A stretch of DNA of 43,679 bases from Gemmatimonadota bacterium (lineage in GTDB: Bacteria > Gemmatimonadota > Gemmatimonadetes > Longimicrobiales > RSA9), in the NCBI GenBank assembly GCA_019347975.1, contig JAHWKI010000002.1, positions 1 through 43,679 on the forward strand, given 5' to 3'. This document shows, piece after piece, positions 1 to 43,679 of the stretch (the stretch's first letter is position 1; the number at the start of each line of letters is the position of its first letter). The notes beneath the pieces were generated by a model. That model did not search any database. It had not been told where the DNA came from and saw only the letters and a list, made by a program, of their open reading frames with translations. The position numbers and the translations under genes were made by a program.

Positions 1-520
1 CGGCGATGGATGCGATGCCCAGGATCTGAAGCCCCAGGGAGTAGAAGTCCATGTTCGGCCCGGGCGAGTACTGCTCGGAGCTCAGGTTGGCGTAACCGAA
101 CCACCCGCCGTCCGGTGCCGCGCCGATCAGGAAGCTGGAGTACATGAAAAGGCCGCCCAGCAGGAACACCCAGTAGGAGAAGGCGTTCAGCCGCGGGAAC
201 GCCACGTCCCGGGCGCCGATCTGGAGCGGCACGATGTAGTTGAAGAACGCCACGGCGATGGGCATCCCGACCAGGAATACCATGGTGACGCCGTGCATGG
301 TGAAGAGCTGGTTGTACAGCTCCGGCGAGATCACGCTCGCCTCCGGCAGCGCCAGCTGCCACCGGATGATCAGCGCCTCCAGGCCACCCAGAACGAGGAA
401 GACCAGCGCGGTCACGGCGTACAGGATGCCGATCTTCTTGTGGTCGATCGTCGTCAACCAGTCCCTGAGACCGGTCTTCCTGGTCGGCGTGACAGACGCG
501 TGCGCTTCGGCTGTGGCCAT
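1..520 (-). CDS. ctaD: Cytochrome c oxidase subunit I, N-terminal part (cut by window edge)
   Basis: Catalytic haem-copper subunit of an aa3/caa3-type terminal oxidase in the inner membrane, which reduces O2 and pumps protons. The first 173 residues are visible. They begin MATAEAHASV and contain the family's TTIDHKKIG opening, several hydrophobic helices, and FTMHGVTMVF, whose His76 corresponds to a low-spin haem a ligand. The block FPRLNAFSYW is also typical. The binuclear-centre His residues lie beyond the window. The ATG at 520 lies 16 bases after the coxB stop on the same strand, so the two genes are almost surely co-transcribed. Confidence 0.95.
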   Translation of the reverse strand, partial: MATAEAHASVTPTRKTGLRDWLTTIDHKKIGILYAVTALVFLVLGGLEALIIRWQLALPEASVISPELYNQLFTMHGVTMVFLVGMPIAVAFFNYIVPLQIGARDVAFPRLNAFSYWVFLLGGLFMYSSFLIGAAPDGGWFGYANLSSEQYSPGPNMDFYSLGLQILGIASIA

Positions 521-536
521 CGATTCTATCTGGATC

Positions 537-1751
537 TCAGAGCTGTGGTTGTTGACGCGCGGTGTCCGCGGCGGCGCTCGCGGTGTCGGCGGCGATACCC
601 GTGGTATCCGTCGTGCCGACCATGGTGTCGGGTGCCGTGCTCGGCGGAGCCGCGGCGCTCCCCGCGGGTCGGGCGCCGAGCAGAGGGCGCCGGAGATCGC
701 TCAGGTACGCGGCGATGGCGCGAGCATCTTCCCGGGACAGCCCCGTGGGCGGCATGCCGCCGCCGCCGACGCGGGCGCCGGGCATCAGGGCGCCCTTCTT
801 GAGCTCGGGTGCGTGGAGGATCCACTCCGTGAGGTTCTCCTCGTTGTTCGCCATGAGCCCGGCGGCGATACTGAACCGGTCCCCGAAGAGCGTCAGGTTC
901 GGGCCGAGCTGCCCCCGGGCAGAGGTCCCCTCGATCGTATGGCACGCGATACAGGTGCTGCGCTGGAAGATCTCCCGCCCCTGGGCCGCCAGATCGCCCG
1001 CGGGCTCCATCGGAGTCCGGATGTCCTCGATCCAGCGCTGGAACTCCGCCTCGTCGACGACCCGTGCCAGCATATACATGATCGCGTGGGCGGTCCCGCA
1101 GTATTCGGCGCACTGGCCCTTGTAGTCGCCCGTGGAATCGGCCTGCAGGACGATCCGATTAAGGTGGAGAGGCCTGACACCCTCGGGCGTCCGGACCACC
1201 GGGTTTACGTCCTTCTTGCCACCGAGGCGCGGAACCCAGAAGCTGTGGATCACGTCCGCCGAGCTCAGGTGCAAGGAGACCGGACGGCCTTCGGGCATGT
1301 AGAACTGGTTCGCGGTGGTGACGCCGAGCTCCGGATAACGGAATTCCCACCACCACTGATGGCCGATGGCCTGGATGACCAGCGCGCCTTCCGGATCCTC
1401 CGCCTGCGTCTCGAAGATCGCGCGGATCGTCGGGATGGCGATGAAGAGGATGATCAGCGCGGGACCGATCGTCCACGCGATCTCCAGCCTCGTGCTCCCG
1501 TAGATCGGCTTCGGAGGCGGGTCCCCCGGCCGCGCGCGGTAGCGGACCAGGATGTATGTCAGGGCGCCGAAGACCACCAGCATGATCCCCACGGTCCACC
1601 AGGTGACCGTGGCCCAGAGGTCGCTCTGGATCCGGCCGTAGTCGGTGATCGGCCGCAGCACGGTCTGGGGATGCTCGCCGGCGCAGGCGGTCAGCAGCAG
1701 GACTACGCCTGGCGCAAGCCAGCGCGTGATCCGGGGAAAACCTTGTCGCAT
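537..1751 (-). CDS. ctaC: Cytochrome c oxidase subunit II with fused cytochrome c domain (caa3 type)
   Basis: A 404-residue electron-entry subunit. It starts as a lipoprotein (LLLTAC, lipid Cys23), followed by two membrane helices (about 48-70 and 92-112). The periplasmic cupredoxin domain has a complete CuA set: His169 in VIHSFW, then Cys214, Glu216, Cys218, His222 and Met225 in CAEYCGTAHAIM. The aromatic HQWWWEF electron-transfer patch is present. A C-terminal cytochrome c domain carries CIACH (267-271) and a likely axial Met323 in GALMPG. This fusion defines caa3 oxidases. The last 60 or so residues form an Ala/Thr/Pro-rich tail without a recognisable domain. It lies directly upstream of subunit I. 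Confidence 0.96.
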   Translation of the reverse strand: MRQGFPRITRWLAPGVVLLLTACAGEHPQTVLRPITDYGRIQSDLWATVTWWTVGIMLVVFGALTYILVRYRARPGDPPPKPIYGSTRLEIAWTIGPALIILFIAIPTIRAIFETQAEDPEGALVIQAIGHQWWWEFRYPELGVTTANQFYMPEGRPVSLHLSSADVIHSFWVPRLGGKKDVNPVVRTPEGVRPLHLNRIVLQADSTGDYKGQCAEYCGTAHAIMYMLARVVDEAEFQRWIEDIRTPMEPAGDLAAQGREIFQRSTCIACHTIEGTSARGQLGPNLTLFGDRFSIAAGLMANNEENLTEWILHAPELKKGALMPGARVGGGGMPPTGLSREDARAIAAYLSDLRRPLLGARPAGSAAAPPSTAPDTMVGTTDTTGIAADTASAAADTARQQPQL

Positions 1752-1781
1752 CGATAGTCCGGGTTGCCAGCGGATCGGGCC

Positions 1782-1799
1782 CCGAAGCCCTGGCTTCGG
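1782..1799. repeat. 8-bp inverted repeat upstream of coxB
   Basis: CCGAAGCC, two bases, then GGCTTCGG: a perfect 8-bp inverted repeat about 30 bases upstream of the coxB ATG, in the divergent region shared with the P1 peptidase gene. It could be an operator or a hairpin in the coxB leader. There is no T-tract on either side, so a terminator is unlikely. Confidence 0.5.
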
Positions 1800-1862
1800 A
1801 GCCGGGAAGGTTACAGGGGTGCGATACGGGGGTCAAGCGAGAGTGGCTTCTGCCGGTACACG

Positions 1863-1897
1863 TTGACCGCCCGCCCCGGCCGCGCCTATCCTGGGCC
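1863..1897 (+). promoter_or_regulatory. Sigma70-type promoter predicting a leaderless mRNA
   Basis: TTGACC (1863-1868), an 18-bp spacer, TATCCT (1887-1892), then only five bases to the ATG at 1898. A transcript starting at the usual distance would begin at the A of the start codon. The gene has no Shine-Dalgarno sequence, which fits. The same layout recurs at 16230, 30002 and 42618. Confidence 0.6.
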
Positions 1898-3082
1898 ATG
1901 CCTATCCGACGAACGTCCCCCTCCGCCATGGCCGCGCTGCTGCTCCTGGCAGGTGCCGGTTGCGCCCATTCCCAGGCCGTCCCCTCCACGACGGAAAGGC
2001 CTCGCGCGCGCGACGCGGGCGTGCGCGTGGGCATCCTCCCTCTCGGGCCGCTGAACGCCATCACAGACGTCGCCGGCGTCCGCGTGGGGCAGACTACGGT
2101 GATGGAAGGGGACGCGGTGCGCACGGGTGTCACGGCGATCCTCCCGCACGGCGGAGACCTGTTCCGCGAGCGCGTCCCCGCGGCCATCGTGGTCGGCAAC
2201 GGGTTCGGCAAGCTGCTCGGCGTAACGCAGGTGCGCGAGCTGGGTGAGCTCGAGACGCCGGTCCTGCTGACATGCACGCTGTGTGTCTGGCGGGCGGCGG
2301 ACGGCATGGTCGGGTGGCTGCTGGCGAGACCCGGGATGGAGGAGGTCCGGTCCGTCAACCCGGTGGTGGGCGAGACGAATGACGGCTACCTGAACGACAT
2401 CCGCGCGCGCCCGATCCGGGCCGAGCACGTGATCGCCGCCCTGGAGGGCGCCACGGCGGGACCTGTCGCCGAGGGCAGCGTCGGCGCGGGGACGGGAACG
2501 GTGGCGTTCGGGTGGAAGGGCGGGATCGGGACGTCGTCCCGGCGCCTGCCGGTGTCGCTGGGCGGCTGGACCGTCGGCGTTCTCGTCCAGACCAATTACG
2601 GTGGTGTCCTGACCATCGCCGGCGCGCCCGTGGGGGTGGAGCTCGGCCGGTATCCGTTCCGGTCGGCGCTCGAGGCGGCGGTCCCGGAGCGGGACGGCGG
2701 GGATGGCAGCATCATGATCGTCGTGGCTACGGATGCGCCCCTCTCCTCCCGCACCCTGGAGCGGGTGGCGCAGCGCGCGCTGGCGGGACTCGCCCGGACG
2801 GGGTCCAGCATGAGCAACGGGTCGGGGGATTATGTGATCGCCTTCTCCACCGCCGGCTCCGTACGGCGTCGGGTGACGGAGGGCCCACGCACCGTCGAGG
2901 ACCTGCCGAACGACCTGCTCTCGCCGGTGTTCCTGGCCGCGGTCGAGGCTACGGAGGAGGCCATCTACAACTCGCTGTTCCGGGCCACGACGGTCACGGG
3001 CGCCCGCGGCACGGTGGAGGCCCTGCCGCTGGAAGAGACGCTGGCGATCCTCCGCGCGCACGGGGCGCTCCGGGTGCCCTAG
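1898..3082 (+). CDS. P1 family (DmpA-type, S58) aminopeptidase, exported
   Basis: A 394-residue Ntn-hydrolase-like peptidase of the DmpA/BapA family, which cleaves itself and then removes N-terminal residues from peptides or beta-peptides. The lipoprotein-like signal LLLAGAGC suggests an exported, membrane-anchored form. Family signatures are NDGYLND with the conserved Tyr164, GSVGAGTGTVAFGWKGGIGT, QTNYG with Asn233 (oxyanion), and GDGS, where Ser271 is the expected nucleophile and self-cleavage point, followed by VVATDAPL. The length fits the family. The start is fixed by the promoter five bases upstream. The next gene, same strand, begins 80 bases downstream. The substrate is unknown. Confidence 0.9.
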   Translation: MPIRRTSPSAMAALLLLAGAGCAHSQAVPSTTERPRARDAGVRVGILPLGPLNAITDVAGVRVGQTTVMEGDAVRTGVTAILPHGGDLFRERVPAAIVVGNGFGKLLGVTQVRELGELETPVLLTCTLCVWRAADGMVGWLLARPGMEEVRSVNPVVGETNDGYLNDIRARPIRAEHVIAALEGATAGPVAEGSVGAGTGTVAFGWKGGIGTSSRRLPVSLGGWTVGVLVQTNYGGVLTIAGAPVGVELGRYPFRSALEAAVPERDGGDGSIMIVVATDAPLSSRTLERVAQRALAGLARTGSSMSNGSGDYVIAFSTAGSVRRRVTEGPRTVEDLPNDLLSPVFLAAVEATEEAIYNSLFRATTVTGARGTVEALPLEETLAILRAHGALRVP

Positions 3083-3162
3083 CCGACGCCGAACGTCGTC
3101 GTGCCGAAACCCCGGACGGCGTTGCATCGTAGGAGCGGCGAGGCCTTCGTTCGCTCGATCGA

Positions 3163-4929
3163 ATGGGTATGACCATGAGACTCCTCTCCGCACTCCTCCT
3201 CGTGGCGATGGCCGGCCCGGCCCTCGCCCAGGAGCAGGAAATCCGAAGCGCCAATCTTCCCCGCGAGCTGGAGTGGCGGCTCCTCCGCATGTACGACGGT
3301 GACGCGAGGCGCGTGAACGGCGAGACCGCCATCCCGCGTCTCGAGGTCGTCAGCGGCGACCTCGCGGCGTACGGCGGGCCCCTCCGCATCGCGGGGCGGG
3401 TCATGGGCGACGTGGCGATGGTGGCCGGCGACGTGTTCATCGAGCCGGGCGGCTCCGTGACCGGGAGCGTCACCGTGGTCGGAGGGCAGGTGAGGCTGGC
3501 GGACGGCGGTCGCGTTGCCGGGACGATCACGTCGTACGCCATGACGCCGCGCCGGCGCTCCGATGTCCGGATCGCGGAGCGTGAGACCGAGCGGGACCGG
3601 GATGACGACCGCGACCGGGACGATGACTGGTGGGAGGCGCGGCGGGAGCGGTGGCGCGACCGAGGGTACGCGCGTCTGACATTACGTGCGGGATCGAGCT
3701 ACAACCGTGTGGAGGGGCTGCCGGTGATGTTCGGGCCCATCATCCAGACGGCCGGGCCGAACCCTCTCCGAGTGGAGGCGCTGGTGATCTGGCGGTCCGA
3801 ATCGGGTGCCGACCTGGACACGGACCGCATGGGCTACCAGGCGACGCTGGAGCAGTTCCTCGGGGGGAACCGGGCGATCAGCTTCGGGGGTTCCGTGTTC
3901 TCGCTGGTGGACCCGCTCGACCGGTGGCAGGTGGACGATCTGGAAGCGTCGCTGGCCGCAGCCGTGTTCGGCGTGGATTTCCGCGACTATTTCGACCGCA
4001 CCGGATGGAGTGCCTTCGCGAGCGTGCGGCCGACCCGGGCGCTGGACGCCCGTGTGGAGTACCGTAGCGAGGAGCACGGGGCGCTCGCCGCCGCCGATCC
4101 GTGGTCGCTGTTCGATGGCGGAGAGCCCTGGCGGCTCCAGCCGATCGTCGCGGAGGGCGACGTGCAGACGCTGGGCGGCAGCCTGACGCTGGACCTGCGC
4201 GATGACGACGATGATCCCGCCCGGGGCTGGTTCGCGCGGGTCGCCGTGGAGCGGCCGGTCGGCGGCTCTCTGATACGACCCGACCTGGTCGCGGTGACGC
4301 CTCACCGCGCGCCGCTCTTCATTGATCAGCCCGTGCCGCCGGTCGTCTCCGCCACGCCCATGAACCTGGATTTCACCACCGCGCTGGTCGATATCCGCCG
4401 CTACACACCGGTGGGGTACCGGTCACAGCTCAATCTGCGCGCCGTAGGCGGCGGGTCGCTGTCATCCGAGGCGCTGCCGCCGCAGTTCCAGCACGCCCTG
4501 GGGGGTCTGGGGACGCTCCCCGGCTTCGATACCTTCCTCGTGGATTGCGGTGCCCGCAGCGCGGCCGGGAGCCACGAGGGCAGCCGCTTCTTCCCCGCGT
4601 ACGGCTGCGACCGCTTCGCGCTGGGCCAGGCGGAGTACCGCGGGACGCTATCCCTCGACTTCGGCATCGGGGACCCAGACTGGGATGATGATGACTGGTG
4701 GGATGACGTCCGGGTCGACCTGAGCCCGACGTGGGTGGTGTTCTTCGACGCAGGGCGCGGCTGGGGCTTCGACGAGCCCGCCTTCGGCGGCGACCGGGAT
4801 ACGGGGATGCTGTACGACGCGGGGATCGGGTTCCTGATCGGAGACGTGGGGATCTACGGTGCGCTCCCTCTGAACGGCGACGTCGAGCAGGAGCCGCGCT
4901 TCTTCATCCGGCTGGGGCGTCGGTTCTGA
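3163..4929 (+). CDS. Outer-membrane beta-barrel with bactofilin-like N-terminal domain
   Basis: A 588-residue exported protein with signal peptide cleaved after PALAQ. Residues about 45-120 are a run of short Gly/Val turns (GGPLRIAGRVMGDVAMVAGD and onward) typical of the bactofilin-like right-handed beta-helix. A strongly charged linker rich in Arg/Asp (about 140-165) follows. The rest alternates beta-strands like the BamA/Omp85 surface-antigen barrel, including GGLGTLPGFD and a terminal Phe in LGRRF. Three ATGs lie close together (3163, 3169, 3175); the third gives the most compact signal peptide. The end overlaps the convergent patatin gene by 26 bases. Its role is unknown; assembly or transport across the outer membrane is the obvious class. 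Confidence 0.75.
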   Translation: MGMTMRLLSALLLVAMAGPALAQEQEIRSANLPRELEWRLLRMYDGDARRVNGETAIPRLEVVSGDLAAYGGPLRIAGRVMGDVAMVAGDVFIEPGGSVTGSVTVVGGQVRLADGGRVAGTITSYAMTPRRRSDVRIAERETERDRDDDRDRDDDWWEARRERWRDRGYARLTLRAGSSYNRVEGLPVMFGPIIQTAGPNPLRVEALVIWRSESGADLDTDRMGYQATLEQFLGGNRAISFGGSVFSLVDPLDRWQVDDLEASLAAAVFGVDFRDYFDRTGWSAFASVRPTRALDARVEYRSEEHGALAAADPWSLFDGGEPWRLQPIVAEGDVQTLGGSLTLDLRDDDDDPARGWFARVAVERPVGGSLIRPDLVAVTPHRAPLFIDQPVPPVVSATPMNLDFTTALVDIRRYTPVGYRSQLNLRAVGGGSLSSEALPPQFQHALGGLGTLPGFDTFLVDCGARSAAGSHEGSRFFPAYGCDRFALGQAEYRGTLSLDFGIGDPDWDDDDWWDDVRVDLSPTWVVFFDAGRGWGFDEPAFGGDRDTGMLYDAGIGFLIGDVGIYGALPLNGDVEQEPRFFIRLGRRF

Positions 4930-6208
4930 AGCCGGAGGGGCCGCCGTCCGAACCCCGCGCTCCGGCCTCGCCCGGTGGGGCGGCGGGTGCGGACGCCGCC
5001 TCGAGATCCAGGAGCTCGACGATCTCGTCGAGGCGCTGCTCCGCGTCCTCCTCACCCAGAGCGATCAGGGCCCTGAGGTAGTCGGGCTGGAACATCATCA
5101 TGGCGAGCAGGTCGGGGCTCCCGGTCTCGCGGGCCCCGAGGCCGCCGGTCATGAAGCGGAACGCCCTGGGCAGTCGCGGCTCGAACTCCGCAGCCAGCTT
5201 GGACAGGTCCCGTGATGGGCGCATGACCACGAAGCGGACGGGACTCATGCCGTTGCGCTGGTCCGGCGGCAGGCGGTCCAGGAGGCGGTTGAGGCGCTCC
5301 AGGCGCATCACGTCCTGGTCCAGAAGGTCGAGGAAGACCGAATTCATGAGAACGCCCATCACCTGGGCCGGCGGCGGGTAACCCGCCACCTCGTACTCGT
5401 CGGCCTCGGCCCGTGACTGGTCGAAGCGCGTGGAGACGGCGAGGACGCGTCGCGCCCCGAGATGCAGAGCGGGCGAGAGGGGAGCGGCCAGTCGGATCCC
5501 CCCATCCCCATACCACTGGTCACCGATGCAGACCGCCGGGAACATCAGCGGGAGCGCCGCGGACGCCATGACGTGATCGACCCGGATGGCCGTCTTGACG
5601 CTCTTCCGGTTGGCCCGCTCCCACAGCTTGATGTCGCGCCCCTGGACCCACACCACGTTCTGTCCCGTGGTATAGCTCGTCGTGCTGATGGCCACGGCCT
5701 TGAGCGTGCCGCGGCGGAGATTGTAGTCGATGCCGGTGATCTCGCCCTCGATGGCCGCCATGGACTCCTCGAGGTACGCACGCAGCGGCGCGGTGTCCAC
5801 GAGCCCCCGGGCTTGCGGGGCCGGGACCAGGCCACCGGAAAGGAGCCGGAACCCCCAGCGGGCCACATTCCAGGTGAGGGAGCTGACATCGGCGCGGAAG
5901 ACCTGCTCGGGCGTGAGCTCGCTCCAGAGGCCGGTGAGCTCTTCCACCGCCTGCCCAAAGTTGCCGTGGTGGGAGGCGAGGTGCGCGGCGTTGACGGCGC
6001 CGGCCGAAACGCCGGTGATGATCGGGACGTTCAGGTCGGGGAAACGCCGGCCGAGACAGCGGAGCAGGCCGACCTGGTACGCCCCTCGCGCGCCGCCGCC
6101 GGTGAGGACCAGCGCGAGCTCGTTGGGCGAGGCCGGTGACGTGTCCAGCGGCCCCATCCGGTCCAGGTCCTGCCGCGTCAGGCGCGGAATACGGATCTTC
6201 GGCCTCAT
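4904..6208 (-). CDS. Patatin-like phospholipase
   Basis: A 434-residue patatin-family acyl hydrolase. The catalytic dyad is visible: Ser68 in GVSAG and Asp235 in DGG, with the oxyanion loop TGGGARGAYQVG just before. There is no signal peptide, so it is either cytoplasmic or exported by other means. The C-terminal half (about 290-400) is an extension common to bacterial patatins. The tail is Ala/Gly/Pro-rich and overlaps the convergent barrel gene by 26 bases. It probably hydrolyses phospholipids or other acyl esters; the real substrate cannot be read from the sequence. Confidence 0.88.
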   Translation of the reverse strand: MRPKIRIPRLTRQDLDRMGPLDTSPASPNELALVLTGGGARGAYQVGLLRCLGRRFPDLNVPIITGVSAGAVNAAHLASHHGNFGQAVEELTGLWSELTPEQVFRADVSSLTWNVARWGFRLLSGGLVPAPQARGLVDTAPLRAYLEESMAAIEGEITGIDYNLRRGTLKAVAISTTSYTTGQNVVWVQGRDIKLWERANRKSVKTAIRVDHVMASAALPLMFPAVCIGDQWYGDGGIRLAAPLSPALHLGARRVLAVSTRFDQSRAEADEYEVAGYPPPAQVMGVLMNSVFLDLLDQDVMRLERLNRLLDRLPPDQRNGMSPVRFVVMRPSRDLSKLAAEFEPRLPRAFRFMTGGLGARETGSPDLLAMMMFQPDYLRALIALGEEDAEQRLDEIVELLDLEAASAPAAPPGEAGARGSDGGPSGFRTDAPAG

Positions 6209-6355
6209 GGGTTTGGAAAGGTTCGGCTCCCCCGGTCGCGCCGCGCCGCTCCGGAGAGACGGAGGCGAGTCGGCCGGGCCGGGCGGTCCTCGGGTGTGCG
6301 CACGGAAGGTATGGCATAAGCGACGCCGGGGGGAGGCTCCTCGCCGGAACAGGCG

Positions 6356-6384
6356 TTGCGCCGGCGGCGCCGCGCCGCTATCCC
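6356..6384 (+). promoter_or_regulatory. Candidate sigma70-type promoter of the UPF0316 gene
   Basis: TTGCGC (6356-6361), a 17-bp spacer, TATCCC (6379-6384). The start codon is 27 bases further on, preceded by a short GAGG. The -10 has the same TATCCC form used by the leaderless promoters here. Confidence 0.4.
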
Positions 6385-6411
6385 ACAGTCCACCACTCGC
6401 ATCGTGAGGCC

Positions 6412-6948
6412 ATGCTCGAGACCGTGTTCGCCGGGCCGCTCGGCCCCCTCGTCATATTCCTGCTTCGAATCGTCGACGTCTCCCTCGCGACGACCCGCAT
6501 GCTGCTCGCCGTCCGGAACCAGAAGCTGCTGGTCCCGCTGATCGGCTTCTTCGAGGTCCTCATCTGGCTGTACGCGGCCGGCACGGCCATCCGCTTCCTG
6601 GACAGCCCGCTCCACGTGGTCGGCTACGCGGGCGGCTTCGCCGCGGGAAACGTCGTCGGGCTGTGGGTGGAGGAGAAGCTCGCCCTCGGTCTGGCGACCA
6701 TGCGGATCATCTCCGCCCACGGCGGCGTCGAGCTGGCCGACGCCCTGCGCGAGAAGGGGTTCGGGGTGACGGAGTTCTCCGGGCAGGGACGCGAGGGGCC
6801 GGTGGAGGTGGTGTATACCGTGGTGAAGCGGGCGCAGGTCTCCCGTGTGATGGCAGAGGTCAGGTTGTGGGATCCCGGGGCGTTCGTGACCGTCGAGGAG
6901 CCGAGGGCCATTCATCGCGGCTGGCTCTTCGACAAGCGGAGGAAGTAG
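6412..6948 (+). CDS. UPF0316 family membrane protein (DUF5698/DUF2179)
   Basis: A 178-residue protein with three hydrophobic segments in the first 85 residues, beginning LGPLVIFLLRIVDVSLATTR, a hallmark of the UPF0316 family. A soluble C-terminal DUF2179-type domain follows (about 95-178, GVTEFSGQGREGPVEVVYTV). The biochemical role of the family is not established; related DUF2179 domains occur on YitT-like membrane proteins. I chose the ATG at 6412 because the open frame upstream of it has no family resemblance and the helix begins there. It is convergent with nadA, 40 bases away. Confidence 0.85.
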   Translation: MLETVFAGPLGPLVIFLLRIVDVSLATTRMLLAVRNQKLLVPLIGFFEVLIWLYAAGTAIRFLDSPLHVVGYAGGFAAGNVVGLWVEEKLALGLATMRIISAHGGVELADALREKGFGVTEFSGQGREGPVEVVYTVVKRAQVSRVMAEVRLWDPGAFVTVEEPRAIHRGWLFDKRRK

Positions 6949-6988
6949 TCGCTCACGAAGCGAGCGGTTTCTGCGGCGGCCGCCTCCG

Positions 6989-8065
6989 CTACCCGATCTC
7001 CAGCATCCGCTCAATGGAGGCACGCGCGCGGGTGCGGCTGGGCTCGGGCACGTCGACGGGCCAGCGGTCGTGGAGGAGCGCGTCGCGGACGTTCTCGAGG
7101 GTGATCTCGTTCATGTGGGGGCAGCGGACGGAGCAGAGCCTCACCATCTCCTTCTCCGGGTTCTCGGCGACGATGTTGTCGGCCATGCTGCACTCGGTGA
7201 GCAGGAGGTAGCGCTCGGCGCTGGACTCCTGGACGGCACGCACCATGGCGCTGGTGCTGCCGGCGAAGTCCGAGGCGTCGACGACCTCGGGCGGGCATTC
7301 GGGGTGGGCGAGGACCATGACATCCGGGAACTGGCGGCGCACCGTGGCAATGTCCTCCGGCGTGAACTGCTCGTGGACCTCGCAACGGCCTCGCCAGCCC
7401 ACCATCTCGTACTGCAGCTCGCCACCGTCGGAGGCGGAGGAGCTGTTCCCGTTCACTGTCGGAAAGATGACCCGCTTTCCGGTCTCCCGTGCGACGTTCT
7501 TCGCGAGGAACTCGTCCGGGAGGAAGATGACCCGGTCGGAGTCCAGGCTCTCGACGACCTGCACGGCGTTGCCGGACGTGCAGCAGATGTCCGTCTCGGC
7601 CTTCACGTCGGCGTAGGTGTTCACGTAGGTGACGACGGGGACGCCGGGGAATCGCTTCTTGAGGCGCCGGACATCGCTGGCGGTGATGGATTCGGCGAGG
7701 GAGCAGCCGCCCCTGGCAGTCGGGAGGAGGACGGTCTTCCCGGGGTTCAGGATCTTGGCCGTCTCGGCCATGAAGCGGACGCCGCAGAACACGATCGGGT
7801 CCCCGGCGACCGTGGCGGCGAGGCGGCTGAGCTCGAGGGAGTCGCCCTTGAAGTCGCACACGGAATGGAAGAGCGCGGGCTCCATGTAGTTGTGGCCGAG
7901 GATGACGGCGCCGCGCTCGGCCTTGAGCCGGTTGATCTCCGCGGCGATCTCGGCCTTGTGACGCAGCTCGAAGTCAGGGAGCACGTCGCCGAGACGGGCG
8001 GCGAGGGCGTCGTACATCTCCTCGGCCGAGGTGGTCGTGGCGGTGCTCGTCATCCGTGTCGCCAT
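6989..8065 (-). CDS. nadA: Quinolinate synthase NadA
   Basis: A 358-residue 4Fe-4S enzyme that condenses iminoaspartate with dihydroxyacetone phosphate to make quinolinate in de novo NAD synthesis. Signatures are LGHNYMEPA, GVRFMAETAKIL, GGCSLAE with the first cluster Cys, HPECPPEV with the second, and CSVRCPHMNEITLENV with the third near the C-terminus. The length and three-cysteine layout match the NadA family. The first ATG and the ATG four codons later are both possible starts. It follows nadC by seven bases on the same strand. No aspartate oxidase gene (nadB) is visible here. Confidence 0.96.
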   Translation of the reverse strand: MATRMTSTATTTSAEEMYDALAARLGDVLPDFELRHKAEIAAEINRLKAERGAVILGHNYMEPALFHSVCDFKGDSLELSRLAATVAGDPIVFCGVRFMAETAKILNPGKTVLLPTARGGCSLAESITASDVRRLKKRFPGVPVVTYVNTYADVKAETDICCTSGNAVQVVESLDSDRVIFLPDEFLAKNVARETGKRVIFPTVNGNSSSASDGGELQYEMVGWRGRCEVHEQFTPEDIATVRRQFPDVMVLAHPECPPEVVDASDFAGSTSAMVRAVQESSAERYLLLTECSMADNIVAENPEKEMVRLCSVRCPHMNEITLENVRDALLHDRWPVDVPEPSRTRARASIERMLEIG

Positions 8066-8072
8066 GGCTGCT

Positions 8073-9014
8073 TCAGCTCCCCTGTCTCGTTCCAGCGGCC
8101 GCCACCGCGGCGGCGTGGTCCATCACGAAGTCCAGCGCCACGTCCAGCGCGGGCGCGGAATGGGTCAGGGCACCGACGGAGATCAGGTCGACGCCGCTCT
8201 CTGCCACCGCCCGGACGGTCGCCAGCGCAATGCCCCCGGACGCCTCGGCGAGCGCGCGGCCGCCGATGCGGTCGACCGCAGCGGCGAGCTGCCGCGGTGT
8301 CATGTTGTCGAGGAGGATGCTGTCGGCTCCCGCCTCGAGGGCCTCCGCGATCTGGTCGAGGGAATCCACCTCGATGGTGACGACGACTCCGTCCGGGAGC
8401 CTGACCCGCGCCTCATGCACCGCCCGGGCCAGCTCCACTCCCGCGGCGGTCAGGGCGGCCCGATGGTTGTCCTTGAGCATGAAGCCGTCATAGAGCCCGA
8501 ACCGGTGATTCCTGCCGCCCCCGCACCGGACCGCCCACTTCTCCAGGGCCCGGATGCCCGGAGTGGTCTTGCGGGTATCGAGGATCGCCGCGGAGGTGCC
8601 CTCGACAGCGTCGACGTAGCGGCGGGTCAGGGTGGCAATTCCGCTCAGGCGACCGACGAAGTTCAGCGCGACGCGCTCCGCCTTCAGGATCGAGCGCGCG
8701 CTCCCCTCGATCGCGAGGAGGGGCGCGCCCGCTGGCACCGCCTCACCATCGCCGGCGTGGGTCGTGATCTCGAGGGATGGGTCGAGGCTGAGGAACACCG
8801 CGCGCGCGAGCGTGATCCCGCACGCGACACCGGCGGCCCGTGCGACCATGGTCGCGCGAGCGCGCGCGCCGTCGGGGACGAGGAGATCGGTGGTGAGATC
8901 CCCCTCCCCGAGGTCCTCGGCGAGGGCCTCACGGGCAAAGCGCTCCAGCGCCTCGTGGGGCGGCGATCCACCCCTCTGTTCCATCGCCGGTTCAGGCATC
9001 GAGCTCCCGTCCAT
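8073..9014 (-). CDS. nadC: Nicotinate-nucleotide diphosphorylase (carboxylating) NadC
   Basis: A 313-residue type II phosphoribosyltransferase that converts quinolinate and PRPP to nicotinate mononucleotide, the step after NadA. Seen: EDLGEGDLTTDLL at the N-terminal domain, ERVALNFVGRLSGIAT, DTRKTTPGIRALEKWAV, GGGRNHRFGLYDGFMLKDNH, and the barrel end VDLISVGALTHS. The open frame extends further upstream, but similarity begins near the ATG at 9014; ATGs at 8999 and 8984 are alternatives. It heads the nadC-nadA operon. An 8-bp tandem array lies about 50 bases upstream. Confidence 0.95.
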   Translation of the reverse strand: MDGSSMPEPAMEQRGGSPPHEALERFAREALAEDLGEGDLTTDLLVPDGARARATMVARAAGVACGITLARAVFLSLDPSLEITTHAGDGEAVPAGAPLLAIEGSARSILKAERVALNFVGRLSGIATLTRRYVDAVEGTSAAILDTRKTTPGIRALEKWAVRCGGGRNHRFGLYDGFMLKDNHRAALTAAGVELARAVHEARVRLPDGVVVTIEVDSLDQIAEALEAGADSILLDNMTPRQLAAAVDRIGGRALAEASGGIALATVRAVAESGVDLISVGALTHSAPALDVALDFVMDHAAAVAAAGTRQGS

Positions 9015-9060
9015 GGAATTCCGGGGATAGAAACCCACAAAAGCCGATCGTGTTCCTGTA

Positions 9061-9110
9061 ACAACAGAACAACAGAACAACAGAACAACAGAACTGCGGA
9101 ACTGCAGAAC
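9061..9110. repeat. 8-bp tandem array (ACAACAGA)4 plus two diverged units
   Basis: Four perfect ACAACAGA units (9061-9092), then ACTGCGGA, ACTGCAGA and a partial unit. In the shifted phase every unit is GAAC plus four bases. It sits between the divergent nadC and propeller-lipoprotein genes. A related array (GAACGCCG phase) lies at 36943. Confidence 0.9.
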
Positions 9111-9124
9111 TCGCCCTGACCGGA

Positions 9125-9152
9125 TTGTGTCGGCGCGGCCGGTTCGTACGTT
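9125..9152 (+). promoter_or_regulatory. Candidate promoter of the propeller lipoprotein gene
   Basis: TTGTGT (9125-9130), a 16-bp spacer, TACGTT (9147-9152). A good Shine-Dalgarno (AGAGAGGAG) lies 6-14 bases before the ATG at 9188, so this gene would have a normal leader. Confidence 0.35.
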
Positions 9153-9187
9153 ACTCCGGCGGGACTCACCAGAGAGAGGAGATCGCG

Positions 9188-10096
9188 ATGAGGGGAGGCG
9201 TGGCGGTGTGTGCGGCGGTCCTCGTGGGTTGCGGGGGCGCTGGCGGCGCGGGAGACGGACCGGAGAGCGGAGATCCAAGGGCGGCCACTCCGCTGGATAC
9301 GACGGACGCGGTGGCGGCGCTGACCGGGTTCTCGGGCCCCGAGGCGGTGCGCCACGACCCGGACCAGGACGTCTGGTTCGTCGCGAACTTCGGCGCGGGC
9401 GGCGACGACCCGCGAGACGCGGACGGCTTCATCAGCCGCGTGACGGCCGCGGGTGAGGCGGAGCCCCTCCGCTTCATGGTCGGCACGGCGACGGCGCCGC
9501 TGCACATGCCGCGCGGCATGTTCATCGAGGGCGATACGCTCTGGGTGGCCGACGTGGACGGGGTTCACGGCTTTCACCGCGTGAACGGCCGGCACCTGGC
9601 GTTCATCGACTTCCGCGCGCTGGAGCCCGGCTTCCTCAACGACATTTCGGCGGCCCCGGACGGCGTGCTGTACGTGACGGATACCGGCGCGGGCGGTCGC
9701 GTGTACCGGGTGGCGGGTGGGGGAGGGCGGCCCGAGGTCGTCGTGGACTCGCTTCCGGCGCCGCCGAACGGGATCACCTGGGACGGCGACCGGGGCGCGT
9801 TCCTGCTGGCGCCCTGGGGCGACGGAGATGTGATCCGGGCGCTGAGCCCTGATGGCCTGATGGCCCCAGTGATCAGAGTGCCGGCAGGCCGATTCGACGG
9901 GATCGAGCTGGTGGACGGGGGGATGCTGCTGGCGACGCAGACGGACTCCAGCCTGTGGCTGGTGGAGGGTGCCTCGGCGCGGCGCATCATCCGGACGCGG
10001 GGCCGACCCGCGGACATCGGCTACGACGCCGGTCGCCGTCTGGTGGCGGTGCCGTACATCGCGCTGAACCGGGTGGACATCTGGGCGGTGCCGTAG
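9188..10096 (+). CDS. SMP-30/NHL-like beta-propeller lipoprotein
   Basis: A 302-residue exported protein with lipoprotein signal VAVCAAVLVGC (lipid Cys15). The body is a run of propeller blades of the SMP-30/gluconolactonase-like kind: FSGPEAVRHDPDQDVWFVAN, PRGMFIEGDTLWVADVDGVH, FLNDISAAPDGVLYVTDTG, PPNGITWDGDRGAFLLA. Such proteins are either lactonases or sensors/binding proteins; the metal ligands of true SMP-30 cannot be assigned with confidence. I set the start at 9188 by the strong Shine-Dalgarno and the signal peptide. It is convergent with serA, with only four bases between the stops. Confidence 0.85.
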   Translation: MRGGVAVCAAVLVGCGGAGGAGDGPESGDPRAATPLDTTDAVAALTGFSGPEAVRHDPDQDVWFVANFGAGGDDPRDADGFISRVTAAGEAEPLRFMVGTATAPLHMPRGMFIEGDTLWVADVDGVHGFHRVNGRHLAFIDFRALEPGFLNDISAAPDGVLYVTDTGAGGRVYRVAGGGGRPEVVVDSLPAPPNGITWDGDRGAFLLAPWGDGDVIRALSPDGLMAPVIRVPAGRFDGIELVDGGMLLATQTDSSLWLVEGASARRIIRTRGRPADIGYDAGRRLVAVPYIALNRVDIWAVP

Positions 10097-10100
10097 CGGC

Positions 10101-11693
10101 TCAGCCCAGCTGGACCTGGCGGGCGCTGAGGACATCGGGGAGCCGGCCGAGGGCGGCCAGCAGCTCGGGGGGCAGCTTGCCGTCCACGGCGATGGCCGCG
10201 AGCGCCTCCCCGCCGGCCTCGAGGCGGCCCTGGTGGTACTCGGCGATGTTCACGCCGGCCTCGCCCAGCAAGGTCCCGACGCGGCCGATGACGCCGGGGA
10301 CATCGCGGTTGCGGAGGATCACGAGGACGCCGGAGGGGCGGATGTCGACCGGATAGGCGTTGATCCGAACGATGCGCGGGTGGTCGCCACGGAGAGCGCC
10401 GGCCACGCGGGTCTCCATGCCGCCGCCGGCCAGCCGCAGCTCGAGGTGCTCGGCGTAATCCGCATGGGGGCGCAGGAGCACACGGCTGATTCGAATGCCG
10501 CGGGACTCGGCCAGGTGGAGCGAGTTGACGAGGTTCACACCGCCGCGGCCGACGATGTCGGTGAGCATGCCGACGAGGGCGGCGGCGGCGATGGGGCGGA
10601 GCGCATCCTCGGCGGTCTCGCCGGCGTAGCGGACCTCGACGGCCTGGACCGCTCCTGCGAGGGCCCGGCCGAGCTCACCCAGACGGGTGGCGAGCTCCAG
10701 GAGCGGACGCAGTCGCCGCATCAGCTCGCTCCCCACCGCGGGCGCATTCACGGCGCGGGAGAAGTCCTCGTGGAGGAGCGCGTCGCGGACGGACTCGGCG
10801 GCCTCGAAGGCGACGTTGTGCTGGGCCTCCTCGGTCGCCGCGCCGAGGTGGGGAGTGAGAACGACGGAGTCCACGGAGCGGAGGGGGTGGTCGGCGGGGA
10901 GCGGCTCGTCGGTGAACACGTCCAGGGCCGCGCCGGCCAGGCGACCCTCGTTCAGCGCGTTCAGGAGCGCCTCCTCGTCGAGGACGCCGCCTCTGGCCGC
11001 GTTGACGATGATGGCGCCGGGCTTGAGCAGCGCGAGGCGCTCGGCGCCGATGAGGTTCGCGGTCGCGTCGGTCAGGGGGACGTGGAGGGACACGATGTCG
11101 GCGGTGCGGAGCAGGTCGTCCAGCGTGGCGGTCTTCACCCCCAGCTGTTTCGCCCGCTCCTCCTGGAGAAACGGGTCGTAGGCGATGACGCGCATGCCGA
11201 ACGCCTTCGCCCGTCGCGCGACCTCTCCGCCGATCCGGCCGGCGCCCACCAGACCCAGCGTCTTCCCGTGGACCTCCGAGCCCTTGAAGGTCTTCCGGTC
11301 CCACTCGCCCCGCCGCATGGAGCGGTCGGCGGCGCCGACCTTCCTCACCGCGGCGAGGAGGAGCGCCATCGTGAGCTCCGCCGCCGAGATCGTGTTCCCG
11401 GAGGGCGCATTGAAGACGGCGATCCCCTTCTCCGTTGCGGCGGCCACGTCGATGTTGTCGACACCAACGCCTGCCCGGCCAATGACGCGCAGCCGCGTGG
11501 TGCGAGCCAGGGACTCGCGCGTGATGGTGGTGCTGGAGCGGATGATGACGGCGTCGACGCCCGCCAGGGCATCGGCGAGGGCGTCACCCTCGAGGCCGGT
11601 GGACTCGATGAGCTCGAAGCGGTCATCCTGGAGCGGCCCGAGACCGGAGGCGGGGATCTTGTCCGCCAGGAGGATGCGCAGCCGGTCAGCCAT
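10101..11693 (-). CDS. serA: D-3-phosphoglycerate dehydrogenase SerA
   Basis: A 530-residue NAD-dependent dehydrogenase that oxidises 3-phosphoglycerate to phosphohydroxypyruvate, the first step of serine synthesis. It is the long form: catalytic and Rossmann domains (GLVGAGRIGGEVARRAKAFG; NAARGGVLDEEAL; DEPLP; LTPHLGAAT), then an intervening allosteric domain and a C-terminal ACT domain (GVLVILRNRDVPGVIGRVGT), which usually gives feedback control by serine. The ATG at 11693 overlaps the end of the aminotransferase gene by eight bases, indicating translational coupling. It is the last gene of a four-gene run. Confidence 0.96.
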   Translation of the reverse strand: MADRLRILLADKIPASGLGPLQDDRFELIESTGLEGDALADALAGVDAVIIRSSTTITRESLARTTRLRVIGRAGVGVDNIDVAAATEKGIAVFNAPSGNTISAAELTMALLLAAVRKVGAADRSMRRGEWDRKTFKGSEVHGKTLGLVGAGRIGGEVARRAKAFGMRVIAYDPFLQEERAKQLGVKTATLDDLLRTADIVSLHVPLTDATANLIGAERLALLKPGAIIVNAARGGVLDEEALLNALNEGRLAGAALDVFTDEPLPADHPLRSVDSVVLTPHLGAATEEAQHNVAFEAAESVRDALLHEDFSRAVNAPAVGSELMRRLRPLLELATRLGELGRALAGAVQAVEVRYAGETAEDALRPIAAAALVGMLTDIVGRGGVNLVNSLHLAESRGIRISRVLLRPHADYAEHLELRLAGGGMETRVAGALRGDHPRIVRINAYPVDIRPSGVLVILRNRDVPGVIGRVGTLLGEAGVNIAEYHQGRLEAGGEALAAIAVDGKLPPELLAALGRLPDVLSARQVQLG

Positions 11694-12792
11694 GCGGCGC
11701 GAGAACCTCCGCGAATACATCGGAGAGGATGTCGAGCAGCGCGTCGAGCTCCTGCACCGTATGGTCCCCCATGTGGCCGATCCGGATCATGGCGTCCTTC
11801 GCCTTTCCGTAACCGGGTGCGATGACGAATCCGCGGGCATGGACCGCGGCACAGACGTCCGTGGCCCTGACACCTTCGGGGACCGTCACGCAGGTGACGG
11901 TCGGTGAGCGGTAGCCCTCCGGCGCCAGAATGTCCACGCCGTAGCCCTGGTCGCGCATCTCCGCGACCCACGCGTACGTCCGCTCGGCCATGGCGTCATG
12001 GCGGGCCCAGCGGTTCTCCACGCCTTCGCGAACGATGGCCTCCATCTGCACCGCCGCGGCGTACATGAGGGACACCGCCGGGGTGTTGGGCGTCTGGCTC
12101 TTCTCCAGGTTGCGTTCGAACTCCAGCACGTCGAAGTAGAGGCCGCGCCGGTCGTTGGCCGCGGCGCGCTCCAGCACGGCCGGCTGCGCGACGCCGAACG
12201 CCAGGCCCGGCGGCAGCGCGAACGACTTCTGCGACCCCGTGGCAACGAAGTCCAGCTCCCAGCCATCGGTCTCCACCCGCGCGCCGGCCATCGAGCTGAC
12301 CGTGTCAACGCACACCATGGCGCCGTACTCGTGGGCGACCCGGGCGAGGGCCTCGAGCGGGTTGAGGACCCCGGTCGACGTCTCCGAGTGACAGATGGTC
12401 ACCGTGTCGAAGTCGCCTCCCGCCATGGCGTCGCCAAGCTGCTCCGGCGTGTGGGGCTCGCCCCACCCGACATCGAGGCGCACCAGCTCCACGCCGCACA
12501 GCTCGGCGATGCGGGCGAACCGCTCGCTGAAGGCGCCGTTTACGAGCGAGAGGACGCGGCGCCGGGCGACGCTCCGGATCCCCATCTCCATCATCCCGGT
12601 CCCCGATGCGGGAGCGACATAGACGGGGCGTCCGGTGCGGAACACCTGCTGGAGGCCCGGCTGGATCCGCTCCATGACCGCTTCCATCTCGACGGTGCGG
12701 TGGCCGATCATGGGTCCGAGCATGGCCTCGAGGACTTCGCGGCGAACCTCGGTGGGCCCGGGGAGGAAGAAACGGCCGAACGAGCTGGTCAT
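11686..12792 (-). CDS. Class V aminotransferase (serine-pyruvate/alanine-glyoxylate type), likely acting as phosphoserine transaminase
   Basis: A 368-residue PLP enzyme of the aminotransferase class V group. The start FFLPGPTEV, the pocket VYVAPASGTGMMEM, CHSETSTGVLNPL, CVDTVSSMAG and the PLP lysine Lys189 in TGSQKSFALPPG are all visible. The family includes serine-pyruvate and alanine-glyoxylate aminotransferases, and in some bacteria and archaea phosphoserine transaminases unrelated in detail to the standard SerC. It sits between a SerB-like phosphatase gene (14 bases) and serA (8-base overlap), so I infer that it makes phosphoserine from phosphohydroxypyruvate. Biochemical specificity cannot be read from the sequence. 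A Shine-Dalgarno-like CAGGAAT precedes the start. Confidence 0.92.
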   Translation of the reverse strand: MTSSFGRFFLPGPTEVRREVLEAMLGPMIGHRTVEMEAVMERIQPGLQQVFRTGRPVYVAPASGTGMMEMGIRSVARRRVLSLVNGAFSERFARIAELCGVELVRLDVGWGEPHTPEQLGDAMAGGDFDTVTICHSETSTGVLNPLEALARVAHEYGAMVCVDTVSSMAGARVETDGWELDFVATGSQKSFALPPGLAFGVAQPAVLERAAANDRRGLYFDVLEFERNLEKSQTPNTPAVSLMYAAAVQMEAIVREGVENRWARHDAMAERTYAWVAEMRDQGYGVDILAPEGYRSPTVTCVTVPEGVRATDVCAAVHARGFVIAPGYGKAKDAMIRIGHMGDHTVQELDALLDILSDVFAEVLAPHG

Positions 12793-12806
12793 GTGCTATT
12801 CCTGCG

Positions 12807-13544
12807 TCAGCGCCATTCGAAGGCGCCGTCTGCGATCAGGTCAGTGCCCTTCCTAAATACGTCGCGAACGGATTCATGGTCGGGGTCCTCGTCGCCGAGC
12901 GCAAGCGGCACCAGCGGCGCCAGCGAGCGCGAGCGGAGGACGACGGGCGCGACGCTGAGGACCGCGGGCCTTGCGACCACCCCGGCGTATGCCACGAACA
13001 GGTCCACCTCATGGCGCGCCTCCAGATCGGTGGCTCCGTCCCCGACGAGGAGCACGGGTCCGGGTATGGGGGAGGGGGCGGCTCTCCAGGCGCGCACGAT
13101 CTCCGCCTTCCCGCCCGCGCGAGCGGCCGGGTGGAGGGCGTCGTGGCCGGCCCACGAGCCATCCTCGTGGAATCGAACGGGGACGGCGGCGACGGCGTCG
13201 TCGGGGAGAGCGAGGTGGCGGGCGAGGCCGAGCACGGCCGGGAGGAGCCCGCCGGAGACGATGCGGATGGCGACACCCGCGGTCCTGAGCGCGGCCACCG
13301 TTGCGGCCGCGTCGTCCACGAGGGCGTCGATATAGAGAGGCACCAGGTCGTCGACGGCCTGGCGAGAAGGCCTGATCAGGTCCAGCCGGCGGCCGTACAC
13401 CTCCTCCAGCGGGACCTCGCCGCGCATCGCGGCGTCGGTCAGGGCGGTCACCTCGTGACGGCGGTCCGCGGCGAGCTCCTCTATCCCCTCCAGACCGCAG
13501 AGGGTGGAGTCGCAGTCGAAGACGACGGTGCGGTAGCCGCTCAC
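12807..13544 (-). CDS. serB: HAD-family phosphatase, SerB-like
   Basis: About 245 residues from a GTG start. The HAD nucleophile motif FDCDSTL (Asp10, with acid/base Asp12) lies at the N-terminus, motif II is in IRIVSGGLLPAV, and LVGDGATDLEA is the Mg-binding motif IV. The pattern CDSTLCGLEGIEELA is typical of phosphoserine phosphatases. I chose GTG at 13544 because it overlaps the upstream stop as GTGA; an ATG at 13619 would give 270 residues but overlap the methyltransferase gene by 79 bases. With the aminotransferase and SerA it completes the phosphorylated serine pathway. Confidence 0.85.
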   Translation of the reverse strand: MSGYRTVVFDCDSTLCGLEGIEELAADRRHEVTALTDAAMRGEVPLEEVYGRRLDLIRPSRQAVDDLVPLYIDALVDDAAATVAALRTAGVAIRIVSGGLLPAVLGLARHLALPDDAVAAVPVRFHEDGSWAGHDALHPAARAGGKAEIVRAWRAAPSPIPGPVLLVGDGATDLEARHEVDLFVAYAGVVARPAVLSVAPVVLRSRSLAPLVPLALGDEDPDHESVRDVFRKGTDLIADGAFEWR

Positions 13545-14374
13545 GTGGGGAGGCGCAGGAGCCAGCCCCCCTTCCCACCGGGGAGGTATCGGATCCGGGC
13601 GTTCAGGCGACGTCGCCATTCGAACGCGGCGCGGCGCTCGGCGGGGCGATCCCCGTCATCCATCAGGATCGTGGCGCCGGGCCTCAGCCGGTCCCGGAGC
13701 AGGGGGACGGCCGGCCAGCGCGCCTCGGGACCGAACAGGTCGGGCGGCCCGTCCACGATCAGGAGGTCGATGCGGGCGGGCAGCGCGGCCTCGAACGCCT
13801 CGCCGGAATACCACGGCAGGTTCCTGCCCTCCACGGCCCGTTCGACGACCGGGGCGTGGACGACCGTCGCGCGATGCCCGAGCTCCTCACGAGCGATCCA
13901 CTCCCGGGTCCGCCGCGCGTACTCGCCGAGGTGGTCCACGGCCAGCACGTGGCCACGGCCCAGGCTCTCGAGCCGCCGGGCGATCAGGAGCGTCGAGTGC
14001 CCGGATCCCAGCTCGACGATGGACTCCGGCCCCTCGTCCACGGCGGAAAGGAGCTGCTCGGCGAAGAGCGCATCCATGGCGAACGGGTCGTGGGCCAGGA
14101 GCCTGTCGCCGGTGAACGGCCGGATGTTGTGGAGGGCCCGCGCCTCGCGTGTAATCCGGTCGCCCAGCTGCTGGAGCGCGGCCAGGGGGAGCGCCAGAGC
14201 CAGGAAGCCGAACAGACCGGCCCAGAGGGAGGCGAAGGAGGCGCCGAAATCGAGGGCGGAAGCGGTCAGGGCGAGGAGCGCGCCGCCCAGCAGGCCGGCG
14301 AGGAGGGGCAGCCCGGGCGAGCCCCACGTGCGGTTGGACTTGCGGATCTGCCGCCAGCGCTGGTTGCGAGCCAT
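13541..14374 (-). CDS. Membrane-anchored class I SAM-dependent methyltransferase
   Basis: 277 residues: a basic N-terminus, two hydrophobic helices (about 22-42 and 48-68), then a Rossmann-type methyltransferase domain with motif I VELGSGHSTLL (from Glu121), AVDHLGEY, and LLIVDGPPDLFG. It resembles the Methyltransf_24 group, whose members act on small molecules or sugars. It heads the serine operon, and the phosphatase start overlaps its stop by four bases, but no link to serine is known. It may only share the promoter, or it may draw on the one-carbon supply that serine feeds. The substrate is unknown. Confidence 0.78.
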   Translation of the reverse strand: MARNQRWRQIRKSNRTWGSPGLPLLAGLLGGALLALTASALDFGASFASLWAGLFGFLALALPLAALQQLGDRITREARALHNIRPFTGDRLLAHDPFAMDALFAEQLLSAVDEGPESIVELGSGHSTLLIARRLESLGRGHVLAVDHLGEYARRTREWIAREELGHRATVVHAPVVERAVEGRNLPWYSGEAFEAALPARIDLLIVDGPPDLFGPEARWPAVPLLRDRLRPGATILMDDGDRPAERRAAFEWRRRLNARIRYLPGGKGGWLLRLPT

Positions 14375-14457
14375 GGCGGCAAGCTGTCGGTCGCGCGGGA
14401 GGGGCGCAACGGCGGCAGGGTCAGCTCCGTGACCCCTTCAGCGCCGGTGGAGCCCGC

Positions 14458-15210
14458 TCACACGGCCTCCTCGAGGACCCCGCCGAAGCGGCGCTCACGG
14501 CCCCGGAACTCCTGGACGGCCCGCCTCAACTCGGTCTCCTCGAAATCCGGCCACAACGTCGGCGAGAAGAAGAGCTCGGCGTACGCGCATTCCCAGAGAA
14601 GGAAATCGCTCAGCCGCTGCTCACCGCCCGTCCGGATCAGGAGGTCGACATCACGGACCGGCATGCCGCCGCCCTCGGCGGCACCCATGCAGCTCCGGAA
14701 GGTCTCCCGACAGAAGGGAGCCGCCTCGCTGTCCGTGTCCGCGCAGCCCGCCGCCTGCTGCGCGGCCATGGCGGCGGCTCGAACGATGACGTCCCGGGCG
14801 GAGTAGTCGACCGCCAGCCGCAGGACGAGTCCGTCGTTCGCCGCGCTGGCCTCCTCCGCCCTACGGATCTCACGGACCAGACGCGCCGAGAGGCGGTCGC
14901 GCCGGCCCACCACGACCAGACGGACATTGTTGTCGATGAGGCGTTCGGTCTCGCGGCGGAGGTATTCCATGAAGAGCGTCATCACGCCGCGAACCTCGTC
15001 GCGGGGACGGCTCCAGTTGTCCGACGAAAACGCGTACAGGGTCAGCAGGCCGACGCCCGACACGGGGTCGGCGCACGCCTCGACCACACGGCGCACGGCC
15101 TTCGCACCCTCGCGGTGCCCCACTCCCCGGGGCATCCCGCGACGCCTCGCCCACCGGCCGTTGCCATCCATGATGATGGCGACGTGGAGGTCGGTCTCGG
15201 TTTCTCTCAT
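14458..15210 (-). CDS. uppS: Isoprenyl transferase (undecaprenyl diphosphate synthase family)
   Basis: A 250-residue cis-prenyltransferase that extends farnesyl diphosphate with isopentenyl diphosphate to make the C55 carrier lipid for peptidoglycan and LPS. Seen: [14 protein letters not shown] with catalytic Asp15, [13 protein letters not shown], and the C-terminal [20 protein letters not shown] with the Arg/Ser pyrophosphate ligands. A 20-25 residue stretch with two Cys (about 165-185) is an insertion before the last conserved block. Usual partners (cdsA, dxr, frr) are not next to it. Confidence 0.95.
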
Positions 15211-15262
15211 GTCACGGCCGTGCGACGCGCGCCACCATGGCGCCGACGCGGTTGCAGGTTCA

Positions 15263-15628
15263 TCATTCGCGCACCGCCCGGATCAGCGCTTCCATGTGCG
15301 ACAGGTATCCTTCCAGTGCCACCCGTCCGTTCGGCGTAAGCCGGTACTCGGTCCGTGGCACCCGCCCCTGGTAGCCCTTGAGGCATTCCAGGTACCCCGC
15401 ATCCTCGAGCTTTCGCGCGTGCGCGCTCAGGTTGCCATCCGTCACTCCCAGTAGCGCCTTGAGATCGTTGAACGTCAGCGTTTCGTTCACCGCCAGCGCA
15501 CTGACGATCCCGAGCCTCACCCGCTCGTGGACCAGGCGGTCCAGGTCTCCCGGGGAGGCGTCCGCCAGCCCTGGTACGCCGGTCAGCCCAGACACCGGCT
15601 CCTCGTTCTGCGCCCGGGGCTTACCCAC
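15263..15628 (-). CDS. Winged-helix transcriptional regulator paired with a membrane protein
   Basis: A 121-residue winged-helix DNA-binding protein (HTH at about 45-80: [20 protein letters not shown], wing ...[14 protein letters not shown]). It resembles the small MarR/ArsR-like 'winged helix DNA-binding domain' regulators. The GTG start overlaps the stop of the membrane protein gene by eight bases, so the two are translated together. Such pairs often regulate their own promoter; the promoter at 16230 is the natural target. No effector-binding cysteines or ligand domain are visible. Confidence 0.85.
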
Positions 15629-16229
15629 CGTACCGCCTCCAGACGATCGCCCCGAAGATGATGTGCAGACCCCCGAGCCCCAGCCCCAGCAGCACCTCCC
15701 CCGTCACCGGCACCAGCAGCGCCACCGTACCGAGCAGGATGAACGCCGCCCCCATCAGGGGGATCGCCCGCACGGAGTACGCGCCGCCCGTCATCACCCC
15801 GGCGCCGTACAGGGATAGCCAGATCCCCGGGAGCAGGCCGTAGCTGCCGCCCAGCCAGATCGCCACCGTCAGCACCGCGCCTACCGCCATCGGGGGCGCG
15901 AAGGCCAGGATCAGCTTGCGTCCGGTGTGAGACCGAAGCGGCACCCCCATGGACCGCGCCTTCCGGGCCGTCATCCCCACCGACAGCACGCCCGCGAGGA
16001 GCAGCTCGGCCAGCCACACGGCGAACCACCGCTCCTGCGTAGGCTGCGCCGCCGCGATCAATGTCGCGCCGATCGCCGTGACGCCGACCAGCACGTACCC
16101 GGAGCCGGAGATGGCCGTGAAGGAGGTGGCCCGCTCCATGGTCTCGCGGATGAAGCGCAGGTTCTCGGCGGCGCGCTCGTGCAGCGCGAGGTCGGGCCGG
16201 TCAGCGGATTTCGACAGTCGAGCGTTCAT
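15621..16229 (-). CDS. Multi-pass membrane protein coupled to a winged-helix regulator
   Basis: A 202-residue protein with a polar N-terminal 30 residues (LHERAAENLRFIRETMERAT) and about six hydrophobic helices from residue 40 onward. I do not recognise a named family. The N-terminal stretch is reminiscent of membrane proteins found next to winged-helix regulators in Gemmatimonadota and Acidobacteria. It has no Shine-Dalgarno: the ATG lies seven bases after a strong -10 (see promoter), so the mRNA is predicted to be leaderless. The likely role is a stress- or ligand-responsive membrane component controlled by its partner. Confidence 0.8.
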   Translation of the reverse strand: MNARLSKSADRPDLALHERAAENLRFIRETMERATSFTAISGSGYVLVGVTAIGATLIAAAQPTQERWFAVWLAELLLAGVLSVGMTARKARSMGVPLRSHTGRKLILAFAPPMAVGAVLTVAIWLGGSYGLLPGIWLSLYGAGVMTGGAYSVRAIPLMGAAFILLGTVALLVPVTGEVLLGLGLGGLHIIFGAIVWRRYGG

Positions 16230-16266
16230 GGTGAGGAGGATAGCGGCTGCGCTCCTCCTCTGTCAA
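16230..16266 (-). promoter_or_regulatory. Consensus sigma70-type promoter predicting a leaderless mRNA
   Basis: On the minus strand: TTGACA (16266-16261), an 18-bp spacer, TATCCT (16242-16237), seven bases, then ATG at 16229. The -35 is a perfect consensus. This is the cleanest example of the layout shared with 1863, 30002 and 42618. Confidence 0.7.
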
Positions 16267-16296
16267 GTACTTTGCCCGGTAAAGGAGGCGCGGGCG

Positions 16297-17781
16297 TCAG
16301 GTAGCCACGAACTCCTGGTAATGGGCATAGCGCTCGAGGACGAGGGCGACGTAGGTCACGGGCTCGAGTCCGCGGCAGAAGCCGTACTCGACGACGGGGT
16401 CCGTGTAAACGTCCTTCTTCGACTTCTGGAGAAGCCAGTAGGCGACGTCGTCCCATCGATCGGGGTCGTCGCCGTTCTTTTCGGCGAGGCGGCGGGCATC
16501 GGAGACGTGGCCGAAGCCGGCGTTGTAGGAGGCGAGGATGAAGCGGAGCCGCTGCTCGGGGTCGGCGATCTCGTTCTCCCACAGTGCGGAGAGCCACTCG
16601 AGGTAGCGAACGGCGCCGGCGACGTTCTGCTCGGGGTCGTAGGCGTCGGCGACGTTGACCTCGCGGGCGGTGGCGGGCATGAGCTGGAGGAGTCCCATGG
16701 CGCCGGCCCAGGAGCGGGCGCGGGGCTGGAACTTGGACTCCTGGAAGGTCTGGGAGGCGAGGAGGCGCCAGTCCCAACCGATGGCGGGGGCGTGCTGGCG
16801 CAGGAGGTCGTCGTACTCGGAGAGACGTCCGGTTTCGGACGTGAGGTATTCGCTCTCGATGCGCTCATCGATCCCGGCGCGATCGCGGAAGTACTTGTCG
16901 TAGAGGGCCTGGAGCTCGCCGGTCTCCCGCGCCCGCTCGATGTAGGAGTCGAGAGCCCGCTTGAGCTCGGGGGCGTTGTTTCGGACGGCGAGCGTGACGT
17001 CGTGAGTGGGGCCGAGGACCGGCGTGACGACCACGTTGGAGAAGTAGCTCTCCTTGAGGCGAGCGAGGTTCTCGGGCGAAACGGTGAACTGCACGCGACC
17101 CTGGGAGACGGAGCGGATGAGCTGCTCGTGGCTGGCGCTGTCCACCTCGACGACGTGGATGTCCTCGCCCAGGCTGTCGGAGAGCTCGATCAGGCGGTCT
17201 TCGTAGAAGGTGCGATCCGGCATGTGGACCTCGCGTCCGGCGAGCTGGGACGGACGCTGGAGGAGGCGAGCCCGGACGTTGAGGGGAGCCGGGTCGCCGG
17301 CCTCGGGAGCGTCGTCTGCGGCGGAGCCCGGCTCGGGGAGCAGGGTGTCGACGGCCTGAGGGAGGTCGGCGCTCTCGGGCGGCGCGCCCTGCTGGACGAG
17401 CATGGCGCGGGTCTGATAGAGCGGCTCCGTATAGGCCACGTGGGGGCTGTCGCGCCGGGTGGGGACGATGCGTGCGGCGGCGACGTCGCCATCGCCGTCG
17501 TTGAGGCGGTGGAGAACCCGGTCGCGATCGCGGGCGATCACCGTCCGCAGCTCCAGCCCGGCATCCTCGGCGAAAGCGCGGAGGAGGTCGTACTCGAACC
17601 CCATGGGCTCGCCGCGGTAGAGGAAGTAGCTGGTGGAGTTGAAGGTCACCAGGGCGGTAAGGGTGTCCATGTCCGCGATCTGCTGGAGATCGCGCTCGAC
17701 GGGCGGCCCGGGGTCGTCCCCGCCGCAGGCCGCAGTCGCCGACGTGAGGATCAGGAGCAGGGTGGGGACATAACGTCGCAT
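16297..17781 (-). CDS. mltF: MltF-like lytic murein transglycosylase lipoprotein
   Basis: 494 residues from the ATG at 17781. It has a lipoprotein signal with lipid Cys19 (TAAC), then a bacterial solute-binding type 3 domain (about 35-300: GEPMGFEYDLLRAFAEDAGL; ... FTVSPENLARLKESY), then a C-terminal SLT lysozyme-like domain with catalytic Glu348 in TFQESKF, GAMGLLQLMPATA and ILASYNAGFGHV. This is the architecture of MltF, which cleaves peptidoglycan glycan strands and has a regulatory solute-binding half. The solute-binding part holds an Ala/Pro/Asp-rich insertion (about 145-170). The start is supported by an AAGGA Shine-Dalgarno; the longer open frame upstream reads antisense through the DUF892 gene. 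Confidence 0.9.
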   Translation of the reverse strand: MRRYVPTLLLILTSATAACGGDDPGPPVERDLQQIADMDTLTALVTFNSTSYFLYRGEPMGFEYDLLRAFAEDAGLELRTVIARDRDRVLHRLNDGDGDVAAARIVPTRRDSPHVAYTEPLYQTRAMLVQQGAPPESADLPQAVDTLLPEPGSAADDAPEAGDPAPLNVRARLLQRPSQLAGREVHMPDRTFYEDRLIELSDSLGEDIHVVEVDSASHEQLIRSVSQGRVQFTVSPENLARLKESYFSNVVVTPVLGPTHDVTLAVRNNAPELKRALDSYIERARETGELQALYDKYFRDRAGIDERIESEYLTSETGRLSEYDDLLRQHAPAIGWDWRLLASQTFQESKFQPRARSWAGAMGLLQLMPATAREVNVADAYDPEQNVAGAVRYLEWLSALWENEIADPEQRLRFILASYNAGFGHVSDARRLAEKNGDDPDRWDDVAYWLLQKSKKDVYTDPVVEYGFCRGLEPVTYVALVLERYAHYQEFVAT

Positions 17782-17885
17782 GGCATCCTTCGAAACGGTT
17801 CGCGGTCGTCGGGGCGTATGCGCGCAGGTTGCGTTCCGGCGGGCCGGTGAGTGGAGGAACGGTGATTGCACGGAGCGAGGGTACC

Positions 17886-17913
17886 CGCCGCGGGGCGCAG
17901 CCCGCGGCGTTTT
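17886..17913 (+). terminator. Terminator-like hairpin in the leader of the DUF892 gene
   Basis: CGCCGCGGG (17886-17894), a six-base loop, CCCGCGGCG (17901-17909), then TTTT. It reads as a 9-bp, all-GC intrinsic terminator on the plus strand, ending 28 bases before the ATG at 17942. No plus-strand gene lies just upstream to need it (mltF diverges), so an attenuator or structured leader is more likely. The short T-tract makes strong termination uncertain. Confidence 0.5.
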
Positions 17914-17941
17914 GCGTTCACCCACCGAACGGAGGACTCGT

Positions 17942-18436
17942 ATGGACATCGACACGATGAAGGAGCTCTTCATCCACGAGCTCAAGGACCTGCACGATGC
18001 CGAGAACCAGATCCTGAAGGCGCTGCCGAAGATGGCGAAGAAGGCGACGCACGATGAGCTGAAGACCGCGTTCCAGGAGCACGTGCGCCAGACGGAGGAG
18101 CACGTGCGGCGGCTGGAGCAGGTGCTGGACGATCTGGGGGAGAAGCCGGGTGGCGTGAAATGCAAGGGGATCCGGGGCATCATCGCCGAGGGCGAGGAAT
18201 CCATGAAGGATGTGGATGATGACGAGGTTCGCGATGCGGCGATGATCGGTGCCGCGCAGCGGGTGGAGCACTACGAGATCGCCGGCTACGGCACCGCCCG
18301 GACGTACGCGCGGATGCTCGGAAACGAGAACGCCGCTCGCGTGCTCCAGAACACGCTGGACGAGGAGGGCGAGACGGACAAGCGGCTGACGCGGCTGGCC
18401 GAGGCCCGGGTGAACCCGGACGCGCTGCGGACGTAG
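17942..18436 (+). CDS. Ferritin-like DUF892 (YciE/YciF) protein
   Basis: A 164-residue four-helix protein of the DUF892 family. The opening LFIHELKDLHDAENQILKALPKMA and the later RVEHYEIAGYGTARTYA are family hallmarks carrying the Glu/His residues of the expected di-metal site. Members are induced by osmotic, oxidative or general stress. The Shine-Dalgarno GGAGG lies nine bases before the ATG. The odd feature is the terminator-like hairpin between any upstream promoter and the start codon. It is the only gene of its unit; the next gene is about 200 bases on. Confidence 0.92.
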   Translation: MDIDTMKELFIHELKDLHDAENQILKALPKMAKKATHDELKTAFQEHVRQTEEHVRRLEQVLDDLGEKPGGVKCKGIRGIIAEGEESMKDVDDDEVRDAAMIGAAQRVEHYEIAGYGTARTYARMLGNENAARVLQNTLDEEGETDKRLTRLAEARVNPDALRT

Positions 18437-18633
18437 AGTCGTACCTCTCCGGGCGGTTCAGGGCCGGGCTTCGCTGCTCGAGCCAGGCGCGTTTCGCGGG
18501 GGCTCCCGGTCGGGGGCTCCCGCGTCGTGCATGGGTGGAGAGGGTCGCTCGTTTCCGTCAGGGCGGAAGCCGTTGTAACGTTCCTCTCCTGGCGAGCGGG
18601 GCCAACGGGAACGCAAACGCTGGAGCATCGGAC

Positions 18634-19041
18634 GTGAAACAGCTGCTGACGGCAGTTCTGGTGGTGGGGCTCATCGGATGTGGGGCGACGGCGAGCTCCA
18701 CGCCGCGGGGGAGCGCGAACGAGATCACACGCGCGGAAATCGAGGCGGCGTCGGGGGTGACGACGGCCCAGGACATCGTGCAGCGCCTGAGGCCGCAGTG
18801 GCTCAGAGTCCGCGGCTCGGCCACGTTGGACAACTCGGCGCAGGAAGGAATCGTCGTCTACGTCGACGGAACGCGGTCCGGGCAGATCCAGATCGAGGCG
18901 GGCCGTGCGGCCGGCCCGAACCCGCTGGACGGAGTCGCGGCCAACGACGTGGAGCGGCTCATCTACTACAGCGCCAGCTCGGCGACGCAGCGGTTCGGGA
19001 CCGGCCACGCGCAGGGGGCGATCGAGGTGATCACGCGGTGA
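18634..19041 (+). CDS. Small lipoprotein with TonB-plug-like domain
   Basis: 135 residues from a GTG start (18634) preceded by GGAG. The lipoprotein signal is LLTAVLVVGLIGC (lipid Cys16). The mature part reads as a short alpha/beta domain that ends VERLIYYSASSATQRFGTGH followed by AQGAIEVITR. That ending resembles the N-terminal plug of TonB-dependent receptors (typically ...ATxRYGxxxxxGVIxIxTR), but no barrel follows. Free plug-like lipoproteins of this sort are common in Gemmatimonadota; their function is unknown. The longer frame upstream has no signal-like start. It is convergent with the S9 peptidase gene, 31 bases away. Confidence 0.75.
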   Translation: MKQLLTAVLVVGLIGCGATASSTPRGSANEITRAEIEAASGVTTAQDIVQRLRPQWLRVRGSATLDNSAQEGIVVYVDGTRSGQIQIEAGRAAGPNPLDGVAANDVERLIYYSASSATQRFGTGHAQGAIEVITR

Positions 19042-19072
19042 TCCTCCGGGCCCGCCGCGCGGAGGGCGCGGC

Positions 19073-21115
19073 TCAGGCGACGGGCTTCGCCTGGCCGCGC
19101 CTCTCGGGGGCGGTCCAGTGCTCGTTGCCGCGTACGTAGCGCTCGAACCAGCGGAGCTCCTCGACCAGCCGGGTGCGATGGTGGCGTGGCTCGCTGATTC
19201 CGTGACCCTCCCTCGGGAAGCGGATGAAGCGGGTGGGGACGCCGTGGTGGCGCAGGGCCACGTGGAAGTTCATGGACTGACCCATGGTGTCGGTCGAGTC
19301 CTCGTCGCCGTGGAAGAGGATGGTGGGCGTCCTGACCCGGTCCGCGTGCGTGTAGGCGCTCCGCTCGCGCCACAGCTCCGAGTTGCTCCACGGATCGCCG
19401 CCGAGGTACCAGCGGCTCACGTCGAAGTTGAACCCTACGCCGAACTCGCTGGGCCAATCGCTGACCATGGCGCCCAGGGAGGCGGCGCCGAAGCGGTCGG
19501 TGCGGGTGATGGTCCAGCCGCCCAGGATGCCACCGTAGCTCCACCCCTTCACGGCCAGGGAGTCGGGATGGGCGATCCCCCGCTGGATCATCGCATCCAC
19601 GCCGGTCATCAGGTCCTGGTAGTCGCCGCCCCCGATGTCGTTCATGTTGCCCCGCAGGAGCGCGTCGCCGTACCCGGAGGAGCCCCGCACGTTGGGCTGG
19701 AGGACCGCGTAGCCCTGGGCTGCGAGGATCTGCGCATCGGCATCGAATCCGCGGGCGAACACGCCTGCGGGCCCTCCATGGATCTCGAGGATGAGCGCGC
19801 CCCGCGACGCGGCGCGAGCGGTGGGGCGGTAGAGCAGCCCCTCGATCTGCGTCCCGTCCTCGCTGGTCCACGTGACGGTCTCGGGCCTCGAGAGCGCGAG
19901 CGCCCGGATGTCGGCGTGAACGTCGGTGATAGCGGTCCGCACGATCCCGTCCTCGAACCGGCCGGTGAAGACCTCGCCGGGGGAGGTGGGGTCCGAATGG
20001 GTGAACGCGACCATGCCGTGGTCCCGGGACCAGGATGGGGAGGAGACGGTCCCATCCCAGTCGCTCATCTTCCGCACGCGTCCATTGCGCAGGTCCAGGC
20101 GGTAGAAGGACGCGACGGTGCGATCGAGGGCGACGAAGTCGAGGTAGCGGCCGTCCGGGGTGAACGCCTCGCCCCGGACCGCCAGCGTCGATTCCGGGAT
20201 GAGCTGGCGGACGGCGCCATCGGCGAGGGACATGAGGTAGAGATTGCCCTGGTCCAGCTCCCAGGTCTCGAGCGAGGGGGCGGTGAACAGGAGCGCGCGT
20301 CCGTCGGGCGTCCACTGGAGCCCCGACTCGGGCGCCTCGTTGGACGTGAGGGTCCGGATCTCGCCGCCCTCCAGCGGGACGACTGCGATCTCGGAGCGGT
20401 GCCCATCGTTGCGGTGGTTCTCGGTCCGATAGGTGAACGCGACCTGGCCGCCATCCGGCGATACGGCGAAGTCGCCGATCAGCCGGTCGCCGGAGGTGAC
20501 CGGACGCGCGTCGGCGTCATCGAAGTCGACGGGGGCCCACCAGAGGTTGGTGTAGCTCCCGCGGGTCTGGCCGTTCGGCCCCTCGTTGACGAACACCGCG
20601 TCGTCGCCGTCCTTGCGGGCGTCGCGCACGGTCTTGGGGACCGTGTCCTCGGCGAGGAAGACCAGGCGACGGGAGTCGGGGGTCCATTCGTAACGCCGGA
20701 CCGCGGAGGCGTGGCGCGTCAGCTGCCGGGCCTCGCCGCCGTCCGTCCGGATCAGCCAGATCTGCCGCCCTTCACCCCCTGGTCCGCCATCCTCCTCGCT
20801 CCGGGCGGAGCGGAGGAAGGCCACCCAACGCCCGTCGGGCGACCAGGCGGCCGAGCCGTCCCCCTCCGCGGAGGTGAAGGGGCGCGCGTCGCTGCCGTCC
20901 GCGCCCGCGATCCAGAGGCGGGAGTCGCGCTCGTTGTCCTTCCAGTCCAGCTCGGAACGGGTGAAGAGGACGCGGCCACCGTCCGGGCTGATCCGCGGGG
21001 ATCCGACAGAGCCCATGTCGACGGCGTGGTCGATGGTGAAGCCGCTCTGAGCCGAGGCCGGCGCGAGGTCGATGCCGACGGCGGCGAGGGCCAGTACGAA
21101 CGCGGCAGAACGCAT
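19073..21115 (-). CDS. S9 family prolyl oligopeptidase-like peptidase, exported
   Basis: 680 residues with signal peptide (AFVLALAAVGIDLAPASAQS). The N-terminal 400 residues form a WD40-like/TolB-like beta-propeller with repeated PDGxxxxF units (ISPDGGRVLFTRSELDWK, WSPDGRWVAFLRS, VSPDGGQVAFTYR). The C-terminal alpha/beta hydrolase carries the triad Ser526 in GWSYGG, Asp606 in HGDED and His638 in EGHG. Members of this group (DPP IV / acylaminoacyl peptidase-like) trim peptides in the periplasm. I placed the start at 21115 because the signal peptide begins there. Confidence 0.93.
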   Translation of the reverse strand: MRSAAFVLALAAVGIDLAPASAQSGFTIDHAVDMGSVGSPRISPDGGRVLFTRSELDWKDNERDSRLWIAGADGSDARPFTSAEGDGSAAWSPDGRWVAFLRSARSEEDGGPGGEGRQIWLIRTDGGEARQLTRHASAVRRYEWTPDSRRLVFLAEDTVPKTVRDARKDGDDAVFVNEGPNGQTRGSYTNLWWAPVDFDDADARPVTSGDRLIGDFAVSPDGGQVAFTYRTENHRNDGHRSEIAVVPLEGGEIRTLTSNEAPESGLQWTPDGRALLFTAPSLETWELDQGNLYLMSLADGAVRQLIPESTLAVRGEAFTPDGRYLDFVALDRTVASFYRLDLRNGRVRKMSDWDGTVSSPSWSRDHGMVAFTHSDPTSPGEVFTGRFEDGIVRTAITDVHADIRALALSRPETVTWTSEDGTQIEGLLYRPTARAASRGALILEIHGGPAGVFARGFDADAQILAAQGYAVLQPNVRGSSGYGDALLRGNMNDIGGGDYQDLMTGVDAMIQRGIAHPDSLAVKGWSYGGILGGWTITRTDRFGAASLGAMVSDWPSEFGVGFNFDVSRWYLGGDPWSNSELWRERSAYTHADRVRTPTILFHGDEDSTDTMGQSMNFHVALRHHGVPTRFIRFPREGHGISEPRHHRTRLVEELRWFERYVRGNEHWTAPERRGQAKPVA

Positions 21116-21222
21116 CGGGTGTCCGTTGACGGGGATCGTTCGACGTTGTGAGGTCAATATGGGGAAGGCGCGGCGTCCAGGGGAGAGCCGGCGCCGGCCG
21201 TGTGTGCTAACCTGGGGAGGAC

Positions 21223-22179
21223 ATGCTCGACCTGAGGACGGCCCTGCTCTGCTGCGGAGTGCTGGCGGCCGGCGGGTGCGCCTCGCTGCCGCCCCCTCCA
21301 CCGCCGCCGCTGGCGCTGGAGATCCAGCGCGACCTCGCCTACCTGGCGAGCCCCGCGAGGGAAGGGCGGCAGATCGGGTCCGCCGGACGCGACTCGGCCG
21401 CTGCCTGGATCGCGCGACGGTTCGACGAGGCCGGGGCGCGCCCCGTGTTCGCTGAACCGTGCATGGCGCGCCACCCCTGCCCGCCCGGGCGCTGGGGCGA
21501 CGCGTTCCAGCTCCCGGAATGGGCGGTCGGCGGGACCGGCGTGAACGTGGCGGCGCGGGTGGAGGGGAGGGATCCAGCGTTGCGGCGCCACGTCGTCGTG
21601 GTCGGCGCTCACTACGACCATATCGGCCGACTGAGCCAGTACTCCCGCGACCCGGCGACGCCGGGGCTCCGGCCCGGCGCGGACGACAACGCGTCGGGGA
21701 CGGCCGCGCTGCTGGAGCTGGCGCGGCGCGTGGCCGCCCGGCCCGCGCCGATGACGGTCCTGTTCGTGGCGTTCGACGCCGAGGAGCTGGGGCTCTTCGG
21801 CTCCCGCCATTTCCTGAGCGACCCGCCGGTCCCCGCGGAGCGGATGGCCGCCATGCTCAACTTCGACATGGTGGGCCGGATGCGGACCGGGCGGCTGACG
21901 GTGCGGAACGTCGGCAGCGCGACGTGGTGGCGCGACGCCGTGGAGCGCGCGAACACCGACAGCCTGCGGATCGATCTGCAGCGCGGCGGCGGGTCATCGG
22001 ACCACGTGAGCTTCCGTGAGGCGAGGATCCCCGCGATCCATTTCTATACCGGCACCCACGCCGACTACCACCGGCGGTCGGATCGTGAGGAGCACATCAA
22101 CTACCTGGGCATCCTCAGGGTCGTGGACCTGGCGGAGCGGGTGCTCCGGGACATGCCGCCGCCGGGGCCGTCGTCCTGA
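21223..22179 (+). CDS. M28 family metallopeptidase, lipoprotein
   Basis: 318 residues: lipoprotein signal (LAAGGCAS, lipid Cys19), a Pro-rich linker, then an M28 aminopeptidase-like zinc domain. Ligand motifs are in order: GAHYDHIG with His130, GADDNASG with the bridging Asp (154/155), the Glu-Glu pair in FDAEELGLFGSRHF, NFDMVGR, and a final His in GTHADYH. This complete set suggests an active two-zinc aminopeptidase. A strong Shine-Dalgarno GGGGAGG lies just before the ATG. It lies divergently from the S9 peptidase, so the two periplasmic peptidases share a control region. Confidence 0.93.
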   Translation: MLDLRTALLCCGVLAAGGCASLPPPPPPPLALEIQRDLAYLASPAREGRQIGSAGRDSAAAWIARRFDEAGARPVFAEPCMARHPCPPGRWGDAFQLPEWAVGGTGVNVAARVEGRDPALRRHVVVVGAHYDHIGRLSQYSRDPATPGLRPGADDNASGTAALLELARRVAARPAPMTVLFVAFDAEELGLFGSRHFLSDPPVPAERMAAMLNFDMVGRMRTGRLTVRNVGSATWWRDAVERANTDSLRIDLQRGGGSSDHVSFREARIPAIHFYTGTHADYHRRSDREEHINYLGILRVVDLAERVLRDMPPPGPSS

Positions 22180-22228
22180 CATGCGGCGCGGGCGGCGAAC
22201 CCCCTCCGTTCCACGGCGTATCACCTGC

Positions 22229-23404
22229 ATGCTGAAGCACGCCGCCCTGGCCCTACTGGCCGTGTCCTCCGCCGCGACCGCACCGGTTTCCGCCCAGCTC
22301 GGCACCCCGGTCGACGGGGCGACCCCGCCGGGGATCGATCTTCGTGACGCGGTCATCGCGGAGTTCGTCGCGGGCCTCGCGGCCGACGCGGCGGCGGACT
22401 CGGCAGGATCGCTCGGCGCGGCGCTCGTGGTGGGCGACAGCGTCGCATGGGCTGGTGCGTTCGGCCTCGCGGACCGTGAGAACGGGAGATCGGCCACCGT
22501 CGAGACGCTGTACCGCGTCGGCTCCATCACGAAGGTGCTGACGGCGGCCACGGCGCTGCGGCTGGCGGAAAAGGGCGTGATCGAGCTGGATGAGCCAGTC
22601 GCGGTATGGGTGCCGGAGATCGTCAGCCTGGCCGGCCTCCAGACGACGGACCGGCCGATCACGCTCCGGGACCTGGCCAGCCACACCGCCGGACTCGAGC
22701 GGGAACCCTCGTCCTCGCTCGCGGCACGGGGGCACCGGGCCGGATGGAAGCGGAAGACGCTGGCGAGCATCCCGCTGACGGAGCTCCGTTCCTCGCCCGG
22801 GAGCGCGTACACGTACTCCAACGTCGGGTACGCGATCCTGGGGCTGGCGGTGGAGCGCGCCGGCGGGCGGAGCTTCGAGGGGCTGGTCGCCCGGGAGGTG
22901 CTGGAGACCCTCGGGATGCGCAGCTCCTTCTTCGCCGTCCCGCGTCGCGAGCGGCACCGTCTGGCCGCGGGGTACGTCAATCTGGAGGATGGGACCGCGG
23001 ATCCCCGCGTCCCCCGGGCCGAGCACCGCGGGCGCGGCTACAAGGTCCCGAGCGAGGGGCTGTACTCGACGGTGGGCGACCTGGCGCGGCTGGTCATGGC
23101 CCTCTCCGGCGCCCTGGGGGACACGCTCCTCGACGACGACGCGCGCGCCGCCATGCTCACCGCCCCGGCCTTGCAGGGCGACGACCGCACCGGCTACGGC
23201 CTGGGGCTCCAGCTCACCCGCATCGGCGGCACCCTCCTGGCCGGCCACAGCGGGACGACCGCCGGCTATACGTCGTACCTCGTCTTCGATCCCGCTACCC
23301 GGGTCGGGGTCGTGATCCTGCGAAGCTACAACCGCGGCGCGACGAACCTGGGTGCGGCAGCGCAGCGGGTGGTGATGGAGCTGGGGGCGGCAGCGTTGCA
23401 TTGA
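22229..23404 (+). CDS. Beta-lactamase-fold serine hydrolase (class C/EstB-like), exported
   Basis: 391 residues from the ATG at 22229 (signal peptide ALALLAVSSAATAPVSAQ). A second ATG at 22181 would add 16 basic residues. The penicillin-binding/beta-lactamase fold motifs are present: SxxK as SITK (Ser99, Lys102), YxN as YSN, and the third-strand motif as HSGTT. Such proteins are DD-peptidases, esterases or peptidases rather than true resistance beta-lactamases; the sequence does not decide. It follows the M28 gene by about 50 bases on the same strand and may be co-transcribed. Confidence 0.9.
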   Translation: MLKHAALALLAVSSAATAPVSAQLGTPVDGATPPGIDLRDAVIAEFVAGLAADAAADSAGSLGAALVVGDSVAWAGAFGLADRENGRSATVETLYRVGSITKVLTAATALRLAEKGVIELDEPVAVWVPEIVSLAGLQTTDRPITLRDLASHTAGLEREPSSSLAARGHRAGWKRKTLASIPLTELRSSPGSAYTYSNVGYAILGLAVERAGGRSFEGLVAREVLETLGMRSSFFAVPRRERHRLAAGYVNLEDGTADPRVPRAEHRGRGYKVPSEGLYSTVGDLARLVMALSGALGDTLLDDDARAAMLTAPALQGDDRTGYGLGLQLTRIGGTLLAGHSGTTAGYTSYLVFDPATRVGVVILRSYNRGATNLGAAAQRVVMELGAAALH

Positions 23405-23705
23405 GCACGGCACACGGCGGCCGCATATTCTGGCGTTCGCCGCGCTCGTCGGACCCAGCCCCCACAGCCACGAAGGAGAGCCGATGCGGAACGGGATTAC
23501 GAAGGATCCGGAGGTCGCGCTCTCCGGGAGTGGTTCGAGGGAGGCTCAGGGTGTGATCGTGACCGGGGTCACGGGTCGATGACAGGCGAGACGCCCGGGT
23601 GACGACGCGCGCGGCGCCCACGCTCCTCCCCCTTTCCGTGGAGCTCATGGAGCGGTGGCTCTTCGCGTTCGACATGCCGCGCGGTCTGGTCCGGGGCTCG
23701 GAGCG
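23405..23705. other. 301-base stretch with two tiny ORFs, no recognisable gene
   Basis: Between the serine hydrolase and the GNAT gene. It holds two small open frames (23484-23582 and 23599-23709, listed separately) and a short inverted repeat, GTGACC-GG-GGTCAC (23559-23572). No terminator with a T-tract is seen after the hydrolase gene. The mixture suggests a decayed or rearranged spot. Confidence 0.5.
23484..23582 (+). CDS. Possible 32-residue peptide or gene remnant
   Basis: An ATG preceded by a very good Shine-Dalgarno (GAAGGAGAG) opens a 32-residue frame, MRNGITKDPEVALSGSGS and onward, ending in TGVTGR. It has no signal peptide or known motif. The strength of the ribosome site against the shortness of the frame suggests either a real small peptide or the preserved start of a decayed gene. 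Confidence 0.3.
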   Translation: MRNGITKDPEVALSGSGSREAQGVIVTGVTGR

Positions 23706-23709
23706 GTGA
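23599..23709 (+). CDS. Possible 36-residue ORF overlapping the GNAT start
   Basis: A GTG-started frame ending LMERWLFAFDMPRGLVRGSE-R whose stop overlaps the GNAT GTG start by four bases (GTGA). The overlap is what translational coupling would look like, and the last 20 residues look protein-like. There is no clear Shine-Dalgarno and no recognised family; it may be the tail of a lost gene. Confidence 0.22.
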   Translation: MTTRAAPTLLPLSVELMERWLFAFDMPRGLVRGSER

Positions 23710-24317
23710 GCACGCCGACTTCGCAGGACTTCAGCCGTGGTCTCCCGCCGCTCGAGACCGATCGGCTTCGACTTCGGCAGCTCGCTGGTCCGGACGTGCC
23801 CGGGCTGTTCGAGATCTTTTCGGATCCCGAGGTGATGAAGTTCTGGAGCAGTGAGCCGCTCCCCGACATGGGCGCGGCGCACGCGCTGCTCGCGGAGATC
23901 GACGACGGACGCGCCGACGGGAGCCTGTTGCAGTGGGGGATCGCGACGAAGGAGGACGACCGCATCGTGGGGACGACGACGCTCGCGTCCTGGGACCGGA
24001 CGCACCGGCGGGCCGAGCTGGGGTTCGCCGTCGGGCGCGGCTGCTGGGGCAGGGGATTCGGGATCGAGGCAGTGAGGCGGATCGTGCGGTTCGCGTTCGA
24101 GGAGCTGGACCTGCACCGGCTCGAAGCGGATGCGGATCCGCGGAACGAAGCGTCGATCAGGATCCTCAAGAAGGTAGGATTCACGGAGGAAGGGTTCCTC
24201 CGCGAGCGGTATCTGCTCGGGGGTGAGCCCCAGGACGCCGTATTCCTGGGACTGCTCCGCTCGGAGTGGAACCAGAGGCTGGAACCATGGACGCGGACGC
24301 CGCCACCGACGAGCTGA
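23706..24317 (+). CDS. GNAT family N-acetyltransferase (RimJ/RimL-like)
   Basis: 203 residues from GTG at 23706, preceded by GGAG-like sequence. It has the typical RimJ/RimL-type start LETDRLRLRQLAGPDVPGLF, then ELGFAVGRGCWGRGFGIEAV carrying the acetyl-CoA pyrophosphate loop (R/Q-x-x-G-x-G/A in the variant RGCWGRGFG), and HRLEADADPRNEASIRILKK before GFTEEG. It probably acetylates an N-terminal amine or a small molecule. It sits in a stretch of small accessory genes and remnants, with a possible coupled ORF just before it. Confidence 0.9.
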   Translation: MSTPTSQDFSRGLPPLETDRLRLRQLAGPDVPGLFEIFSDPEVMKFWSSEPLPDMGAAHALLAEIDDGRADGSLLQWGIATKEDDRIVGTTTLASWDRTHRRAELGFAVGRGCWGRGFGIEAVRRIVRFAFEELDLHRLEADADPRNEASIRILKKVGFTEEGFLRERYLLGGEPQDAVFLGLLRSEWNQRLEPWTRTPPPTS

Positions 24318-24474
24318 CGGCCTCCTCGAGCACCTGGAGCGCTACCGCGCGGTGACGCTGCAGGTGCTGGATCACGGGGTCGGCGACGACCTCGCGTTTG
24401 GGGGGCTCGAGAACGTGAAGGCGCGCGAGGACCTGGGCGGATTCCGAAGACGCCGGAATGGACAGCATGCGTGA
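24287..24474 (+). pseudogene. Frameshifted, truncated DinB-family remnant
   Basis: An ATG at 24287, inside the end of the GNAT gene, begins MDADAATDELT. The protein-like continuation is in the neighbouring frame: GLLEHLERYRAVTLQVLDH, then GVGDDLAF, closely like the first helix of DinB-family proteins. One lost base around 24318 would explain the switch. After about 45 residues the similarity is lost and the frame stops at 24474, inside the next gene. An intact DinB gene lies 550 bases downstream. Confidence 0.45.
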
Positions 24475-24916
24475 CTGGTCGAAGCTGAAGTGGCTCCACC
24501 TGGTCGTCGGGGTCTTCGTCCTGCTGGCATTCCTCGGTACCGGACAGTTCATGGATCGCCGGCTCGATCACCTGGTGGGCATGCCCGATGCTCCCCGCGC
24601 GCTGTACCGCTCCAGCCACATCTACATCCTCTTTTCGGGGCTCCTGAACCTGGTCCTGGGGACGTACGTCACCCCGTCCGGCTCGCCCGTCGGACGGCTG
24701 GTCCAGTACCTCGGATCGGCGCTGCTGCTGGCCCCAGCCGGGCTGTTCCTGTACGGGTTCTTCGTGGAGACGCCGCTCGCGCTCATCGAGCGGCCGATGA
24801 TCCGGAGGGGGATCTACTGGTCGCTCTACGGAGCCCTCCTCCACGGGGTGGCGGGGCTGGCCGTCCGCGAGGCACGGCCGGAGCCGGTGCACTCGAAGGA
24901 GGAAGTGTCGACATGA
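24458..24916 (+). CDS. Four-helix membrane protein of unknown function
   Basis: 152 residues with four hydrophobic segments (about 12-30, 50-70, 83-103, 115-135), short loops and a charged C-terminus. I do not recognise a family; the spacing resembles small DUF-type inner-membrane proteins. ATGs at 24458 and 24467 are both possible, and neither has a clear Shine-Dalgarno. Its stop overlaps an ATG (ATGA, 24913-24916) that is in frame with the following DinB gene. Confidence 0.75.
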   Translation: MDSMRDWSKLKWLHLVVGVFVLLAFLGTGQFMDRRLDHLVGMPDAPRALYRSSHIYILFSGLLNLVLGTYVTPSGSPVGRLVQYLGSALLLAPAGLFLYGFFVETPLALIERPMIRRGIYWSLYGALLHGVAGLAVREARPEPVHSKEEVST

Positions 24917-25026
24917 AGATCGTGCTCACCTCGGGGCTCGCGGCGCAGAGACTCGGCGCCGTTGTGCACTCGAGCACCGGTCGTCACAATAGGCCTGGTC
25001 GCGGACGTATCAAGACAGGGAGAGTC

Positions 25027-25500
25027 ATGAGCGAGGACGCGGACGCACTGGTTCGGATGCTGGACGGGACCGGCGCCCACGCATCGACGGTGGGATCGCT
25101 GGAGGACCTCGACGAAGAGCTCGCCGCGGCGCGACAGGAGGGATGGCCGTACTCGTGCCACGAGGTCCTGCTCCACATCGTCTTCTGGCAGGACCTCTTC
25201 CTCGCCCGGCTCGAGGCGCGGCCGGCTCCGCTGCCCGCCCACGCGGAGGACGGCTGGCCGGACCCGGGGCGGAACCGGTGGACGGACACGGTCGGGCGGT
25301 TCACCCGCGGCCTGGACGCGGCGAAGGCGCACGCGGCAGGGGGCGACCTGGCCGCGCGGCTGGCGGACTGGAAGGGGATCCGGCGTGGTGAAGGGCTGGC
25401 CATCCTGGCGCAGCACAACAGCTATCATCTCGGGCAGATCGTTCTGCTGCGGCGCGTGCTGGGGGCCTGGCCCCCGCCGGGCGGCGGCGACACCTGGTAG
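25027..25500 (+). CDS. DinB family protein
   Basis: A 157-residue four-helix DinB-like protein. Helices end with the expected metal-binding histidines in [12 protein letters not shown] and [17 protein letters not shown]. Many DinB proteins are thiol-dependent transferases or of unknown role. The start at 25027 has GGGAG five bases before it. The frame is open back to an ATG at 24913 that overlaps the upstream stop, which would add 38 residues (MKIVLTSGLAAQRLGAVV and onward) that do not look like DinB. MKIVLTS is a common start of VOC/glyoxalase proteins, so that piece may be a remnant. Confidence 0.88.
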
Positions 25501-25508
25501 GAGGCCAC

Positions 25509-25934
25509 ATGGCGGATCGCGAGAAGGTGCGGAAGTCGGAGGACGAGTGGCGGCGTGAACTGACGCCGGAGCAGTACCACGTGACGCGGGAGAAGGGGAC
25601 GGAGCGGGCGTTCTCGGGCGCGCTCTGGGACAACAAGCAGGCGGGGACGTACCGCTGCGCGGGGTGCGGGCAGGAGCTCTTCTCGTCGGACACCAAGTTC
25701 GAATCGGGGTCCGGATGGCCGAGCTTCTACGAGCCGGTGGAGGTGGAGGCGGTGGAGACGGACGAGGACACCAGCCACGGGATGCAGCGTACGGAGGCGC
25801 TCTGCAGCCGGTGCGATGCACACCTGGGGCACGTCTTCCCCGACGGCCCGCGTCCGACGGGGCTGCGGTACTGCATCAACTCCGCCGCGCTCACGTTCGA
25901 CGCGGCGGACGAGGGCGGCGCCGGCGGCGGGTGA
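25509..25934 (+). CDS. msrB: Peptide-methionine (R)-S-oxide reductase MsrB
   Basis: A 141-residue repair enzyme that reduces methionine-R-sulfoxide in proteins. Zinc ligands are complete: Cys50/Cys53 and Cys99/Cys102. Active-site blocks are [18 protein letters not shown] and RYCINS with the catalytic Cys122. GGAGG lies just upstream of the ATG. It follows dinB by eight bases, and its stop overlaps the next start as GTGA, so it lies inside a plus-strand chain. No signal peptide: cytoplasmic. Confidence 0.97.
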
Positions 25935-28435
25935 GCCGCACCGGGGAGGAGGCCGCGCTGCGGGTCGTCTTCACCACGGACGCGCCGGGCCACGACGAGG
26001 CGAAGGCGATCGCCGCGTGGCTCGGCGCCGCGCCTGGCGTGAAGGCCCGCGCAGTGGCGCTCGACGAGGCGCTCGCGGCGGAGGCGGACGTGGTGTGGAT
26101 CCACGGCGTCCGGCCCGTCCGGCTGGAGGCGCTCGGGAAGGCGGCTCCGGACGCGCTCCTCGGCGGAGGCGTTCTCCTCACCGGCGGCGCCGCGACGCTC
26201 CCGGCGGCGGCGGGAGTCGATTCGGCCGCGCCGAACGAGGTGGGCCGGAGCCCATGGCCCGAGGGGCCGGACGACGACGGCCTTCCCCCGCTCCGCGGCC
26301 ACGCAGCCTTCCGGTCCCACCCGCTGTTCGACCGCCTTGGTCCGACGGCGATCACCTCGGAGCCCGCGGCGGGGGAGGAGCACACCCGCGTGGCGTACGT
26401 TCTCCCTCTCTGGCCGGCGCGCGGCCGCGTGGTGGCGGTAGAGCGATCGAGGCTCCGGATCCACGCGGACCGCGCCACCATCTGGGAATACGACGGCGCC
26501 GCGGGTCGAACGATCTGTATCGGAGGCTTCCTCCCGCTCCACGGCCGGGGCGAGGCGGCGCGGGCGAGCGCCGGAATCCTGGCGGCGAACGCGCTCCGGC
26601 GTGCGGCCCGGGGCGGGACGGCGGCCGATGCGGGCCGGGCGGAGCCCCGCTCCGGGGAAGCGGGGGAGTGGCGCCGGCCGGAGGGGGCGGCGGCGGAGGA
26701 CCGTGCGCTGTCTATGCCGGAGCTCCCGCTGCTGGAGGACGCGCTCGGCTCGCTGGATTTTCGGCTCCGGGCGACCGGGCCGGCGGAAGGTGATGGGGCG
26801 TTCCACGTGGCGGGGCGGCGCGCGTTCGCCGCGGGTGGCGCGGCCCGTGGGCTGGACGAGATCTGGGCACACCCGGTGCGGCTGGCGGCCGGGCTCCGTC
26901 TCCGCGGTGCTGTGGGCGAGGCGTCGACGGTTACGCCGGTGGGGATGGAGCGGCAGCTGCGGCTCGGCGACGCGACCGTGCTGGAGCGGCTGGTGGTGCC
27001 GCGTGAGGCGCCGGCGTGCGTGGTGGAATGGCTGAGCCGGAGTCGGTCCGTGGATGTCGAGGTCGGCTGGACGTGCGATCTGCGCCTGGCGGCGCCGTAC
27101 CCGGCCGGCTGGCAGGGGCCGCTTCGGTGGCGACGGGCGCCGCGTGGCGTGGTGGTGGCGGGCGGCGAGGAGCGGGTGGTTTTCGCGTTCAGCACGCCGC
27201 CGGAGTCGCTGGAGGTGCGGGACGTCTCGGGGGAGGGGCGGCCGCTCGTCCGGATCCGGGCGCGGGTCCGACTGGAGGCCCGGAAGCCGGTGCGGCTGGC
27301 CATCGCCGGGGCGGCAGGAGACGCCGCGCTGCGCCGCGCGTTGGGCGCGGCGGACCGGACGAGCGCCATGAGCCGGTCGCGGGCCGCGCACACGGAGCGG
27401 CTGCTCAGCGAGCGACTATCGCTGGAGTGTGCGGACACGGCGGCGGTGCAGGCGCTGGAGTGGTCGAAGCACCGGCTGGACGCGTGCCTGGCGGAGGCCC
27501 CTGGCGTCGGACGGTCGCTGCTGGGCGGGTACGGCAGCTCGCCGGACGCTCCGGACGACGCTGCAACGCCGGTCGGCGCCCGGTTCCACGGCCCCGCGGC
27601 GGCACGCGGCGCGCTGGCCTGTCTGGCCGTCGGCGACCCGCGCTCCGCCCGGGACGTGCTGTCCTTCCTCGGCCGGCACCTGGACGCGCGGGGGCGGGTG
27701 CTGCACGAGTGCAGCACGAGCGGCGTCGCCCGTCATGATGACCCGTCCGCCACCCCTCTCTACCTCCTCCTGGTGGCGCGCTATCTGGCGTGGACGGGGG
27801 ACCTGCCGTTCGTTCGCGCGGAGTGGCCCCGGACCCTCAGTGCGTACGACGCGGCCGTTCGGCTCTTCCCGGAGGGCGGCGGAGGGGCGGGGGCGGACGT
27901 GCTCGGGGGCGCGCTGGCGGAGCTGGGGGAAGCGGCCGAGTCCATAGGCGAGCGCGGCGCGGCGGTGGAGCTCCGACAGGCGGCGGCGCGGCGGGGCGGC
28001 GCGCCGTGGCAGGCGGAGCTCGGCGTCGGCTCACCGGTGACTTCGCTGGTCCACGGCGTGCTGAGAGCCGAGCCCGACGCAACCCGTGGCCGGCTCGTGC
28101 TGCGACCCGAGCCGCCGTCGGCGTGGCCCCGGTTCCGGGTGAGCGGCCTGAGAGTGGGGGATGCGGAGGTGGGGGTGGGCTATCGGCGGCTCGGCGCGAC
28201 CCACACTTTCCGCCTGTCGCAGGGGCGCGGCGCCACTCCGCTGCGGGTGATCCTGGAGCCGGCGTTGCCCGGGGAGAGGCTCACGGCCGCGGCGGTGGAC
28301 GGAGAGGCGGCGGAGCTCGACGCCCACCGTCGGGGCGACCGGCTCGTGGTCCCCGTCCAGGTGGTCCTGGACCACGAGCGGGAGGTGGTGTTGGAGATCG
28401 ATCGGAGCATGGAACTGGAACGGAGGCCGTTTTGA
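25931..28435 (+). CDS. Large six-hairpin-glycosidase-like protein
   Basis: 834 residues from GTG at 25931, overlapping the msrB stop by four bases. Residues about 10-210 look like an alpha/beta (ThuA/GATase-like) domain ([30 protein letters not shown]). A low-complexity linker follows (about 215-265). A beta-rich region leads into an (alpha/alpha)-helical part resembling GH15/GH63-type glucosidases and glycogen-debranching enzymes: [60 protein letters not shown]. The end is a beta domain. The catalytic acids cannot be assigned. There is no signal peptide. The frame is open further upstream inside msrB, but the coupled GTG is the natural start. Confidence 0.65.
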
Positions 28436-29088
28436 GGATACATCGTGCGGGGCTGGTCATCCTGGCGCTGGCGTCGCTGGCAGCGGCCCCGGCCGCCGCG
28501 GACGGGCAGGCGGCGATGGGCGTGAAGGCGGGTGCGAACCTGACCAGGCTCACGGGCGCCGAGGACTCGGAGTCCGTCACCGGGCTCTCCGCGGGAGCGT
28601 ACCTCGGCTTCGGCCTGGGAGACCGGCTCGCGATCCAGATCGAGGCCAGCTACGCCGTCCGCGGCGGCGCGGGCGTGCGGATCGGGGCGAACGCCCTGGA
28701 GGACACCGCGACGACCTCCGATGTCCGCCTCACCTACGTCGAGGTGCCTCTGCTCCTGCGCGCCGGCTATCCGGGGGAACGGCTGCTCCCGACCGTCTTC
28801 ATCGGCCCGTACGCCGGCTTTCTGCTCTCGTGCCGCCTGACCCTCAGCGATGGCAGCGAGGGCGACTGCGATGACGAGAGCCGCGCCTCCTGGTTCAACG
28901 ACCGCGGCACGGAATACGGCCTGATGGTCGGCGGCGGGCTCGACTGGGCCATCGGCGAGTCCACCGTGTTCGTCGACACCCGTTACGCCCTCGGCCTCTT
29001 CTCGATCCAGGGCGGAGACAACGCCATGGACCTGCGCAACGGCGGACTCACCATCACCGGCGGGTTCGCCATACCCCTCGGCCGGTAA
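28432..29088 (+). CDS. Outer-membrane beta-barrel protein (PorT/OmpA-like)
   Basis: 218 residues from a TTG start that overlaps the previous stop (TTGA), with GGAGG seven bases upstream. The signal peptide reads LVILALASLAAAPAAADGQ. The mature part is a typical small eight-strand barrel: GVKAGANLTRLTG, GLSAGAYLGFGLGDRLAIQI, VEVPLLLRAGYPGERLLPTV, IGPYAGFLLSC, and GLTITGGFAIPL at the end. Two Cys (in LLSCRLTLSDGSEGDCDD) could form a disulfide in an outer loop. No ATG lies in the right place, so TTG is strongly favoured. Confidence 0.85.
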   Translation: MRIHRAGLVILALASLAAAPAAADGQAAMGVKAGANLTRLTGAEDSESVTGLSAGAYLGFGLGDRLAIQIEASYAVRGGAGVRIGANALEDTATTSDVRLTYVEVPLLLRAGYPGERLLPTVFIGPYAGFLLSCRLTLSDGSEGDCDDESRASWFNDRGTEYGLMVGGGLDWAIGESTVFVDTRYALGLFSIQGGDNAMDLRNGGLTITGGFAIPLGR

Positions 29089-29101
29089 CGCGACGATCGA
29101 C

Positions 29102-29141
29102 AAAAAAAACGAACCGCCCGGCGCGTAGCGCGGGCGGTTCG
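29102..29141 (-). terminator. Intrinsic terminator of the 62-residue gene
   Basis: Read on the minus strand: CGAACCGCCCG, a 10-base loop that can pair further, CGGGCGGTTCG (11-bp perfect stem), then eight T's (29109-29102). It sits 28 bases after the stop of the minus-strand gene 29169-29357. On the plus strand there is no T-tract after the hairpin, so it would not serve the barrel gene well. Confidence 0.9.
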
Positions 29142-29168
29142 GTTACGGGTGTCTAGGTGCCTGTTCGA

Positions 29169-29357
29169 TCAGTCCTGCTCCAGCCACCCACCTCCGGCGA
29201 GCAGCTCCTTCACCTTGGCCGGCCGGTCGCTGAGCGACGTGCGCACCACCGAGCGCGCGAAGCTGATCCGGTCGTCCTCGGGGAGCTGGTCCACGATCGA
29301 GATCGGAGCGCCGTAACGGAGGAGCAGCCGCTTTGCGTCCTTGGCCACCTCATCCAT
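29169..29357 (-). CDS. Small 62-residue protein of unknown function
   Basis: MDEVAKDAKRLLLRYGAPIS and onward, ending ELLAGGGWLEQD: a compact, charged, mostly helical cytoplasmic protein with no cysteine and no membrane segment. The ribosome site is excellent (GCAGGAGGACCCCG-ATG), and it has its own promoter (29399-29427) and terminator, so it is certainly expressed as a single-gene unit of about 290 bases. I do not recognise the family. Confidence 0.85.
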   Translation of the reverse strand: MDEVAKDAKRLLLRYGAPISIVDQLPEDDRISFARSVVRTSLSDRPAKVKELLAGGGWLEQD

Positions 29358-29398
29358 CGGGGTCCTCCTGCGTCATGTGAAGGGAAACGAAACAGCCC

Positions 29399-29427
29399 AA
29401 TTTATCGAAAATCCGGTCCCGAATCAA
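29399..29427 (-). promoter_or_regulatory. Strong sigma70-type promoter of the 62-residue gene
   Basis: On the minus strand: TTGATT (29427-29422), a 17-bp spacer, TAAATT (29404-29399). It lies about 40 bases before the ATG and in the most AT-rich spot of the neighbourhood. Unlike the leaderless promoters, it leaves a leader containing GGAGG. Confidence 0.65.
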
Positions 29428-29437
29428 TCGTGGGCGG

Positions 29438-30001
29438 TCACCGCAGCGGGTAGGACCAGCGGAATCCGACGAGAGCCGTAGTGACATCGGAGCCGCCCAG
29501 GCCACCCGCCGAAGGCGAGTTCCGGTAGGCGATCTCCACTCGAACGGCCGGCCAGCCGCCCCCTACGGGTACGTCCATGCCGGCCCGGCCGCCGAAGTGC
29601 CAGCGCGCGACCCAGCGGCCTTGCCCGGCGGGGGCGGAAGGGGCGTCGATGTCATGGAGTAACGCCCCGAGGAGGGGCCCGGCGTAGGGGGCCAGGAACC
29701 CTCGATAGCGCAGCTTGAAGCGATAGGCCAGAGTGCCCTCCGCCCAGGGGCCGGCGAGCTCGGAAGCTTCGCGGCCGGAGGCGGGCCAGGCGAACCCGAG
29801 GGCGACACCCATCCCGATGGGCAGGACGCGGGATCCCTCCAGCTGGACCGTCGCGGCGGTGCGCGGTGCGTCGCCCGGAACGGATGCGATCACCGCACCG
29901 GCGAGGGGGGAGACGTGGAGCCAGGCCGGCTCGTCGATCTGTGCGCTGGCCGGGGCGGCGAGCAGGAAGGCAAGGGCCGCGGCGCGGAGGGGGGTCGCCA
30001 T
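29438..30001 (-). CDS. Exported outer-membrane protein, hypothetical
   Basis: 187 residues with signal peptide (AALAFLLAAPASAQ), followed by alternating strands typical of a small barrel: HVSPLAGAVIASVPG, VALGFAWPASGRE, LAYRFKLRYRGFLAPYAGPL, ALVGFRWSYPLR at the end. No known family is named. There is no Shine-Dalgarno; the ATG at 30001 is six bases after a TATCCC -10, so the mRNA is predicted leaderless, and this supports the start. It lies divergently from the M1 peptidase gene. Confidence 0.75.
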   Translation of the reverse strand: MATPLRAAALAFLLAAPASAQIDEPAWLHVSPLAGAVIASVPGDAPRTAATVQLEGSRVLPIGMGVALGFAWPASGREASELAGPWAEGTLAYRFKLRYRGFLAPYAGPLLGALLHDIDAPSAPAGQGRWVARWHFGGRAGMDVPVGGGWPAVRVEIAYRNSPSAGGLGGSDVTTALVGFRWSYPLR

Positions 30002-30037
30002 CGGTGAGGGATAGGGTGACGCGGCGAGTCCACGCAA
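30002..30037 (-). promoter_or_regulatory. Promoter predicting a leaderless mRNA
   Basis: On the minus strand: TTGCGT (30037-30032), an 18-bp spacer, TATCCC (30013-30008), six bases, then ATG. Same layout as at 1863, 16230 and 42618. Confidence 0.55.
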
Positions 30038-30129
30038 GCGGCCGGTTGCGGACGCCGCGGTCGAAGAGCAAGCTGCCGGGGGGCGTGCGTCGCCCGCCAC
30101 CGGGAGATCCACAGCACGGGAGAGTAGCC

Positions 30130-32130
30130 ATGCGCCGGTCCCTCGTCTTCGCCGTTTCCGTCTTCACCGCCGGGTGCGCAGCGGGCTCGCCGGGAGCGCC
30201 GGTGCCGGCGCCCGTGCCCCAGCCGGCGCCCGCGGCCGTCAACGAGCGGCCGATCCCGTACCCCGTGGTGTATCCCCCGGCCTACGAGCAGGCGCTGGAG
30301 GCGGGGACCCGTTCGCGAGATGGCGATCCCGGACCGCGATACTGGCAACAGGAGGCGGACTACACGCTGACGGCGCGCGTGGATCCGGCGGCGAAGACGC
30401 TGACCGGGAGCGGGACCATCCGGTACCACAACAACTCGCCCGACACGCTGCCGGTGCTGGTGCTGAACATCACCCAGAACTTCCACGCGGAGGGCGCGAT
30501 TCGGCTCGAGGAGGCGGAGGTGACCGGAGGAGTGGAGATCGAGCGGGTGGCGGTGAACGGGGCCGAGCTGGGGCTCACCACGGGGCAGACGCCCGGGTGG
30601 GCGGTCGAGGGCACGCTGATGTACGTGCTGCTGCCGCGGCCGCTGATGCCGGGCAGCACGATCGAGCTGGGGGTGGACTGGCTCTTCACCATCCCGCAGG
30701 CGGGGGCGAGCGGTCGCATGGGCTACAGCGGCGACGAGCTCCTCTACCTCGCGTACTGGTTCCCGCAGATGGCCGTCTACGACGACGTGTACGGCTGGCA
30801 CGTCGAGCCGTTCCGGGGCAATGCCGAGTTCTACTCGGATCACGGCGACTACGACCTGACGGTGGACGCCCCGGCGGGGTGGCTCGTCATGGGCACCGGC
30901 GCGCTGACGAACGCGGAGCAGGTCCTGCGGCCGGAGGTGGTCGAGCGGCTGCGGCGGGCCGAGGGCAGCGACGAGATCGTCCACGTCCTCACGCATGACG
31001 GCGCGGCGTCGGCCACGACCGCGGGGACCGGCGGCCGCCTCTCCTGGCGATTCCGGTCCGAGCGCGTGCGGGACGTGGCGTTCGCTCTGATGCGGGAGTA
31101 CGCGTGGGACGCGGCGCGGACGCCCGTGGGCGACCGTGACGGGGACGGCGTCACGGACTACGCGCGGGTGGACGCGTTCTGGCGCCGCAATGCCCGCTAC
31201 TGGGACGACGCCGCACGGTACGCACAGCACTCGATCGACTTCCTCTCCCGCTTCACCGGGCTGCCCTACCCGTGGCCGCACATGAGCGTGGTCGAGGGTG
31301 GCGGCATCATCGGCGGCGGGATGGAGTACCCGATGATGACGCTGATCGGCGACTACAACGAGCGGGGGGACACGGCGCTCTACAACGTGGTGGCGCACGA
31401 GCTGGCGCACATGTGGGTGCCGATGATCGTGAGCACCAACGAGCGGCGATACGCGTGGTTCGACGAGGGGACGACGACGTTCAACGAGAACAACGCCCGG
31501 ACCGAGTTCTTCCCGGGCGTGGACCACTACGTCCCCGACCAGCAGCAGTACCTGCAGGTAGCGCTGGCGGGGCAGGAGGGGCCGATCATGCGATGGTCGG
31601 ACTTCCACTACCCGGGACCCGCTTACGGCGTGGCATCCTACCCCAAGCCGGCATCCGCGCTCCACGCGCTACGGGGGGTGCTCGGCGAGGCGACCTTCGA
31701 GCGCGCGTACCGCGAGTACTACGACCGGTGGGCGTTCAGGCACCCGTACCCCTGGGACATGTTCAACACGTTCGAGGATGTGGCCGGCCGCGATCTCGAC
31801 TGGTTCTGGCGGGCCTGGTATTACGAGAGCACACAGGACGGGCCGTGGGTGCTGGACCACGCGGTCGCGGGAGTGGAGCGGCTGGCTTCGGGGCAGACCG
31901 TGATCACGATCCGGGATGAAGGCTGGGTGCCCATGCCGGTGCTTCTGCGGGTCACCCGGGAGGGCGGGCAGGTCGTCGAGGAGCGGATCCCGGTCGCGTC
32001 GTGGTTACAGGGCGCCGCGACGGCCACGGTGACGCTCGACGAAGGAGCCGCGGTGACGCGGGTGGAGATCGATCCGGAGCGGTATTTCCCGGACGCCGAC
32101 CGCCGCGACAACGTGTGGACCGCCCGCTGA
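30130..32130 (+). CDS. M1 family metallopeptidase, lipoprotein
   Basis: A 666-residue gluzincin. Lipoprotein signal (VFTAGC, lipid Cys16), a Pro-rich linker, the N-terminal beta domain (about 70-270), then the catalytic domain: exopeptidase-like motif GGGMEYPMM, zinc motif HELAH with His423, Glu424, His427, and the third ligand Glu446 in WFDEGTTTF, exactly the HExxH-18-E spacing. GMEYP instead of the classic GxMEN is usual for this subgroup. Residues 570-666 form a C-terminal beta domain rather than the ERAP-like helical domain. It probably trims peptides in the periplasm. A GGGAGAG Shine-Dalgarno precedes the ATG. Confidence 0.93.
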   Translation: MRRSLVFAVSVFTAGCAAGSPGAPVPAPVPQPAPAAVNERPIPYPVVYPPAYEQALEAGTRSRDGDPGPRYWQQEADYTLTARVDPAAKTLTGSGTIRYHNNSPDTLPVLVLNITQNFHAEGAIRLEEAEVTGGVEIERVAVNGAELGLTTGQTPGWAVEGTLMYVLLPRPLMPGSTIELGVDWLFTIPQAGASGRMGYSGDELLYLAYWFPQMAVYDDVYGWHVEPFRGNAEFYSDHGDYDLTVDAPAGWLVMGTGALTNAEQVLRPEVVERLRRAEGSDEIVHVLTHDGAASATTAGTGGRLSWRFRSERVRDVAFALMREYAWDAARTPVGDRDGDGVTDYARVDAFWRRNARYWDDAARYAQHSIDFLSRFTGLPYPWPHMSVVEGGGIIGGGMEYPMMTLIGDYNERGDTALYNVVAHELAHMWVPMIVSTNERRYAWFDEGTTTFNENNARTEFFPGVDHYVPDQQQYLQVALAGQEGPIMRWSDFHYPGPAYGVASYPKPASALHALRGVLGEATFERAYREYYDRWAFRHPYPWDMFNTFEDVAGRDLDWFWRAWYYESTQDGPWVLDHAVAGVERLASGQTVITIRDEGWVPMPVLLRVTREGGQVVEERIPVASWLQGAATATVTLDEGAAVTRVEIDPERYFPDADRRDNVWTAR

Positions 32131-32242
32131 GATCGCCGGGCACCCGCCACCCCTGATCGTGGGGTGACGGGCGGGCAGGACGGCGATCCGGCCCGCAGGT
32201 TGCAACGGCGGCGCGTGAACCGATCCCCGAGCCGAGGAGCCG

Positions 32243-33268
32243 ATGGCGCCGAAGAAACGCTGGATGAGGCAGCCCCTGTCCTGGCGGCGGGGCGGCGCGG
32301 TGGCGCTGGTGGCGCTGGTAGTCCTCATGATCGCGGCGCTGATCCTCGACTCGGAGGCGGCGTCCGACATGGAGCCGCTGATCGAGTACATGGAATCGAG
32401 GGGGCGCGAGCCGGCGCAAGCGATCGCAGAGGCCGGTCGATCCGCGCGGGTCGTGCTGCTGTCGGACATCGCCGGTCTGGCCGGTCCGAAGCGCATCGCG
32501 GCCGAGGCGGTCCGGGCGCTGGCCGAGGGACCGGGGCTGGACGCGGTGGTCCTGGCGGTGAGCAGCGATGAGCAGCCGTACATCGACGCCTTCCTCAACG
32601 CCCCCGGGGAGAACGCGACGGTCCTGCTCGGGCGGCCGGCCGCCGTCCGGGAGTCGGAGGGCGCGGCGCGGGCGTTCGTCGACATCTACAGCGCCGTGTA
32701 CCGGATGAATCAGGACCTGGGAGCCGCGCGGCGGATCCGGATCCTGGCGGTGGACGTGCCGGGCTGGCCGCCGGCGGAGGGATCGAACCCGGACGAGGCA
32801 TCGCGGCTCTACGCGTCCCGGACCGAGCACATGCTGCGTCGCATGGACGAGGAGCTCCTCTCCAGGATTCCGGACGCCCGCCTCCTGATCTTCGTGGACG
32901 GCTACATGACGCTCCAGCGCACGCACGGCGTGGCGCGATTCGCGGGCGGGGACGAGGTGCGAGTGGACTGGCTGGGCGAGCGGCTCCGCGAGCGCAATCC
33001 CGGGCAGGTCAGGACGGTCCTGGTGGATGCGACGGCGGGCGCCAGCGGACTCACGCGCCTGCCGACCTACGAGGGGACCGTGTTCCACCGCGCTCTCCGT
33101 CGTGAGCTCGGCAGCGATCGCGCCGCCAGGGTGACCGACGCCTTCTCGATCGTCAAGGACCCCCTGCTGGAGACCTCGTCACCGGCGCTCCGACTGGACA
33201 TCCGCCCCGACGGCTATACGCTGCGCGACGCGGCGGACGTTTACGTGTTCCTCGCCAGAGGCCGCTGA
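32243..33268 (+). CDS. Membrane-anchored protein of unknown function
   Basis: 341 residues: a basic N-terminus, one hydrophobic helix (about 18-36), then a soluble alpha/beta domain (ARVVLLSDIAGLAGPKRIAA, DAVVLAVSSDEQPYIDAF, RIRILAVDVPGW, DARLLIFVDGYM). The alternation of 'lead helix, strand VVL' recalls the erythromycin-esterase/ChaN-like fold, but the hallmark His/Glu residues are not seen, so I do not name it. The Shine-Dalgarno GAGGAG lies six bases before the ATG. It ends 14 bases from the convergent copper operon. Confidence 0.75.
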   Translation: MAPKKRWMRQPLSWRRGGAVALVALVVLMIAALILDSEAASDMEPLIEYMESRGREPAQAIAEAGRSARVVLLSDIAGLAGPKRIAAEAVRALAEGPGLDAVVLAVSSDEQPYIDAFLNAPGENATVLLGRPAAVRESEGAARAFVDIYSAVYRMNQDLGAARRIRILAVDVPGWPPAEGSNPDEASRLYASRTEHMLRRMDEELLSRIPDARLLIFVDGYMTLQRTHGVARFAGGDEVRVDWLGERLRERNPGQVRTVLVDATAGASGLTRLPTYEGTVFHRALRRELGSDRAARVTDAFSIVKDPLLETSSPALRLDIRPDGYTLRDAADVYVFLARGR

Positions 33269-33282
33269 AGGCGGCGGGCGGC

Positions 33283-33597
33283 TCAGAGCGGCTGCCCCGA
33301 GCCTTCCGGGCCGCCGCCCAGCTGCTCGGAGCGGCCCGCGCGCTCCGACCGCTTCCGGGCGTCCGACAGCTTCCGATTGGGCGGTACGTCCTGGACGCGC
33401 TCCATCTCCTCGATCAGCTCGGCGATCAGCTTCTCGGCCTGGTGCCCGTTCATCATGGTCGCCAGATGGCCGACCAGCCCCACCGCCAGGGTGGCGCGGT
33501 CCGGCATGCTGAGCCGGTCCTTGATCTGGTTCATGATGTCCCGGATGGCGTCGTAGTCATGGTTCCGGGACTCCGTCGTGCGCGATCCCTGGGTCAC
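33283..33597 (-). CDS. Small protein coupled to copZ, unknown function
   Basis: 104 residues from GTG at 33597, overlapping the copZ stop by four bases (GTGA). Mostly helical and cytoplasmic, no cysteine, with a central Met/His-rich stretch, GHLATMMNGHQAEKL, inside a region that is otherwise Leu/Glu-rich. The last 25 residues are Gly/Ser/Arg-rich and probably disordered. It ends the csoR-copA-copZ unit. Met and His side chains could bind Cu(I), but this is inference; no known family is recognised. Confidence 0.7.
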   Translation of the reverse strand: MTQGSRTTESRNHDYDAIRDIMNQIKDRLSMPDRATLAVGLVGHLATMMNGHQAEKLIAELIEEMERVQDVPPNRKLSDARKRSERAGRSEQLGGGPEGSGQPL

Positions 33598-33806
33598 GCC
33601 GCCTCCTCCGCCTGGTAACCCGCGTCCACAACCGCGACCGCGATCTCGTCCGGATTGGTCTTCGCCTCGTCATAGTCCACCACCGCCCGCCCCTGCTGCA
33701 GGTCGACGCGCGCCGCGCGAACCCCGTCCACGCCCTCGAGCGCGGTCTGCACGGAATGCTGACAGTGGCTGCAGGTCATGCCGGTGACGTTGAGTGTCGT
33801 GCGCAT
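33594..33806 (-). CDS. copZ: Copper chaperone CopZ (HMA domain)
   Basis: A 70-residue heavy-metal-associated domain, beta-alpha-beta-beta-alpha-beta, with the Cu(I)-binding motif GMTCSHC near the start and the usual DAGY near the end. It carries cytoplasmic Cu(I) to the CopA pump. The Shine-Dalgarno GAGGAGGG lies three bases from the ATG. It follows copA by 120 bases; that gap holds a 7-bp perfect hairpin (33878-33896). Confidence 0.96.
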   Translation of the reverse strand: MRTTLNVTGMTCSHCQHSVQTALEGVDGVRAARVDLQQGRAVVDYDEAKTNPDEIAVAVVDAGYQAEEAA

Positions 33807-33834
33807 CAGCCCTCCTCGCTCGTAGTCGTACGCT

Positions 33835-33849
33835 GGGATATCGATACCC
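33835..33849. repeat. Near-palindrome GGG-A-TATCGATA-CCC upstream of copZ
   Basis: A 15-base near-perfect palindrome (one extra A) just upstream of the copZ ribosome site. It contains the GGGTAT/ATACCC-like halves in the opposite order to the CsoR operator at 36843, so whether CsoR could bind is doubtful. Confidence 0.35.
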
Positions 33850-33877
33850 GCCCGCCGCCTTCGGCCACCCGACAGGC

Positions 33878-33896
33878 GGCACGCGAGGGGCGTGCC
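33878..33896 (-). other. Intercistronic hairpin between copA and copZ
   Basis: GGCACGC, five bases, GCGTGCC: a perfect 7-bp stem in the copA-copZ gap, with no T-tract. It may protect an mRNA end or set the ratio of the two products. Confidence 0.4.
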
Positions 33897-33926
33897 GGGC
33901 CACCGGCCACGCAGCCTCGCCCCTTC

Positions 33927-36479
33927 TCAAGCCCGCCTCAGGCGCAGAGAGTTGGACACCACGCTGAGGGAGCTGAACGCCATCGCGGCGCTCGCGAACA
34001 CCGGCGACAGCAGGATCCCGAACACCGGGTACAGCACACCGGCCGCCACCGGGATTCCGATCACGTTGTAAATGAACGCCCAGAACAGGTTCTGGCGGAT
34101 CACCCGCATGGTGCTGCGGGACAGCCGGATGGCGTCCGGCACGCCTGCGAGGTCGCCGCCCACGAGGGTGACATCGGAGGCCTCGAGAGCCACGTCCGTG
34201 CCGGTGCCGATGGCGATGCCCACGTCCGCGGCGGCCAGCGCGGGGGCATCGTTCAGCCCGTCGCCCACCATCCCGACGCGGCGGCCCGCCGCCTGGAGCC
34301 GGCGCACCTCCTCGACCTTGCCCTGCGGGAGCACCTCGGCCACGACGCGGTCCACGCCCACCACGCGGGCGATGGCTTCCGCGGTGACGCGGTGGTCGCC
34401 GGTGAGCATGACCACCTCGAGCCCCAGGTCCTTCAGGCGGCGGATGGCCGCGGCGCTCGTCGGCTTCACCGGGTCCGCGATCCCGATCACGCCGAGAGCC
34501 CGCGCTTCCGAGGCGACGAACACCGGTGTTTGCGCTTCGGCGGCCATGGCCGAAGCGGCGTCGGAGAGCGCGCCGGCCTCCACCCCCTGCTCGGCCATGA
34601 AGGCCCCGTTCCCCACGAGGGCCAGGCGCCCGCCGACCAGCGCTTCCGCCCCGCGGCCGCCGGTGGCGAAGAAATCCGATGGCTCGGAAAGCGCCAGGCC
34701 GCGCTCGCGAGCCGAAGCGACGATGGCGGCGGCGAGAGGGTGCTCGGACGCGGTCTCGAGAGACGCGGCGAGCGTGAGGACTTCGTCGTCGTCCACACCC
34801 GCGGCGGGGGTGATGGCCACGACGCTGGGGCGCCCCTCGGTGATCGTCCCGGTCTTGTCCAGCACGATGGTATCCAGCCGCTGCGCCGTCTCGAGGGCGG
34901 CGCCGCCGCGGAACAGGAGGCCCCGGGCCGCGCCCGCGCCCGTTCCTGCCATCACGGCCGTGGGCGTGGCGAGGCCGAGCGCGCACGGGCAGGCGATGAT
35001 CAGCACCGTTACGAACGCGACCAGCGCAAAGACGAACGCGGGGTCCGGCCCCAGGATCCACCAGGCACCCGCGGCCACCACCGCGATCCCGATGACGATC
35101 GGGACGAAGACCCCCGCGATGCGGTCGGCGACGCGCTGAATCGGGGCGCGGGAGCCCTGGGCGTCGCGGACCAGCTTCACGATCTGGGCGAGGGCCGTGT
35201 CCCGCCCCACGCGGGTGGCCCGGAAGCGGAAGGAGCCCTGCCCGTTGATGGTCCCGCCGACCACGTCGTCTCCCTCAGCCTTCTCCACCGGCATCGCCTC
35301 GCCGGTGAGCAGCGACTCGTCCACCGCGCTGCCGCCCTCGAGCACCACGCCGTCCACGGGGATCCGCTCCCCCGGACGCACCACCAGGACGTCTCCGAGG
35401 AGGACCTCCTCCACCGGAACCTCCTCGGTGTCCCCATCCCGAACCCGCAGGGCAGTGCGCGGCTGAAGGCCGGCCAGCTTGCGGATGGCATCCCCCGTGC
35501 GCCCCTTCGCGCGGGCCTCGAGCATCTTCCCGAGCAGGATCAGGGCGATGATCATGACCACCGCCTCGTAATAGACGTCCGCGGGGAGCCCGGCCCGGGT
35601 GAAGACCCCGGGCGCCACCGTCGCCACCACGCTGTAGAGGTACGCGGAGCCGGTCCCGACGGCGATCAGAGTGTTCATGTCCGCGGTGCCGTGGAGCAGC
35701 CCGCTCCACGCCCCCCGGTAGAACTGGCGGCCGGCCCAGAAGACCACCGGCGTGCTCAGGACGAGAAGAGTCCAGGCAAGGACCGATGGGTCGACGGCGT
35801 AGAGCCACGGGAAGATCCCCCGCAGCGCCTCGTTCACCGGCATCATGAACCGGTGGAACAGGTCGCTGCTCATGGCCGCGGAGTCCCGCGCCATCAGTGG
35901 CATGGACGCCAGCATCGCGAAGACCGCCACCGCCGCCGAGAACCAGAACTTCCGCCGCAGGGACCCGTACTCCCGCTCGCGCGCGATCCGCTCCCGATCC
36001 GCCGGGTCGGTCGCCGCAATGGGCGCCGCCAGGCGGTACCCGGCGGATTCCACCGCGCGGGCCATGTCCTCCGTCGCGACCGCCTCCGGGACGTAGACGA
36101 CCCGCGCCGAACCCGCGGCGATGTTCACCACCGCCTCGACCACGCCCGGCAGCGCGTTCAGCTCCCGCTCGACGGGCTCGCCGCTCACCGCCCACTCCAG
36201 CCCCTCGATCTCCAGCACCAGCTCGTCGACACGGGCACCATAGCCGGTGCGCCGCACCGCCTCCACCAGCGATGCCGCGCTGGCCTCGGACGGGTCGTAC
36301 GAGATCGTCGCTCGCTCCGTCGCGAAATTCACCCCCGCCTCCGCCACGCCCGTCGCGCCCGAGAGCCCCTTCTGCACCCGCGCCGCGCACGCCGCGCACG
36401 TCATCCCCGTCACGGGGATCTCGATCCGCGCCTTCTCCGTTTCCGCGCCCGCAGGCGCGGCCTTCATCGTCGCTCCCAT
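33927..36479 (-). CDS. copA: Cu(I)-exporting P1B-type ATPase CopA
   Basis: An 850-residue copper pump. The N-terminal HMA domain 1 is intact (GMTCAAC, Cys28 and Cys31); a second HMA fold (about 86-150) has lost its CxxC (Trp96 and Ser99 at those places, in GLEWAVSG). Then come eight membrane helices with the CPC channel motif (497-499), TGEAMPVEK, the phosphorylation site Asp541 in [14 protein letters not shown], and [14 protein letters not shown]. The specificity motifs near the end, NxxxxxxxxxP and MxxSS ([14 protein letters not shown]), fit Cu(I). A GAGGAGGT directly abuts the ATG at 36479; the ATG at 36467, with GGGAG at good spacing, is an equal candidate. It lies 43 bases after csoR. 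Confidence 0.97.
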
Positions 36480-36522
36480 ACCTCCTCGGCTCTCGCCACG
36501 ATCATGTGTCCGCAGGCTCCTG

Positions 36523-36828
36523 CTATTCCCGCGTGTGCCGGTACATCAGCTCCATCACCTCGTCGTATGTGCGCTCCGCCGCCGCCGGATCCCCCGACCG
36601 CAGCGCGCCCGTGACGCAGTGCTGCAGATGGCTCCGCATCAGCAATTTCCCGACCCCGCGCAGCGCCGCGTGCACCGACGCCAGCTGCGTCAGGATGTCC
36701 GGGCAGTACCGGTCCTCCTCCACCATCCGGCCGAGCCCGCGGACCTGCCCCTCGATGCGGCTGAGCCGGGCGGCCACCTGCTTCCGGGTGTCCGGATCGT
36801 GAGCGAGCGCGTTGTGCTGATCGTCCAT
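36523..36828 (-). CDS. csoR: Copper-sensing repressor CsoR
   Basis: A 101-residue all-helical CsoR/RcnR-family repressor. The Cu(I) ligands have the family's exact spacing, Cys-x24-His-x3-Cys (RYCPDIL ... SHLQHC). [20 protein letters not shown] is the DNA-binding and tetramer region. Cu(I) binding should release it from DNA and switch on the copper operon. The Shine-Dalgarno GGAGG lies six bases before the ATG at 36828. A matching operator sits 15 bases further upstream. It could also sense another thiophile, but the ligand set and copA/copZ neighbours favour copper. Confidence 0.96.
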
Positions 36829-36842
36829 GTTCCCTCCATAGG

Positions 36843-36859
36843 ATACCCCCCTAGGGTAT
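36843..36859. promoter_or_regulatory. CsoR-type operator
   Basis: ATACCC-CCCTA-GGGTAT: a perfect 6-bp inverted repeat with G/C-rich centre, very close to known CsoR operators. It overlaps the -10 region of the csoR promoter and ends 15 bases before the csoR ATG. Confidence 0.85.
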
Positions 36860-36881
36860 AAAGAAGCGAGGCGCGCGTCAA
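36853..36881 (-). promoter_or_regulatory. csoR-copA-copZ promoter
   Basis: On the minus strand: TTGACG (36881-36876) with two possible -10s, TACCCT (17-bp spacer) or TATACC (15-bp spacer). Either overlaps the operator, so bound CsoR would block RNA polymerase. Confidence 0.6.
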
Positions 36882-37278
36882 GGGCTGGATCCTCGCATCG
36901 AAAACAGCGTGACACGGAGGGCTCGGACAGGTCGGAGGGAGCGGAACGCCGGAACGCCGGAACGCCGGAACGCCGCACCGGGGCTTCGGAAGCTCGATCC
37001 CGATTGAACCGCGAAGAGCCTTCAATTTCGAAGTCGAGGCGCCTCGCCGGCGGCGGCTGGAAGAGGATCGTCAGAGCACGGTTAGCAGGAGGGCCCTCCG
37101 ATCCCTCAGAACCCTCAGAACGCTCCGTGTCATGCAGTTGACGTTCTTCGAGGTTCCGAAGGCTCCCCGTTCGGCGCCGCGGTATCCCAGCTTTGACGAC
37201 CGCGCCGCTTCGCTGCACCGGCCGCCCGCGTGGCATATTGTCGTGGTGGCGGGATCCCCATGTCGGAGAACGAGCCCA
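36882..37278. other. Intergenic region with octamer array, no gene seen
   Basis: About 400 bases between the csoR promoter and the propeller-lipoprotein gene. It holds a GGAACGCC array (36943-36974), shorter imperfect repeats (CCCTCAGAA twice near 37100-37115), and TTGAC-like boxes near 37137 and 37192 without a convincing -10. No RNA gene or conserved ORF is recognised. Confidence 0.6.
36943..36974. repeat. 8-bp tandem array (GGAACGCC)4
   Basis: Four exact GGAACGCC units in the intergenic region between csoR and the propeller gene. In the GAAC-first phase the unit is GAACGCCG, the same GAAC-plus-four pattern as the array at 9061. Confidence 0.9.
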
Positions 37279-38457
37279 ATGCGAACTCTCGGTCACCTCC
37301 TCGCCGTGGTGCTCCTCGCGATGCTGCCGGCCTGTGGTGAGGGCGGTGACGTCATTCTCACGGAGCGCAGGGATTCTGCCGGGGGCGTAATCGTCGAGAA
37401 CCGGGGAAGCGACCGGCCACTGGCCTGGCATTTCGAGCCGGTGCTGAGGCTCGGCGGCGCGTCGGAGGGTCCGGAGTCGTTCTATCGGGTGGGACCTGGA
37501 GTCGCGGCTGTGGATGGTGGTGGGCGGATTCACGTGCTGGACGAGGAGTCTCACCGGGTGGTGGTATTCGATTCGTCGGGGGACCACCTCCGGACGCTCG
37601 GCCGGAAGGGAGGAGGCCCGGGCGAGCTCGAGTTCCCGTCGTCGCTGGCGGTCACGCCGGAGGGCGTGGTCGGCGTCTTCGATCATTCCAGGAGAGGCAT
37701 CGTCCGATGGGATGGGTCCGGGGACCAGTTGCCGATGCAGGCGATGCCGGGCTTCTACATGGGCCCCGCGTTCGCGTTCACGCCCAGGGGCACGGTGCTG
37801 CTGGTGGTGGACACGGCGGGGCCAGAGCACCCGGTGCTTCTGCGGGTCGGAGAGGACACGATCCGGATCGTGGTGCATGACCAGCCCTCGATGACCCTGC
37901 ACAGATACGAGAGCTGCCCGATCGCAATGAATCTGCCCCCGCTGTTTCACCCCGAGCTGAGCTGGGCCGCGATGCCAGACGGGTCGGTGGTGGTGCACCG
38001 CGGGGCGGCGTACCGGCTGGACCTGTACCAGGGTGATGTCCTGGTCGAGAGCTGGAGGCGCGATGTTGCGCCGGTTCCGACCACGGCCGTTCTGGCGCGG
38101 CGCGAGCTGGGGGACGGCATGACGATCACCTGGAGCTCCGGGAAGTGCACGATCGATCCCGAGGAGATGATCGCCGCGCGGGGTGTGGCGCCGACAGTGC
38201 CGGCGGTGCGCGGCCTGGCAGTGGCCCCGGACGGAACCGTGTGGGCGCATCGGGGCGGGCCGGAGGAGGAGCCTCGCGCGACCGACGTGTTCGACTCGAC
38301 CGGCCTCTATGTAGGCACCCTGCCGCCGGAGACGCCTTTCCCCCTGGCATTCACACCTTGGGGGGACGTGGTGGCGGCGGAGAGGGACGAGCTGGATGTC
38401 GAGCGGCTGGTCGTCTATCGGGTCGTTCGGAACACGGATTTGCCCCCACAACCCTGA
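37279..38457 (+). CDS. Six-bladed NHL-type beta-propeller lipoprotein
   Basis: 392 residues: lipoprotein signal (LLAVVLLAMLPAC, lipid Cys19) and NHL-like blades. The clearest are GGGRIHVLDEESHRVVVFDS, LGRKGGGPGELEFPSSLAVT (the NHL signature) and GLAVAPDGTVWAHRGG. Such '6-bladed beta-propeller' lipoproteins are very numerous in Bacteroidota and Gemmatimonadota and probably bind ligands or partners. The only Shine-Dalgarno-like element is CGGAG ten bases before the ATG. The open frame extends upstream through the repeat region, but the signal peptide marks the true start. Confidence 0.85.
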   Translation: MRTLGHLLAVVLLAMLPACGEGGDVILTERRDSAGGVIVENRGSDRPLAWHFEPVLRLGGASEGPESFYRVGPGVAAVDGGGRIHVLDEESHRVVVFDSSGDHLRTLGRKGGGPGELEFPSSLAVTPEGVVGVFDHSRRGIVRWDGSGDQLPMQAMPGFYMGPAFAFTPRGTVLLVVDTAGPEHPVLLRVGEDTIRIVVHDQPSMTLHRYESCPIAMNLPPLFHPELSWAAMPDGSVVVHRGAAYRLDLYQGDVLVESWRRDVAPVPTTAVLARRELGDGMTITWSSGKCTIDPEEMIAARGVAPTVPAVRGLAVAPDGTVWAHRGGPEEEPRATDVFDSTGLYVGTLPPETPFPLAFTPWGDVVAAERDELDVERLVVYRVVRNTDLPPQP

Positions 38458-38517
38458 CACCTGATCACCGCCGTCCCCCGCCCGGTGCGGCACGACTCCT
38501 GAATCAGCCGCCGGGCA

Positions 38518-39525
38518 ATGACCACGGACGAACACGGCTGGTGGCGCCGGGAGCCGGGCGGAAACGACGGGTTCCGGTACCTGAAGGTTGACGGCACGGA
38601 GCTCAAGTCGGAGGCGGGGCTGGCGCGGATCGAGCGGCTGGCGATCCCACCGGCGTGGACGGAGGTGCACATCGCGCCGACCCCGAAGCGGAAGATCCAG
38701 GCGTGGGGGCGGGACGCGGCGGGTCGGAAGCAGTACATCTACAGCGACGAGGCGGTGGCGGCGCGGAACCGGCGGAAGTGGGAGCGGGTGCTGGCGTTCG
38801 CGCGGGTGCTGCCGCGGATGCGGGAGGCGACGAACGCGCACCTGAAGCTGGAGGGTCCGCGTCGGGAGAAGGTGCTGGCGACGGTGGTGCGGCTGATGAG
38901 CCGGGCGTTCTTCCGGATCGGGAACGAGCGGTACGCGGTGGAGAACCGGACGTTCGGCGTGGCGACGCTGAAGAAGAGGAACCTGGAGATCCGCGGCAAC
39001 GACCTGGTCTTCACGTACGTCGGAAAGCAGCGGAAGGATCATCGGCGGGTGGTGGCGGACACGCCGCTGGTGGAGGTGCTCCGGGAGATCCTGAAGCTGC
39101 CCGGGGCGCGGCTGTTCCGGTACCGTACGGAGGAGGGGGCGGTCCGGAACGTGACGGCGCGGGCGGTGAACGAGTACCTGCAGGACATCCTGCACGAGCG
39201 CTACAGCTCGAAGGACCTGCGGACGTTCGGCGGGACGGTGCGGGCCGCGACGATCCTGGCGGACCTGGGTCCGGCGGACTCGGAGCGGGAGGCGCATCGG
39301 AACACGGTGCTGACGTCCCGGCTGGTGGCGAGCGAGCTGGGGAACACGCCGACGATCGCGCGGGAGGCGTACATCCACCCGGCCGTGTTCGAGCAGTACG
39401 AGCGGCACGGGCGGACGATCGAGCCGCTGATGCGGAAGACCATTCGCGAAGTGAAGTCCGAGGAGCCGGTCGAGTATTATCCGGAGGAGGCCGCCCTGAT
39501 GCGCTTTCTCGAGCGCTACGGCTGA
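38518..39525 (+). CDS. DNA topoisomerase IB (poxvirus/bacterial type)
   Basis: A 335-residue enzyme that relaxes supercoils through a 3'-phosphotyrosine. The N-terminal domain starts DGFRYLKVDG ... LAIPPAWTEVHIAPTPKRKI. Catalytic residues are seen in RIGNERYAVENRTFG, KDLRTFGGT (Arg/Lys) and the nucleophile Tyr285 in REAYIHPAV. The length is the same as vaccinia-like bacterial enzymes. It is not next to the usual topoisomerase or repair genes. There is no clear Shine-Dalgarno. Confidence 0.95.
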   Translation: MTTDEHGWWRREPGGNDGFRYLKVDGTELKSEAGLARIERLAIPPAWTEVHIAPTPKRKIQAWGRDAAGRKQYIYSDEAVAARNRRKWERVLAFARVLPRMREATNAHLKLEGPRREKVLATVVRLMSRAFFRIGNERYAVENRTFGVATLKKRNLEIRGNDLVFTYVGKQRKDHRRVVADTPLVEVLREILKLPGARLFRYRTEEGAVRNVTARAVNEYLQDILHERYSSKDLRTFGGTVRAATILADLGPADSEREAHRNTVLTSRLVASELGNTPTIAREAYIHPAVFEQYERHGRTIEPLMRKTIREVKSEEPVEYYPEEAALMRFLERYG

Positions 39526-39649
39526 CCCGCGGAGGAAACCGGAGCAGGGCGGCAGCCATCCTGCGGGTGGAACGGGAGGCGTTCCCGGGCGTACATCAGA
39601 CGCGTGACGCCGCAGGGCGCACGCGGGAGGATACTCCGGACGCGGATCG

Positions 39650-40351
39650 ATGAGCGACCACCACCGATCACAGGAGCAGGAACGGCGACACGTCCGCGCG
39701 ATGCGCGGCGGTCTCGCCGGATCCGTCCTGCTCCACCTCCTCGTCCTGGCGCTCTTCTTCGGGCGTGAAGCCCCGCTCCCCGACGCTCCCTTCGCGGCCG
39801 CCGGCGAGCGCCGTGGGTCGGATCTGGCGGCGGCGGGCGGCGGGATGCAGGCCCTGGAGCTCGCCACGCCGACGGTGCAGCCGCCCGAGCCGCCGCCGCC
39901 GGACCTCGTCGTTACGGAGGTCGAGGAGACAACCCCGCCCGAGGAGCCGGAGCTGGAGGTGGAGGTCCCCGCGATCGCCCTCGCGCAGGGCGTCGGCACG
40001 CCGGGCGACCCGGGCGAGGCGGCGGGCCCCGGCCTCGAGGTGGGGGAAGGGGAAGGGGATGGAGGAACCGAGGCGGAGGGCCGCTTCAGAGTCGTGCCTC
40101 CCCGACCGCGGGGGCTGATCCTCCCCCCTTCCGACCGGCCGGCCGACGTACGGGGCAAGGAGATCGAGGTGTGGGTCTACGTGAGCGCGGGCGGGCAAGT
40201 CGTCCCGGACTCCACACGGCTCCAGCCTCCCACGGGCGACCGCCGCTTCGATCGCCGTCTGAGGGACCACGCGTCGGGGTGGGTATTCGAGGCGGCGCGC
40301 AAGGATGGTCGCGCCATCGGTGAGTGGTTTCGGTACACGATCGTGATGTAG
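39650..40351 (+). CDS. TonB-like energy transducer
   Basis: 233 residues: one N-terminal membrane helix (about 22-38, SVLLHLLVLALFFG), a Pro/Glu-rich periplasmic linker (about 70-125, EPPPPDLVV, EEPELEVEVP), and a C-terminal domain (about 150-233) with VRGKEIEVWVYVSAGGQVVP and FDRRLRDHASGWVFEAARKDG, matching the TonB C-terminal fold. It would pass proton-motive energy to outer-membrane receptors, but no exbBD or receptor lies in the window. The frame after its stop stays open into the kinase-like gene. Confidence 0.85.
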   Translation: MSDHHRSQEQERRHVRAMRGGLAGSVLLHLLVLALFFGREAPLPDAPFAAAGERRGSDLAAAGGGMQALELATPTVQPPEPPPPDLVVTEVEETTPPEEPELEVEVPAIALAQGVGTPGDPGEAAGPGLEVGEGEGDGGTEAEGRFRVVPPRPRGLILPPSDRPADVRGKEIEVWVYVSAGGQVVPDSTRLQPPTGDRRFDRRLRDHASGWVFEAARKDGRAIGEWFRYTIVM

Positions 40352-40492
40352 CGTGTACGGACCTCCAGGAACGCCACGACTCCAGGCGCGGGTACGCGGC
40401 GGCGGCGCCGGAGCACGCCGCTGATCCGACTCGCCTCCCGCCCGGACGCAAGACCCGCCCTCGAGGCGTGGATCCGGCGACGTGGAACCCTG

Positions 40493-41206
40493 ATGGAGGC
40501 CGCGGCCTCGCATCCGCAGGCGGAGACGCTGCGGGGGCGGGGCCGCGTCCTCGTCGTCCCCGCGCCGCCCGGCGACTGGCCGGACACCACGCGCTGGGTT
40601 CTCCGGCACTATCACCGAGGTGGCGCTCTCGCCGGGCTGCTCGGGGACCGCTACGTCCGGGTAGGAGAGCCCCGGCCGCTCCGTGAGTTCGGAGTCGCTC
40701 AGGCGGTCCGGTCGCTGGGGATCCCGACGGCGCCGCCCGTCGGCGCGGCAGCCTACGGCGCCGGAATGTTCTACCGCGGGGACCTGGTGACCGAGTGGGT
40801 GCCGGAGACGACCGACCTGGCGGCGACGCTGTTCGGCGCCGCGCAGCTGGATGGCCAGCCGGGCACCGGGCGGGGGCGCGCCGATCCGCTGGAAGCGATG
40901 GCGGCCGCCGGGAGGCTGGTCCGCCTCCTCCACGAGCGCGGCGTGGCGCACGCGGACCTGAACCTGAAGAACATCCTGATACGGGCTGGAGCCGGAACGC
41001 CCCGGGCGCTGATCATCGATCTGGACCGCGCGCGATTGCGCGGTCCGCTGCCGGAGCGGGCGCGGCGAAGGATGCTCGCGCGCTTCGAGCGGTCGCTGCG
41101 GAAGTGGGAACGCCGCATGGCCGCCCCGGCGCCTCCGGGGACGCTGGAGGCGTTCCACAGCGGGTACGGTACCGCGCCGCCGTATCGGGCGAGCGAGTCC
41201 GGGTGA
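40493..41206 (+). CDS. Kdo/lipopolysaccharide kinase-like protein
   Basis: 237 residues from the ATG at 40493. Kinase-like core: YRGDLVTEWVPETTDLAATL (hinge), HERGVAHADLNLKNILI (catalytic loop HxDLxxxN) and IIDLDRARL (metal-binding DxD/DFG place). This matches KdkA/WaaP-type kinases, which phosphorylate Kdo or heptose in the LPS core. The reading frame is open back to the tonB stop, and residues before the ATG (about TPLIRLASRPDARPALEAWI) look protein-like, so the true start may lie upstream at a rare codon such as CTG 40421. It is followed by a heptosyltransferase, which supports an LPS role. Confidence 0.82.
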   Translation: MEAAASHPQAETLRGRGRVLVVPAPPGDWPDTTRWVLRHYHRGGALAGLLGDRYVRVGEPRPLREFGVAQAVRSLGIPTAPPVGAAAYGAGMFYRGDLVTEWVPETTDLAATLFGAAQLDGQPGTGRGRADPLEAMAAAGRLVRLLHERGVAHADLNLKNILIRAGAGTPRALIIDLDRARLRGPLPERARRRMLARFERSLRKWERRMAAPAPPGTLEAFHSGYGTAPPYRASESG

Positions 41207-41235
41207 GGGGCGCTGCTCGCGTTGACTTGCAGAGG

Positions 41236-41248
41236 CCTCCGGCGGAGG
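41236..41248. repeat. Small inverted repeat before the heptosyltransferase gene
   Basis: CCTCC-GGC-GGAGG, a 5-bp perfect hairpin 10 bases before the ATG at 41259. TTGACT at 41222 lies 18 bp before the place of a -10, but that position reads AGGTTG, so no promoter is called. Confidence 0.3.
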
Positions 41249-41258
41249 TTGGCCCCGC

Positions 41259-42317
41259 ATGACCCGCACGACGTCCACCCCGTCACCGGGAACGCCTCCG
41301 CGCGAGATCTGCGTCATCATGCTGAGCGCACTCGGCGACGCGGTGCACGTGCTCCCCGTGGTGAACGCGCTGAAGCGGGCGTGGCCGGAGACGCGGATCA
41401 CGTGGGTGGTCCAGCCGGTGCCGTACCTGCTGGTGAGGGACCATCCCGCGGTGGACCGGCTCGTCGTCTTCCGGCGGCGGAAGGGGCTGGACGCCTGGCG
41501 CTCCTTCGCGGACGCGGGTCGCCAGCTGCGGGACCGACGCTTCGACCTGCTGCTGGCGCTGCAGGTCTACGCCAAGGCGGGGATGCTGGTGGCGCTCACG
41601 CGGGCGGACCGGAAGATCGGCTTCGACCGTCGCCGTGCGCGGGACCTGAACTGGCTGGTCACCAGCGAGCGGATCCCCTCGCGCCCCATGCAGCACGTCC
41701 AGGACCAGTACTTCGAGTTCCTGGAGCACCTGGGGATCAGCCCGGAGCCGGTGGAGTGGCGGATCCCGATCAGCGACGAGGACCGGGCCGCCCAGCGCGC
41801 CTTCTTCGACGGCCTGGACCGCCCGGCCTGCGCCGTCGTCGTGGGGACGAGCAAGCCGGAGAAGAACTGGCTGCCGGAGCGGTACGCGCGGACGCTGGAC
41901 GCGATCGAAGGCGATTTCGGGATGCGGCCGGTGCTGGTCGGTGGGCCATCGGCGGTGGAGCGGCGGATGGCCGACGAAGTCCTGTCGCTCACGCGGGCGC
42001 GTGTGCTCGACACGCTGGGGGACGACCTGCGCCGCCTGGTCTGGCTGCTCGATGGGGCGCGGCTCGTGATCAGCCCGGACACGGGACCGCTGCACCTGGC
42101 CCGGGCGCTGGATACGCCGGTCGTGGGGCTCTACGGCTACACCAACCCGAAGCGCTACGGCCCCTACCGGAAGTACGAGGACCTGGTCGTGGACGGGTAC
42201 GCGAAGTACCCGGGCGAGCCCTATCCGGCGACCATGGAGTACCGGTCGGAGGGAATGATGCGGGTGAGCGTGGAGGATGTCCTGGCTGCGGTGGAGAGGG
42301 CCCTGTCCGCGGGCTAG
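41259..42317 (+). CDS. Glycosyltransferase family 9 (ADP-heptose:LPS heptosyltransferase-like)
   Basis: A 352-residue GT-B enzyme. The N-terminal block ICVIMLSALGDAVHVLPVVN and the C-terminal sugar-nucleotide block VISPDTGPLHLARALDTPVV, followed by GLYGYTNPKRYGPY, are hallmarks of the WaaC/WaaF/RfaQ family, which adds heptose to the LPS inner core on the cytoplasmic side. GTSKPEKNWLPERYA is the usual mid-protein motif. Which heptose and linkage cannot be told. With the Kdo-kinase-like gene just upstream it forms a probable LPS-core pair. Confidence 0.93.
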   Translation: MTRTTSTPSPGTPPREICVIMLSALGDAVHVLPVVNALKRAWPETRITWVVQPVPYLLVRDHPAVDRLVVFRRRKGLDAWRSFADAGRQLRDRRFDLLLALQVYAKAGMLVALTRADRKIGFDRRRARDLNWLVTSERIPSRPMQHVQDQYFEFLEHLGISPEPVEWRIPISDEDRAAQRAFFDGLDRPACAVVVGTSKPEKNWLPERYARTLDAIEGDFGMRPVLVGGPSAVERRMADEVLSLTRARVLDTLGDDLRRLVWLLDGARLVISPDTGPLHLARALDTPVVGLYGYTNPKRYGPYRKYEDLVVDGYAKYPGEPYPATMEYRSEGMMRVSVEDVLAAVERALSAG

Positions 42318-42412
42318 GCCCGGATCGGGCACGCGGCCTCGTGCCGCGCCATCGACGTGGGGGTGGTTCGCGGCCTCTTCACGATTCCGGACTTTTCTTC
42401 CGGTTCTTCGCC

Positions 42413-42515
42413 GGCGCTGGAGAGAGTGGGGGAGTGGGGGTGTTCTCGCTTCGCGAGTAGCGCCGCTGCGCGGCGGGGTCGCTGCGCTCACCCCACTCCC
42501 CCACTCCCCGGCGCC
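42413..42515. repeat. Cruciform-like inverted repeat element
   Basis: Outer arms GTGGGGGAGTGGGGGTG (42426-42442) and CACCCCACTCCCCCAC (42489-42504) are complementary over about 16 bp with one extra base, and GGCGC (42413-42417) can pair with GCGCC (42511-42515). Inside are two perfect small hairpins, CTCGC-TTC-GCGAG and GCCGC-TGC-GCGGC. Together they make a stem with two lateral hairpins. Confidence 0.75.
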
Positions 42516-42617
42516 AGGATGGAGGAAGAAGAAGCCGCGGGATGAGAAGGCCCGCGGATCACTCCCGCTCGCGCAGCGAGCGATCGGGGTCGGACGCACC
42601 GCCCGGCAGCCCTTCGA

Positions 42618-42653
42618 TTGCCGCTCCCCCCCGGGCGCAAGTAGTTTCCTCCC
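42618..42653 (+). promoter_or_regulatory. Promoter predicting a leaderless porX mRNA
   Basis: TTGCCG (42618-42623), an 18-bp spacer, TAGTTT (42642-42647), six bases, then ATG at 42654. No Shine-Dalgarno is present. Same layout as 1863, 16230 and 30002. Confidence 0.5.
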
Positions 42654-43679
42654 ATGGACAAACGCATCCTCTGGGTCGACGACGAAGTGGAGCTCCTCGA
42701 GCCTCATCTGCTGTTTCTGCGACAGCGAGGCTACGACGTGGACACGACCACGAACGGGGATGACGCGCTGGAGCTCATGCGCCGCAGGCCTTACGACCTG
42801 GTCCTCCTGGACGAGCAGATGCCCGGCCGGCGGGGGCTGGAGGTGTTGGGGCTGATCCGAAAGGAGGAGCCGCACGCGCGGGTCGTCATGGTGACGAAGT
42901 CCGAGGAGGACCGAACGCTGGAGGAGGCGATCGGGCGGCGTGTGGACGAGTACCTGGTGAAGCCGGCGTCGCCACGGCAGGTGCTCTCGGTGGTGACGCG
43001 CCTGCTCGAGGGCTCACAGCTGAGGCAGCAGCAGGCGGCGCAGGACTTCGCGGCGCGCTTCCTGGCGCTGTCCCAGGAGAAGGACGCAGCGTCCACGTGG
43101 CAGGAGTACTTCACGCTGTATTCCGAGCTCACCGACTGGGACCTGCGGCTGACGGACGCCGGCGAGGCGGGGCTGGTCGACTCCGCCCGGTCGCTCATGG
43201 TCGACCTGCGCCGTGAGTTCGGCGCCTACGTCAGGAAGAACTACGCCTCGTGGGTGGCGCAGGTACCCGTGGAGGGGCTGGATCGGCCGCCGCTCAGCAC
43301 GGACGTCGTGCGCCGCTGGGTACGGCCGCGCATGGGGGAGGGGCCGCTGCTGTTCGTGATCATCGACTGCCTGCGGCTGGACCAGTGGCGGGCGATGCGG
43401 CCGCTGCTCGCGGACCTCTTCGACATCGACGAGGAGCTCTACGCGAGCATTCTGCCCACGGCGACGCCGTACTCCCGGAACGCCCTGTTCAGCGGCCAGT
43501 ATACGGACTCCATGGCGAAGGAACGCCCGGAGTGGTGGGCGACGGAGGAGGGGAGTCTCAACGCGTTCGAGGACGAGCTGTTCCGCGCGCACCTGAAGGA
43601 GATCACCGGACGTGACGTCCCGATCCACTACGAGAAGGTCTTCACGGACGAGACGGCCGACGACCTGATCGCCCGCGTG
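42654..43679 (+). CDS. porX: PorX-type response regulator with PglZ phosphatase domain (3' end cut)
   Basis: 342 residues visible, open to the window edge. A receiver domain starts RILWVDDEVELLEPH (acidic pocket Asp9/Asp10), with phospho-acceptor Asp53 in LLDEQMPG, Thr81 in VMVTKS and Lys103 in LVKPAS. A helical linker (about 105-210) with FALYxEL-like sequence (YFTLYSELTDWDL) follows, then a PglZ/alkaline-phosphatase-like domain: LLFVIIDCLRLDQW and ILPTATPYSRNALFSG, whose Thr is in the nucleophile place, then the cut. This is the architecture of PorX, which in Bacteroidota controls the type IX secretion system. No PorY kinase or T9SS gene is in the window, so its target here is unknown. Confidence 0.9.
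   Translation, partial: MDKRILWVDDEVELLEPHLLFLRQRGYDVDTTTNGDDALELMRRRPYDLVLLDEQMPGRRGLEVLGLIRKEEPHARVVMVTKSEEDRTLEEAIGRRVDEYLVKPASPRQVLSVVTRLLEGSQLRQQQAAQDFAARFLALSQEKDAASTWQEYFTLYSELTDWDLRLTDAGEAGLVDSARSLMVDLRREFGAYVRKNYASWVAQVPVEGLDRPPLSTDVVRRWVRPRMGEGPLLFVIIDCLRLDQWRAMRPLLADLFDIDEELYASILPTATPYSRNALFSGQYTDSMAKERPEWWATEEGSLNAFEDELFRAHLKEITGRDVPIHYEKVFTDETADDLIARV

Follow-up and report, generated by a model that had tools for sequence, protein, structure and literature searches.

The 43,679-nucleotide stretch of Gemmatimonadota DNA analysed here (the window) belongs to contig C110 of an assembly that is 87% complete and 3.6 Mb in size. Its minus strand carries a three-gene operon with a promoter and a palindrome in front of it:

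14458-15210, minus strand: cis-prenyltransferase (UppS family, PF01255) by profile match, third gene of the operon
15263-15628, minus strand: winged-helix regulator HTH_34 (PF13601) by profile match; its GTG start lies inside the 3' end of the membrane-protein gene
15621-16229, minus strand: membrane protein of 202 aa, with no Pfam/NCBIfam family and 191 relatives
16229, minus strand: predicted transcription start at the A of the ATG (leaderless), judged from the 7 nt between -10 and ATG
16237-16242, minus strand: -10 hexamer TATCCT, 18 bp from the -35
16261-16266, minus strand: -35 hexamer TTGACA; TTGAC after CAAAGTAC is conserved in orthologues
16265-16273, minus strand: AAAGTACTT, where the 3' half-site of the dyad leads into the -35 (CAAAGT-AC-TTGACA)
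16270-16284, minus strand: strict dyad core CTTTRNNNNNYAAAG, unique in the 3.6-Mb genome
16269-16285, minus strand: operator dyad 5'-CCTTTACCGGGCAAAGT-3', consensus ACTTTRYANTRYAAAGT, from 74/80 orthologous promoters and a symmetric weight matrix

The regulator scores 93.5 bits against PF13601 (curated cut-off 27, E 9e-27), and also matches the HTH_34/ArsR-MarR winged helix of PH1061 (PDB 1ub9; E 3e-6). The cis-prenyltransferase reaches 244 bits against PF01255 (cut-off 27) and 232 against TIGR00055 (cut-off 109.55), and is the one PF01255 match in its own 87%-complete genome. Profile searches assigned the membrane protein to no Pfam or NCBIfam family; its AlphaFold2 model (mean pLDDT 87) has six helices in addition to a conserved N-terminal one (RFIRETMERA), and since a fold search with this model returned nothing significant (best E 0.29), we claim no function from the fold. 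Among the 191 relatives found, 80 were kept and fetched; they come from MAGs titled Acidobacteriota and Gemmatimonadota, and one titled Chloroflexota. The HTH_34 gene adjoins the membrane-protein gene in 78 of these 80 loci, and the cis-prenyltransferase comes next in 58, as it does in the window. In a tree of the three operon proteins the window groups with Gemmatimonadota (support 92/88, not starred, on a long branch). At least eight nearly complete Gemmatimonadota relatives (G016, G033, G036, G045, G051, G057, G069 and G093) have a single PF01255 gene, located ~1.1 kb downstream of the operator or of its AAAGTACTTGAC half; in those eight, the operon would encode the sole UppS.

The original prediction placed four promoters of one leaderless-type form in the window, and TTGnnn, an 18-bp spacer, a -10 hexamer, 5-7 nt and the ATG can indeed be read at all four:

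1863-1900, plus strand: promoter and ATG of an S58/P1 peptidase (gene 1898-3082), TTGACC-N18-TATCCT-N5-ATG
16266-16227, minus strand: promoter and ATG of the membrane protein, TTGACA-N18-TATCCT-N7-ATG
30037-29999, minus strand: predicted barrel protein (gene 29438-30001), a weaker candidate, TTGCGT-N18-TATCCC-N6-ATG
42618-42656, plus strand: promoter and ATG of a PorX-like response regulator (gene from 42654), TTGCCG-N18-TAGTTT-N6-ATG

In profile searches the PorX-like protein shows Response_reg and PglZ domains, and the barrel protein gene matches no Pfam family; the -10 of the latter, TATCCC, is a near match and not TANNNT, and its gene start is the least certain of the four. A scan of the window for TTGNNN-N18-TANNNT-N5-7-start gave exactly three matches, namely the P1 peptidase, the membrane protein and porX, while first-order Markov shuffles (n=300) averaged 0.04 and never reached three. 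An Rfam search of the window at gathering thresholds found no matches, and thus no known RNA element explains the promoter sites.

To place these sites in their genomic context we used a sample of 1.33 Mb, window included, in which 1117 genes were called with a codon model. The pattern with N18 and an ATG occurs ten times in this sample, seven of them outside the window, and all ten matches lie at in-frame gene starts; other spacers from 8 to 29 give 0-3 matches each (17 gives 2, 16 gives 2 and 19 gives 0). The genome-wide enrichment which the original prediction anticipated is thus borne out. The window holds three of the ten strict promoters in 3.3% of the sampled length, far above its share. 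With the window excluded, TANNNT is found 6, 7 and 8 nt before an in-frame ATG 13, 18 and 11 times, against ~2 per position elsewhere, and no such peak is seen before GTG or out-of-frame ATG, where the profile is flat. The 51 genes with a TANNNT close to the start are heads of transcription units: their upstream neighbour is divergent in 47% of cases, compared to 25-28% for other genes, and in only 4% is there a same-strand gene within 30 nt upstream, compared to 36-38%. Two marks of a sigma70-type leaderless gene are present: a -10 box enriched over background ~12 nt upstream of the start, and a position at the head of a transcription unit, with no Shine-Dalgarno (SD) sequence at the membrane-protein gene and its orthologues. 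By the strict TANNNT, genes of this kind make up ~5% of those sampled, or ~4% after background. TANNNC at 6 nt before the ATG (14 vs ~5) indicates that degenerate boxes would add some genes, and for 729 of 957 sampled genes, whose start calls are rough, both a strong SD motif and a leaderless-type -10 are missing.

While the recurrent, ATG-specific leaderless-type sigma70 promoter at unit heads stands, two refinements of the original prediction do not. TATCCY had been taken as the preferred -10 of the lineage, yet TATCC[CT] occurs 0 times at distances of 0-12 nt before in-frame ATGs outside the window; TANCTT and TANNTT dominate there (21 cases of TANCTT at 5-9 nt), and the lineage -10 is TAnCTT. 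The 18-bp spacing, taken as a constant hallmark of leaderless genes, gives way to a general 17-18 bp that includes leadered promoters, and to 16-18 bp among the orthologues. Seven family genomes show the TTGA form 52 times at 18 bp (control 6), 51 times at 17 (control 3) and 3 times at 19 (control 3). For distal TANNNT, a TTG is found 12 times at 17 bp and 16 times at 18 bp, and for proximal ones 3 and 8 times. The 18-bp spacer is at most a preference of this genome (11 vs 4).

Leaderless genes with TANNNT ~12 bp upstream of the start have been described in Actinobacteria and Deinococcus-Thermus (PMC3160421, PMC3898074), and leaderless averages of 13% for Acidobacteria, 19% for Actinobacteria and 39% for Deinococcus-Thermus have been reported, with three Acidobacteria estimated at 9.7-19.4% (PMC3160421). 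The genes seen here resemble those of Actinobacteria and Deinococcus-Thermus in the class of -10, the distance to the ATG, the high-GC genome and in being a minority of genes, and differ in that this genome uses TAnCTT and ATG only. They also differ from the surveyed taxa in belonging to Gemmatimonadota, which are not named in PMC3160421, and in a share of ~4-5%, obtained by strict TANNNT and not by the other method of that survey. It is well supported by these counts that ~4-5% of genes here would have leaderless mRNAs, a known phenomenon; the pattern is thereby extended to a phylum outside the PMC3160421 survey, and testable gene lists result. Papers naming Gemmatimonas-type taxa together with leaderless mRNAs or start sites contained no promoter map.

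The same layout recurs in front of the orthologous operons. In an anchored set of 62 orthologues with a clear -35, a TANNNT is properly spaced from it in 51, compared to a mean of 5.4 and a maximum of 12 in a shuffled control. The spacing is 16 bp in 20, 17 bp in 21, 18 bp in 9 and 20 bp in 1, so that 50 of the 62 have a spacing of 16-18 bp. The -10 sits 6-7 nt from the start in 44 of these 51, and SD-like sequence is found in none of the 51 over the 13 nt scanned, ending 3 nt before the start. The remaining 11 of the 62 lack TANNNT at the right place, and some have weak variants such as CACTCT. Two genomes of the same family independently show the layout at the operon (G026:C39 and G065:C13). 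The leaderless-type layout predicted for the membrane-protein gene is conserved across phyla, and the mRNA from the 16230-16266 promoter very probably starts exactly at the start codon.

The original prediction was right about this layout, and overlooked a conserved operator at the same place. In 74 of the 80 orthologues, from Acidobacteriota and Gemmatimonadota, the 17-bp dyad ACTTTRYANTRYAAAGT is followed by AC and then by the -35 TTGACA, and in the window 2 bp separate the dyad from the -35. Nearly all 80 relatives have CAAAGTACTTGAC, or a sequence closely similar to it, upstream. AAAGTACTT occurs a single time in the whole genome and in 58 exact copies upstream of the 80 orthologues, 74 of which keep the dyad at 44-55% protein identity. 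In two loci (L155 and L166) the dyad is shifted downstream and extends into the space between the -10 and a TTTACA-like -35; as it is displaced and yet kept, it is conserved independently of the usual -35. Across the phylum, 135 of 298 genomes contain the extended operator, whereas the controls gave a total of 6 matches. The palindrome abuts the promoter of the regulator's own operon, the arrangement expected of an autoregulated winged-helix repressor. From these comparisons we strongly infer both leaderlessness and the operator at 16230-16285. In a literature search short of most subscription journals, no paper was found for the operator word CAAAGTACTTTG, nor for HTH_34 or PF13601, so that the literature covered records no DNA site for the family, and AAAGTACTT appeared only in four unrelated papers.

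Three other explanations have to be weighed. The region might be nothing more than an ordinary leaderless sigma70 promoter, whose -35 is preceded by sequence without any regulatory role. Leaderless promoters are common among high-GC bacteria (9.7-19.4% in the three Acidobacteria; PMC3160421), and the dyad, which occurs once, is missing at the other leaderless promoters of the genome. We nonetheless consider this very improbable, as the dyad is palindromic, genome-unique and present in 74 of 80 orthologues at 44-55% identity, and as L155 and L166 retain it despite its shifted position. Only slightly less improbable is a real promoter with a leadered mRNA that starts upstream and is translated by SD-less leadered initiation. 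The 729 of 957 genes lacking both a leaderless-type -10 and a strong SD do suggest that such initiation may be common, but an arbitrary leader would not keep the 6-7 nt from -10 to start seen in 44 of 51 orthologues, and the genome-wide TANNNT peak is specific to ATG.

The best of the three, though still unlikely, is that the HTH_34 protein activates the operon from its site just upstream of the -35. A regulator on a dyad ending 2 bp short of the -35 could contact sigma region 4. Activator-dependent promoters, however, usually have a poor -35, whereas here it is a near-perfect TTGACA in most orthologues, and the half-site extends (ACTT) into the -35. The position of the dyad next to a good -35 fits a repressor best, with activation as a possible second.

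We therefore favor autorepression, and consider it likely that 16230-16285 is a leaderless sigma70-type promoter with a built-in operator, serving a three-gene isoprenoid operon repressed by its own HTH_34 protein. What is read directly from the sequence is the promoter layout with its genome-wide enrichment, and the conservation of operator and operon. The promoter would be placed for transcription from the A of the ATG, with the operator built into its -35 end, where an HTH_34 dimer most likely binds the 17-bp dyad and covers the -35. The regulator would repress its own operon, as the dyad abuts a near-perfect -35 and the half-site extension covers it. We can only guess that release comes from a signal tied to isoprenoid or undecaprenyl-carrier status, or from the membrane protein, which might act as a sensor or modulator. 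Many relatives have a second site close to the start of the prenyltransferase gene, which may add control there.

The nearest functional parallel for the operator is CrtR of Corynebacterium glutamicum, a MarR-type, isoprenoid-pyrophosphate-responsive repressor of the crt operon that is negatively autoregulated and whose crtR transcript is reported to be leaderless (PMC5401885). The likeness is that of a winged-helix autoregulated isoprenoid repressor, which in our case is predicted from sequence. The targets of CrtR, however, are carotenoid genes from which crtR is divergently oriented, and a TTAA motif is required (PMC5401885), whereas here a single operon with a 17-bp ACTTT..AAAGT dyad encodes an HTH_34 protein, its membrane-protein partner and a cis-prenyltransferase. 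The conserved operator apparently marks an undescribed switch controlling a UppS-type (undecaprenyl-carrier type) isoprenoid synthase. It would give the widespread HTH_34 family of regulators both a DNA site and a likely isoprenoid regulon. This suggests a dedicated, cross-phylum regulator for the transcription of a UppS-type synthase; if that enzyme is the sole carrier-lipid synthase in these species, the switch would be a control point of cell-wall synthesis. We speculate further, in a proposal that may well prove wrong, that membrane protein, HTH_34 repressor and cis-prenyltransferase form an undescribed cross-phylum module that senses the carrier/isoprenoid pool and controls the essential carrier synthase via one 17-bp operator.

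Further copies of the operator give some indication of a regulon. In ~34 loci a second dyad follows after ~1 kb, at the prenyltransferase start or immediately ahead of it; in loci such as L256, L259 and L261 this site (CTTTATG..AAAG) includes an ATG that is in frame with the prenyltransferase. The second operator is absent at the prenyltransferase in the window and its own genome, so that co-regulation of the prenyltransferase there is predicted from operon structure. Among 28 strong HTH_34 matches from 27 genomes, chosen largely because they bear the operator, 21 have the strict operator ~0.5-1.1 kb upstream on the same strand. The additional targets come from ~60 loci. At L276:1500-2090 the operator directly precedes an isopentenyl-diphosphate (IPP) isomerase gene (NF002995 over cut-off, E 7e-54), and in L245 a geranylgeranyl-reductase-like gene (below cut-off). 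It is also found before DUF4153 membrane proteins of ~490 aa in L274, L282 and L283 (genomes G170, G242 and G024), and in L232/L265, L242/L275 and L250 it stands beside genes without a clear isoprenoid role. L274 has operator copies on both strands.

A second pair is present in the same genome on contig C240 (L055:18960-19940), where a 203-aa membrane protein (MQDSAREDLALIRRIMEE...) is followed by a strong HTH_34 regulator. A TATAAT lies within the variant site of its promoter, ACTCTATAATCCAGAGT-ACTCT, and the mRNA, which has a GGAGG site, is apparently leadered. There may thus be a family of such pairs whose half-sites have diverged (ACTCT vs ACTTT). Elsewhere in the window, at 36523-36875, TATACCCTAGGGGGGTATCC and a GGAGG site stand in front of the gene for a CsoR-type repressor (36523-36828), and TATACCCTAGGGGGGTATCC is probably the self-operator of this repressor.
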